Assembly (NCBI GenBank): GCA_947561715.1
Contig: OX387201.1
Location: 21,280,001 to 21,344,000 of the forward strand
Reading direction: 5' to 3'
From: Ascidia mentula
Taxonomy: Eukaryota > Chordata > Ascidiacea > Phlebobranchia > Ascidiidae
Length of the DNA stretch: 64,000 nucleotides
Part shown: positions 1 to 64,000 of the stretch, piece by piece
How positions within the stretch are numbered: position 1 is the stretch's first letter
Layout: every line of letters starts with the position of its first letter
Position numbers and translations under genes: made by a program
The notes under the pieces: model-generated
Seen by the model: only the letters and a program-made list of their open reading frames with translations
Told to the model about the DNA's origin: nothing
Databases searched by the model: none

Positions 1-59
1 TCTGGTTAACCCATTGCCTTTAGTTTGAAACATACCAGCAGGTGGGGTTATTTTGCATA

Positions 60-400
60 TCTCGCTCCGACTTAAAAAAAAAGTGGTCGATACTGTCGGC
101 GTACGCCCCCGCTGCGGGACCGTGGGGTACGACTGCGTCTCGGGCCTCGCACCCAAAGGATCCGACCGAGTCTTGATGGCAACTCGGCCTCGTAGGCAAC
201 TTGCCTTCGCTATATCAAGGTTACTGTTGGAGTTAAAGAACTCCTTTACACAAGTCTGTGCGTCTTCTAAGTAGTCTAACTTCGACTAAACACACATCCA
301 CCAAGCTTCAAACCAGTTCAGAGTTGTTCATAAATCCGTTTATTGTTTATAATCCAGTAATATAATACAACACAGCACAGAAGTTTCTTCAAAACATGGA
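60..400 (-). repeat. Dispersed repeat, LTR-like piece
   Basis: Read on the minus strand, this stretch matches 18,070-18,400 and 32,950-33,290 on the plus strand with scattered substitutions. All three share an AATAAA-type signal next to a conserved 'acggatttatgaac' segment and a downstream GC-richer part. No coding sequence is convincing; the open frame at 53-274 runs through this repeat. The polyadenylation-like signal inside an otherwise non-coding repeat would suit a solo LTR, but no terminal repeat pair is seen, so the class is open. Confidence 0.55.
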
Positions 401-529
401 GAGTACTAAAGCAGAACCAACAGCCTAGACCCTTACACAGCAACAGTTAAAACACACTGATTTGGCAGGCGCTAGTCGCTCTGCTTATATAGTCTGCGGT
501 TGGCCACACGTATTGATACCCAATTTGGA

Positions 530-1060
530 GTTGTTGCGCAACTTTAATGCAACTTGAAGTTGGCCGATTTGGTCGATTACGTAAGTTATTTATATAGCTT
601 GATTATCTAAGTGCCCTAAATAGGTTGTTTATGTTTAGGTTAACTTTGTTTTCCGAATAACTAAAAGTAGTTATGTTTATTTAAGCTTTATTTATCATTT
701 GCGAAAGAAGTACTTGTCTTTAAATTTTGGCAAAGAAATGCCTATAATTATTTTAACTTGATTTAAGCAGTTAGTTTTGTTGCCTAAGTTACCTATATGG
801 CTTTATTTCCCAAATTACATGGTTTATAACACAACTATAATGTGGCTGCTTCTACCGGCTACAATTTTTTCACCTGTCGCCAGCTCGGCAAGTTTTTCCT
901 ATTAAATTGTTTATTGGACATCACAACTCGGACATGCGTTGAACGCGTGATTACAATGACTTTTGTTTTAACTCTCGGTCATAAGATAGTTACATACGCT
1001 TTGGGCTTTTTTAGTACATACATGTATTGAGCGGCGACAATACTCTAACCGCCTCACGAA
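530..1060 (+). repeat. Diverged third copy of the 9.4-9.87 kb block
   Basis: This segment aligns with 9,400-9,870 and 13,830-14,300 and, in reverse orientation, its right part with 17,800-18,070 and 32,690-32,950. It begins in a decayed version of the small exon seen at 9,306-9,452 (the 'cgatttggtcgattacgt' stretch is recognisable) and continues through the same downstream sequence to the 'gcggcgacaa' end. It is more diverged than the other copies and carries no intact reading frame. Confidence 0.6.
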
Positions 1061-1950
1061 CGTTCGATTTCCTTGGTTCACACGGGGCATGGTTAAACCA
1101 GCGCTTTAGACATGTTTGTTGGAAATATCATTCTTTCCGAACTAAAATAATTATTAAGGCATTGCACAGAGGTATTTTAAAAACAAGAAAACATCTTACA
1201 TAAACGAAACGTTTCGTTCACCACGTGCTGATAGACAATGGTAAACATGTCCTATAGTGTCGAAATCCACGGCCTTCAAACAAATCCCGCAAAAAAACTG
1301 ACGCTCTTTGTACGTAATAAGGTTTGTGCTATATTGAACCAAATATTGGAATTGCACTATTGCTTAGTCTCGTGAAAACGCAAGTTTAAGTAGCTACGCA
1401 AGAGCCGGGGAAATCCCCATCGTCCGTTCGTGACGTGTTAGAGTATCTACCGGAAAAAGTAGCCTAGGCCCAGACTCCTTTATTGCCCTAGCTGCGATTC
1501 CAGTGAACTAAATTACAAAGGATACGTTAAATTACTCTTCCCAAGCCTGAATCACGTTTTCCCAATTGTTAATTCGTTGCTTGTCATAAGCTGTCTTGAT
1601 TTTGTGATATCTTTTCAATTTGTGTTTATTCGAAAATGATATTTAGTTTTGTTTCAAAAAAACAATTTTGACGAAATGACAGAAGTTGGAAAACTTATCA
1701 AATTCGCGCATCTATTGGTTGGTCGTAACGTGCTCAATTTACAAACAGATATTAACTAAAATATTAAATCTTTAAATCAAATGTGTAAATCTCTGTTTTT
1801 AAAACTGCACGTATTTTAATTGCCAAAAAAATCGGCCCGGTGTTCAAGCCTAATTTTATTTCTATTTGTTTAAAAACCCCTACCGGCATCGTTAAAGTTT
1901 CGGTCTTGGTGACCGCTGCGGAAGAAAAAAAATGGCGGAAGTTTTGTTTT
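1061..1950. other. Intergenic, no feature recognised
   Basis: No coding exon, RNA gene or repeat shared with the rest of the window was recognised here. The right edge holds the 3' flank of the NACHT-LRR gene. Confidence 0.4.
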
Positions 1951-1961
1951 TGTTAAACTTA

Positions 1962-1968
1962 TTTATTT
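1962..1968 (-). promoter_or_regulatory. Polyadenylation signal of the NACHT-LRR gene
   Basis: AATAAA lies on the minus strand about 70 bases past the predicted stop codon at 2,036-2,038, a normal distance for a polyadenylation signal. The inference rests only on sequence and position. Confidence 0.45.
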
Positions 1969-2035
1969 TTGAGGAATCACGAAAACACAAATAATTATGA
2001 GGAACATGAGGTAGTTTTTGTGTTGAGCTTCTGCT

Positions 2036-5000
2036 TTAATCCGAACCACTGGAGTCAGAATCGGAGTTGGGGAGGATCTGTCCACCCAAATCCCAAACTT
2101 CCGGCTGAAAAGTCACAAAAGTTTTGATTTTATTAATATTTACAAATAAATATTTTAAATTAAATCCTCACAGGATCTTCCATATTCCCAAGTGCGTCCT
2201 CCACCATCTTAATCGAATCCGGATCCAATTCGCACCAACGCAGATCCAACCTCCCCCCAACCTTCAGTAAAATCCCACAAATTTTTTTGACATCTTCTCT
2301 TCGATGAAAGTCGTTTCCATCCAGGCCGAGATATGCCACCTGTTTGAAAATATAAATATTGTTTGTAGGAAATGTTTTGATTCTCTTTAAACCAGGAATA
2401 AACAAATATTAAAAGTGGAAAAAAGTAAAAAATACACAAACAAAATTATTCCCAAAACCACAATAAAAATATTTTATGTCATTTTTCTTAAAATCGAAAA
2501 CTTTGGTAAAAAATGCTTTTATTCAAATAAAAACTTATTCCGAAAATAAACAAAAACCGAACAAACCCCGTATTCCATTCTTTTTATTGCTTCACAAATA
2601 ATATTTAAATCTTCGGAGTTCAGGTCGCAATCCCCCAGCCCCAGCTTCAAATCGTTTCTTGTAACTTTTGGTAAAAATTCCGCCAAAACCTCAAGGATTG
2701 AGTGAAGTCGGGTGAAGGAAAAATTCAACATCCGAGGACAAAACCTGGCGAGTTTTTCTAGATGGCATTTTTGGATTTCCTTCAAATCCAGAAATAAATC
2801 TGAAACAAAACAGAAGCAAGCTTATTAAAAAAGCAGAAGTCTGGTTTCCAGTTTTAATAAAATCACTTAAAACAAAACTTACTTTATTCTTGCACAGAAT
2901 TCCCCACGTTTAAGTCGGATTTAATCAACACAAAAACCAACAAATCAATCCAATATAAAACGTTTAAATTATCAGAAAATATAAAAATTACACGACAGAA
3001 ATAAACACGACCTTCCTTTACAAGATTTTTTTAGCAACTGAAAAAAACTGCACTGAGTGTTCGGTTCAAACAATGACTGTGTGACGTAACAAACCCACCC
3101 ATTGTTACATAAATAAATGTAATGTTTACAAACACGCATTAAACTGTTGGCATTCATATCATTTACTCACTCAGTAGATCGTATTCCCTGGGTTGAGATT
3201 TGAGATATTTTGAAAGCGCATCCAATAATTTCGCACTTTTGTCTGGAAAACAAGAAAGACCAACATTTGCAATGGAAATTGTAAAAATGCATTTGGTTGG
3301 ACGAATTATTTGCACTCATATATATTTTTACAAACACAGCCATTATTTGTTGAAGATTTGCGTTACCAAGTGAAGTGTAAAAAGCGCTTTGCACATCTAA
3401 CCGCAGTGCTGTGAAATTGTTGAGTTTAAATATGTTAATTCAAATAGCATACGCGAATGCGTATTTTTGTAATGTTATGAAGGCAAGACAATGACCGATA
3501 CATGAGAATAACACAAAGCAGATTTCATTGGTTTACTCCAACTTGTAGCCTGCTAGATTCACATTGAAGTTACGTTGGCATTTAGTTTTGGTCCAGTTTT
3601 GCAAGTTTTTGAAATATTTTGAGTTACTTGACCTTAACAGCTTAACTGGCAACATTAAATGCAACAAAACCTTTTTGTGGAATGCTGGGGAATGTCATCT
3701 TGCTAGCGGAACTAGTAGCACATCCAGGGTCCAAGTTGGTTTCAGTATTGTCACTTCTTGAAGCTGTCAGCAAAAAAGAAATTATGACACAAAACGCAGT
3801 AACATTTCATGCAATGGCATGATCGCCCCACTGCGCAGGTCCTTGCTTGGCGATCACAGCTAACGTATCGCGAATATTGTGTTTTCAGGCTTGGCAGCCC
3901 AGGCATTGCAGCCTAGCTGGATCAGCCACTTTTTCCTGACAAGTCGGAGCAAGATTTGAAAAATCAGGTGAGGTTTGAACTCATGACCATGGGCCAACCA
4001 ACGCTCTACCAACTGAGCTACAGGAGATCTATACCACTAATATTTCATGCAATGGCATGATTGGCAGTATCGCCAAGCAAGGAACTGTGCACTTGGGCGA
4101 TCATGCCATTGCATGAAATATTACTGCGTTATCTGATACGGTGGTAGAGATCCCCTACGTGTATGTGAAGGTTGCCTGGCAAGTTGTGCGCTTGCGCACC
4201 AGTGTCCCTTCGCCACAATATACCCCGTGAAACCACTGAGCTCATATAGCTCAGTTGGTAGAACGTTGGGCCTGGTCAGCCCAGGGTCGTGAGTTCAAAC
4301 CTCACCGGGAGCTTGATTTTTCAAATTTTGCTCCGACTTGTCAGGAAAAAGTGGCTGACCCAGCCAGGCAGCAATGCGTGGGTTGCCAAGCCTGCAAACC
4401 TTATGACACAAATTCTACAGATGAAGGAATGTACTTACAACTTTCCTTTCCAAGCAAGAGGCCACAAACAAATCGTCGCGTCATGTTCCAGTGTTTTTCT
4501 CCAACCAATGTATCAAGGAATTTGTCGAAGTCTTCATCTGGCATGAACAAGGAAATGTACGAAGCAGCAGAAAATTCCTGAATCATTTGGTGAACAAAGA
4601 AAAAACAAGAAGCTGCAACATCGAAAACTTTTCTTTCTGAAAACCACGAAAATTTTGGTAGTTTTATTATAACATCTTGTACTTTAAGATACTCCAGGCC
4701 CACATTTGAGAGTTCTTGGTGGGTAAATACAACAGTTTTACGAGTCATTCCATTAAATGCCATTCTGCCAAGTGCTTCTCTCAAAAAGTGTATACTACCC
4801 TTAGCATGCTCGGATGCATCGAGTTGTTGCAAAACAACATCAAATAAGCTTGTAATTGTGCCAAAACAGTTTTTGTCACCAAACAAACCAGCATACACAG
4901 CAAACTGCAAAAGTAATGGATTGTGACAAAAGTCTAGCATTTCTGGAGTTTCTTTAAGTTTTTCCCACAGTTCGTTTGCCTTTTCTACAGCAAAGAAATC

Positions 5001-6360
5001 AAATAGCTTCTTCGTGTTTTCTGTAGTAAGGTCACGGATATATATAGTGGGTTTTGGACGAAGTCCCACAGGAATGGAAAGCAGTGAATGAGGACGTGAT
5101 GTAAAGATCAATGATGATTTTTTGAACAGGGTTTTGCTGCAGAGATTAGCAACAAGCTGTTGAACTGTGAACGGAGTTTTATAATCTGTATTAATTCGCT
5201 TCATATTTTCTAATGACCATGTTGCCTGGTCCAGACCATCAAATACCAAAACACATTTTTCTTGGTTTTGTTTCATCCATTTAAATGCAGCATCAAGGTC
5301 AGTTTGCTTAACATCTGGAAACTGCCTATCAAGTAGGAGTTCTTGAAGTGTGAGTTTTTCATCTCCATAATCTAAATTCATGAAACTTAGGTGTAACACC
5401 AAATACCCGTCTTTGTTTTTTCTCAAAAGTTTCTTGGACAAAGTGGATTTCCCTGCACCAGCTGCGCCAATAATGGCAAGAAACTGATCACCACTTTCGA
5501 TTGTGGAAAGCAGCTCATCAAAAGTTATGCGCTCTCCTTTAACTTTATTTTCATTGTACCTTATTGTTGATGGCACAAACTCTTCACCTTTCTTGGTATC
5601 AATACCTTGGTAGAAATCACGTTTCTCCAGCTGTGGACAAACATCTGGGATTCCTTCTTCATTTAAACCAGAAAGAGGTGTGACAGACTTAATTTTGTCC
5701 TGTTCATGTTTGATGATTTCAATGGCTTCTCGCTGCTTTTTGTCTGCAGACAGAAATATAACTAGAGACAAGTAATTATGGCTCACTAGACATTATCATA
5801 TGGAAGCATTCGGGCATTATTGTCAGACATTATCTAGGTAAATATTTTAAATGCAGTAAAGAGGATGAAACAGCTTACTTTCATCTGCTTGTTCACCTTC
5901 GTTTGATGGACCTGCAAAAATTCACACTAATCTGACTTTAAGGGTATAATATCGGCCTGGAGTATTGTAGTTGTTTATTATTATTGGTTGATTGACAATG
6001 CCCTGAACTGCAGCAATGCTACCAGTTATGGTTGCTCCCGGTGCTGATATGTGCTGTGTGGAATCTGATTCAAAGTTAATATCTTGTTAGTGCCTGAAAT
6101 ATCATTTGTACATTACTTGCCTAAAAATAAAAATTTCATTTTAGTTAGGCTACTTTAATTAAAAAGTCACTATGCATGATACATTCCCAATAAAGCTAAG
6201 GTTTAGTATGAGGCATAATTGATTTTAGTAACTTTCCACTCAGTTTTATGTAATAAAGGAGAGAATAACACATTAGACCTGCTTTCTGTTGGACAACTTT
6301 CGAACCAGATTCTGAAATTGTTGTAGTCATTCTTCTTCTCTTGCTTTCTGACTCCGTCAT
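2036..6360 (-). CDS. NACHT-LRR (NLR-like) innate immune receptor
   Basis: Eight minus-strand exons join in phase: 6,360-6,279 (start MTESESKRRR), 6,064-6,023 (or to 5,957), 5,911-5,879, 5,743-4,439, 3,242-3,171, 2,799-2,567, 2,339-2,172, 2,104-2,036. They give about 667 aa, or 689 aa with the longer exon 2. The 1,305-base exon is a NACHT ATPase: Walker A GAAGAGKST, Walker B VLVFDGLD, sensor-like FTSRP, then the winged-helix region. Later exons carry leucine-rich repeats (LKLGLGDCDLNSEDL, YLGLDGNDF, LDLRWCELD). The protein ends in an acidic SDSDSSGSD tail. NLRs are cytosolic sensors that oligomerise through NACHT; the ligand cannot be read. No death, CARD or pyrin domain was recognised at the N-terminus, which instead has a short Gly/Asn-rich, beta-prone segment. 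There are few LRRs for the family. The end of exon 2 is uncertain. Confidence 0.85.
3794..4130. mobile_element. Foldback/TIR element containing an inverted SINE
   Basis: Arms at 3,794-3,854 and 4,069-4,130 are inverted copies of each other over about 60 bases with few mismatches; both outer ends read AACGCAGTAA inward. A second partial arm copy lies at about 4,038-4,065. Between the arms is a reverse-oriented tRNA-derived SINE. The element sits in the long intron after the NACHT exon. No clear target-site duplication was seen. A shortened relative with the same ACATTACTGCGTT end lies in an intron of both cathepsin copies (about 42,318-42,391 and 51,165-51,235). Confidence 0.65.
3880..4026 (-). 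mobile_element. tRNA-derived SINE, minus strand
   Basis: On the minus strand a tRNA-like head is followed by a body also found at 4,320-4,400. The head has an A-box-like TAGCTCAGTTGGTAGAGC and a B-box-like GAGTTCAAACCTCAC. It lies inside the foldback element and is inverted relative to the neighbouring SINE. Confidence 0.65.
4247..4406 (+). mobile_element. tRNA-derived SINE, plus strand
   Basis: The first ~70 bases fold as a tRNA cloverleaf: D arm with TAGCTCAGTTGGTAGA, an anticodon loop CTGGTCA (GGT, Thr-like) and a perfect five-pair T stem around TTCAAAC. The acceptor stem is weak. It continues into a tRNA-unrelated body (4,320-4,406) shared with the inverted copy at 3,880-3,950, so it is read as a SINE rather than a functional tRNA gene. 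Its 3' end reaches the intron boundary of the NACHT exon. Confidence 0.65.
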
Positions 6361-8640
6361 GATGTTTGTCGGCAATGTCCCTCTTTCGAAAACAAATGCA
6401 GCAACTTGTCACAATTTTTGAAAGCTTTTCACTGTAAACAAACATAAATGCAGCTCACAGAAATCATTTCTTTAATCCAAGCTCAAACTACAAAACAAAA
6501 CCTCAGTACAGATTAATCTTGCAACTCTTTAAAACCAAAGAAAGTCTGCATAAACTTATTTATGTAAATAAAACACAAAGATATTTCGTTGGTACTCCAG
6601 CGCAATCCTTTCACCCTGCTTGTGACATTGTGACCTCTGTAACCCAGTTATCGTTGCGCAGGCGACTGTAGACGCTACCGCTTTGTGGCACTATTGAGCA
6701 AACATTTAAAAAATTCGGGTGTTGTGGTCTGTTTAGATCAGTTAAATAATTAAATTGGTCTTTAATCAGGTTTTAAGCAAGCTTGTGTGCTTTCACCAAA
6801 AACAGATTTACTAAAATTAAGAGAATAAAAGAAATGGGCTGAGACATCCAAAAAATAGAAAACATAAAAATTTTTGGAATATAGGTCTGGCCTTTTTTTC
6901 AGAATTTAAATTTGTGTTAAATTTCAGGCAATTTGGCTGAAAACGAATTGGAATAGGATCCTTATATCCTAAATTAATTTCTGCTCTGGTTATCCTGGCT
7001 ACTATTGTCTACTATATTTTCTACTTGCAATATGGTTCAGACCCATTCCTATGCTCATAATTCATGCTTCAATACATTTGGATTTTCGAATATGATCCTG
7101 GTATGTCTGGGGTAAACGTGACAAAAACATGTTGTTTCATGAAGGACCTGAACTCTGTCTTCACCTGGTTTACGATTTGTTTAATGAAGACTCGTAATGG
7201 AGAAACTAAACGCGCGCTCGACGTTTGGCGTCATAGCTGACAAACAAAATTAATCTGCACTCCAGGTTCTAGGCAACTTTAAGGTGAAGTAAACCACGAT
7301 TTTCGGACGTGTATCGTCTCGCCCCACATATAATTTTCGATGGCTAACACTTTTATATGATGACGTATCTTTTTCAACTGTTTTTGCGCACGGATATCGA
7401 AGCACCACTAGTTCAAATCCAGTGCGAATTTAATTGCTTTCAATGTCAGACCGATGTTAACTGCGAGTTCTCTGATTTGAAGATTTGCTTGAACCCACAC
7501 AACGCAAGTGGTAACTGATCAAGCCTACTATTCGTGGTTAAGACGATATTTTGTCTCATTCTGCATTTATTGTTGTTGTAATTGTTACCAAGAGGGATGT
7601 TAGTTACTTTGAACGCGGGTTACTCGACCGCCTACGAGGTAGCAGCATGATTTTTTTACACGTAAAAGTCCATAGGCTGACCTTTCTAACGATATCAAAA
7701 CTATGAGAAAAAAACATATTAATAATCGGTTATGAATATTATATGCCTATTATGACATAACTCTAAGCAACGACGTTTGCCGCTGAAATCCTTCAAAACA
7801 AATATTCTCCTGCCTTAATTCTATTAAATAAAACCAAATTTGGCCTTCTAAAAAACGCGAACATTGTCAAACTTGCAAAACAAAAACCATACCACACTTA
7901 TTTTCCCATGTTTTCCGCACACCACGAACACATTTCGGCCATAAAACCTTGCACAAACGTATGCCGCTGCATTTTTAACCAACAACCTTACACACTCCTG
8001 CTATCAAATAAAATCAAATTTGGCCTTCTAACAAAACGCGAACCTTCTTTAATTGGACAAATAGTGACCATACCCACCTTGCGCCCTTGAACGCTATAGA
8101 GCAACACGCGAATCGAACACGTTGCCAACGCGAACCCCATGCTTTTAACAAATGGCGCTTTCTTGCTATACGAAAGCACAGCTTAAGCAAGCGATTTAAC
8201 TTCTGTATAGATGACGAAAGCAACCTTGACTTTTCTTACTTAGCTGGGCTGATCCCTCCAAGACCAACAAGTCACAGTTTTTGCGAGTGAGAAGCCTTCA
8301 GCAAACATAGGCAGTTCGCCACTTACGTCACAACCACCGTCTGCGTATTGTTAACCTTCCAAACAGTTTACGCTTTTGAGTGAGAAATTGCTTCAGTTGT
8401 ATGGATTCACCAGTGAGTAACCAAGCATGTCAAAGTGTGGTACCACGCCTTACTTATTACGTCACAATAAAAGTAATCACTGCCTCAAACTATGTATAAC
8501 TGATGTGGGCCCAGATCACAACAAACAAACTTCTACGCGTTTCTTTTCTCAGCATTGTGGCTCAAATTTCAACTCGGGCTATTTCTTAAAATCATGCTTG
8601 GAGAACATCTTTTAAACTTGTTTGTGATAAAGGTTTGCTT
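6361..8640. other. Intergenic, no feature recognised
   Basis: This 2.3 kb between the NLR start and the first duplicated block holds only short, overlapping open frames with no splice-supported coding pattern. It presumably includes the NLR promoter. A short stretch at 7,870-8,050 is weakly similar to 7,790-7,860 (a 'caaatttggccttcta' stretch appears twice), a small local repeat. Confidence 0.4.
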
Positions 8641-8649
8641 GCTGCAATC

Positions 8650-10200
8650 TTCACTTGAGAATGAATAAAGGAATCAAGACGCTTTCACAAAGTAACAGTT
8701 TCCTCATAAATTCTGCCCAAGTGAACGGCTGTGAATTTAGTTCCGCATTTTCGTTGAGCTCTGAGAGAGGAAATTGCCGAATATTCGGTTTCGGCCGAAT
8801 ATAAAAATAGCTGTTTCGGTGCATCACTAGTATTTGCACTGCATTGTTCGTAGTCCGACCTTTTAAACCACATCAACACATACAAATTCCAACCAAGGTT
8901 GTTTGTTATTTAGGACATGATAACGTACATGTTTGCACAATAACCTCACCTTAGGCTGAGTGCTTGATTTGTTGATTCAAATAGTATGTTGTACCTTAAA
9001 ACCGCTAAAAATATTCTTTCACTCGTCACGCATCACTGTTCACAAAACGTGCTTCGTATGGATCAGTGTTCTGGCGACGGTTATCAAGCATCTCTCGAAA
9101 CAAGCCAACAGAATACAAACCAACATTAACGTATGTTTGGTTTGGTTTACCAGATAAGAAATAAACCAACGTCAGACAACTGCACCACAGATGAACTGGT
9201 AATGCTCGTTAATGGTAAGAATTCTCTGCAACATATTTTGGTTGTTTGTTTCTTTGTCTTTTCCTGAAGTTATTTCACAATCATTTCTACATTTATTATA
9301 TTTAGATCCAACTACAGTTAAATATTGACGACGTGAACGCTGACCCCGTGATTTTTAAAGGGGTGGATGACTACCAAATACACATTATTGCGCAACTTGA
9401 ACTTGCTCACCGATTTGGTCGATTACGTCAGTTATTTATAATGCTACATTACGTAAGTGTCCCAAATACGTTGTTTTATGTTGAAATCCAAGTCTTTGTT
9501 TTCCGATTAACTGAAAGTAGTTATGTTTATTTTAGCTTTATTTATCATTTGCGAAACAAGTATTTGTGTTTAAATTAACGTTATTATTATTTGCCAAAGA
9601 AGTACCTATGTTTAATGTAACTATTTACGTAGTTAGTTTGGTTGCCTAAGTTAACTATATCGCTTGATTGCCTACATAACATGGTTTATAACACAGCTAT
9701 AATGTCGCTGCATCTACTGGCTAGCACTTTTTCACCCATGTCGTTTCGTTTGACATCACAACTTGGGCATTCATTGAACGGGTGATTATAATGATTTGGT
9801 TTTAACTCTCAGGCACAACAAAGTTGTGTTTTTTTGTATGCACATATGTTGTGCGGCGACACTAGACATAGACCATGTCTCTGTACATCAGCGCCATATG
9901 GTTTGAAGCAAATTCTTTTGCAAACAAGTGACTCTTACTTAGATAAGTAAACTCCCTTTCGTTAAATAACCTTCTGCCAAACGGCGTTTTCCATAATAGC
10001 GATAATCTCATGTTAAAAGTGAATCTTGATACTTCTTGGTGCAATGAATAGACATTGCTATGCGTATGTTAAAATACTATTTTATGTTTCTGTTGCTGTC
10101 AGGCATATTGTATTTCGATAACATCACGTGATTTCACAAGCGGTGTTACCGTTATTTTTTCGTTTTCTTGGCGTTAGTTGTGTGCTGTACCTGTATCATT
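8650..10200 (+). repeat. Duplicated block, copy 1
   Basis: This block aligns over most of its length with 12,960-14,590 at high identity, with small indels. It carries the exon-like pieces described at 9,306-9,452 and a stretch (9,690-9,860) recurring as a dispersed repeat. A 60-codon open frame on the minus strand is retained in both copies (9,862-10,044 and 14,290-14,472), though no splice or domain evidence supports it as a gene. Confidence 0.75.
9306..9452 (+). pseudogene. Broken copy of the 13.7 kb exon
   Basis: The exon ends in a good donor (TAC|GTAAGT) and encodes most of the same product as 13,724-13,875 (ADPVIFKGVDDYQIH, then RFGRLRQLF). A five-base deletion just after the acceptor shifts the frame relative to the upstream phase. 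The preceding exon counterpart near 9,030-9,130 is also altered. This copy is judged non-functional. Confidence 0.5.
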
Positions 10201-10246
10201 ACCCTGAGAAAGCGTTGTTGGATAACAGGCGAAACGTCGGTGAATA
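10198..10246 (+). ncRNA. Degenerate hammerhead-like motif
   Basis: CTGAGAA (10,204-10,210) replaces the hammerhead box CTGATGA. It is followed by a hairpin (TTGTT...AACAG), then GAAAC and a GTC triplet at 10,236-10,238. The sequences outside the core can pair (TTACC with GGTGA), as stem I of a type I hammerhead would. Two core positions are changed, so activity is unlikely. The layout resembles the minimal hammerheads known from Penelope-like elements. Confidence 0.35.
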
Positions 10247-10520
10247 ACGTTTTTATATATGTGCCAGAAGAACAGACTGTTAAGATTCAATTACTATTGT
10301 GAAATACAATTACTAGTTTGTAAGTGGAGTTACACGGTCGGCTGCTTTGGTTTACAACAAATTGACGAATTAATGCAAATCTGAATGTGCTGAAGTCATT
10401 GTATGCGTTTTTATGTTTGTATATTTTCGTTGTGTTTGTTACATTACCTACTTTGAGTCAGCTTTTAAGTTGAGTGGTTGAATTGTGCTTGGAGACAACG
10501 CAGCATTTTGAAACCAAGAG

Positions 10521-12338
10521 GGCGCCATTGAGCTGCTGGTCAACAGAGTGTGGAAAACGTCACGTGACGAGAAGATGCAGGTGTCGCGATGCCAGAAATT
10601 ACGTCATAGAGTCGCGATTAAACAAAAGATGTTTGTTCTAAAGGTCGATCTTCTCCATTGTTTATCGTGTCTTGTTAGCGGTTGTCAGGAGAACGAAGAC
10701 AAACGGAACGAATTGGACGAATTCGGATTCGAAATTATTCTGCAAGTCTGCAACTCGCCCAGTATGGTGGGTTTGTTGTAAAACCTTTGTGATGTAATAA
10801 AGAATGCTCAATATATAGTACCGGGTGGGTAATCCCCACCTCTACTACTTGTTTCCCACAACTCCTGTTGAATCTGCGAAGCTTGCTTTAAGCCAGGGTA
10901 TTTACTTTCTATTGAAATTTACGTACAAATAATTGGCGATAAAGTTAATTGCGTGTGCATAGTTTATGTGTGAACGAATTGGAAGTAATTTTTACTAACA
11001 ATTGTTTTGTTCTTTCTAAGGCGGTGGAATTACAAGCAGTATCCGCACTAACCATGTTCGCATTCAACCGAATCCAACAACAACAACGGATTTCACGCTT
11101 GGGTGGTTTGAGCCTCATAACGTTTGAGGATTTATTTCGGTGCAAGGATCCGATTTTTAAAACTACCGCAGCTTTTCAGGTAAAGTTGGAAAGAAATATC
11201 TTGTATCTGAGAAAGCTTTGTGAGATGAATTAAAACCTCATGCAATAATACAAACCTTGTGGTTTATGTGGGACGAAAGCGTGGAGGAAGTGGTTTTAAG
11301 TTATAGCAGTTGTGTATTTAACAGCTGGTTGTTCTCGCTCGCATCATAACAAACACTTCCCTTGTCGAATCTTCCGCTAGAGGCGTCATTACGCTCGTCA
11401 ACTTCCTCGATGACGTCAACGATGACGTAGTGGCAATGGCAGGTACGTGTTGAAATATATATTCGACTTTTTGGGTGATTTGTAGTTTCACATGAAAGAA
11501 AGATGACGTAATGATGACGTATTACAGCGGATTATCTTGCGTCACTCGCCCACACGAGGGCGGGCGTTCCTGAAGCCATCGTCACTTGCGGCGCTGTGGA
11601 GAAACTTCTTGGTAAAGTGAAGTCGGAGAATCAGTTGATTCGACAAACTGCTGCCCAGGCATTAGGTTGGTTGTCTATATATGATTTCTATGGAGTTGTC
11701 GGGTGACAAAATAACGTGAGATTGTTTAGGAAAACATGCACTTGGTTTCCCTATTACCTTATGTATTACATTGACATTTATCTATTTCCACGTGGTTTAA
11801 ACTTTATGATGACATTTTTAGGATATTTATCTTTCAACCGAACGGCGAGCAGAGAGTTGATGACGTCATGTAGAGCGACTGAAGGCCTTTACGTCACTCT
11901 TACGGATAATTTGGGTGAAGATGGAAAAGTGTCTGATGAGTTTGTGGCCGAGTTTAAACGACAGGCGACCATCGGTTTGCCGATTGTTAAAGAAAAGAGG
12001 AGTAAGTTCGTTACAATTTGTGTTAACGCACATTTCTACTGAGCTTAGACACAAGCTTTCATGCAGCAAAAGTTCTGGGGTTTGTTTCAATCATAAAAAT
12101 ATCAACCTTTGTTTATTCAGGGCCGCCAAGACCTCACACATCGCAAACGAGGGGAAACACCTTACATGTTAACGGGTAGGAAATGCCTCGTAGTGTGCGT
12201 TAAAATACAGGAACACTGAAATATGGATTTTTCAGAGCTGCTCACCGGACGATGAGAGCACGTTCGATTTCCCCGGCCAACAGAAAAGTTTCTACAAAGA
12301 AACAAAACTTTTCTGTTCCCAAGTTTTACTTATTTTAG
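10521..12338 (+). pseudogene. ANKAR-like armadillo-repeat gene, 5'-truncated copy A
   Basis: Exons 10,521-10,580 (partial), 10,644-10,766, 11,021-11,179, 11,325-11,442, 11,528-11,665, 11,822-12,001, 12,121-12,175 and 12,236-12,338 match 57,130-58,683 closely and keep open frames and splice sites. The copy starts abruptly inside an armadillo exon, where the sequence switches to material related to 14,580-14,640. It therefore lacks the exons at 55,933-56,830 of copy B. It retains an armadillo exon (10,644-10,766, DLLHCLSCLVSGCQENEDK) that copy B has lost. Its last exon reads on to a different stop. It is a fragment unless joined to exons outside this block. Confidence 0.7.
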
Positions 12339-12955
12339 AACAACAGTTTCCTGTTTTTCTTTTCTTGTCAGGTTCAAAACATTGTATGCAGTTGCGCGAC
12401 AAGTTCGTGTAGTTTGTAAATATTTCACTGTGAAAATTTGTATGCTTCCTGTATTATGTGAAAGATACGATGCTGTTTTTTTATGTTCTTGCATTTTCTT
12501 TTGAAGTGACACGTTTTGTGAGATTTATAAAACTGTGAACATCCCAGATTCTTCCACTGATGTAACATTTTTTTACTCATAATTGCATCGTGTGCACTTA
12601 GTAAAGATTGTTTGACAAAGTTAGACATATGCATATTTACCTTAAATTTTTGTAGAAATCGAGTAGCTTTACTACAATAAATTGTTGGCTTCCAACCGAA
12701 TATTTGTAATATAGAATATTGCTCGTTCATGCAAAATGTACATCAACTTTATTTAATCTGCCTATTTTGTGTATACAAAAAAAATTAGGTAATTATTGCA
12801 AGCATAGAATACTAAAACAGTATTCTATGTTGCAAGTCAGCAATCAGCATTGGAAAAGTTAATGTTCTGGTTGCGAGGATAAAATCGCTGTTCGTGTTGG
12901 AAAATCACTGAAGCGTGGAAGAGACGAATTTTGTTTACAATTTTCTTGGGAATTA
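12339..12955. other. 3' flank of ANKAR-like copy A
   Basis: This non-coding stretch is a near copy of 58,684-59,190, i.e. the duplicated 3' untranslated or flanking sequence. No other feature is seen. Confidence 0.5.
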
Positions 12956-12959
12956 GTTT

Positions 12960-14590
12960 GTTTAAGAACTTGCTGCTACACTTAAAAACGAATAAAGGAA
13001 TCCGCTTTCACAAAGTAATAGTTTCCTCACAAATGCTGCCCCAGGCAACGATTGTGGATTAAGTTCCGCACTTTGTTTCGCTGCTGAGAGAGGAATTACT
13101 GGTTCCGCTTGGCTGGACAGCTGATATTTGTTGCGTCACAATCTTACTGCGGACAAAGCGAGTGAGTCGACGGCGGAGAGATTGACAATATATTGTTGGG
13201 TAAATTATCGAATACGCAGATAACTTTGCTGTTTGACGCAGTAGCGGATTGAGATATTTACACAGCGTTGTTCGTAGTCCGACCTTTTCAAAGACATCAA
13301 CACATACAAATTCCAACCAAGGTTGTTTGTTATTTAGGACATGATAACGTACATGTTTGCTCAAGAACCTCACCTTAGGCTGAGTGCTTGATTTGTTGAT
13401 TCAAATAGTATGTTGTATCTTAAAACCGTTACAAATATTTTTTCAGTCACGCATCACTGCTCAGAGAACGTGCTTTGCTGGATCAATGTCTGGCGACGGT
13501 TATCAAGCATCTCTCGAAACAAGCCAACAGAATACAAACCAACATTAAGGTGTGTTTGGTTTGGTTTACCAGAAAAGAAATAAACCAACGTCAGACAACT
13601 GCACCACAGATGAACTGGTAATGCTCGTTGATGGTAAGAAATCTCCGTAACATATTTTGGTTGTTTGTTTCTTTGTCTTTCCTGAAGTTATTTCACAATC
13701 ATTTCTACTTTTATTATATTTAGATCCGCATGAACTACAGTTAAATATTGACGACGTGAACGCTGACCCTGTGATTTTTAAAGGGGTGGATGACTACCAA
13801 ATACACCTTATTGCGCAACTTGAACTTGCTTACCGATTTGGTCGATTACGTCAGTTATTTATATTGCTAGATTACGTAAGTGCCCCAAATATGTTGTTTA
13901 TGTTGAAATCCAAGTCTTTGTTTTCCGATTAACTAAAAGTAGTTATGTTTATTTTAGCTTTATTTATCATTTGCGAAACAAGTATTTGTGTTTAAATTAA
14001 CGTTATTTATTATTTGCAAGAAGTACCTATGTTTAATATAACTATTTACGTAGTTAGTTTGGTTGCCTAAGTTAACTATATCGCTTGATTGCCTACATAA
14101 CATGGTTTATAACACAGCTATAATGTCGTTGCATCTACTGGCTAGCACTTTTTCACCCATGTCGTTTCGTTTGACATCACAACTTGGGCATTCATTGAAC
14201 GCGTGATTATAATGATTTGGTTTTAACTCTCAGGCACAACAAAGCTGTAAGTTTGGGATTTTTGTATGCACATATGTTGTGCGGCGACACTAGACATAGA
14301 CCATGTCGCTGTACATCAGCGCCATATGGTATGAAGCAAATTCTTCCGCAAACAAGTGACCCTTACTTAGATAAGTAAACTCCCTTTCGTTAAATAACCT
14401 TCTGCCAAACGGCGTTTCCCATAATAGCGATAATCTCATGTTAAAAGTGAATCTTGATACTTCTTGGTGCAATGAATAGACATTGCTATGCGTATGTTCA
14501 AATACTATTTTATGTTTCTGTTGCTGTCAGGCATATTGTATTTCGATAACATCACGTGATTTCACAAGCGGTGTTAGCGTTATTTTTTTT
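12960..14590 (+). repeat. Duplicated block, copy 2
   Basis: Partner of 8,650-10,200. In this copy the small exons at 13,465-13,549, 13,595-13,633 and 13,724-13,875 are better preserved than in copy 1. Confidence 0.75.
13465..13875 (+). CDS. Uncharacterised gene fragment, three exons
   Basis: Three stretches with splice signals look coding: 13,465-13,549 (ALLDQCLATVIKHLSKQANR), 13,595-13,633 (NCTTDELVMLVD) and 13,724-13,875 (ELQLNIDDVNADPVIFKG, then LAYRFGRLRQLFILLDY, donor GTAAGT). The second and third join in phase; the first and second do not with the donor seen, so one boundary is wrong or broken. No start, stop or domain was recognised. Because it lies next to ANKAR-like armadillo exons it could be an N-terminal part of that gene, but this is only inference from position. 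Confidence 0.45.
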
Positions 14591-14812
14591 TAAGTTGAGT
14601 GGTTGGATTGTGCTTGGAGACAACGCAGCACTTTGAAACTAATCTCTTATAAAGCAACAATTCTACACACACAGATATATGTCAGGTTGTATTTTTGCAG
14701 CAAGATACAAAAGTGTGCGTTATACACGGGATTATACAAATATACGTTAAGCTGTTAATTAAATCAGTCAGTTAGTTACACGCAGGGTACACTTATGTCT
14801 TCAGTTATCACA

Positions 14813-17800
14813 TTAAACATCCTTGTTGAAACGACGTCTCATAAACCAAGCAACCAACCCAAGCACAATAATAAGCAGAACGACGATGAATCCAACTGCT
14901 ATGTAAACACCTTTCATATCCTGGACACCTTCTGATTCCAATGCTTTTTCCACCTCTGCACACACACATATATTAAGGTAAGATAGAGTTATTGGGACAT
15001 ATAGTTACATGGTATGGAAAAAGAAATACCAGTATTGTTTATTTGCTGATTGGTTGTCATGATTTATAGAATTTTCATCAGCAAACGTTTTAGAATTTTT
15101 AAGTCAGACAACTTCAATTATTTTTGAAGATAAGATGTGGAACTCTCTTTTGTTGTTCTTTGACTTGGAAAGGTAATTTTGTTCCTCAAAAATTGCAGCT
15201 TAAAATCGGATCAGACGATATTCAAATAGCGAAAGATATAAGTTCTCACCAATGCAAGTTTTTTCGTCATTCCCGAGATAGCGGCCTTTAAAACAAGAAC
15301 ATTGGACAACTCCAAGTTCTTCGTTGCAGAAATCTGTGCATCCACCATTTTCCTACAATAAAAGATATTTATGATACAGACTAGACAACAGACTGGAGTA
15401 TTTGTACAACCAAAAAAATAGCACAAAAAAATTAACAAACTGAATTACTGATGACTGCCCCGGTAGACTGTGGATCGATAACCCTGTTAGTAGTTTATGT
15501 GTAAAACTAAATATACGAACGCACCAATACACACTGGACCTTTCACTAACTTAGCTGCTTACGTGTTTTTGAAGATTAGTTAATCTGTTTTTCGTTTAGT
15601 ATATAACGTGATGTACAACTAAGTACGGCTCTATGCTATATACCGAGAGCTTAAATGCATCTACTCACCTTTCCACACAAATCCGGAGCTGAAACGTAGA
15701 ATGGTCCAACCGTTAAAATCTCTTCTATATCCGCATCCACTGATCGCCGTTCACGTCTTTGTGAGCAATCCTGTGAAACACATATGAATAAATGTTTTGC
15801 GTTTTCATAATAAAACTCTGAAAATTTGTAAATAAATCCAGAAGCTTATCAAGATTATTCGATTGAAAATTGTGTGAGTATTTTTTCGTAAAATCAGTTT
15901 TGTTCTTGTGTAGGACAGCTAATATGTTACTATGTACGTAATTCTGCCAAGGAAGAAAGAGTCAATTTTACTGTCTATACAAAACCTTACCGGTTGTTGA
16001 CAACCATCAGAAGTGTTGTCGCATAATTGCACGTAACAGTGAGCGTACAGTGATTGTTCGTTCACAGGCACGTTGTTCCACACGAATGATCGAAACTTAA
16101 AAGATACGAAAGTGCTTTGGTAGTTTCTCAAAATTACGATTGAATCTTCAGACTCCATCTCGTGGACGACTTTGCAGCTGCGATAATATGATTTTATCTG
16201 TAAACTTTTTATATTTTAACTCGAACAAATCTCTAATAAGATGCCATCAAACATTTTGAGCAAGAATAAAACAAATTTCTATAGACCTGTGTTAATATTG
16301 TGGCATGAAATAGAAGTAGAAAAAACACTGAATTTAAATGAGAAATAGTGGGTAAGGTTGGAAATATGTGAAGTTTCGTGCTTATGTTTTCTGGCATTCT
16401 TAATTCACTTTCACTTGAACATAATTGACAGGAATGTATTTGGAAGGTTTTTTTCAGCGACATTTTACCTTTCTGTGATGAGTTCATGTTTCAAACCTCC
16501 CTCATCAGAACCCATGTTGCTGACCCAGCACGATTTTAACTGACAAACAGAGTTTCATTAAAACAGTGGCTAAACATAAAATCCTTGCACAAATCATATG
16601 AAAAAAATTCCTAATATATCTAATAGAAACCATACATAAATAAACAACGCTTTGTCAGCCAACAACAACGAGCGCATTTAGGTCCAGCCAATAATCCAGT
16701 CCACCTACATAACTTATGACGTAAGTTTAGTAATAAAGGAGTAGAATGATCAACACAGTTTTTGTATTAAAAGTTAATTTATTCACAAACTTGACTTCGA
16801 GGAATTCATCAATGAATTTATTTATTTAGCATAAAATTTTTACCGTGTGTGAACGCATATATGTGTATTTCAGGCCACACTTCTAAGACTTAACTTATGA
16901 CCAGCAGAGCCTTAATAATGCACTGATACATATTTATTTCAAATTATTATTGAACAAACATACCCTTAGAGATGTATGAAACTTTCCACTTCCACTGGCC
17001 GAATCAACCTTAGCGTAAACGAAGTTTGGAACTTGGACGATTGAATTTGATCTGAGTGGATTTTTCATTTGCTCGTCACTAAACAACTCAAATCTAATCG
17101 TAATATTCCCGACACTACGATGTGAAGTCAGATAACTTTCTTTCCTGTTAAGTTTCAACAAAAGCATAAATGTCACCAAATTAAAAAAGTAATTAAATTA
17201 CAATGCGTACAGTTTAGTTGACATTGCTCTAGAAGCAGTTTTGATATCTCTGTTTAATATTTCCGAAATAAAGCAAGATATTTCCAAGTGTGGATTGTAA
17301 GATGTCCGTCTCACAACTTGAGTGGTAAATTTGTAATTGCGAACTTGGTACATGATGTTTACGTTGCCTTGGGATTTCTTCGAAAAAACATGTAAAGTAT
17401 ATTTTTGTTGGAATAATTAATAATGAAGATTATGCTCTGATCAGTTGGTCGATAATGAAAATTTTTATATGTTTTTTAAAGGTTTATGACATGCTTTGTC
17501 TTATTCAAGATTAATATGCCTAATTGCTAAGTTCGTTTACAAAACTTAGGTTGATTTTACTTTTCTTCGAAAGTAATTCAGAGCAAATATCAAGAAAATC
17601 GCAACTTATCATACGTGCACTCACATATTACGCTGCTTATCATTTTAACTTTTCATAACATGAGTGACGTCTTTAAGTTGTGAGTGGAGTCAAATATTAT
17701 CGCTTTGAAAATAGGTCAACAATTCTAACGACGATGACGTCATTAACGTGCAAAGTAAGTTAAGTTAATGGAAATCACCTCTTACACGAAACTTATCTAT

Positions 17801-20800
17801 TGACTCAGGTTGCATCAGTAGTGTCGCTGCACAACACATGTTTACAAAGAAAAAAGGCCCTAAAACTTACAGCTAATTTATGTTAAAACCAAGCCGGGAG
17901 TTAAAACCAAAGTCATTGTAATCACGCGTTCAACGAATGCCCATGTTGTGATGTCCAACAAAGCGGCGTCAGTAGCATGTGAAAAAATGCTAGCCTGCAG
18001 AGGCAGCGACATTACACTTGTGTCATAAACCACGACATTTAGGCCATAAAGCCATATATATAACTGAAATCATAAACAAAGTCAAACAAACTTCTGTGCT
18101 GTGTGCTGTATTACTTTACTGGATTATCGACAATAAACGGATTTATGAACACCTTTGGACTGGTTTGAAGCTTGGTGGATGTATGTGTTTAGTCGGGAGT
18201 TAGACTACTTAGAAGACGCACAGACTTGTGTAAAGGAGTTATTTAACTCCAACAGTAACCTTGAGATAGAGAAGGCAAGTTGCCTACGAGGCCGAATTGC
18301 CATCGAGACTCAGTCAGCCCCGTTGGGTGCGAGGCCCGAGACGCAGTCGTGCCCCTCGGTCGCTCTAAGGGAGGCGACAGTAGTTTGTTTTCTGCTACTG
18401 AACAACCCCACAAATTGTATGTAATAACCACATTATTATTAACTGTATTGCGGACCAGATTAGTTACTGCCAGATTCAATAAATTCAGATGTACATCGGA
18501 TAATATTTCTTCACTAAATACAAATACCTCCAGAGTTGAAAAACACGCGTCCAGTTCAAATTGGAAAACAGGATTTTTCGCTGCAGCTTTACAACTTCCA
18601 GGGAGACAATCAAGACTTGTCATGGGACGATTTGAAATATACAAAATATCTTTTCCACTTGCTTCCAATGCTCTTAACCCATGGGAACTGACACTGGAAT
18701 AAAAGTTGTTTAAATAACCATGAGACTGGTGAACTTGATGTTGTAAAATGTGTCGCTAATTTATAACCTATAAAAAAGCAATACAAGAAAATAATAGATG
18801 TGTAAGATGTCGTTTATATTTATAATCAGTTAGAAAAGTTCGGATGACCGACATCTGAATGAGATTGTGATTACTCATCATAACTTGTTTATTATTTTAG
18901 ATTAACTGAAGTTTTATCAAAACAAATTTCATTTAAGCAACAAAACTTATAACTAAAACAAAGAAATATTATATCATTGTTTTGGTTTAGTTTGGATGAA
19001 TTCAAAGTAACAAATTCATGAAAAAAATATTTATTCCTCTAGCAATTTCTAGAAATTTTAAGTCTTACTTTAACTTGATAGAATTTGTGTTGCATTCCTT
19101 TTCGTTATACATCTTGCAATCTGAATATAAAATAATATTCTAGTTCCACTTTTCCTGTTTTAAACTACTTTGATTTTAGTGCAAAAATATTTCTGGGTCA
19201 ATAAACCTTATTTCGTCTCAATTTATATTCTCAGTTAATCTTTCTGACTATTATGTTTACATTAATTACTGGAAGTTTTAAAAATGAAAGCAGCTGACCA
19301 TCACATAGTTAGCTTTGCATCGAAATGTCAAGCAAAAGCTTGTAAATACAAGAAGTGCGTAATATCATAGGCAAAGCCATGTAGTGGAAGTGCTTATGGT
19401 GACACATAACTCTCCCCGTGAGAACAGGGTTTAATTAAACACAAACTTGTATGAAAAATATTTGTTTGAAAATTCCATAAGTCAGACACATAATAACTAC
19501 GTCATCCACACACACTAAGCATTGTGCACTAAACAGTGTCCGCATTTTTAAATTATGTAATCGGTTTGTGTTTAAGTCTCTTTGTATGATCGGTTGCTCA
19601 ACTTCTTCAACCCACTTCATTACTTCTGCCACACATTATTGTCGAACTTGGTATAATACAAACCTGAGCTGATGCTGATTGAAGGAGGAGGAGTAAATGG
19701 TCGATAAACGAATATTTGAATATTAATTCTTCGGGCTTGAAGTTTAATAATTTGATCCCCGCCAACAATTACCCCAGGATGTGAAGGATCATCGGATAAA
19801 ATCTATTCAACAACAAGGTACAGTAGGTCATATGAACTTAGTTTATTTTCAAATCAAATATAACAACAACGTCTCTATAATGGCAGTCACGAAAACTTTC
19901 AGAATGCAGCTTACATAGAGTCCGTCTTTATATCCATTGCGACCAAACGTAATGCTAACAGAGGAAGCAGATATTGTGAAATTACATCTCACTGGACTTG
20001 TCACAGTATAATTACAAGCTATGTATTGTAACAAGAATCCATAGCTCGAAATTGGAAGAACAAGAGTTGTTGGAAGATCGTCCACGTTCAACTCCGAATC
20101 ACAAGATTGTTTGTTAACTAAACAACATTTCGTATTTTACGTACTTGCATGAGTTTGTAGAAATTAAATTAAACTGAAAGTTGGCCGAATCAGAGCAAGT
20201 CCACTTTTTTCGACTTAGTTTCAGTATTTGACCGAATCTTTAATATTCGACGGAAAAAGTTTAAAGGTGGCAAATAAGTTGGTGTCGTATTGGAAACTGA
20301 ATCAAACACTTGTTGTCACCTTCGTTAAAAATGTATTCACAAATACAAAAGTATGCTTAAATCTGATCGTGGTGCTTTGGATATCCTGAGTTCGAATCCC
20401 GGTGTAGTAAAAATATATGTTTGTGATATGAACTGCGCTGTACGATGGTGGTCACCTGCACATATGTGAAGCTAGTCTGACGCGTTGTGAGCTGACGCAT
20501 AAGTGTAGCTTAATCCACTATACAGGTTCAGACCGGAGAGTTATATCAGCTTAGCAAAAAGGACGGAGGATGCCTGGAATGCTGAAGGTCAAACGTTTTC
20601 GAGTCTAGCCCGGACTTTAGATGAAAGTGGTTTCAATGCAGTTCAGCTCAGATTCCAAGTTAACCAAATATTTATCATTTTAACACATTTTCTGTGGATA
20701 TTTGTTTCGCAGATGTTTTTCCACCAGCTCGGTTACAAAACTAATTGTTTTTCAAAAGTTTTTGTGTCCACTGTATGTCAAGCATGTTAGATTTATTGCA

Positions 20801-22177
20801 ATCTTTACATCATCTGAATCCATCGATGCCTTACCGAGAGTTTAAGTTTCAATCGAACTTTCTTCAACGCGATTTTTTATCACCAGCTTTAGAATTATTT
20901 TCACATCAAACTAATTCGAACTTTAGTTTCCACAAAAAAAAAATATAAAACGTTTAAATCTCAAAGGGTTCAATTGTTTTTAAATAACGCTGCCAGGCAT
21001 AATGTTGTAAAACCTCATGAGCTCTTATGAAAAATAATAATTTGCTTGGTCGATATTTCGGTCGTTATGCAATCGAACTTCATCAGGACAAACACCGAAA
21101 ATTGCTAAAGTCGTTGAGTGATTCATTAAACAATTCTTTCAAAAATTCAGAAAAAATACAAATTTTTTTTTGTCTGGGAAACTTCTTATTATATCAAAAC
21201 TGTGAAGGTTCAGTGAAGCTTAACCGTTTAGCGCTGTTTAATATGCGTCCACAAAACCGATGTTCAACATTTGATAACGAAAACTAAAGAATGCCGTTGC
21301 ATCTTAACTTTAATCGATTTATGATATTCAAATACATTTCATGCTTGTTTCTTACATTGTTTGGTTTTACATTTCTTACCTTCCATGAATGCAACGTTGG
21401 GAGAAAGAGGAGAAGAAAGGCCTTTCAACCTCCAACAATATAAAAGCATAAAACCTGTATCTGATTTCACAATTCCTGTTGCACTTCCATTACCAGTAAA
21501 CTCTCCTACTAAGATGCTCTCAGTGGGTTCTCGTCCGTCGAAAACCTACAATATAACAAAACATACAAATAATTAGTATGAAAAATAGGAATTTCCCTGT
21601 TCCACATACCGGTATTTGCCCTCTAAACGCATTAATCAGTTATTTCTATGGTTCGCTTTCAGGTTGTTTTATTATCATTATCAGAAAAGAATTCAACCAC
21701 TGACGCCTGAATAAATTATACAGATAATTAAAAAATGCCACAAATGTTAAAGTAGAATATTCGATCCGCAAAAATAACGTTAGAATTTATCGTCACGCTA
21801 ATTATTTTTATATCTTGCAGTTGCGAACAGGAATATTTATAAACATGTTGTGATAAGTTTGGTTCACGTAAGCACAAGATCTCCCACAACTCAAAGTTAA
21901 GGTTGGTTTAGTAGAACTACAGAGCGAGTATTTTTACCCAACAAATGTTGTTGAAGATTGATCTGGAGGACAAATGTATTGCAGCAATTCCCCCATTATT
22001 TCCAGTGGATAAAGCTCTCAAAAATTTTGGACAAAAGTATGAGATGAGGAAATCAGTACTCTGTCCACTATAAGGTCCTGGTTTGCAGGGGGGGGGGAAC
22101 CCTCTTAGAGTTTGCCAATCATCACAAGCATGACGTGCAACTTGCAGAAACAAACATAAGAGGAAAATAATTTCCAT
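14813..22177 (-). CDS. CUB/ZP/EGF type I transmembrane protein
   Basis: Minus-strand exons: 22,177-21,938 (signal peptide MEIIFLLCLFLQVARHA), 21,545-21,380, 20,117-19,915, 19,802-19,664, 19,625-19,514, 18,693-18,468, 17,367-17,211, 17,144-16,964, 16,539-16,469, 16,177-15,991, 15,770-15,669, 15,352-15,250, 14,955-14,813. The first four form CUB-like modules (VFDGREPTESILVGEF; DGLY, SDDP). A ZP domain follows: second half of ZP-N (VVRRTSYNPHLEISCF), then ZP-C (LYAHCYVQLC). A furin-type RRERR site with a hydrophobic patch (ILTVGPF) comes next, then an EGF-like module (NGGCTDFC...CSCFKGR...C), one membrane helix (VGFIVVLLIIVLGLVAW) and a short basic tail. All junctions agree in phase except 18,468 to 17,367, where a transposable-element insertion lies and a ZP-N exon may be missing. 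About 680 aa. ZP domains polymerise after cleavage at the furin site. Overall layout resembles CUZD1-type proteins; the role is unknown. Confidence 0.8.
17780..18425. mobile_element. Composite repeat insertion in the ZP gene
   Basis: Two dispersed repeats lie back to back: 17,800-18,070 (reverse of the 820-1,050 and 9,690-9,860 repeat) and 18,070-18,410 (reverse of the 60-400 repeat). The pair separates the two ZP-N exons of the ZP gene. The same arrangement is present in the second gene copy at 32,690-33,295, so it predates the duplication. Confidence 0.6.
20340..20640 (+). mobile_element. tRNA-like (SINE) fragment
   Basis: A B-box-like GAGTTCGAATCCCGGTGT at about 20,389-20,406 is followed by a unique body. 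The same sequence occurs at 35,220-35,500, which belongs to the duplicated gene copy. A complete cloverleaf is not formed. It lies in the intron between the first and second CUB modules of the ZP gene. Confidence 0.4.
21044..21094 (-). ncRNA. Hammerhead-like motif in ZP gene intron
   Basis: On the minus strand TTTGTC is followed by CTGATGA (21,086-21,080), a weakly paired spacer, GAAA (21,059-21,056), TATC and then GACCAA. The outer sequences pair as stem I (TTTGTC with GACCAA, one mismatch). Stem II and stem III are poor. The duplicate at 35,902-35,952 reads GAAATGTC, restoring the usual GTC. The pattern resembles minimal hammerheads of Penelope-like elements; activity is doubtful. Confidence 0.35.
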
Positions 22178-23768
22178 TTCAAATGTTTTTCCTAACATCG
22201 ACAACTGAAGAGAATAGAAGTTATTGTAATAGAAGTTATAAACCTTGTGTTAACTTAAATGGTTACGTTGCTTCTGATTTATACACTCTGCAGTCACAGA
22301 AACTGATGATGCCTCTTTAGGCGAAATATATTTATCTGATATTAAACATCTTTGAGCTGTCTGCTTGATTGATATTTTCAACTTTACTCAGAAACTTATT
22401 CTGAACACAAAACCACTCAACTTCGACAAATGATTGATGGGAGAATCTTAAAAATCAACTTGTTGCAATAAATTCCACATATGAAGTTACAAAGAATGGA
22501 AACCAATTGTAAAACTTCGTAATAATTAAATTCAATAATGGCCACTAGGTGCGCCACACCCACGCTTTCGGTGCTATGACAACGATACAAACAATCATGT
22601 GAAAATGTCGATGCAATGGTAAAGCATGACCTATTTTAGAAAAGAAGTGTTTCATTAACCGTTCCATCGAACTACACACAAACATGTTTTGAAACAGCTA
22701 CAAAACTTACTCTTGCGACTAATATCAACACTACATTATTTTTATCACATTCTTCTGCTCACGTCTTTGTTTTGTATTCGCATTAACAATTGTGAACTTA
22801 CATTATCTCTGTTATATTCCTGAAACTCCAAAAGGAGTGGAAACATTTCAATTTGAATAAGACAGAAACTGAGGATGCCAACAGGCGAATTTTGGTTATC
22901 TCGTATTATTTCTTAACACTTTTCTTTACCTGTCCCTCGACACCTTCCTGTCCCAGGCAACTGAATACGGACAAACAGCTGCAAGACTCCCGGCTTTATA
23001 GAAAAACTGCATTACCACTAAACACGCAGCAGGTAACTTCCCAACCACATGAGGTGAAGTTGTTGCTACTTTCAGCAGTCGGGACACGCACCGCCAAGCA
23101 CTAATCTTGTACCAGGTACTGAATGACATCATGAATATGTGAATAAACATGAGGTGATTTCAACGCGCATCCATGCACAGAATATTGAATGTTTCATGTT
23201 TTCTATGATATGAGCAGACATCGCAACAGAGGTGATGCGCAAACGTTTTACTTGCAAGAGAAATTTTATTTTAAATCGTCGCTTGCAGCACAACCAACAA
23301 AAGTAACACAAACAGGTAATTTTTAATGACAGAACAACTCCACATTCAGGTCAATACCTTGAGTTAAGCATTTAATACCAGGAGGGTAAGATTAAACAGA
23401 ATTCTTTGTATCAAGGTTATTTTTGCAATAAATTTGTCATTATTAAAGTTACACATTTTTTACAGACATGTGGTTGAAAAGTTTTCGCAAAACGACATTC
23501 GTTTGCAATGTTTCCTATTCTTCGTTTACATTCAGAATATCAGACACATTCAACTATTATTCTGGGTTCAACAATCCCGAATTTTATCAATAGGTTTTTT
23601 CAAGAACGCGTTTGCAATTGTGAATTTCAAGTTTTTGCGGCAAACGCTACTTCGCGACACGCAGCGCCAAGCGCTTACTTCATCTTCTAATCTCGTCTCC
23701 CACCAAACAACCTGAGATTAGCCTTGTACCAGGTACTGCATAACGTCATTATAATACTGCAATCACAA

Positions 23769-23991
23769 GTTTGCAGTAAACACGGTAAGGAGATTGAACG
23801 TGCGTGCAAGTAATGTTAATTACTAGCAGTTTGCAGTAAACACGGTAAGGAGATTGAACGTGCGTGCAAGTAATGTTAATTACTAGCAGTTTGCAGTAAA
23901 CACAGTAAGGAGATTGAACGTGCGTGCAAGTAATGTTAATTACTAGCAGTTTGCAGTAAACACAGTAAGGAGATAGAACGTGCGTGCAAGC
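23769..23991. repeat. 60 bp minisatellite, 3.7 copies
   Basis: A 60-base unit starting 'agtttgcagtaaacac' repeats at 23,769, 23,829, 23,889 and, partially, 23,949. Copies differ at one to three positions. The period is a multiple of three and the minus-strand frame is open through all copies. The other three units have 2.7 copies. Confidence 0.9.
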
Positions 23992-24478
23992 CCAGCAATG
24001 TTTATTTCTACCGGGTTTCAGGACGCTATACATAGATAATTACAACGTTGATCACAAACTAAGGAGAATTTGTTCATCGTATGCATGTTCTCACTTTTAT
24101 TTCGGGATCAAACATCACAGAGTTGTAACTCATGTATTAAATTTTCTATGATATCTGCATTCACCACAGTGGAGAAGATGACGCGCAACGTTTTGCTTGT
24201 GGCTCACGTCCATGTTAACTCCACCGCGGATAGATTGTACCACAAATAATATAAAAATCCTGACGGAAGTGTAAATTGTGGCTGAATAACCAAGGTATTT
24301 TATGACAACTTCACGGTTGACATTCCTTCGCAGATATTGTCGAAAGACCAAACCGCTGAGGCATGAACAATTATCTTTCTTCAATTTTAACCAAAGACAA
24401 AAAGCATGATAATTACAATGCCACAAACGGTTCGCATTGGAATTTACGTTTCAAAGTTGCCCGAATGCAGCAAAAAAA

Positions 24479-24539
24479 TTTCGAGGCGCGAGACAAAATG
24501 CAGATTCTTACGTCATTCTGTCTGACTCGAGCCTCGAAA
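24479..24539. other. Near-palindromic hairpin
   Basis: TTTCGAGGC pairs with GCCTCGAAA at the ends, continuing through CGAG/CTCG and ACAAAATG/CATTCTGT across a four-base bulge, around a ~13-base loop. It recurs at 27,890-27,950, 31,290-31,350 and 39,261-39,321. Just downstream CACCCTGGGGTTGTG (24,545-24,559) has an exact inverted mate at 24,639-24,653. Whether this is a small-RNA hairpin or the core of a small inverted element is unknown. Confidence 0.7.
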
Positions 24540-27238
24540 ATGTGCACCCTGGGGTTGTGCAAGCCTGGGGCAGAATGTTGAAATTTGAAGTTTTTTAACA
24601 CAAACCTTGTGACTTCTCACACGTTTAAATCAATAATCCACAACCCCAGGGTGCCCCCGGTTCCGATCAGTTAAGCATTTATTACTTCGATGTAAATATT
24701 AAACATGACCTTTTGTTCCGTTAATATTTGTTTTATGTACATTTGATCAAACTGAGTTTACCCAATTATTTAATTACGTCATGATGAATTGCACTCTTCA
24801 ATCGTTACTATTTTTTATAATTTGTTTCCCATTTTTGCGATACATAAATCTAATATAACTTGAGTAGCATTTAATTGGGAAATCCTATTTGTTCAGTACA
24901 TTTGACATAAAGTCGCACGTGAGTTCTTATGTTCTTCCCTAGCATGACTTTAATTGAAAACCTGATGCAGAGTGTAACGTCCGTTGAACGCGCCCCGGTT
25001 CTTGGCGCGGAACGTCACACGAGGCGGAATTCCCGCAGTCAAAACGCGTATCTTGAATGGGCCTCAAACTCGCTCACTCAGTTGATGTTATGTTTGTTAT
25101 CGAATGTGCAGTACGCACTTGTACGCAAGATGGAATGTATTCGAAGTATAGACGGTACAGACGTCGGGAGGAGACGAAAGACACGTATAGGGCACGTGGA
25201 CCCTTAGAACACGGTTTCTACACAGAAGGCAATGTTTCAAACAAATACACTTCACGTAGATAATTACAGCATAACGCTCACCAACTATTTGGGAACCGGG
25301 AAACTCTGGACCACAAAGACGGTCCAAGCAGTTACTGTATCACACCTAAACGAAACAGGCAACATAAACTACAATGCGCCACTATGACGTAACACACACA
25401 ATGCTTACCGATAACTTTGGGCGAAAGAAGATTAAATACCACACGCTTCACGTGTGTACAAATGCAAGAGAGACACTGTGAGTACAAAGACAGCGTCAAC
25501 ACCGTGTGTAAACTTAATCACATTAACAAGGGCAGCTACACTGTTCAGCGAACTGACTTCTAAGATGGGAGAATCTTAAAAATCAACTTGTTGCAATAAA
25601 TTCCACATATGAAGATACAAAGAATGTAAACCAATTGTAAAACTTCGTAATAATTAACTTTCAATTATGGCCACTAGGTGCGCCACACCCACGCTTTCGG
25701 TGCTATGACAACGATATAAACAATCATGTGAAAATGTCGATGCAATGGTAAAGCATGACCTATTTTAGAAAAGAAGTGTTTCATTAACCGTTCCATCGAA
25801 CTACACACAAACATGTTTTGAAACAGCTACAAAACTTACTCTTGTGACTAATATCAACACTACATTATTTTTATCACATTCTTCTGCTCACGTCTTTGTT
25901 TTGTATTCGCATTAACAATTGTGAACTTGCATTATCTCTGTTATATTCCTGAGACTCCAAAAGGAGTGGAAACATTTCAATTTGAATAAGACAGAAACTG
26001 AGGATGCCAACAGGCGAAATTATTATTGATGAGAAAAAATAAAAATTACACACAGGCGGTGATCGTGCTTTACTCCGAGTCACAGGAATATAATGTATTG
26101 ATTTGTAAAGACAGATCCACCGGTCACCGCGACCTGCACAGGTTGGTTCCTGCATTTATTTTTCACATATTCTCTGGCTTGTATTATCTCTAATGTAAGA
26201 TAACCTGTTGTACTTTAGACGTACACACTTCGTGTTGTCGAGGATAAGCAACGTTGTTACCTCAAGCAGTTACGACTAACTTCATAGATAAATGTTAAAT
26301 GTTAGGAAACTGATGCCAAGGTGAGCTACCAATGTTAATCGACAATTTCTTGTAATACGACCCAAGTAATTTGCATCCAAGTTAGTTAGATCTCGTATTA
26401 TTTCTTACCACTTTTCTTTACCTGTCCCTCGACACCTTCCTGTCCCAGGCAACTGAATGCGGACAAACAGCTGCAAGACTCCCGGCTTTATAGAAAAACT
26501 GCATTACCACTAAACACGCAGCAGGTAACTTCCCAACCACATGAGGTGAAGTTGTTGCTACTTTCAGCAGTCGGGACACGCACCGCCAAGCACTAATCTT
26601 GTACCAGGTACTGCATGACATCATGTATATGTGAATAAACATGAGGTGATTTCAACGCGCATCCATGCACAGAATATTTAATGTTTCATGCTTTCTATGA
26701 TATGAGCAGACATCGCAACAGAGGTGATGCGCAAACGTTTTACTTGCAAGAGAAATTTTATTCTAAATCGTCGCTTGCAGCACAACCAACAAAAGTAACA
26801 CAAACAGGTAATTTTTAATGACAGAACAACTCCACATTCAGGTCAATACCTTGAGTTAAGCATTTAATACCAGGAGGGTAAGATTAAACAGAACTCTTTG
26901 TATCAAGGTTATTTTTGCAATAAATTTGTCATTATCAAAGTTACACATTTTTTACAGACATGTGGTTGAAAAGTGTTCGCAAAACGACATTCGTTTGCAA
27001 TGTTTCCTGTTCTTCGTTTACATTCAGAATATTAGACACATTCAACTATTATTCTGGGTTCAACCATCCCGAATTTTATAAATAGGTGTTTTTAAGAACG
27101 CGTTTTTGCGGCAAACGCTACTTCGCGACACGCAGCGCCAAGCGCTTACTTCATCTTCTAATCTCGTCTCCCACCAAACAACCTGAGATTAGCCTTGTAC
27201 CAGGTACTGCATAACGTCATTATAATACTGCAATCACA

Positions 27239-27401
27239 AGTTTGCAGTAAACACGGTAAGGAGATTGAACGTGCGTGCAAGTAATGTTAATTACTAGCAG
27301 TTTGCAGTAAACACAGTAAGGAGATTGAACGTGCGTGCAAGTAATGTTAATTACTAGCAGTTTGCAGTAAACACGGTGAGGAGATTGAACGTGCGTGCAA
27401 G
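27239..27401. repeat. 60 bp minisatellite, 2.7 copies
   Basis: Same 60-base unit as at 23,769-23,991, starting at 27,239 and 27,299, with a partial copy at 27,359. Confidence 0.9.
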
Positions 27402-28467
27402 CCCAGCAATGTTTATTTCTACCGGGTTTCAGGACGCTATATATAGATAATTACAACGTTGATCACAAACTAAGGAGAATGTGTTCATCGTATGCATGTT
27501 CTCACTTTTATTTCGGGATCAAACATCACAGAGTTGTAACTCATGTATTAAATTTTCTGTGATATCTGCATTCACTACAATGGAGAAGATGACGCGCAAC
27601 GTTTTGCTTGTGGCTTACGTCCATGCTAACTCCACCGCGGATAGATTGTACCACAAATAATATAAAAATCCTGACGGAAGTGTAAATTGTGGCTGAATAA
27701 CCAAGGTATTTTATGACAACTTCACGGTTGACATTCCTTCGCAGATATTGTCAAAAGACCAAACCGCTGAGGCATGAACAATTATCTTTCTTCAATTTTA
27801 ACCAAAGACAAAAAGCATGATAATTACAATGCCACAAACGGTTCGCATTGGAATTTACGTTTCAAAGTTGCCCGAATGCAGCAAAAAAATTTCGAGGCGC
27901 GAGACAAAATGCAGATTCTTACGTCATTTTGTCTGACTCGAGCCTCGAAAATGTGCACCCTGGGGTTGTGCAAGTCTGGGGCAGAATGTTGAAATTTGAA
28001 GTTTTTTAACACAAACCTTGTGACTTCTCACACGCTTAAATCAATAATCCACAACCCCAGGGTGCCCCCGGTTCCGATCAGTTACGCATTTATTACTGCG
28101 ATGTAAATATTAAACATGACCTTTTGTTCTGTTGATATTTGTTTTATGTACATTTGATCAAACTGAGTTTACCCAATTATTTAATTACGTTATGATGAAT
28201 TGCACTCTTCAATCGTTACTATTTTTTATAATTTGTTTCCCATTTTTGCGATACATAAATCTAATATAACTTGAGTAACATTTAATTGGGAAATCCTATT
28301 TGTTCAGTACATTTGACATAAAGTCGCACGTGAGTTCTTATGTTCTTCCCTAGCATGACTTTAATTGAAAACCTGATGCAGAGTGTAACGTCCGTTGAAC
28401 GCGCCCCGGTTCTTGGCGCGGAACGTCACACGAGGCGGAATTCCCGCAGTTAAAACGCGTATCTTTA

Positions 28468-28788
28468 ATGGGCCTCAAACTCGCTCACTCAGTTGATGTT
28501 ATGTTTGTTATCGAATGTGCAGTACGCACTCGTACGCAAGATGGAATGTATTCGAAGTATAGACGGTACAGACGTCGGGAGGAGACGAAAGACACGTATA
28601 AGGCACGTGGACCCTTAGAACACGGTTTCTACACAGAAGGCAATGTGTCAATTCATGTAGATAATTACAGCATAAGGCTCACCAACTATTTGGGAACCGG
28701 GAAACTCTGGACCACAAAGACGGCCCAAGCAGTTACTGTATCACACCTAAACGAAACAGGCAACATAAACTACAATGCGCCACTATGA
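28468..28788 (+). CDS. Uncharacterised 106-aa open frame in unit 2
   Basis: The frame has an Arg-rich patch (SKYRRYRRREETKD) and a C-terminal part with an N-glycosylation-like NET. It is also open in unit 4 (39,839-40,153, 104 aa, minus two codons), is stopped early in unit 3 (TAT to TAG near 31,950), and is disrupted in unit 1. No domain was recognised. It could be an exon of a decayed gene or a chance frame. Confidence 0.3.
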   Translation: MGLKLAHSVDVMFVIECAVRTRTQDGMYSKYRRYRRREETKDTYKARGPLEHGFYTEGNVSIHVDNYSIRLTNYLGTGKLWTTKTAQAVTVSHLNETGNINYNAPL

Positions 28789-28969
28789 CGTAACACACAC
28801 AATGCTTACCGATAACTTTGGGCGACAGAAGATTGAATACCACACGCTTCACGTGTGTACAAATGCAAGAGAGACACTGTGAGTACAAAGACAGCGTCAA
28901 CACCGTGTGTAAACTTAATCACATTAACAAGGGCAGCTATACTGTTCAGCGAACTGACTTCTAAGACTG

Positions 28970-31900
28970 GTGGGAGAATCTTAAAAATCAACTTGTTGCA
29001 ATAAATTCCACATATGAAGTTACAAAGAATGTAAACCAATTGTAAAACTTCGTGATAATTAACTTTCAATTATGGCCACTAGGTGCGCCACACCCACGCT
29101 TTCGGTGCTATGACAACGATATAAACAATCATGTGAAAATGTCGATGCAATGGTAAAGCATGACCTATTTTAGAAAAGAAGTGTTTCATTAACCGTTCCA
29201 TCGAACTACACACAAACATGTTTTGAAACAGCTACAAAACTTACTCTTGTGACTAATATCAACACTACATTATTTTTATCACATTCTTCTGCTCACGTCT
29301 TTGTTTTGTATTCGCATTAACAATTGTGAACTTGCATTATCTCTGTTATATTCCTGAGACTCCAAAAGAAGTGGAAACATTTCAATTTGAATAAGACAGA
29401 AACTGAGGATGCCAACAGGCGAAATTATTATTTATGAGAAAAAATAAAAATTACACACAGGCGGTGATCGTGCTTTACTCCGAGTCACAGGAATATAATA
29501 TATTGATTTGTAAAGACAGATGGTCACCGCGACCTGCACAGGTTGGTTCCTGCATTTATTTTTCACATATTCTCTGGCTTGTATTATCTCTAATGTAAGA
29601 TAACCTGTTGTACTTTAGACGTACACACTTCGTGTTGTCGAGGATAAGCAACGTTGTTACCTCAAGCAGTTACGACTAACTTCATAGATAAATGTTAAAT
29701 GTTAGGAAACTGATGCCAAGGTGAGCTACCAATGTTAATCGACAATTTCTTGTAATACGACCCAAGTAATTTGCATCCAAGTTAGTTAGATCTCGTATTA
29801 TTTCTTACCACTTTTCTTTACCTGTCCCTCGACACCTTCCTGTCCCAGGCAACTGAATGCGGACAAACAGCTGCAAGACTCCCGGCTTTATAGAAAAACT
29901 GCATTACCACTAAACACGCAGCAGGTAACTTCCCAACCACATGAGGTGAAGTTGTTGCTATTTTCAGCAGTCGGGACACGCACCGCCAAGCACTAATCTT
30001 GTACCAGGTACTGCATGACATCATGTATATGTGAATAAACATGAGGTGATTTCAACGCGCATCCATGCACAGAATATTTAATGTTTCATGCTTTCTATGA
30101 TATGAGCAGACATCGCAACAGAGGTGATGCGCAAACGTTTTACTTGCAAGAGAAATTTTATTCTAAATCGTCGCTTGCAGCACAACCAACAAAAGTAAGA
30201 CAAACAGGTAATTTTTAATGACAGAACAACTCCACATTCAGGTCAATACCTTGAGTTAAGCATTTAATACCAGGAGGGTAAGATTAAACAGAACTCTTTA
30301 TATCAAGGTTATATTTGCAATAAATTTGTCATTATTAAAGTTACTTATTTTTTACAGACATGTGGTTGAAAAGTGTTCGCAAAACGACATTCGTTTGCAA
30401 TGTTTCCTGTTCTTCGTTTACATTCAGAATATTAGACACATTCAACTATTATTCTGGGTTCAACCATCCCGAATTTTATAAATAGGTGTTTTTAAGAACG
30501 CGTTTTTGCGGCAAACGCTACTTCGCGACACGCAGCGCCAAGCGCTTACTTCATCTTCTAATCTCGTCTCCCACCAAACAACCTGAGATTAGCCTTGTAC
30601 CAGGTACTGCATAACGTCATTATAATACTGCAATCACAAGTTTGCAGTAAACACGGTAAGGAGATTGAACGTGCGTGCAAGTAATGTTAATTACTAGCAG
30701 TTTGCAGTAAACACAGTAAGGAGATTGAACGTGCGTGCAAGTAATGTTAATTACTAGCAGTTTGCAGTAAACACGGTGAGGAGATTGAACGTGCGTGCAA
30801 GCCCAGCAATGTTTATTTCTACCGGGTTTCAGGACGCTATATATAGATAATTACAACGTTGATCACAAACTAAGGAGAATTTGTTCATCGTATGCATGTT
30901 CTCACTTTTATTTCGGGATCAAACATCACAGAGTTGTAACTCATGTATTAAATTTTCTATGATATCTGCATTCACTACAATGGAGAAGATGACGCGCAAC
31001 GTTTTGCTTGTGGCTTACGTCCATGCTAACTCCACCGCGGATAGATTGTACCACAAATAATATAAAAATCCTGACGGAAGTGTAAATTGTGGCTGAATAA
31101 CCAAGGTATTTTATGACAACTTCACGGTTGACATTCCTTCGCAGATATTGTCGAACGACCAAACCGCTGAGGCATGAACAATTATCTTTCTTCAATTTTA
31201 ACCAAAGACAAAAAGCATGATAATTACAAGGCCACAAACGGTTCGCATTGGAATTTACGTTTCAAAGTTGCCCGAATGCAGCAAAAAAATTTCGAGGCGC
31301 GAGACAAAATGCAGATTCTTACGTCATTTTGTCTGACTCGAGCCTCGAAAATGTGCACCCTGGGGTTGTGCAAGTCTGGGGCAGAATGTTGAAATTTGAA
31401 GTTTTTTAACACAAACCTTGTGACTTCTCACACGCTTAAATCAATAATCCACAACCCCAGGGTGCCCCCGGTTCCGATCAGTTAAGCATTTATCACTGCG
31501 ATGTAAATATTAAACATGACCTTTTGTTCTGTTGATATTTGTTTTATGTACATTTGATCAAACTGAGTTTACCCAATTATTTAATTACGTTATGATGAAT
31601 TGCACTCTTCAATCGTTACTATTTTTTATAATTTGTTTCCCATTTTTGCGATACATAAATCTAATATAACTTGAGTAACATTTAATTGGGAAATCCTATT
31701 TGTTCAGTACATTTGACATAAAGTCGCACGTGAGTTCTTATGTTCTTCCCTAGCATGACTTTAATTGAAAACCTGATGCAGAGTGTAACGTCCGTTGAAC
31801 GCGCCCCGGTTCTTGGCGCGGAACGTCACACGAGGCGGAATTCCCGCAGTTAAAACGCGTATCTTTAATGGGCCTCAAACTCGCTCACTCAGTTGATGTT

Positions 31901-32110
31901 ATGTTTGTTATCGAATGTGCAGTACGCACTCGTACGCAAGATGGAATGTAGTCGAAGTATAGACGGTACAGACGTCGGGAGGAGATGAAAGACACGTATA
32001 AGGCACGTGGACCCTTAGAACACGGTTTCTACACAGAAGGCAATGTGTCAATTCATGTAGATAATTACAGCATAAGGCTCACCAACTATTTGGTGAACTT
32101 GGACTTGGAA
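28970..32110. repeat. Tandem unit 3, 3' truncated
   Basis: Third unit, very close to unit 2. It stops at about 32,095, inside the part corresponding to the 106-aa frame, where the sequence switches through short repeats of 'ttggaactt' into the second ZP gene copy. Confidence 0.75.
30639..30801. repeat. 60 bp minisatellite, 2.7 copies
   Basis: Same unit and copy number as in unit 2. Confidence 0.9.
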
Positions 32111-32114
32111 CTTG

Positions 32115-35100
32115 GAGTTTGGAACTTGGACGATTGAATTTGATCTGAGTGGATTTTTCATTTGCTCGTCACTAAACAACTCAAATCTGATCGTAATATT
32201 CCCGACACTACGATGTGAAGTCAGATAACTTTCTTTCCTGTTAAGTTTCAACAAAAGCATAAATGTCACCAAATTAAAAAAGTAATTAAATTACAATGCG
32301 TACAGTTTAGTTGACATTGCTCTAGAAGCAGTTTTGATATCTCTGTTTAATATTTCCGAAATAAAGCACGATATTTCCAAGTGTGGATTGTAAGATGTCC
32401 GTCTCACAACTTGAGTGGTAAATTTGTAATTGCGAACTTGGTACACGATGCTTACGTTGCCTTGGGATTTCTTCGAAAAAACATGTAAAGTATATTTTTG
32501 TTGGAATAATTAATAATGAAGATTATGCTCTGATCAGTTGGTCGATAATGAAAATTGTTATATGTTTTTTAAAGGTTTATGACATGCTTTGTCTTATTCA
32601 AGATTAACGACGATGACGTCATTAACGTGCAAAGTAAGTTAAGTTAATGGAAATCACCTCTTACACGAAACTTATCTATTGACTCAGGTTGCATCAGTAG
32701 TGTCGCTGCACAACACATGTTTACAAAGAAAAAAGGCCCTACAACTTACAGCTAATTTATGTTAAAACCAAGCCGGGAGTTAAAACCAAAGTCATTGTAA
32801 TCACGCGTTCAACGAATGCCCATGTTGTGATGTCCAACAAAGCGGCGTCAGTAGCATGTGAAAAAATGCTAGCCTGCAGAGGCAGCGACATTAAACTTGT
32901 GTCATAAACCACGACATTTAGGCCATAAAGCCATATATATAACTGAAATCATAAACAAAGTCAAACAAACTTCTGTGCTGTGTGCTGTATTACTTTACTG
33001 GATTATCGACAATAAACGGATTTATGAACACCTTTGGACTGGTTTGAAGCTTGGTGGATGTATGTGTTTAGTCGGGAGTTAGACTACTTAGGAGACGCAC
33101 AGACTTTTGTAAAGGAGTTATTTAACTCCAACAGTAACCTTGAGATAGAGAAGGCAAGTTGCCTACGAGGCCGAGTTGCCATCGAGACTCAGTCGGCCCC
33201 TTTGGGTGCGACGCCCGAGACGCAGTCGTACCCCTCAGTCGCTCTAAGGGAGGCGACAGTAGTTTGTTTTCTGCTACTGAACAACCCAACTTTTCTATGT
33301 AATAACCATGTTATTTTTAACTGTATTGCGGACCAGTTCAGTTACTGCCAGATTCAATAAATTCAGATGTACATCGGATAATATTTCTTCACTAAATACA
33401 AATACCTCCAGAGTTGAAAAACACGCGTCCAGTTCAAATTGGAAAACAGGATCTTTCGCTGCAGCTTTACAACTTCCAGGGAGACAATCAAGACTTGTCA
33501 TGGGACGATTTGAAATATACAAAATATCTTTTCCACTTGCATCCAATGCTCTTAACCCATGGGAACTGACACTGGAATAAAAGTTGTTTAAATAACCATA
33601 AGATTGGTGAACTTGATGTTGTAAAATATGTAAAAAAACAATAAAAGAAAACAATAGATGTGTAAGATGTCGTTTTTTCTTTATATTCAAAAAAGGTCGG
33701 ACGACCGACATCTGAATGAGATTGTGATTACTCATCATAACTTGTTTATTATTTTAGATTAACTGAAGTTTTATCAAAACAAATTTCATTTAAGCAACAA
33801 AACTTACAACTAAAACAAAGAAATTTTATATCATTGTTTTGGTTTAGTTTGGATGAATTCAAAGTAACAAATTCATGAAAAAAATATTTATTCCTCTAGC
33901 AATTTCTAGAAATTTTAAGTCTTACTTTAACTTGATAGAATTTGTGTTGCATTCCTTTTCGTTATACATCTTGCAATCTGAATATAAAATAATATTCTAG
34001 TTTCACTTTTCCTGTTTTAAACTACTTTGATTTTAGTGCAAAAATATTCCTGGGTCAATAAACCTTATTTCGTCTCAATTTATATTCTCAGTTATTCTTT
34101 CTGACTATTATGTTTACATTAATTACTGGAAGTTTTATAAATGAAATCAGCTGACCATCACATAGTTACCTTTACATCGAAATGTCAAGCAAAAGCTTGT
34201 AAATACAAGAAGTGCGTAATATCATCGGCAAAGCCATGTAGTGGAAGTGCTTATGGTGACACATAACTTTCCCCGTGAGAACAGGGTTTAATTAAACACA
34301 AACTTGTATGAAAAATATTTGGTTTGAAAATTCCATAAGTCAGACACATAATAACTACGTCATCCACACACACTAAGCATTGTGCACTACACAGTGTCCG
34401 CATTTTTAAATTATATAATCGGTTTGTGTTTAAGTCTCTTTATATGATCGGTTGCTCAAATTGTTCAACCCACTTCATTACTTCTGCCTCACATTATTCT
34501 CGAACTTGATATAATACAAACCTGAGCTGATGCTGATTGTAGGAGGAGGAGTGAATGGTCGATAAACGAATATTTGAATATTAATTCTTCGGGCTTTAAG
34601 TTTTATAATTTGATCCCCGCCAACAATTACCCCAGGATGTGAAGGATCATCGGATAAAATCTATTCAACAACAAGGTACAGTAGATCAAATGAACTTAGT
34701 TTGTTTTCAAATCAAATATAACAACAACGTCTCTATAATGGCAGTCACGAAAACTTTCAGAATGCAGCTTACATAGAGTCCGTCTTTATATCCATTGCGA
34801 CCAAACGTAATGCTAACAGAGGAAGCAGATATTGTGAAATTACATCTCACTGGGCTTGTCACAGTATAATTACAAGCTAGGTATTGTAACAAGAATCCAT
34901 AGCTCGAAGTTGGAAGAACAAGAGTTGTTGGAAGATCGTCCACGTTCAACTCCGAATCACAAGATTGTTCGTTAACTAAACAACATTTCATATTTTACGT
35001 ACTTGCATGAGTTTGTAGAAATTAAATTAAACTGAAAGTTGGCCGAATCAGAGCAAGTCCACTTTTTTCGACTTAGTTTCAGTATTTGACCGAATCTTTA

Positions 35101-37033
35101 ATATTCGATGGAAAAAGATTAAAGGTGGCAGATAAGTTGGTGACGTATTGGAAACTGAATCAAACACTTGTTGTCACCTTCGTTAAAAATGTATTCACAA
35201 ATACGAAAGTATGCTTAAATCTGATCGTGGTGCTTTGGATATCCTGGGTTCGAATCCCGGTGTAGTAAAAATATATGTTTGTGATATGAACTGCGCTGTA
35301 CGTTGGTGGTCAACTGCACATATGTGAAGCTAGTCTGACGCGTTGTGAGCTGACGCATAAGTGTAGCTTAATCCACTATACAGGTTCAGACTGGAGAGTT
35401 ATTTCAGCTTAGCAAAAAGGACGGAGGATGCCTGGAATGCTGAAGGTCAAACGTTTTCGAGTCTAGCCCGGACTTTAGATGAAAGTGGTTTCAATGCAGT
35501 TCAGCTCAGATTCCAAGTTAACCAAATATTTATCATTTTAACACATTTTCTGTGGATATTTGTTTCGCAGATGTTTTTCCACCAGCTCGGTTACATAACT
35601 AATTGTTTTTCAAAAGTTTTTGTGTTCACTGTATGTCAAGCATGTTAGATTTATTGCAATCTTTACATCATCTGAATCCATCGATGCCTTACCGAGAGTT
35701 TAAGTTTCAATCGAACTTTCTTTAACGCGATTTTTTATCACCAGCTTTAGAATTATTTTCACATCAAACTAATTCGAACTTTAGTTTCCACAAAAAAAAA
35801 ATATAAAACGTTTAAATCTCAAAGGGTTCAATTGTTTTTAAATAACGCTGCCAGGCATAATGTTGTAAAACCTCATGAGCTCTTATGAAAAATAATAATT
35901 TGCTTGGTCGACATTTCGGTCGTTATGCAATCGAACTTCATCAGGACAAACACCGAAAATTGCTAAAGTCGTTGAGTGATTCATTAAACAATTCTTTCAA
36001 AAATTCAGAAAAAATACAAATTTTTTTTGTCTGGGAAACTTCTTATTATATCAAAACGGTGAAGGTTCAGTGAAGCTTGACCGTTTAGCGCTGTTTAATA
36101 TGCGTCCACAAAACCGATGTTCAACATTTGATAACGAAAACTAAAGAATGCCGAGGCATCTTAACTTTAATCGATTTATGATATTCAAATACATTTCCTG
36201 CTTGTTTCTTACATTGTTTGGTTTTACGTTTCTTACCTTCCATGAATGCAAAGTTGGGAGAAAGAGGAGAAGAAAGGCCTTTCAACCTCCAACAATATAA
36301 AAGCATGTAACCTGTATCTGATTTCACAATTCCTGTTGCACTTCCATTACCAGTAAACTCTCCTACTAAGATGCTCTCAGTGGGTTCTCGTCCGTCGAAA
36401 ACCTACAATATAACAAAACATACAAATAATTAGTATGAAAAATAGGAATTTCCCTGTTTCACATACCGGTATTTGCCCTCTAAACGCATTAATCAGTTAT
36501 TTCTATGGTTCGCTTTCAGGTTGTTTTATTATCATTATCAGAAAAGAATTCAACCACTGACACCTGAATAAATTATACAGATAATTAAAAAATGCCACAA
36601 ATGTTAAAGTAGAATATTCGATCCGCAAAATAACGTTAGAATTTATCGTCACGCTAATTATTTTTATATCTTGCAGTTGCGAACAGGAATATTTATAAAC
36701 ATGTTGTGATAAGTTTGGTTCACGTAAGCACAAGATCTCCCACAACTCAAAGTTAAGGTTGGTTTAGTAGAACTACAGAGCGAGTATTTTTACCCAACAA
36801 ATGTTGTTGAAGATTGATCTGGAGGACAAATGTATTGCAGCAATTCCCCCATTATTTCCAGTGGATAAAGCTCTCAAAAATTTTGGACAAAAGTATGAGA
36901 TGAGGAAATCAGTACTCTGTCCACTATAAGGTCCTGGTTTGCAGGGGGGGGGGAACCCTCTTAGAGTTTGCCAATCATCACAAGCATGACGTGCAACTTG
37001 CAGAAACAAACATAAGAGGAAAATAATTTCCAT
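32115..37033 (-). pseudogene. CUB/ZP gene, 3'-truncated second copy
   Basis: Exons 37,033-36,794, 36,402-36,237, 34,975-34,773, 34,660-34,522, 34,483-34,372, 33,571-33,346, 32,460-32,304 and a partial exon from 32,237 to about 32,118 match the first ZP gene with few changes. Signal peptide, CUB modules and the end of ZP-N are kept open. The copy ends inside the exon equivalent to 17,144-16,964, so ZP-C, the furin site, EGF and membrane helix are missing. If transcribed it could give only a secreted N-terminal product or a fusion with unit 3 sequence. Confidence 0.75.
35902..35952 (-). ncRNA. Hammerhead-like motif, second copy
   Basis: Duplicate of the motif at 21,044-21,094. CTGATGA lies at 35,944-35,938 on the minus strand, and the triplet before stem I reads GTC here rather than ATC. 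Confidence 0.35.
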
Positions 37034-38609
37034 TTCAAATGTTTTCCTAACATCGACAACTGAAGAGAATAGAAGTTATTGTAATAGAAGTTATAAACCT
37101 TGTGTTAACTTAAATGTTTACGTTGCTTCTGATTTATACACTCTGCAGTCACAGAAACTGATGATGCCTCTTTAGGCGAAATATATTTATCTGATATTAA
37201 ACATCTTTGAGCTGTCTGCTTGATTGATATTTTCAACTTTACTCAGAAACTTATTCTGAACACAAAACCACTCAACTTCGACAAATGATTGATGGGAGAA
37301 TCTTAAAAATCAACTTGTTGCAATAAATTCCACATATGAAGTTACAAAGAATGGAAACCAATTGTAAAACTTCGTAATAATTAACTTTCAATAATGGCCA
37401 CTAGGTGCGCCACACCCACGCTTTCGGTGCTATGACAACGATACAAACAATCATGTGAAAATGTCGATGCAATGGTAAAGCATGACCTATTTTAGAAAAG
37501 AAGTGTTTCATTAACCGTTCCATCGAACTACACACAAACATGTTTTGAAACAGCTACAAAACTTACTCTTGTGACTAATATCAACACTACATTATTTTTA
37601 TCACATTCTTCTGCTCACGTCTTTGTTTTGTATTCGCATTAACAATTGTGAACTTACATTATCTCTGTTATATTCCTGAAACTCCAAAAGGAGTGGAAAC
37701 ATTTCAATTTGAATAAGACAGAAACTGAGGATGCCAACAGGCGAATTTTGGTTATCTCGTATTATTTCTTAACACTTTTCTTTACCTGTCCCTCGACACC
37801 TTCCTGTCCCAGGCAACTGAATGCGGACAAACAGCTGCAAGACCCCCGGCTTTATAGAAAAACTGCATTACCACTAAACACGCAGCAGGTAACTTCCCAA
37901 CCACATGAGGTGAAGTTGTTGCTACTTTCAGCAGTCGGGACACGCACCGCCAAGCACTAATCTTGTACCAGGTACTGCATGACATCATGAATATGTGAAT
38001 AAACATGAGGTAATTTCAACGCGCATCCATGCACAGAATATTTAATGTTTCATGCTTTCTATGATATGAGCAGACATCGCAACAGAGGTGATGCGCAAAC
38101 GTTTTACTTGCAAGAGAAATTCTAAATTTTATTCTAAATCGTCGCTTGAAGCACAACCAACAAAAGTAACACAAACAGGTAATTTTTAATGAGAGAACAA
38201 CTCCACATTCAGGTCAATACCTTGAGTTAAGCATTTAATACCAGGATGGTAAGATTAAACAGAATTCTTTATATCAAGGTTATTTTTGCAATCAATTTGT
38301 CATTATTAAAGTTACTTATTTTTTACAGACATGTGGTTGAAAAGTGTTCGCAAAACGACATTCGTTTGCAATGTTTCCCGTTCTTCGTTTACATTCAGAA
38401 TATCAGGCACATTCAACTATTATTCTGGGTTCAACCATCCCGAATTTTATAAATAGGTGTTTTCAAGAACGCGTTTTTGCGGCAAACGCTACTTCGCGAC
38501 ACGCGGCGCCCAGCGCTTACTTCATCTTCTAATCTCGTCTCCCACCAAACAACCTGAGATTAGCCTTGTACCAGGTACTACATAACGTCATTATAATACT
38601 GCAATCACA

Positions 38610-38772
38610 AGTTTGCAGTAAACACGGTAAGGAGATTGAACGTGCGTGCAAGTAATGTTAATTACTAGCAGTTTGCAGTAAACACAGTAAGGAGATTGAA
38701 CGTGCGTGCAAGTAATGTTAATTACTAGCAGTTTGTAGTAAACACGGTGAGGAGATTGAACGTGCGTGCAAG
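38610..38772. repeat. 60 bp minisatellite, 2.7 copies
   Basis: Same 60-base unit; one copy reads 'gtttgtagt' in place of 'gtttgcagt'. Confidence 0.9.
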
Positions 38773-39838
38773 CCCAGCAATGTTTATTTCTACCGGGTTT
38801 CAGGACGCTATATATAGATAATTACAACGTTGATCACAAACTAAGGAGAATTTGTTCATCGTATGCATGTTCTCACTTTTATTTCGGGATCAAACATCAC
38901 AGAGTTGTAACTCATGTATTAAATTTTCTATGATATCTGCATTCACTACAATGGAGAAGATGACGCGCAACGTTTTGCTTGTGGCTTACGTCCAAGCTAA
39001 CTCCACCGCGGATAGATTGTACCACAAATAATATAAAAATCCTGACGGAAGTGTAAATTGTGGCTGAATAACCAAGGTATTTTATGACAACTTCACGGTT
39101 GACATTCCTTCGCAGATATTGTCGAAAGACCAAACCGCTGAGGCATGAACAATTATCTTTCTTCAATTTTAACCAAAGACAAAAAGCATGATAATTACAA
39201 GGCCACAAACGGTTCGCATTGGAATTTACGTTTCAAAGTTGCCCGAATGCAGCAAAAAAATTTCGAGGCGCGAGACAAAATGCAGATTCTTACGTCATTT
39301 TTTCTGACTCGAGCCACGAAAATGTGCACCCTGGGGTTGTGCAAGTCTGGGGCAGAATGTTGAAATTTGAAGTTTTTTAACACAAACCTTGTGACTTCTC
39401 ACACGCTTAAATCAATAATCCACAACCCCAGGGTGCCCCCGGTTCCGATCAGTTAAGCATTTATTACTGCGATGTAAATATTAAACATGACCTTTTGTTC
39501 TGTTGATATTTGTTTTATGTACATTTGATCAAACTGAGTTTACCCAATTATTTAATTACGTTATGATGAATTGCACTCTTCAATCGTTACTATTTTTTAT
39601 AATTTGTTTCCCATTTTTGCGATACATAAATCTAATATAACTTGAGTAACATTTAATTGGGAAATCCTATTTGTTCAGTACATTTGACATAAAGTCGCAC
39701 GTGAGTTCTTATGTTCTTCCCTAGCATGACTTTAGTTGAAAACCTGATGCAGAGTGTAACGTCCGTTGAACGCGCCCCGGTTCTTGGCGCGGAACGTCAC
39801 ACGAGGCGGAATTCCCGCAGTTAAAACGCGTATCTTTA

Positions 39839-40153
39839 ATGGGCCTCGCTCACTCAGTTGATGTTATGTTTGTTATCGAATGTGCAGTACGCACTCGTAC
39901 GCAAGATGGAATGTATTCGAAGTATAGACGGTACAGACGTCGGGAGGAGACGAAAGACACGTATAGGACACGTGGACCCTTAGAACACGGTTTCTACACA
40001 GAAGGCAATGTGTCAATTCATGTAGATAATTACAGCATAAGGCTCACCAACTATTTGGGAACCGGGAAACTCTGGACCACAAAGACGGTCCAAGCAGTTA
40101 CTGTATCACACCTAAACGAAACAGGCAACATAAACTACAATGCGCCACTATGA
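39839..40153 (+). CDS. Uncharacterised 104-aa open frame in unit 4
   Basis: Counterpart of 28,468-28,788, with an in-frame loss of two codons near the start. An overlapping frame continues to 40,328 (GSYTVQRTDF), which is closed in the other units. Function unknown. Confidence 0.3.
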   Translation: MGLAHSVDVMFVIECAVRTRTQDGMYSKYRRYRRREETKDTYRTRGPLEHGFYTEGNVSIHVDNYSIRLTNYLGTGKLWTTKTVQAVTVSHLNETGNINYNAPL

Positions 40154-40327
40154 CGTAACACACACAATGCTTACCGATAACTTTGGGTACAGAAGATTGA
40201 ATACCGCACGCTTCACGTGTGTACAAATGCAAGAGAGACACTGCGAGTACAAAGACAGCGTCAACACCGTGCGTAAACTTAATCACATCAACAAGGGCAG
40301 CTATACTGTTCAGCGAACTGACTTCTG

Positions 40328-40650
40328 AGTCATCGCAGTTAAATTTGCCAAAATTACAATTTACACATCTCGGTTATTTGATTCTTGAGTAGTTTCACAC
40401 ATATGTACAAATAGACTCACCAGAAAATGTCCGCTCGCAACACAAAAACCTTTTGCAAGAATGAAAATGACGTAGCACTGTGCTGCACAGTTGTCGGACA
40501 CAAAAAGGACAAAACCACGTTGCGTTGTCACTTAAAACTTGGTCTCTTATTATTGCGTCACAGACCGTATGATATTGCAACACACATTAGTGCAAAGAAA
40601 AATGCGCATTCATAGAAATCGGCAATTACTGGCAAACAAGATGTAACACA
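40328..40650. other. Unique spacer, no feature recognised
   Basis: Short overlapping frames on both strands, none splice-supported. This joins unit 4 to the 3' end of cathepsin copy A. Confidence 0.4.
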
Positions 40651-41240
40651 GAGAATTACACTAAATACATCTTTATTACTTCATTAAAACTACATTGATA
40701 CAAAGTTAGTCAAAGAATTAGACACACGCATTAACAACTACACTATCGGTATGTAAGCATACAGAGTTAACACATAAAGCGGAGACTATTAGGTTAAGTG
40801 GTAGAGGCTGAGACTGATAAAAGCACACTTTATATACTAGAGAGAGGCGTGACGATGTAGGGGTTCTGAAAAAAGTATTGTTCACAGCAAGCATTTCACA
40901 GAAGACATTCAGATACTGGAAAACCGGGTTAAACTTTACACAGGAAAACTGGCGCCATGGAAACGACCAACAAACAATGACCAGAAAATTACATGACAAC
41001 AATATTACGTGTAAACAATATGCCAAGGGAAACTATATCTATTATTTCTTTTTTTGTGTGTAACCAAGGTTTTTGTTATTTTGGTTGCTAGGTTACGTAG
41101 TTACGTAACAAGCATTTCACAAAGTGTGGTCGGACTAATCGGACACAACTATTTTACTATTTTAGTCAAAATAACTATTTTATATAAGAGTCCGCTACGT
41201 TTTTAGTCTTCTTAATTCATTGACATTATTTAACTGTGGT

Positions 41241-42728
41241 CTGGCTTTCCTCTGGTGAGTAGCAACCCACGCCAACAGGATAGATTGCTTGTCCGGAAAC
41301 AAAACAATTGTTGTCTCGGTCTTGAAACCTGAATCATTTTCACCAACTCCCCAACTGAGCAAATATTGGGAATTTGAGTAATTTTAAATTATTTGTAAGA
41401 AGTTTAAAGACTATAGCAACAAGGAAAAATGTCCAATGTAACAGCACTAATTGTCGTACACATATTTTCGCCAAATCATGATGTATTATGTTAAGTTGTC
41501 GAATATAAATGCTGAAGACCTTGTCGTAAATTTAGATTATTATTGTTCTATCTAAAAAGCGTTGCGCGATCGGAAATGTTTGCTGATTTTTATGTTTGGT
41601 TTCTCGAAACTAGCTAGTACCCGGAGGATCCAATTAAACTCTCATTTGCAGAAACCAGTAGTTTAGTGGTGGTTACGTTATAACTCTGGCAATCTACAAG
41701 GTACTTTAGTAATGGACGTCTATGGGAAGTATGTTAGTAGGTAAAAAGCACACTGAAGATCCAATTGTTGTTTACCATTAAAAATGGATTTTCGTTAAAT
41801 CAACCTTGCCAATGAACGGATATTCATGTTAAAAAACGAGTCCATTCCTTCGAATGTAATCAAACGCCCATTCCAGATCTCCTGTTCCTCCACCCTTTTC
41901 GTCACAATCAACTAATTGTTGTTCAGAAAGTTTGACCAATTCTCCGTTGTTTATCTTGTGATGAGATTCATCGGCTGCTACCTGCATATTTAAATCACGG
42001 TAGTTATACCAGTTAGGCATTTGTAACGAACGCTTACTGCACTGAATATCCAGCAAGCGGGTAACTCAGTTCCTTGGTCTTGCACGGGTGTTACACAACC
42101 CTTGACCCTCCAGTCAATACTTTTAGGGTTAAGTTCCTCAATGCCAACATCTGGGTCAGTTTCTTGACATTCTTCACCCAGATTCGATGCTCCGAATAAC
42201 AAGGGCGGTCTGTAACATTCTGCCACATTCCGATCGTCCATCCATGGGAGTTCATCGTTTTTCTGTGTTGAAATGTATTTAAACAAACGTTTACTCAAAA
42301 CTTAGTTGGAAATCATTAGGTTAACAGGCTTCGCAGCCCAGGTATTGCAGTCTAGCTGTGTCAGCCACCATTGTATGAAACATTACTGCGTTGATTTGGA
42401 CATGTGTTGTTTTTTTACCCGATCACTGAACTGTGTTAGTGAAATCCTGTATGTGAACTTTCCAGTCTTGAAATCTTCATTGTGTTCTTTCACTTCAGCT
42501 AACCTTCATTCCCAAATACTTTTTCTTTCACGAAGTTCGTCCTCGTTTAAATATTGTTTATCTGCAAACCATCGAAATAACTGCAACATAACTATAAATG
42601 TTAATTGGATGTAAAATAAGAATGAAACTTATTAAAGCAATTTGGTGGAAACCAGGAATAAACTTTCTGTATTTTGCGATCCACTCATTCCATACTTGAT
42701 TTACGTCATCATCAAGATCGCCAAACAT
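41241..42728 (-). pseudogene. Papain-family cysteine protease, broken copy A
   Basis: Minus-strand remnants of the gene at 49,521-51,565. The exon with the catalytic Cys (42,262-42,038, PACWIFSA) and the next exon (41,981-41,805) are recognisable. Multiple lesions: GAA to TAA nonsense in the second (near 41,830), loss of about 580 bases that removes two exons including the active-site His, a 13-base deletion in the last exon, loss of the original stop, and the first-exon donor changed from GTAAGT to GAAAGT. The 3' flank with an AATAAA signal near 40,670 is kept. Confidence 0.85.
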
Positions 42729-42871
42729 TGTTCAGTACGTTGAAGCAAAAAAGTTATGCCTACATAAACGTGCCAGTATGTATTAACATGATAAGGGTAT
42801 ATGATAAGTTATCACCATTTCAACGCCAGGATATACTATGGGTTACATCATTTTGCTGCGTATAAGTTTCT

Positions 42872-43588
42872 GTAAAATGTTTACTTTTTCTTGCAAAATT
42901 TGTTTACCTTTTCAAAAATAAACGCCTACCGGAAGTATTTGACAATTACTTTGCTCTTGCAATTGAGGTACATGGCCACGGCACAAGACATTGCACAGCA
43001 AATAACCTCTTCTTACCCCGTGTCCGGACCAAACGCGCCCAACGGACATTGCAATATTCTTGCGTTACAGTGTGGAATGACCTACCACAAAACATTAAAT
43101 GTTTCAGTTTAATTGGTTTCAAACGTGCTGCAAGAGAGTACCTACTTTTCGAAATTGTCACGTGGTTTCCTGGTAAACAATTCCCGAGGTCTATTTACAT
43201 TGTACGGCACCGTCCAATCCCAAACCAATTACTGCAATAATGCTTTGGGCGTCATTTAATTCTCCCTTCCAGACTATTTGCTTGCCTCGTTTTGTCAGTA
43301 TAATCACGTGCTTACGCATTCACAATGATTGGGTAATTACAATTTTTGCCCATCGACATTGCTTTCCTCTACAATTCTGCTTATATTGCGCTTTCATTTT
43401 CATGTTCGTGTGTTTAACTTTTTACACATTACCGCTACATCCGACTTAGTTCAGCCACCCATCCGGTCAGCTACTCGACAACCATTATTTGGTTCTTAGC
43501 TGTACCTTTCGTCTCACATATAATGTTTGAAAAATTGTGCAATTTATGATGACGAAAAATAAACAAATCTTGAATCTTGAAATCTTGT
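42872..43588 (+). mobile_element. Non-LTR retrotransposon 3' fragment
   Basis: Plus-strand translation at about 42,905-43,160 gives the C-terminal end of a LINE reverse-transcriptase ORF (LPEVFDNYF, NLFLPRVRTKRAQ, VWNDLPQNIK, FKRAAREYLL), as in L2/CR1/jockey-type elements, with a one-base frame change inside. The 3' end is an AATAAA region followed by 'cttgaat' repeats, typical of LINE tails. It interrupts sequence that is contiguous in block B near 51,710, so it was inserted after the duplication. Confidence 0.75.
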
Positions 43589-44039
43589 ATATACCCTGCA
43601 GTCACATTCCAACAGTATACAATACGTGGTGACTACACTTGATAAAGAAATCAATGTTTTTGATTAGCTAATTAACTTTAATTGTTGTAATAAATAACTA
43701 AGTACTTGCTGGAATAATTTAATCAACTACTGCTGTGAGTAACATATAAGATTTAACATACAAATTCTTGTTCAAAAACAACAGATTTGTACGCATACAC
43801 AACCGTACATAAAACTGCGAGTTTCCACATTTGCAACTTGCTTGACGTCACACATGATTTACCAACTTCTCGCTTTTAATTCATTTTAACGCTGCGCGAT
43901 CAAAACGATTGACTGCAAAGCGAAACCGACTGCTGTTACGTCATGAGAAATGACTGTGGCTGATTAGATAGGTGTCGCTGGAGAGCACATCGAATGAAAA
44001 CTTCGGTTAAAGCACCCGAGTCATACAAACAAAAAAAGC

Positions 44040-44280
44040 GATCGGGATTCGTCCCCAGGATGTCGTGGGTTCGAATCTCGGTGTGGAAACAAATAAGTAA
44101 AAGAACATATTCCAGTGCGACGCATTTGGAGATATTCACAGTACGTGCGACGCACTGATTATTGTGAAAGGCTGGGTTTCAAGTTACCCGACGCTTTTGG
44201 AAATTGAAATGAATGCACCAGGGCGTCCCGACGAACAGTTTGAGAACCATTGAATTACATCCTGGAATTCCAACGTTGGT
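44040..44280 (+). mobile_element. tRNA-derived SINE, block A
   Basis: B-box GTGGGTTCGAATCTCGG at about 44,064 is followed by a body containing two 'gtgcgacgca' copies. The block B counterpart is at 52,190-52,380. The 5' tRNA half is decayed. Confidence 0.5.
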
Positions 44281-44347
44281 AAGTTGATTGATCGCAAATA
44301 TAATCATAACATGTGATGTTTATATTTAACCTCCACATACAACTCAA

Positions 44348-44986
44348 ATAGTGTCTGTGTGGATTGTTAGTCGACCAGACCGTCGTCAGTCATCAAATAC
44401 ACTGATGAGACCCAATAGGTCGAAACCGTGTGCACAACTGTCTGCAGATAACTGGTTATCTTAAAAGTTAACTCCACAAATGTAGCGCAAAAGAACCTGC
44501 GATCACTTGTTTGACGTTTTCTTTCCAAGTTTTCACGCTTTATTATATCACGTATTCATTTACGCCACGTTTTTTCACCTCTTATTCTTAAACCTTCCAC
44601 CTACTTAATTAAATGTTTTTATGTTAATTTATATTTTAATTCACGTAATTGTCTCGAAAGCACCAGTCACCGCACGTTGATTTTACATAGCAGCGCTAAC
44701 TCCCTCTCTCTCACGTGACACGGTTGGGCCAATGACGAGTGATATAAAAGATAGAAACGGGACTAACGCGAGACTCTAAAGGAGGACTGCCAGGCTGCTT
44801 TGTAGATCGTTATTCGCCTGCTTGTATTTTAAAGTTTTATGAACAAGATTTAATCTGATTGGAAAACCGTTGTGCTGGAACAGGCTTGTGGTGAGTCGGT
44901 AATACAGCGTCCTGAGGACCTTGGAAAGCGTTTGGTTTAAGAAGCGTAACACAAATACGAAAAATCAACATTTTCTACAAAACGTT
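44348..44986. mobile_element. ~640 bp insertion with hammerhead ribozyme motif
   Basis: Block B reads straight from 'actataactcaaa' to 'ccgtttccgcat' near 52,490, whereas block A has about 640 extra bases here. The insertion starts with the hammerhead motif at 44,395-44,457 and ends near 'ctacaaaa'. It also holds a TATA-like ATATAAAAG (44,741-44,749) after a CACGTG box, which looks like a promoter. No protein frame is present. A non-autonomous hammerhead-bearing retroelement (retrozyme-like, or the terminal part of a Penelope-like element) is the best guess. Confidence 0.55.
44374..44457 (+). ncRNA. Type I hammerhead ribozyme motif, core intact
   Basis: CTGATGA (44,402-44,408); stem II GACC/GGTC around CAATA; GAAA (44,422-44,425); stem III ACCGT/ACTGT with one mismatch; GTC (44,440-44,442), with cleavage expected after C44,442. 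Stem II and its CAAUA loop closely resemble known Schistosoma-type hammerheads. Proximal stem I is weak (TG/CA then mismatches), but ACCAG (44,374-44,378) can pair with CTGGT (44,452-44,456) further out. All invariant core bases are present. Confidence 0.65.
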
Positions 44987-44989
44987 TCC

Positions 44990-46170
44990 GCATAACGTTT
45001 TCTCAGTTCAATATGAAAGTAGACCCCTGTCCAACTCACAATAAGCCAGAGTTTCAGGCTTTCTTTACCGATTGCTCGCGAAGTCAGCAAAAACAATCCT
45101 AGTAACAAATACTAACCCTTACAAACCTTCAGTGAATCAGCAAACTACTACACACTTAACAACTGAATGCTGGTTGCGAGGAGAGGGTGTGTTTAGTTTC
45201 ATTGGGTCGTAACCGTTACATTTTGCATAGTAGTTGAGGCGTAACTTGAAACGTACGGTCTATGTTTCGCGTTAAGGGAAGGTTCCGCAATCTTAGGGCA
45301 CAAAATTCTTTTTTATTTCTGTTTGGGAAATGTATTGATATTGAAAAAAAAACAGATGAAATTATGGCCTTACAAAAATCCCTAAATTTTTATGGCGTCA
45401 GAAAACGGCCCCTGAAGCACAACCTTTTCTGATCATCAGAAAAACACTGATGTCATTATTTTAACAAATTGGGAAATCCCCTATCTGTCCAGTGCCAAGT
45501 CACGTTTTTAGGAAAAAATGTCAGAAAAACAAATGAATGATGACTTTTCAGCTAAGCGTCGCAGAGAGTTCACCAGCGGAGTTTAATTCCAATGCTGTGA
45601 AAGCTTTTGTGTATTACCTGACCTGCGAAAGTTTGTTTTCACGTTAATTTTAAATTTATATTATCAAGATTTATCATCATGTTTTTGTGTGGTCTGTTTT
45701 AGAATTAGTTGTTAGATAGGTAAGCCCCCAGATTGGTTGTTTCTGACAAATTCTTGCAGGCAGTTTTTGCGTTTGGCAGTATTTCATATTTGACCACTTT
45801 TTCGATCACTTTACTTATATTTTTATTTGACATTGTAATTATTACGAACAACTCTGCAACTTCTACTTGCTTTCCATAGTTGTCTGTAATGCACTAACAT
45901 ACAAAAAAAACATTGCGATCGTCTGCACAATTAACGATCGCCAAAAACAAAATCCGCGCAAAAAAACAAACTTTCCAATCCGGGATCCATCCATGAATTA
46001 ATTGCTGTGGTTTGTCTTTTTTATATTTTATCTCTCAACCCCGTTGTAAAAGGTTATAAATTTTAATACAAAACCGATGGTGCATTTTTTGTCAACAAGA
46101 TTTTGTAGGAATTTCTTAAATACGTGGGACAAAACTTTCTATGCATACTTTCGGTGGTTATACTTGGTAC
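44990..46170. other. Intergenic, duplicated in block B
   Basis: Non-coding sequence matching 52,490-53,523. It is probably the upstream flank of the molybdenum hydroxylase copy. No further feature recognised. Confidence 0.45.
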
Positions 46171-46171
46171 A

Positions 46172-47470
46172 GTGACAAGCACCTCAATATCATTCCATGT
46201 AAATGGACAACTGTATACAGGTTTGTTGAAGCTTATATGCAAAAATCTTCTGCATTTCTTTTTTTAGCTTTTTAATGCATTTTTATTTAGTTAATTTTAG
46301 TTGTTGGCAAAAGCTGTCACGAAAATGTGGACGTGTTTGTTAAAGATAGAAGTAGAAATTATTAGTTGTTGTAAACCTGTTTGCTTTGTTCAGTTGATGA
46401 TGTGGATCCGATGATGAGCCTGAACTCATGGCTCCTATCACAACCAGGACTCACTGGAACAAAAGTTATATGTTATGAGGGAGTGGATGTGGATGTTGCG
46501 TGGTTGCCATGGAGAAAACTCCTGGAAAGATAGAAGCTGTAAACTCGGTGAATGTTGAAAGTTAAACTCTATGTCTTGGTTTGTTGTTTAATCATAACTG
46601 ATATGCAGATGCTTCCTATTCATCAACTAATTTTACTGTGTTTGACATAAAAATGCATATTTAAAAAAAATTTATGTATTGACAAACGTATTTAGTGCCT
46701 CAGCCTGCTTGCTTCAGTGGACGGGTGCAGAGTAACAACTGTGGAAGGACTTGGGTCACGAAGAGATGGCTACAATGCAATACAAACTCGTGTAGCTGAG
46801 TTCGATGGTTCACAGTGTGGTTATTGCACTCCTGGCTTCGTCATGAATATGTACAGGTTCGCTTATAAATTAGAATACACAGAAAATTTGTGGTGGGTTA
46901 TTCAGAGTATGTTTTTCTGGCCTTTCAAACTCAACTGGGCTTATTATATTAAATCATTGCAGTATGCATGTTTATATGTAGTTGCCAATAAAACCATAAA
47001 GCAACCCTCTCATCTTTTTAGCCTTTTATCAGAAGGTCCAACTCCAACCGAGCAAAGATAGTTTTGATGGAAACATTTGTCGTTGTACAGGATATCGTCC
47101 CATACTTGATGCAATGAAATGTTTTGCAACATATGCTGACCCAAAACTGCTGGAAAAATGTTCAGACATTGAGGTACAACATGCAATAAAGTGTACAAAC
47201 TTTCTGATTCCTTTTCTGTGACCAACAAATACTTTAATTAAACAACATTGTATCTCTAGAAATTTTTAACAGTTTTTGTTTTTTAGGATCTTGAAAAGGA
47301 GTTCTGTCATTTAAAATGCAACAAACGAAAGTTAGTGCAACAAAAAGCAACCAGGCTTGAATTATTTAATGGTGGAACTTCATGGATCCGACCAACTTCG
47401 TTTAATGATTTAGTTGCAGTTCTCAAATCCCAACCGACTGCCCAAATAGTTTGTAAAAACACTGCTTCTG
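46172..47470 (+). pseudogene. Molybdenum hydroxylase, broken copy A
   Basis: Counterpart of 53,524-55,155 with exons 46,172-46,220, 46,394 to about 46,547, about 46,704-46,856, 47,022-47,173 and 47,287-47,470. The start codon reads GTG instead of ATG, two bases are inserted in the first 2Fe-2S motif (near 46,482), and eight bases are lost in exon 4 giving a stop (near 47,058). The VVEGLGS-type and QCGYCTPGF motifs are still readable. Clearly non-functional. Confidence 0.85.
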
Positions 47471-47921
47471 GTAAGTCTGACACGACAAATTTCTGTTATT
47501 TTGTTTGTGATCTCATGATGATCCATGGGAAAATACTTGAACCTGCGGTATGTGTTAAAATGAAGTCAAAAACAAAAAAATAAAAAAAATATATACAATA
47601 AGTTTGGGGTGAAAACAAAGCTGTGATAATGATTAAAGTAATTGTGGTTATAATTCAACTTGCATTTACAATGTAAGAAGTTGACCCAAACTTTGATCTG
47701 TTTGTGGTAAGAATTTCTCACCCTATAGCCCTGAGTGTTCAGGCAAATGTTTGTTTAAACAAAAAACATCAACAAGTTTGTGTTGTAACATGTTGCTAGT
47801 CATCACCCAATGAAATCATATAGTTGACATAATTCACTAAACCTAACATTTGACATGATCACAGTTTCTGGTCATCAGCATGTTTGTCCTAACACATAAT
47901 TAGCATTTTTTTTAATTTCAG

Positions 47922-48109
47922 GGCTTAAACATGAGTTGACATGGGTTGGAGTCCTGTGGATGTAAACTTGACCGCAACTGCTGCTACTAATGAAGCGGTT
48001 GTAGCTTGGGATTTAAACACTTCTGGCTTGCTATATTGTCTGAATGTTGGTCACACGGTCACGAAAGTGTCACAACTCTCATGGAAATCTTTTGCTGAGT
48101 GGATCACAG
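47922..48109 (+). pseudogene. WDR24 exon 2 remnant
   Basis: Matches exon 2 of WDR24 (60,035-60,244), including the acceptor and upstream intron. It has an early TGA from a short deletion (AACATGAGTTGA) and a later deletion that removes the SEHRRTV region. It shows that block A once extended into WDR24; the ANKAR-like exons that lie between in the main copy are absent here. Confidence 0.8.
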
Positions 48110-48349
48110 GTTGGTGGATTTTAGATGATCGTGTGATAACGAGTTTCCATGCTGGGATCTGCCGAGGCCATAAGACGTGCATAAACATATATGTTTAATA
48201 ATTCACAATGGCAAAACGGGGGTTGGGTTATCAAAATATCTATAATGAAGTGCAGTATTCTGACTTTAAACAGAATCAGTCAAACTACAAAACAAGCACT
48301 AAATGTGTTTCTTCCTTACAAGCAGTAAAGAGCCATAAGAATCCATGAG

Positions 48350-48585
48350 AAATGCGGACACGTGCACACAATATTTCATCCTATAAGGTCTCATCAGTGC
48401 AGTTTGGTGTGACTGTGGCACTGGGCTAGCTTGTAGACTACCATGCACACTTACACCACAGACACCTTGAAATTAAAATCTGTGTCCCTGTCGGTATCCA
48501 AGTTGTCCCAGCCAGTGTCACAGTCACCAGCTGCACTGATGAGACCTTTATAGATTGAAACAGTGCGTGCATGTGTCCGCAGATC
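48350..48585. mobile_element. Element with hammerhead motifs at both ends
   Basis: The right end carries a plus-strand hammerhead motif: AGCTGCA, CTGATGA (48,536-48,542), a weakened stem II, GAAA, stem III and GTC (near 48,574). The left end carries the same motif on the minus strand: CTGATGA at 48,397-48,391, GAAA at 48,377-48,374 and GTC at 48,359-48,357. Both cleavage sites thus face outward near the element ends. Stem II is decayed in both. A second copy lies at 55,611-55,825. Confidence 0.6.
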
Positions 48586-48879
48586 TAACACACATCCATA
48601 ATTACTGCACTAACCAGTATATATCAACCTAGTTTATTTTTACTTTCAACTTGCTGCACATTTATCATATATTGCTAGAGTTGCGTCATCAATTCTAATT
48701 GGTCTCAAAAGAAACAGCGACATTATTATATAAACAGGTGTGTGATTCCTAGCGACGTTGTTACAATCTGAGTGGAGCGCATTCCACGTACGATATTCGG
48801 GTTAGGTCTGACTCATCCCTGTGTATGTGCACTTATTTAAACTAACCCGGTATCCAACCACTGCTAATTTCGTCATCAA

Positions 48880-49030
48880 TGAAACAAATACGTCACGAAA
48901 ATGGGAATTTAATGAAAAACAGCTGCTGATCTTTTACCACACCGGGGTTCGAACCCTGACTATTTGTTCAGTACATTTGACATAAAGTCGGTGCTTATGT
49001 TGTTCCTTTACCTGAGTTTAATTGAAAACC
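48880..49030. other. Junction between duplicated blocks A and B
   Basis: Here sequence related to the tandem units ('tatttgttcagtacatttgacataaagtcg', cf. 24,890 and 28,305) runs into the cathepsin copy B 3' flank at 'gatgcagagaattacac'. This marks a rearrangement join. A minus-strand B-box-like GGTTCGAACC lies at 48,945. Confidence 0.45.
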
Positions 49031-49520
49031 TGATGCAGAGAATTACACTAAATACATCTTTATTATTTCATCAAAACTACATTGATACAAAGTTAGTCAA
49101 AGAATTAGACACACGCATTAACAACTACACTATCGGTATGTAAGCATACAGAGTTAACACACAAAGCGAAGACTATTAGGTTAAGTGGTAGAGGCTGAGA
49201 CTGATAAAAGCACACTATACTAGTGAGAGGGGTGACGATTTAGAGGTTCTGAAAAAAGATTGTTCACAGCAAGCATTTAACAGAAGACAATCAGTTACTG
49301 GAAAACCGGGTTAAACTTTACACAGGAAAACTGGCGCCATGGAGACGACCAACAAACAATCACCAGCAAATTACATGGCAACGTAATCTTGGTTGCTACG
49401 TCTCGGGCTTTTCAAGTGTGGTCGGACTGATCGAAAACTATTTTACTATTTTAGTCAAAATATGCGAGTCCTTGTTACGTTTTTATTCTTCTTGGCACGT
49501 TGACATTTATTAACTGTGGT

Positions 49521-51565
49521 CTAACTTTCCTCTGGTGAGTAGCAACCCACGCCAACAGGATAAATTGCTTGTCCGGAAACAAAACAATTGTTGTCTCGAT
49601 CTTTGGCAATTTTCTTGAAACGCGAATCATCGTCAACTCCCCAACTGAGCAAATATTCTCAATTTGAGAAATTTTACAGTATTTGTAAGAAGTTTTTGAA
49701 GACTTTACCAACAAGGATATATCTTATTTAAGGTATAATTGTACGCGATAAAAACGATAAACACTTTGCTGATTTGTTGTAGTTTGGTTTTGTTCCACAT
49801 TGGTAAATAATGGTTTGTAACATGTTGTCTTATGGCGTTTACACAAAAATATGATGGTATACCTGTTCTTGATAATCCAGTACTTGTCTTCGCCACGTGG
49901 TTTGCTCTGATCTTTTCCATAACCAACGACCAACACTGTGTGACGTAACGCGTTTTCGTTCGTTGGATTTAAACCTTTTTCCCAATCAGGATCATAAAAT
50001 ATATCTGAAAGTTCATTGCACTGCTATGATATTTAATATTTGCTCGCAAAGAGGCAAATTTATTTATATACAGTTAAGTTATAAGAAGTTGTTTTCAAAA
50101 AGTTACCTTCATAGTTGGTGTGAGCGTGGAATTTGGATTTATTTGAAGCAACCAAACTGACAGCAACCGGCCCAACTTTCGCCACCACATTTTCAAGTTC
50201 TTTTTCACATCCTTTTATTTTCTTGAATCCTTTGATTCCGATACGTCTGCAAGGCCCATCTCTGCATCGTGTTCTCTGTCCAATATAACAGCACAAATTG
50301 TCGTACACATATTTTCACCAAATCATGATGTATGCTATGTAACTTTTTGTTTACGAAGATCTTTTCGTAAATTTCGATTACAATGGTTCAACCTAATAAG
50401 TTTTGCTGATTTTGATGTTTGGTTTCTCAAACCAAACCAGTACTGGAAGATACAATTAAACGTATCTCTTTTCAAGACTCTCATTTGCAGAAACCAGTAG
50501 TTTAGTGGTGGTTACGTTATAACTCTGGCAATCTACAAGGTACTTTAGTAATGGACGTCTATGGGAAGTATGTTATGAGGTAAAAAGCACACTGAAGATC
50601 CAATTATTGTTTAATATTGAAAATGGATTTTCGTTGAACAAACCTTGCCAATGAACGGATATTCATGTTCAAAAACGAGTCCATTCCTTCTAATGTAATC
50701 AAACGCCCATTCCAGATCTCCTGTACCTCCACCCTTTTCGTCACAATCAACTAATTGGTGTTCAGAAAGTTTGACCAAATCTTCGTTGTTTATCTTGTGA
50801 TGAGATTCAACGGCTGCTACCTGCATATTTAAATCACAGTAGTTATACTAGTTAGGCATTTGTTACGAACGCTTACTGCACTGAATATCCAGCAAACGGG
50901 TAACTCAGTTCCTTGGTCTTGCACCGGTGTTACACAACCCTTGTCCCTCCAGTCAAAACTTTCAGGGTTGGGTTCCTCAATGCCAACATCTGGGTCAGTT
51001 TCTTGAGGTTCTTCGCACAGTTTCGATGCTCCGAATAACAAGGGCGGTCTGTAACATTCTGCCACATTCCGATCGTCCATCCATGGAATTTCATCATTTT
51101 TCTGTGTTGAAATGTATTTAAACAAATGTTCACTCAAACTTAGTAGGAAGTCATTAGGCTAACAGGCTTCGCAGCCCAGGTATCGCAGTGTAGGTGGATC
51201 AGCCACCATTGTATGAAACATTACTGCGTTGATTTGGACATGTGTTGTTTTTTACCCGATCGCTGAACTGTGTCAGTGAAATCCTGTATGTGAACTTTCC
51301 AGTCTTGAAATCTTCATTGTGTTCTTTCACTTCAGCTAAACTTCTTTCCCAAATAATTTTTCTTTCAAGAAGTTCGTCCTCGTTTAAATATTGTTTATCT
51401 GCAAACCATCGAAATAACTGCAACATAACTCTAAATGTTAAATCGATGTAAATTAAGAATGAAACTTATTAAAGCAATTTGGTTGAAACCAGGAATAAAC
51501 TTACTGTATTTTGCGATCCACTCATTCCATACTTGATCTACGTCATCATCAAGATCGCCAAACAT
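49521..51565 (-). CDS. Papain-family (cathepsin L-like) cysteine protease
   Basis: Seven minus-strand exons join in phase: 51,565-51,505, 51,428-51,256, 51,101-50,877, 50,820-50,644, 50,275-50,107, 50,004-49,863, 49,644-49,521, giving 356 aa. The N-terminal half is an I29 inhibitor propeptide (WNEWIAKY; LLERKIIWERSLAEVKEHN). The mature C1A domain shows the oxyanion Gln (VQDQG), catalytic Cys (PVCWIFSA), His (LRHTVLVVGYG) and Asn (KNSWG), so the triad is complete. Unusually, the CGSCW segment reads ELPVCW with one extra residue, and the partner region GCxGG reads GGGTGD, so both halves of one conserved disulfide are missing. No signal peptide is visible in the first exon, so an upstream exon may be missed. 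Expected to act in lysosome-like compartments if secreted. Its twin at 41,241-42,728 is broken. Confidence 0.8.
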
Positions 51566-52189
51566 TGTTCAGTACGTTGAAGCAAAAAAATTATGCCTAC
51601 ATAAACGTGCCAGTAAGTATAAACATGATAACGGTATATGATAAGTTATCACGCCACGTCAGGGCATATTATATATTACATCATTTTGCTGCGTATAAGT
51701 TTCTCTGCATATACGCTGCAGCCACATTCCAACAATGCACAATATGGGGTGATACTAAATTTGATAAACAAATCAATGCTTTTTAATTAGCTAATCAACT
51801 AAATTAAATGTTGGAATAAATAACTTAGTAATTGCCGGAATAATTTAATCAACGCTAACTACTGCCGTGCACTTTATCGCAAGTAAATAAACCAAGATCT
51901 TGTTTTGTTTACTTGCGATTTAATCATAAATGTTATCTTCTTTTCCGTGAGTAACAAATAAAATTTGACATACAAATTCTTGTTCAAATACAATAGCTTT
52001 GTACGCATTCACAACCGTACATAAAACTATGAGTCTCCACATTTGCTACTTGACGTCACGCATCATTTACCAACTTCGCTTTCAACTCAATTTAACGCTG
52101 CGCAATCAAATCAATTAATTGCAAAGCGAAACCGACCGCTGCTACGTCATTGAAGGAAATGACTTTATATCTGTGACCGATTCGATAGG

Positions 52190-52380
52190 TCTCGCGGGTT
52201 CGAATCCCGGTGTGGCAACAAATAAGTAAAAGAACATATTGCAGTGCGACGCATTTGGAGATATTCACAGTACGTGTGACGCACTGATTATTGTGAAAGG
52301 CCGGGTTTAAAGTTACCCGACGCCCTTGGATATTCGAAAGAACGCACCGAGGTAACGCGACGAACAGTTTGAGAACCATT
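52190..52380 (+). mobile_element. tRNA-derived SINE, block B
   Basis: Contains GGGTTCGAATCCCGGTGTGG and the same body as 44,060-44,280. Shared by both blocks and therefore older than the duplication. Confidence 0.5.
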
Positions 52381-53523
52381 AAATTACATCCTTAAATTCC
52401 AACTTTGGTGAGTTGATTGATCGCATGTATCATCATAATCATAAAATCCAATGTTTCTTTTTAACTTCTACTATAACTCAAACCGTTTCCGCATATCGTT
52501 TTATCAGTTCATTATGAAAGACCCCTGTACACTTCAAAATAAGCCAGAGTTTCACGGTTTCTTAACTGATTGCTCGCAAAGTCAGCTAGAACAAGCTGAC
52601 AAATATTAATCCTTGCAAACCTTCAGTGAATCAGCAAACTACTACGCACTTACCAACTGAATGCTGGTTGCGAGGAGACAGGGTGTGTTTAGTTTCAGTG
52701 GGTCGTAACCGTTACATAGAAGTTGATGCGTAACTTGAAACCTACACAGGGTTTCGCGTAAGGGGAGGTTCTCTTCGGACACAAATTTTGTTTCTATTTC
52801 TGTTTGGAAAATGTATTGTTATGGAAAGAAACAGATGAAACTGTGGCCTTACAAAAATCCTTAATTTTTTATGATGTCAGTTAAAAGGCCCCTGAAGCCC
52901 AACCATTTCTGATCATTAAAAATAGCTGACGTAATTATTTCACGCATTGGGAAATCCCCTGTCCTTTCCGTGCGAAGTCACGTTTTTAGGAAAAAATGTA
53001 AACTCAGAAAACAAATGAATGATGACTTTTCAGCTATGCGTCGCAGAGAGTTTGCCAGCGAGATTTAATTCCAATGCTGTAAGAGCTCTTGTGTATTTCT
53101 TCTGATTTACAAAACTTTTGTTTTCACGTTAATTTTAAATTTATATTATCAAGATTTATCATTATCATGTTTTAGGAAAAAATGTCAAATAATTTTGTGA
53201 AAATTTACCGATAATCCGCAAAATATTATTGAGCTAATGCATTAACATATGAAAAAAACGTCTGCGAAATTAACGATCGCCAAAACAAAATCCTCTGAGC
53301 AAAAAACAAACTTTCCACTCTGGGATCCATGTATTGATTTGCTGTGGTTTGTCAGCAATTTGTGCATTTTTTTTATATATTTTATCTCTCAACCCCGTTG
53401 TAAAAGGTTATTAATTTTAATACAAAACCGATGGTGCATTTTTTGTCAACAAAATTTTGTAGCTAATTCTTAAATACGACAAAACTATCTATGCTTCCAC
53501 TTTAGGTGGTTATACTTGGTACA

Positions 53524-55155
53524 ATGACAAGTACCTCAATATCATTCCATGTAAATGGACAACTGTATACAGGTTTGTTGAAGCTTATTTGCAAAAAAAC
53601 TTCTGCATTTCTTTTTTTAGGCTTTTAATGCATTTTTATTTAGTTAATTTTAGTTGTTGGCAATAGCTGTCACAAAAAATGTGGACGTCCTTGTTAAAGA
53701 TAGAAGTAGAAATTATTAGTTGTTGTAAACCTGTTTGCTTTGTTCAGTTGATGATGTGGATCCGATGATGAGCCTGAACTCATGGCTCCGATCACAACCA
53801 GGACTCACTGGAACAAAAGTTATGTGTTATGAGGGAGGATGTGGATGTTGCGTGGTTGCCATGGAGAAAACTCCTGGAAAGATAGAAACTGTAAACTTGG
53901 TGAATGTTAAAAGTTAAACTCTATGTCTTGGTTTGTTGTTTAATCATAACTGATATGCAGATGCTTCCTATTCATTAACTAATTTTACTGTGATAAGCAA
54001 TGTGGAGCCAATAATATGAATTGTGTATAAGCTGCAGACACGGGGCCTGATGGCACTATTGGTTGAGCTTTGCTTGGTCATGGTGTTTCCACTTTGTTTT
54101 CTCCGTAAGGTTGCACCTAGTTTGGTGCCCAACGGATGACGGTGATTGCATAGTCACCACAAAGTGGAAGTCTTTGCTTGGCCGTTTGGTCAGCAAAGTT
54201 GTCTTATCGTCACACCAGCTGCACTGATGAGACCTTTTAGGTCAAAACAGTGGCCATCTGTCTGCAGCTTATACACAATTTTACTGTGTTTGACATAAAA
54301 ATGCATATTTAAAAAAAATCTTATGTATTGACAAATGTATTAAGTGCCTCAGCCTGCTTGCTTCAGTGGACGGGTGCAGAGTAACAACTGTGGAAGGACT
54401 TGGGTCACGAAGAGATGGCTACAATGCAATACAAACTCGTGTAGCTGAGTTTGATGCTTCACAGTGTGGTTATTGCACTCCTGGCTTCGTCATGAATATG
54501 TACAGGTTCGCTTATAAATTAGAATACACAGAAAATTTGTGGTGGGTTATTGACAATTTTTTTTCAAAATAAAATGTCAGAGAATGCTTTTCTGGCCTTT
54601 CAAACACAACTGTGCTTATTTTATTAAATCATTACAGTATATGCATGTTTATATGTAGTTGCCAATAAAACCATAAAGTAACCCTCTTGTCTTTTTAGCC
54701 TTTTATCAGAAGATCCAACTCCAACCGAACAGAAAGTTGAAGATAGTTTTGATGGAAACATTTGTCGTTGTACAGGATATCGTCCCATACTTGATGCAAT
54801 GAAATCTTTTGCAAAAGATGCTGACCCAAAACTGCTGGAAAAATGTTCAGACATTGAGGTACAACATGCAATAAAATGTACAAACTTCCTGATTCCTTTT
54901 CTGTGACCAACAAATACTTTAAGTAAACAACATTGTATCTCTGGAAATGTTCAACAGTTTTTGTTTCTCAGGATCTTGAAAAGGATTTTTGTCATTTAAA
55001 ATGCAACAAACGAAAGTTGGTGCAACAAAAAGCAACCAGGCTTGAATTATTTAATGGTGGAACTTCATGGATCCGACCAACTTCATTCAATGATTTAGTT
55101 GCAGTTCTCAAATCCCAACCAACTGCTCAAATAGTTTGTGGAAACACTGCTTCTG
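53524..55155 (+). CDS. Molybdenum hydroxylase (xanthine dehydrogenase/aldehyde oxidase-like), N-terminal part
   Basis: Exons 53,524-53,572 (MTSTSISFHVNGQLYT), 53,748-53,899, 54,353 (or 54,367)-54,505, 54,699-54,858 and 54,972-55,155. They encode the plant-type 2Fe-2S domain (MCYEGGCGCC), the second 2Fe-2S domain (SQCGYCTPGFVMNMY; GNICRCTGYRPILDA) and the start of the FAD domain (LFNGGTSWIRP, VCGNTASG). In this family these clusters relay electrons from the molybdenum centre to FAD. The junction of exons 2 and 3 does not keep frame with the splice sites seen and skips the fourth Cys ligand of the first cluster, so a small exon is missed or lost. The gene stops after a good GTAAGT donor: no further FAD or any molybdopterin exons follow before the next gene. 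Probably a truncated duplicate. Confidence 0.75.
53993..54276 (+). mobile_element. 284 bp insertion with 3'-terminal hammerhead motif
   Basis: Absent at the equivalent intron site of block A (46,635). The insertion is flanked by a 12-base direct repeat AATTTTACTGTG (53,981-53,992 and 54,277-54,288), as expected of a target-site duplication. Internal inverted ends TTGTGTATAAGCTGCAGAC (54,021-54,039) and its complement (54,262-54,280) frame most of it. No coding capacity. Confidence 0.75.
54217..54269 (+). ncRNA. Type I hammerhead ribozyme motif, one core base changed
   Basis: Stem I AGCTGCA/TGCAGCT pairs perfectly (54,217-54,223 with 54,263-54,269). CTGATGA is at 54,224-54,230. Stem II is GACC/GGTC around TTTTA. 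The next box reads AAAA (54,244-54,247) instead of GAAA. Stem III ACAG/CTGT is perfect, and the cleavage triplet is GTC ending at 54,262. All three helices are intact and only the conserved G of the GAAA box is replaced by A, as a CpG transition would do; this copy should be inactive. Confidence 0.7.
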
Positions 55156-55610
55156 GTAAGTCTAACACGACAAATTTATGTTTTTTTTGTTTGTGATCTG
55201 ATGATGATCCATGGGAAAATACTTGAACCTATAGTATGTGTTAAAATGAAGGCAAAAGTGAGGTACAATAAGTTTGGGGTCAAAACAAAGCTGTGATAAT
55301 GATTAAAGTAATGGTGGTTATAATTCAACTTGCATTTACAATGTAAGAAGTTGACCCAAACTTTGATTTGTTTGTGGTAAGAATTTCTCACCCTATAACC
55401 CTGAGTATTCAGGCAAATGTTTATTTTAAACAACAAACATCAACAAGTTTATATTGTAACATGTTGTAAAAATGCACTAAACCTGCTTAAATTTCAAATC
55501 TATAATGAAGTGCAGTGTTCTGACTTCAAACAGAATCGGTCCAAATACAAAACAAGCACAAAATGTGTTTCTTCCTTACAAGCAGTAAAGAGCCATAAGA
55601 ATCCATGAGA

Positions 55611-55825
55611 AATGCGGACACTTGTACACAATATTTCATTCTATAAGGTCTCATTAGTACAGTTTGGTGTGACTGTGGCACTGGGCTACCTTGTAGACTA
55701 CCATGCACACTTACACCACAGACACCATGAAGTTAAAATCTGTGTCCCTGTGAGTATCCAAGTTGCCCCAGCCAGTGTCACAGTCACCAGCTGCACTGAT
55801 GATACCTTTATAGATTGAAACAGTC
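55611..55825. mobile_element. Second copy of the two-ended hammerhead element
   Basis: Aligns with 48,350-48,560. The plus-strand motif has CTGATGA (55,796-55,802) and GAAAC but is cut off in stem III, where ANKAR-like flanking sequence begins. The minus-strand motif at the left end has a changed core (CTAATGA). It lies between the truncated molybdenum hydroxylase and the truncated ANKAR-like gene, exactly at the block join. Confidence 0.55.
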
Positions 55826-55932
55826 GTTGTTTATATTGCTTGCAGTAATCATTTTGTTTGGCCGGTGTTGTTTTTACAAAAGATTTACGGAAATATTAAA
55901 ATTGGTCTTTTTTGTTGTTTCCTAAATGCCAG

Positions 55933-58683
55933 AAAGTTGAAAATTTAACCGAAGATTTTACACAGAACGAGTTTGTTCAAATCGGAGTGTTAGCGCCGCT
56001 GGTGGCGATATTGCGAGGTCATTGCATTCCCGCTCAGATGAAAGCTGCGATTGCTGTTGGATGCATCACTAGAGGGAACCAGGAAGCCCAACACGAGGCG
56101 TCGTTAGAAGAAGCTCCGACCGCTCTGTGTCGTCTGTTTCAAGTAAGTAGAAAATGAAGTTACAAAAATCAAGTTTGTCAAGTTTAAAGAAATTTCTCAT
56201 TAAAATTTGTAACTTTTAGTGGAACTCTTTTACGGCATTTTTTTGATTTTTACTTTCCATTTTGCAAAAAAATATTATTCAACCCAATGTAAAGATTTCC
56301 ATCAACTGTCATTTTCGTAACAGATTTGGTCGGATGAGGTGAAGGAACGCGGCGCATGCGCACTGTGGTCGTTGGCCGGTCACCACCCTGAGCAGCAGAG
56401 AGCAATTGCTCGCAGAATCGGGACGAGTCAAATCATTGACATGTTACTCAGCAAATCCGACACGCTTCAGTTGATCGGTAAAAAGTTGCTTTATTTCTGA
56501 TATTTGAAATAAAACAAACGAATAATATAAAAAATAAAACAGTAAAATGAGTTCAGGAAACACAAGGCCCCAATCAGTGGAAGTTGTCGCTAAACAGATT
56601 CTTCGCGGAGTATTTTAGCAAAACGATTTTATGATGTCAATGGTTGGAATGTATTGACTCGTTTGTAGGTTGCCAGGCGGTGGCAGCATGGAGCTGGAAA
56701 AGTTCATCGAGTCAGGCGCGTTTGTCACGTGACAACACTATCCCTCCGCTCATCCGGTTGCTCAGGTTGGAGAAAACCAGTCGGAAAGTCGTCATGGGAA
56801 CACTGGACGCTATTAACAAGATGTGCATTGGTGCGTGACAATTTTTCTGTAACGTTCATTTCAGGTATTATCACAACGACAATGGCTGCGCGTGAAGCTT
56901 TTTTGTTTTCTAAAGCATTAGAGGGAGCTTGAACGTCTGGTGTTTTTTTTTTAACTATGAGAAAATATTGGTTTCGTTCAGAATGCAATATTTTGTGTTT
57001 GTAAAATCAGTGAATTTCCTGAAGTTTGTTTTTGATAAATTTGTTTGTTATTATTTCACTTTATTTTCACATCGGTCCAGGTGTAGCCCACATAAACAAC
57101 AAAAACTCACTACTCACAATTGCCGAAGAGGGCGCCATTGAGCTGCTGGTCAACAGACTGTGGAAAATGTCACGTGACGAGAAGATGCAGGTGACGCGAT
57201 GCCAGAAATTACGTCATAGAGTCGCGATTAAACAAAATATGTTTGTTCTTAAGGTCGCCCAGTATGGTGGGTTTGTTGTAAAACCTTTGAAATTGAAATT
57301 TAAGTACAAATAATTGGCGATAAAGTTAATTGCGTGTGCAAGTTTATGTGTGAACGAATTGGAAGTAATTTTTACTAACAATTGTTTTGTTCTTTCTAAG
57401 GCGGTGAAATTACAAGCAGTCTCCGCACTAACCATGTTCGCATTCAACCGAATCCAACAACAACAACAGATTTCACGCTTGGGTGGTTTGAGCCTCATAA
57501 CGTTTGAGGATTTATTTCGGTGCAAGGATCCGATTTTTAAAACTACCGCAGCTTTTCAGGTAAAGTTGGAAAGAAATATCTTGTATCTTAGACAGCTTTG
57601 TGAGATGAATTAAAACCTCATGCAATAATATAAACCTTGTGGTTTATGTGGGACGAAAGCGTGGAGGAAGTGGTTTTAAGTTATAGCAGTTGTGTATTTA
57701 ACAGCTGGTTGTTCTCGCTCGCATCATAACAAACACTTCCCTTGTCGAATCTTCCGCTAGAGGCGTCATTACGCTCGTCAACTTCCTCGATGACGTCAAC
57801 GATGACGTAGTGGCAATGGCAGGTACGTGTTGAAATATATATTCGACTTTTTGGGTGATTTGTAGTTTCACATGAAAGAAAGATGACGTAATGATGACGT
57901 ATTACAGCGGATTATCTTGCGTCACTCGCCCACACGAGGGCGGGCGTTCCTGAAGCCATCGTCACTTGCGGCGCTGTGGAGAAACTTCTTGGTAAAGTGA
58001 AGTCGGAGAATCAGTTGGTTCGACAAACTGCTGCCCATGCATTAGGTTAGCTGTCTATATACGATTTCTATGGAGTTGTCGGGTGACAAAATAACGTGAG
58101 ATTGTTTGGGAAAACATGCACTTGGTTTCCCTATTACCGTATGTATTACATTGACATTTATCTATTTCCACGTGGTTTAAACTTGATGACATTTTTAGGA
58201 TATTTATCTTTCAACCGAACGGCGAGCAGAGAGTTGATGACGTCATGTAGAGCGACTGAAGGCCTTTACGTCACTCTTACGGATAATTTGGGTGAAGATG
58301 GAAAAGTGTCTGATGAGTTTGTAGCCGAGTTTAAACGACAGGCGACCATCGGTTTGCCGATTGTTAAAGAAAAGAGGAGTAAGTTCGTTACAATTTGTGT
58401 TAACGTACATTTCTACTGAGCTTAGACACAAGCTTCCATGCAGCAAAAGTTCTGGGGTTTATTTCAATCCTAAAAATATCAACCTTTGTTTATTCAGGGC
58501 CGTCAAGACCTCAAACAGCGCAAACGAGGGGAAACACCTTACATGTTAACGGGTAGAAAAATGCCTCGTAGTGTGCGTTAAAATACAGGAACACTGAAAT
58601 GTGGATTTTTCAGAGCTGCTCACCGGATGATGAGAGCACGTTCGATTTCCCCGGCCAACAGAAAAGTTTCTGCAAACAAATAA
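55933..58683 (+). CDS. ANKAR-like armadillo-repeat protein, C-terminal half
   Basis: Exons 55,933-56,142, 56,324-56,477, 56,669-56,830, 57,081-57,190, 57,401-57,559, 57,705-57,822, 57,908-58,045, 58,199-58,378, 58,498-58,552 and 58,614-58,683 join in phase to 451 aa and a stop. They form consecutive armadillo repeats (GVLAPLVAILRG; KERGACALWSLAGHHPEQQ; NTIPPLIRLLR; GAIELLVNRLW; GVITLVNFLDD; GAVEKLLGKV) and a GYLSFNRTASRELM segment that recalls the C-terminus of ankyrin/armadillo proteins (ANKAR). No start codon exon or ankyrin repeats are present upstream, where the hammerhead element lies, so the copy is 5' truncated. An armadillo exon kept in copy A (10,644-10,766) is reduced here to 13 bases (57,254-57,266); skipping it keeps the frame. 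The ANKAR assignment is from memory of the family. Confidence 0.7.
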
Positions 58684-59545
58684 AACTTGTCTGTTCCCAA
58701 GTTTTTCTTATTTTAGAACAACAGTTTCCTGTTATTCTTTTCTTGTCAGGTTCAAAACATTGTATGCAGTTGCGCGACAAGTTCGTGTAGTTTGTAAATA
58801 TTTCACTGTGAAAATTTGTATGCTTCCTGTATTATGTGAAAGATTGTTAGATGCTGTTTTTTTATGTTCTTGCATTCCCTTTTGAAGTGACACGTTTTGT
58901 GAGATTTATAAAACTGTGAACATCCCAGATTCTTCCACTGATGTAACATTTTTTTACTCATAATTGCATCGTGTGTACTTAGTAAAGAATGTTTGACAAA
59001 GTTAGACATATGCATATTTACCTTAAATTTTTGTAGAAATCGAGTAGCTTTACTACAATAAATTGTTGGCTTCCAACCGATTATTTGTAACATAGAATAT
59101 TGCTCTTTCATGCAAAATGTATATCAACTTGATTCAATCTGTCTATTTTGTGTGTACAAAAAAAAATTAGGTAATTATTGCAAGTCAGCAATCAGCATCA
59201 GAACAGTTGGAAAATGCTAATACACCGGGTCACAAATTTTTTCCAAACTTGATCCACGTATAAGTCTGTGTAAAACAGAATTCCGTGCAAAAAACCGTAA
59301 GCAGGTTTCTTTATATCTGAAAAATCACCTTTGCATCTGCGCTTAAATGGTTTTTCTGGGTCGGATTGGAATAATTGTTGTTATTGTGTAATTTTGTCAA
59401 AAATTTGCAAAGGCAAACAGAGCCAGTGTGTTGGTCTTTAAATATACAATAAATTTCATGACCTTGTCTTCTGTAAACCAAAGTGCTTACGTGTTGTGGA
59501 AGTAATATTAAATATAAAACACCGCATATTTCATCGGAAAACTTT
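58684..59545. other. Intergenic between ANKAR-like gene and WDR24
   Basis: The left part is the ANKAR-like 3' flank (shared with 12,339-12,850). The right part should contain the WDR24 promoter and 5' untranslated region. No other feature is recognised. Confidence 0.45.
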
Positions 59546-62500
59546 ATGAAGAGAAACAAAGCCGTTTCAATAGATGTTGGAACAGCAGTGAATGCACTTT
59601 GCCTCAGTAAAGACAACAGTAAAGTGGTCATCGCTGGACGGTCTCTGTTGAAAATTTATCATGTTGATGAGGTTAATGGTTTCAGCGAGCACCTTAATCT
59701 TCATGTTGGAAGAAAACAGGTTTGCTACGATGGAATTATTGTGTGCCACTAAGTTTGATAGTGCTGATTGTGTTTCGTTTCATGTTATAAGTGTATGTTT
59801 TTGCAATTGCTGTTGTATTTTTAAGGGAGGGATATTGGTATTTTTCTTTGCTCATGACTGGCCAAAGCCAGTTACCACCCAACAAAATAATACATCATAA
59901 GTTATTGAAATCAAATCAGCTTTTACCTGTGGCTGCATGCTTAACCTAATTTTTCAAGATTACAATTGCTGTTCATCAGCATAATTAGTTTACACATACA
60001 CAATTAATTAAAATGTTTTGTTTTTTCATTTCAGGGTTTGAACATGAGTTGTTCTGACGTGGGTTGGAGTCCCGTGGATGAAAATTTGATCGCAACTGCT
60101 GCTACTAATGGAGCGGTTGTAGCTTGGGATTTAAACACTCCTGGTCGTGAAAAGAAGCTCGCTATATTGTCTGAACATCGTCGCACGGTCACAAAAGTTT
60201 CGTTTCACAACTCGGAAGGAAATCTTTTGCTAAGTGGATCACAGGTGTTTCATATATGGGTGGTTTTTAAATAAAAATGTGTTTCTTATGTAGATGGGAC
60301 CTGTCAAGACCGTTAGACAAGTTTGTTTAAATTTGCATTGTCATATGACACAAGCCTTTTTCGCAATCAGCAAATCTTGTTCGTTAAAGTTTATTTTCGT
60401 GCTCAATGTAACTTGTAACACTTCTTACAGGAGCAGAGCATGTACATTTTTCTGTTAGAAAATATATGCATCACAAGTGATATTTTGCTTTTGGCTGCTA
60501 CAAGTCAAAGCGAACTGTATAAAGATTAAAACAATAAATTTATGTGTTTATTGAAATAACAATCTTGGAAGCCATATTGTATCATTTCTTTTTTAAAGGA
60601 CGGAACGATGAAGCTGTTTGATTTGAGGAGAAGGGAAAGTACCTACACGTTTCAAAGCAAAGCTGATGGCGTGAGAAGTGTTCAGTTCAATCCTCATGAA
60701 TATTTTATTTTTGCTGCTAGCTTCGATAATGGTTATGTACAAGTAAGTTTTAGGGGTGTGCTAACTTATTTAAAAATACCTGCAGCCAATTTTAAACTGA
60801 ATCTGGATATTTAATGCTGTCATGTTGTGAAAATCCCCTCACTGTCATATTGTAACATATGAAACCAATTCAAAATCTAGGTTTTTTTGAAATAGTTGGT
60901 ATGTCCTTCCAGTGAAACAGTAAACCAGTGCTTGTGATACTAAAAATGTTCCCAGTATAAATGCAAACTCAGCATTTTAGTGAGAAAAAATTAAAATATT
61001 GCACCAAAAGTTTTCATGTTAATTTTGGTTGTTGTTGTTACTAGACATGGGATTACAGGCGACCTACAGGTTACGTTCACCAGTTTATCGCACACAAGGG
61101 ATCTGTGTATACTCTTGACTGGCACCCTGATCCAGATCATAAAATGACTCTTGCCACTGGAGGGCGTGATAACATGGTTAAGGTGAGTGATTGTAATAAC
61201 ACGAATAATTTTTTAACTCTGTTTTTGCACTGGAGGGCGTGTGAAAGGTGGTTTTCATGTCATTGCTGGTAACGGATCTAATCATTGTCCATGTTAAATA
61301 TTGTTTTCCAATGTTTCCACTTGTCGCATTCCAGGTTTGGTCGATTGAAAACAACAGGGAGAAAGAAATAAACAATGTTCCAACCATGTCGTCCGTAGCT
61401 TCGGTTAAATGGAGACCCCACCATCCAGAGCAACTTGCTACTATATCTATGATGCTTGAATTCAGCGTGAACATTTGGCATCTGCATAGGAAATATGTCC
61501 CATTTGCTCATTTCCAGGTATGAATTATAATTGTAGTTGTATCAAACAACCATTTGTTTTTTGATTATTTTTCTGTTTAAACAATGAACTAAACATATTT
61601 TAAGGATCACACAGACAGCCCCTCTGGAATAGTTTGGAAAAAGTCTGATCCAAATTTTATTTTGTCTTGTTCGAAAGATGGCCGTCTCATGATGCATTCA
61701 TTACTTGACGCTTCTTGTCCAGCTAAGCAGGCCATGAGTAGTGGACTTGCCATCAGCTCATGTGGTCATATCGCCCTCGCAAGTCAAGCCACAGCATCAA
61801 CACCCAGGGCACAGAGTCCCACTGGTTCTGCTTCAAAACTACCAACAATATTTGGATGGAAGACTGGATCAAAAGACGTGATTGATTTGGACGGTTTGAA
61901 TATTTCCAGTCCTTCTTCGCCAGTTGCATTTCAAAGACAAAACAACTTTCTTAATTCCAGATCAAAGTTCAGAATATTTTCAAGCACCAAGTCTGATTTA
62001 AAACCAAGTTCTGACTTTGATGATTATCCAACTATGACGGACTCTGTTGTAGAGCAATTAACTCTTAACCAATTTAGGTTTGTTGCGAAAAACTATGTTT
62101 TAGATGGAAGTGGGATAAAAATGACTTTCGAAGAGCTTTGCTCGCACAACTCTGATGTTGCTTTGAAAGGTGGATTCTGTAATGTTGCTCGGACGTGGAA
62201 ATTGCTTGGAGTTTTTTTCAGCAAAGAGATTCATTTGAACAAATCACAACCTGAAGTTTCAGAAAAGTTAGAAAAAGCAGAGGCAAAAAACAAAAGGCAC
62301 TCACTCACTGTGAAAAAGGTGAGGTGGTTTTAGTGACGTAATATCTGCTACTGAATACCTTATAAGTAGTTGCGAAATGCCTGATATGCAGAAAGTTGTA
62401 GGAATAGATATAATTATGCCATGTTTTTTTATGGGGATGGAATCGAAGGATTCTTGTGACCATGGTTTGATGTTTAAAAAACAAAATGATTTTCTAAAGT

Positions 62501-63988
62501 TAAACCAGTATTTGTTCATAACATGGCAAATATTGATTATCACTAATTGTTGGACATGAATTTTACCGAGATTGCTTCTACACACAATAACTGATTTGTG
62601 TTTGCTGTAGGATGAACTGCATGGTTCACATGCATTGAATGGTTCAGCAAACCATGGTGGGGAAGCTGATCAACGTTCTGATGATGGAAGACTTGAGGTA
62701 GAAGATTATCTCACTGATATCGCTCGAGGACGACAATCAGAACCTGATCTCTACATGACAGATGATGACCCTGGGTAGTTTAGAGATATTATTCTCAAAT
62801 ATAAAATCATGCAAAGTTTGTTGCAACACAATTGTGCATAAACTAGTAAAAGAATATATTATCATGCTTTCCTGTTGCTGCATCCGCAACAAAATTCACG
62901 GTGTTATCTACAATTAAACACCAAGATGTCCAAAATTAAAACATGTAGTGGAAATTATAATCTGTAATCTAGTTTAATGATTTAGGTTTGGTTATGGTGG
63001 AATAACATCGGAAGCTGAGTTTTTGTCTGAGCACGAATATCTTGTTCCAACTGAAGCGTTCCAACAGAGAGAGGTGTTATCAATATATATAGATAGATAG
63101 GCCACAGTGTTTTGTGTTGCTAAACATATGGTTGCTGTGAACACAGTTTTAAGGTTGCACCACAGTACACACCCTAAGTAATGAAAGATGTAAGAAACAA
63201 TCTCCTGTCTTTTTCAGGACATCGAACTGGATGCGATATCAAAGTTTGGTCGAATAGATGCACCTTCTGGAATGAACATTGAAAATGAATCTGAAAAACG
63301 AATCCTGACTGCTCACGGTGGGAGGTGGCATGAGAAGGTCGTTACCAAGGAGATGAATTCTTCTTCCTCAACATCTCCTGCTGATGAGGAGCTTAACATC
63401 TCAGATGGAGTCATCAGTGTGTGTCCCACTCTCTGGCCGGCTCCACTCGATTCAATCAAAGAAGAGATTGCCTGTCAGCAATTAGAGTAAGTTTGTGCAG
63501 TTCAAAGCATTCCGGCAAAACATCGTATTTTTTAAATTGACAAAGAAATACAACAATTTATCAACAGCATATTTTTGAAACAACAGAACTAACACTTACC
63601 AGACAATGAGATAAAATAATCTGCCAACTGCTTGTACGTAGGTAAAAAGTCTTTACAAGAATGTTCTTCTCTCTAATGTTGCCATCCACAACACACATAA
63701 CATTCAATCATGTTTATTCACTCAAAAATAGTTGTGGAGTTGAATTTCTTTTTCTATTTTTTCACAAAACTCTAACAGTTTTCAGTTTGCTACATGTGTT
63801 GTATTCAATGTATTTGCAGATTTTTTGCTGAAATGAATGATGTGCAAAGTCCAGTGTGTATGTTGCTTGCAATGTCATCCTATCCATCCACATACAACCT
63901 TCCTATTGATGTTGAAACAGTTGATCATTGGCAAAACTCCTATCTTGATTTGTTGGCAAAGAACAGGTTATGGATACAACATGCTCAG
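59546..63988 (+). CDS. WDR24: WDR24, GATOR2 complex subunit (3' end outside window)
   Basis: Ten exons, all in phase: 59,546-59,719, 60,035-60,244, 60,599-60,742, 61,045-61,182, 61,335-61,517, 61,605-62,318, 62,611-62,774, 62,986-63,073, 63,218-63,486, 63,820-63,988, giving 751 codons so far. The first six encode a WD40 propeller with strong WDR24 matches (ATAATNGAVVAWDL, LLSGSQDGTMK, TGGRDNMVKVW, SVKWRPHHPEQLAT). The middle is a Ser-rich linker, then the conserved helical part near the C-terminus (DHWQNSYLDLLAKNRLW). The C-terminal zinc-binding RING-like domain lies beyond the right edge. WDR24 is part of GATOR2 on the lysosome surface, which promotes mTORC1 signalling in response to amino acids. 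The first ATG in frame (59,546) is chosen. A broken exon 2 copy lies at 47,922-48,109. Confidence 0.92.
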
Positions 63989-64000
63989 GTGAAATAACTA

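Follow-up and report, generated by a model that had tools for sequence, protein, structure and literature searches.

A decayed hammerhead retrozyme in Ascidia mentula and a two-site, head-to-head end signature that points to insertion by Penelope-type machinery

The window analysed here is a 64,000-nucleotide stretch of chromosome 5 of the Ascidia mentula assembly kaAscMent1.1 (21.28-21.34 Mb). It contains a 284-bp insertion between two copies of a 12-base direct repeat, a paralogous intron in which the insertion is missing, and three further relics from older retrozyme subfamilies, two of which are head-to-head. Elsewhere in the window are a tRNA match above the Rfam gathering score (4240-4313, 36.1 bits) and a 461-aa ORF on the minus strand (4401-5786) whose P-loop looks NACHT-like by eye. 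The features of the insertion, its empty site and the relics are as follows.

53993..54276, plus strand: whole retrozyme insertion, 284 bp, read directly and from the empty site
53981..53992, plus strand: left copy of the target-site duplication, AATTTTACTGTG, from repeat comparison and the empty site
54277..54288, plus strand: right copy of the target-site duplication, AATTTTACTGTG
46347..46901, plus strand: paralogous intron without the insertion (empty site)
44400..44447, plus strand: hammerhead relic of an older retrozyme, with core boxes preserved and stem I degraded (by eye)
48374..48600: older retrozyme relic, head-to-head (48374-48414 minus, 48525-48600 plus)
55641..55824: older retrozyme relic, head-to-head (55641-55674 minus, 55785-55824 plus)

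When the flanks are joined through one copy of the repeat, they match 46347-46901 with 97.7% identity and 3 gap positions, and the insertion is therefore absent from that intron. Both the 12-base repeat and the empty duplicate intron had been described in a first-pass annotation of this DNA, and both are borne out. No window ORF of at least 110 aa overlaps the insertion. Its initial ~50 bases are an inverted piece of its own unit, forming a 29-nt inverted repeat (90%) that the earlier reading had overlooked. The same insertion with both duplications is present at six places (L001-L006; 97-100% identity over 310 bases), whose flanks were judged alike, so that they represent copies of one duplicated block. 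The suggestion that the element moved after the block duplication is thus correct for some duplications, as the empty paralogue indicates, but not for others, which the insertion preceded; being present in six block copies yet absent from one paralogue, it moved between block duplications.

The 3' part of the insertion carries a hammerhead fold, read directly from the letters.

54217..54269, plus strand: type I hammerhead fold with G12A
54217-54223/54263-54269: stem I, 7 of 7 pairs
54224-54230: core box CTGATGA
54231-54235/54239-54243: stem II, 5 pairs
54244-54247: core box AAAA replacing GAAA
54247-54250/54258-54261: stem III, 4 pairs
54262..54263, plus strand: predicted self-cleavage site, between C17 (54262) and T54263, from its position in the hammerhead fold

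The hammerhead in the window is real: a complete type I fold with a single core change, G12A. The perfect seven-pair stem I, the CTGATGA box, the four-pair stem III and the AAAA box stand as first described, while stem II has five pairs rather than the four originally counted. We take the cut to fall after C17 (54262), following the general hammerhead rule. G12 is a core position with a role in ribozyme function, and the ribozyme of the window copy has probably been inactivated by G12A. The change itself looks derived from the sequences, a later loss in one lineage, since L001-L003 read AAAA and L004-L006 read GAAA. The window copy thus looks like a slightly damaged member of a family of putative self-cutting RNA parasites.

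Folded alone, the 71-nt stretch with the window hammerhead beats shuffles by no more than a moderate margin (z -1.62), and the hammerhead is not its minimum-energy fold; even in the GAAA form, the minimum-energy fold (-17.4 kcal/mol) is slightly better than the hammerhead fold (-16.0 kcal/mol). No hammerhead in the window reaches the Rfam gathering scores, and a search of the whole genome with RF00008 at the gathering score gave no match, with control genomes equally silent. In a relaxed search, the GAAA copy L006 scored 27.2 bits with Hammerhead_3 and 21 bits with RAGATH-1-hammerhead, both below gathering. The snoRNA and lncRNA matches that accompanied weak hammerhead matches in the relaxed searches were taken as chance.

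Searching the genome (195.8 Mb, 79 contigs; the published kaAscMent1.1 assembly is given as 197.0 Mb in 95 scaffolds, PMC11109543) with a 30-base hammerhead pattern and up to 3 mismatches returned 4125 matches (2080 and 2045 on the two strands) against 0 for the reversed pattern, which excludes chance as the origin of the hammerhead. Exact matches to the pattern with GAAA numbered 806. Among the first 100 exact matches listed, the core box was GAAA in 96 and AAAA in 4, and among the 121 modules that passed a pairing filter (103 loci, units of one array being counted separately) it was GAAA in 116 and AAAA in 5; position 17 of these modules was C in 109, A in 7, T in 4 and G in 1. Relatives therefore mostly carry GAAA, and the proposed hammerhead-bearing retroelement family exists in thousands of matches. 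Its hammerhead is of type I, open at stem I, with CUGANGA, GAAA and NUH (the window copy itself reading AAAA), and loop III occurs in at least two types, TGGCCAT and a GTGTACAC-like palindrome. The hammerhead variant CTGATGAGACCTTTATAGATTGAAACAGTGC was found at 16 places in C69:19.98-21.33 Mb and once on C1, a recurrence that suggests repeated amplification of a gene block; judging from a translated exon, the amplified C69 block presumably resembles xanthine dehydrogenase/aldehyde oxidase.

In an alignment of 57 of 67 modules (10 spurious or chimeric rows were dropped by eye), the stems are paired in 93.8% of 912 cells and the core boxes are largely kept. Compensatory stem changes, set beforehand as a test, amounted to one two-sided compensated cell in 912, which shuffles equalled; the stems stay paired through conservation of their sequence. 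The first-pass annotation was to be given up if relatives lacked both compensatory changes and the GAAA/CTGATGA boxes, and since the boxes are preserved, it is retained despite the absent covariation. In hammerhead-like motifs of Penelope-like elements (PLEs) of the same genome, stem II has a different sequence, yet by eye it is paired.

The repeating unit is 285 nt from cut to cut, as measured in an array on C1, and is noncoding, occurring in tandem or singly. Among the first 100 exact matches listed, all 11 same-strand neighbours within 2 kb lie 284-286 bases apart, and all 9 opposite-strand neighbours within 2 kb are arranged minus then plus; arrays of 285-bp units with an inverted head also occur. 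Metazoan non-LTR retrozymes are noncoding tandem units of ~170-400 nt with a type I hammerhead and target duplications longer than 4 bp (Cervera and de la Pena 2020, PMC7229834). The A. mentula family fits this class, with a short noncoding unit (in the range of about 150-450 bp) that also occurs in tandem.

Numbering the unit from the first base after the predicted cut (U1), and calling an outer end start-type where the 3' side of the RNA faces outward, the window copy resolves into two arcs.

53991..54040, minus strand: long-start arc, inverted, U47 through U1 to U282 (left end of L001, start-type, U47)
54037..54281, plus strand: short-start arc, U60 through U285 to U19 (right end of L001, start-type, U19)

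The long-start arc contains a 'tail' of ~30 nt (about U17-U46), and its first two bases also belong to the left duplication; similarly, the final bases of the short-start arc are common to the right duplication. The same analysis was carried out automatically on 98 loci, with the PLE loci L091-L095 left out and L084 and L090, which are cut by the stretch, dropped. Merging loci with like flanks gave 74 rows, and counting L085 and L089 as one array gave 73, a figure that depends on crude flank merging in which low-complexity flanks may have been joined. Head-to-head insertions made up 33 of the 73. There were 108 start-type ends (106 corrected), of which 101 fell at U1-60 and 7 elsewhere, with peaks of 38 at U11-20 and 33 at U41-50 (37 and 32 corrected). 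The outer ends thus cluster at two sites ~30 nt apart, both 3' of the predicted cut.

These two sites are paired one with the other. Two-ended insertions comprised 29 with one short and one long end (28 corrected), 2 short with short, 2 short with other, 1 long with other and 0 long with long; among one-ended insertions, 25 had a short end, 10 a long end and 5 another end. Only 2 of 30 clean pairs had ends of matching type, against about half expected if ends were chosen freely. Likewise, among loci found without likeness to the window copy, 14 were short with long, 1 short with short and 0 long with long (L085/L089 corrected). The two short-with-short exceptions are L018, whose flanks are inverted repeats of each other, and L069, which belongs to another subfamily. 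L018 is itself head-to-head, and it is its 40-base flanks that repeat one another inverted. As for truncation-type ends, 11 of 40 lie at U171-U210, near strong predicted hairpins, and are perhaps reverse-transcription pauses.

In 18 insertions picked for a clean target duplication, the duplication was 12 bp in 14 and 13 bp in 4, longer than 4 bp throughout, with 80% A+T. Candidates outside this set ranged from 7 to 16 bp, partly because target and unit have a few junction bases in common, and in many one-ended or older copies no target duplication was found. The region U12-U60 is predicted to form a hairpin whose 5' arm carries the short site; the long site lies next to the 3' arm. Moreover, short-start arcs run from about U16 back across the cut site into U285 and beyond, and we infer a template that was rejoined or uncut, as a linear unit cut at both ends could not yield such copies.

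The same architecture is known from PLEs, for which a protein that cuts and extends both strands has been reported, with two internal start sites that bound a genomic 'tail' (Frangieh 2024, PMC11167929); an inverted pLTR with a 31-bp tail at one end has also been described (Arkhipova 2013, PMC3846280). The retrozyme shares with them the head-to-head insert, the tail of ~30 nt at one end and the short target duplication (28 insertions short with long, 2 short with short, 0 long with long), as well as starts on a stem-loop 3' of the hammerhead and AT-rich targets. It differs from them in having no ORF, and the insertion thus does not carry the reverse transcriptase and GIY-YIG ORF of a PLE proper, and in showing no sequence similarity to the PLE ends read.

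PLEs are present in the A. mentula genome, with at least 121 GIY-YIG places among 150 scored of 382 candidates, and all 17 opposite-strand GIY-YIG neighbours within 8 kb are arranged minus then plus. One PLE unit of 2870 bp encodes an 886-aa ORF with RVT_1 and GIY-YIG and includes a small hammerhead-like motif. Of four PLE insertions read at both ends, three have one short and one long end: C67 and C72 from one family and C70 from another, with shared strings of 12, 12 and 13 bp, respectively. The fourth, C52 from a third family, has two same-site ends and no visible duplication (the ends of C72, C70 and C52 and all PLE duplications were read by eye). The PLE region between the two ends is likewise predicted to pair, in a manner that resembles the retrozyme hairpin by eye. 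These insertions suggest a rule for PLEs themselves of one short and one long start per insertion. Comparing the retrozyme unit with the PLE 3' regions read returned nothing beyond 11-mers and a nearby retrozyme, and we therefore name no partner PLE family. At L019 and L023, PLE 3' pieces adjoin or sit inside retrozyme copies, as either nested insertions or template switches.

We consider it quite likely that the window copy is a decayed noncoding A. mentula retrozyme inserted by PLE machinery acting in trans. In this six-step account, tandem 285-nt units would be transcribed, and the hammerhead would cut each unit after C17. The RNA would then be rejoined as a circle, or the uncut multimer would be used. 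A PLE reverse transcriptase/GIY-YIG endonuclease supplied in trans would make staggered cuts in an AT-rich target, one per strand and about 12 bp apart. Each cut end would serve as a primer for cDNA synthesis, which would begin at the short site (about 16 nt 3' of the ribozyme cut) from one end and at the long site (about 46 nt) from the other, the two sites lying on the two arms of the predicted stem-loop. Finally, joining of the two antisense cDNAs would create a head-to-head insert in which one end carries the tail and the other lacks it. We infer these events from features that are directly read, namely the anatomy, the two end sites and their pairing, the duplications, the empty site and the like anatomy in three of four PLE insertions. 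The analysis supports the earlier proposal of target-primed reverse transcription, which can be narrowed to a process of the PLE type. The two end sites are paired as in three of the four PLE insertions read, and the retrozyme was probably placed by two-site reverse transcription as in PLEs, the action of a PLE itself being proposed from sequence.

A LINE could instead have mobilised uncut multimeric retrozyme RNA. LINE-1 twin priming yields inverted 5' parts, so the inversions might be ordinary products of that process, and multi-unit arrays do exist. We think this unlikely, as the outer ends lie at two fixed internal sites paired one with one, poly-A is absent from the ends inspected by eye, and three of four PLE insertions in the genome follow the same end rule. 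Considerably less probable is a DNA transposon of the foldback or MITE type that was mobilised by a transposase and carried the hammerhead as a passenger. The 29-nt, 90% inverted repeat near the ends of the window copy could be read as its terminal inverted repeat, and dispersed relatives are many; however, the inverted part varies in length among copies from the tail only to much of a unit, one end is tailless in short-and-long pairs, and inverted heads occur on arrays of 285-bp units. Fixed terminal inverted repeats at both ends were not seen among the copies examined, and the MITE reading of the inverted repeat was dropped because the inner junctions are variable. Satellite DNA spread through unequal exchange, with a fossil ribozyme, would explain the tandem 285-bp arrays but is hardly credible: the 96 uncut loci resolve into 73 separate insertions, target duplications accompany many of these, and the window copy has both a duplication and an empty site.

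Within the preferred account of insertion by PLE machinery in trans, the template may have been one circular retrozyme RNA that two PLE reverse transcriptases copied a single time, a reading to which we give slightly less than even weight. One enzyme would start at the long site and halt where the other had started, while the other would travel round the circle until it met the long site or, where that site had not been used, its own start. Among 22 two-ended insertions of simple anatomy, 11 have a long-start arc that ends at the short start (U10-30). The short-start arcs number 35; 20 of them extend to U77, with 13 of these stopping at U38-77 and 7 at U17-31, and in seven insertions the two arcs together make approximately one circle. 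Similarity to a full-length copy was the means by which many of the loci were found, and this sampling affects the result: for loci obtained without it, the long-arc result persists (5 of 11, nominal P 0.0007), whereas the short-arc result is not significant (6 of 19, nominal P 0.14), both values coming from a crude uniform model. Arcs of more than one turn pass both stop windows; three of them (L021, L027 and L062) were scored as non-stopping and the rest were omitted, which favours the circle.

The arc counts, whose inner coordinates were entered by hand, omit the two-ended L010, L015, L016, L028, L064, L085/L089 and L096 (multi-turn or complex), L018 and L069, and L036, L046 and L076, which have unclassified ends; they include L023, which was merged with an earlier locus in the end analysis. 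Of the 25 short-only rows, 13 were used. The others (L041, L042, L044, L047, L051, L052, L053, L059, L067, L068, L098 and L100) were omitted because they end at about U229-247, where other subfamilies have only the hammerhead in common. The same stops would be expected from a linear multimer whose every tail was occupied by a PLE. Overall, the anatomy of some copies is suggestive of a single RNA circle that was reverse-transcribed as two arcs. On that reading, the genome would preserve direct traces of an RNA circle being reverse-transcribed, and each of the two start sites would be used once by one PLE dimer.

Compared with known systems, the A. mentula retrozyme is of a kind already described, the metazoan non-LTR retrozyme, and what is new is the two-site, head-to-head end signature. 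Its likeness to the described elements includes the tandem noncoding unit, the type I hammerhead, the duplications longer than 4 bp and the presence of PLEs with small hammerheads in the same genome (PMC7229834). However, the present host is an ascidian, and the main text of that paper mentions neither tunicates, ascidians nor Ciona, nor head-to-head insertions and two-site ends; it names PLEs as a strong candidate for mobilising retrozymes, a proposal made there without the end-signature evidence found here. The PLE in vitro work (PMC11167929), in the parts consulted, reports no strand difference in start site, does not state an obligate short and long pairing, and does not mention retrozymes or circular templates. 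Plant LTR retrozymes (PMC4918200) likewise have a hammerhead, and circular RNAs are known for them, but theirs is a type III hammerhead within LTRs, with 4-bp duplications (as given in PMC7229834). Titles and abstract openings of the open-licence papers listed yielded no tunicate retrozymes or head-to-head two-site retrozyme ends; the Didemnum vexillum genome paper mentions a hammerhead ribozyme once (PMC8704543).

The 2020 paper left open which enzyme moves animal retrozymes and whether the circle is the template. The end signature ties retrozymes to PLE-type integration by anatomy and can be counted in any retrozyme-bearing genome, and the question of the circle becomes testable from junctions alone.
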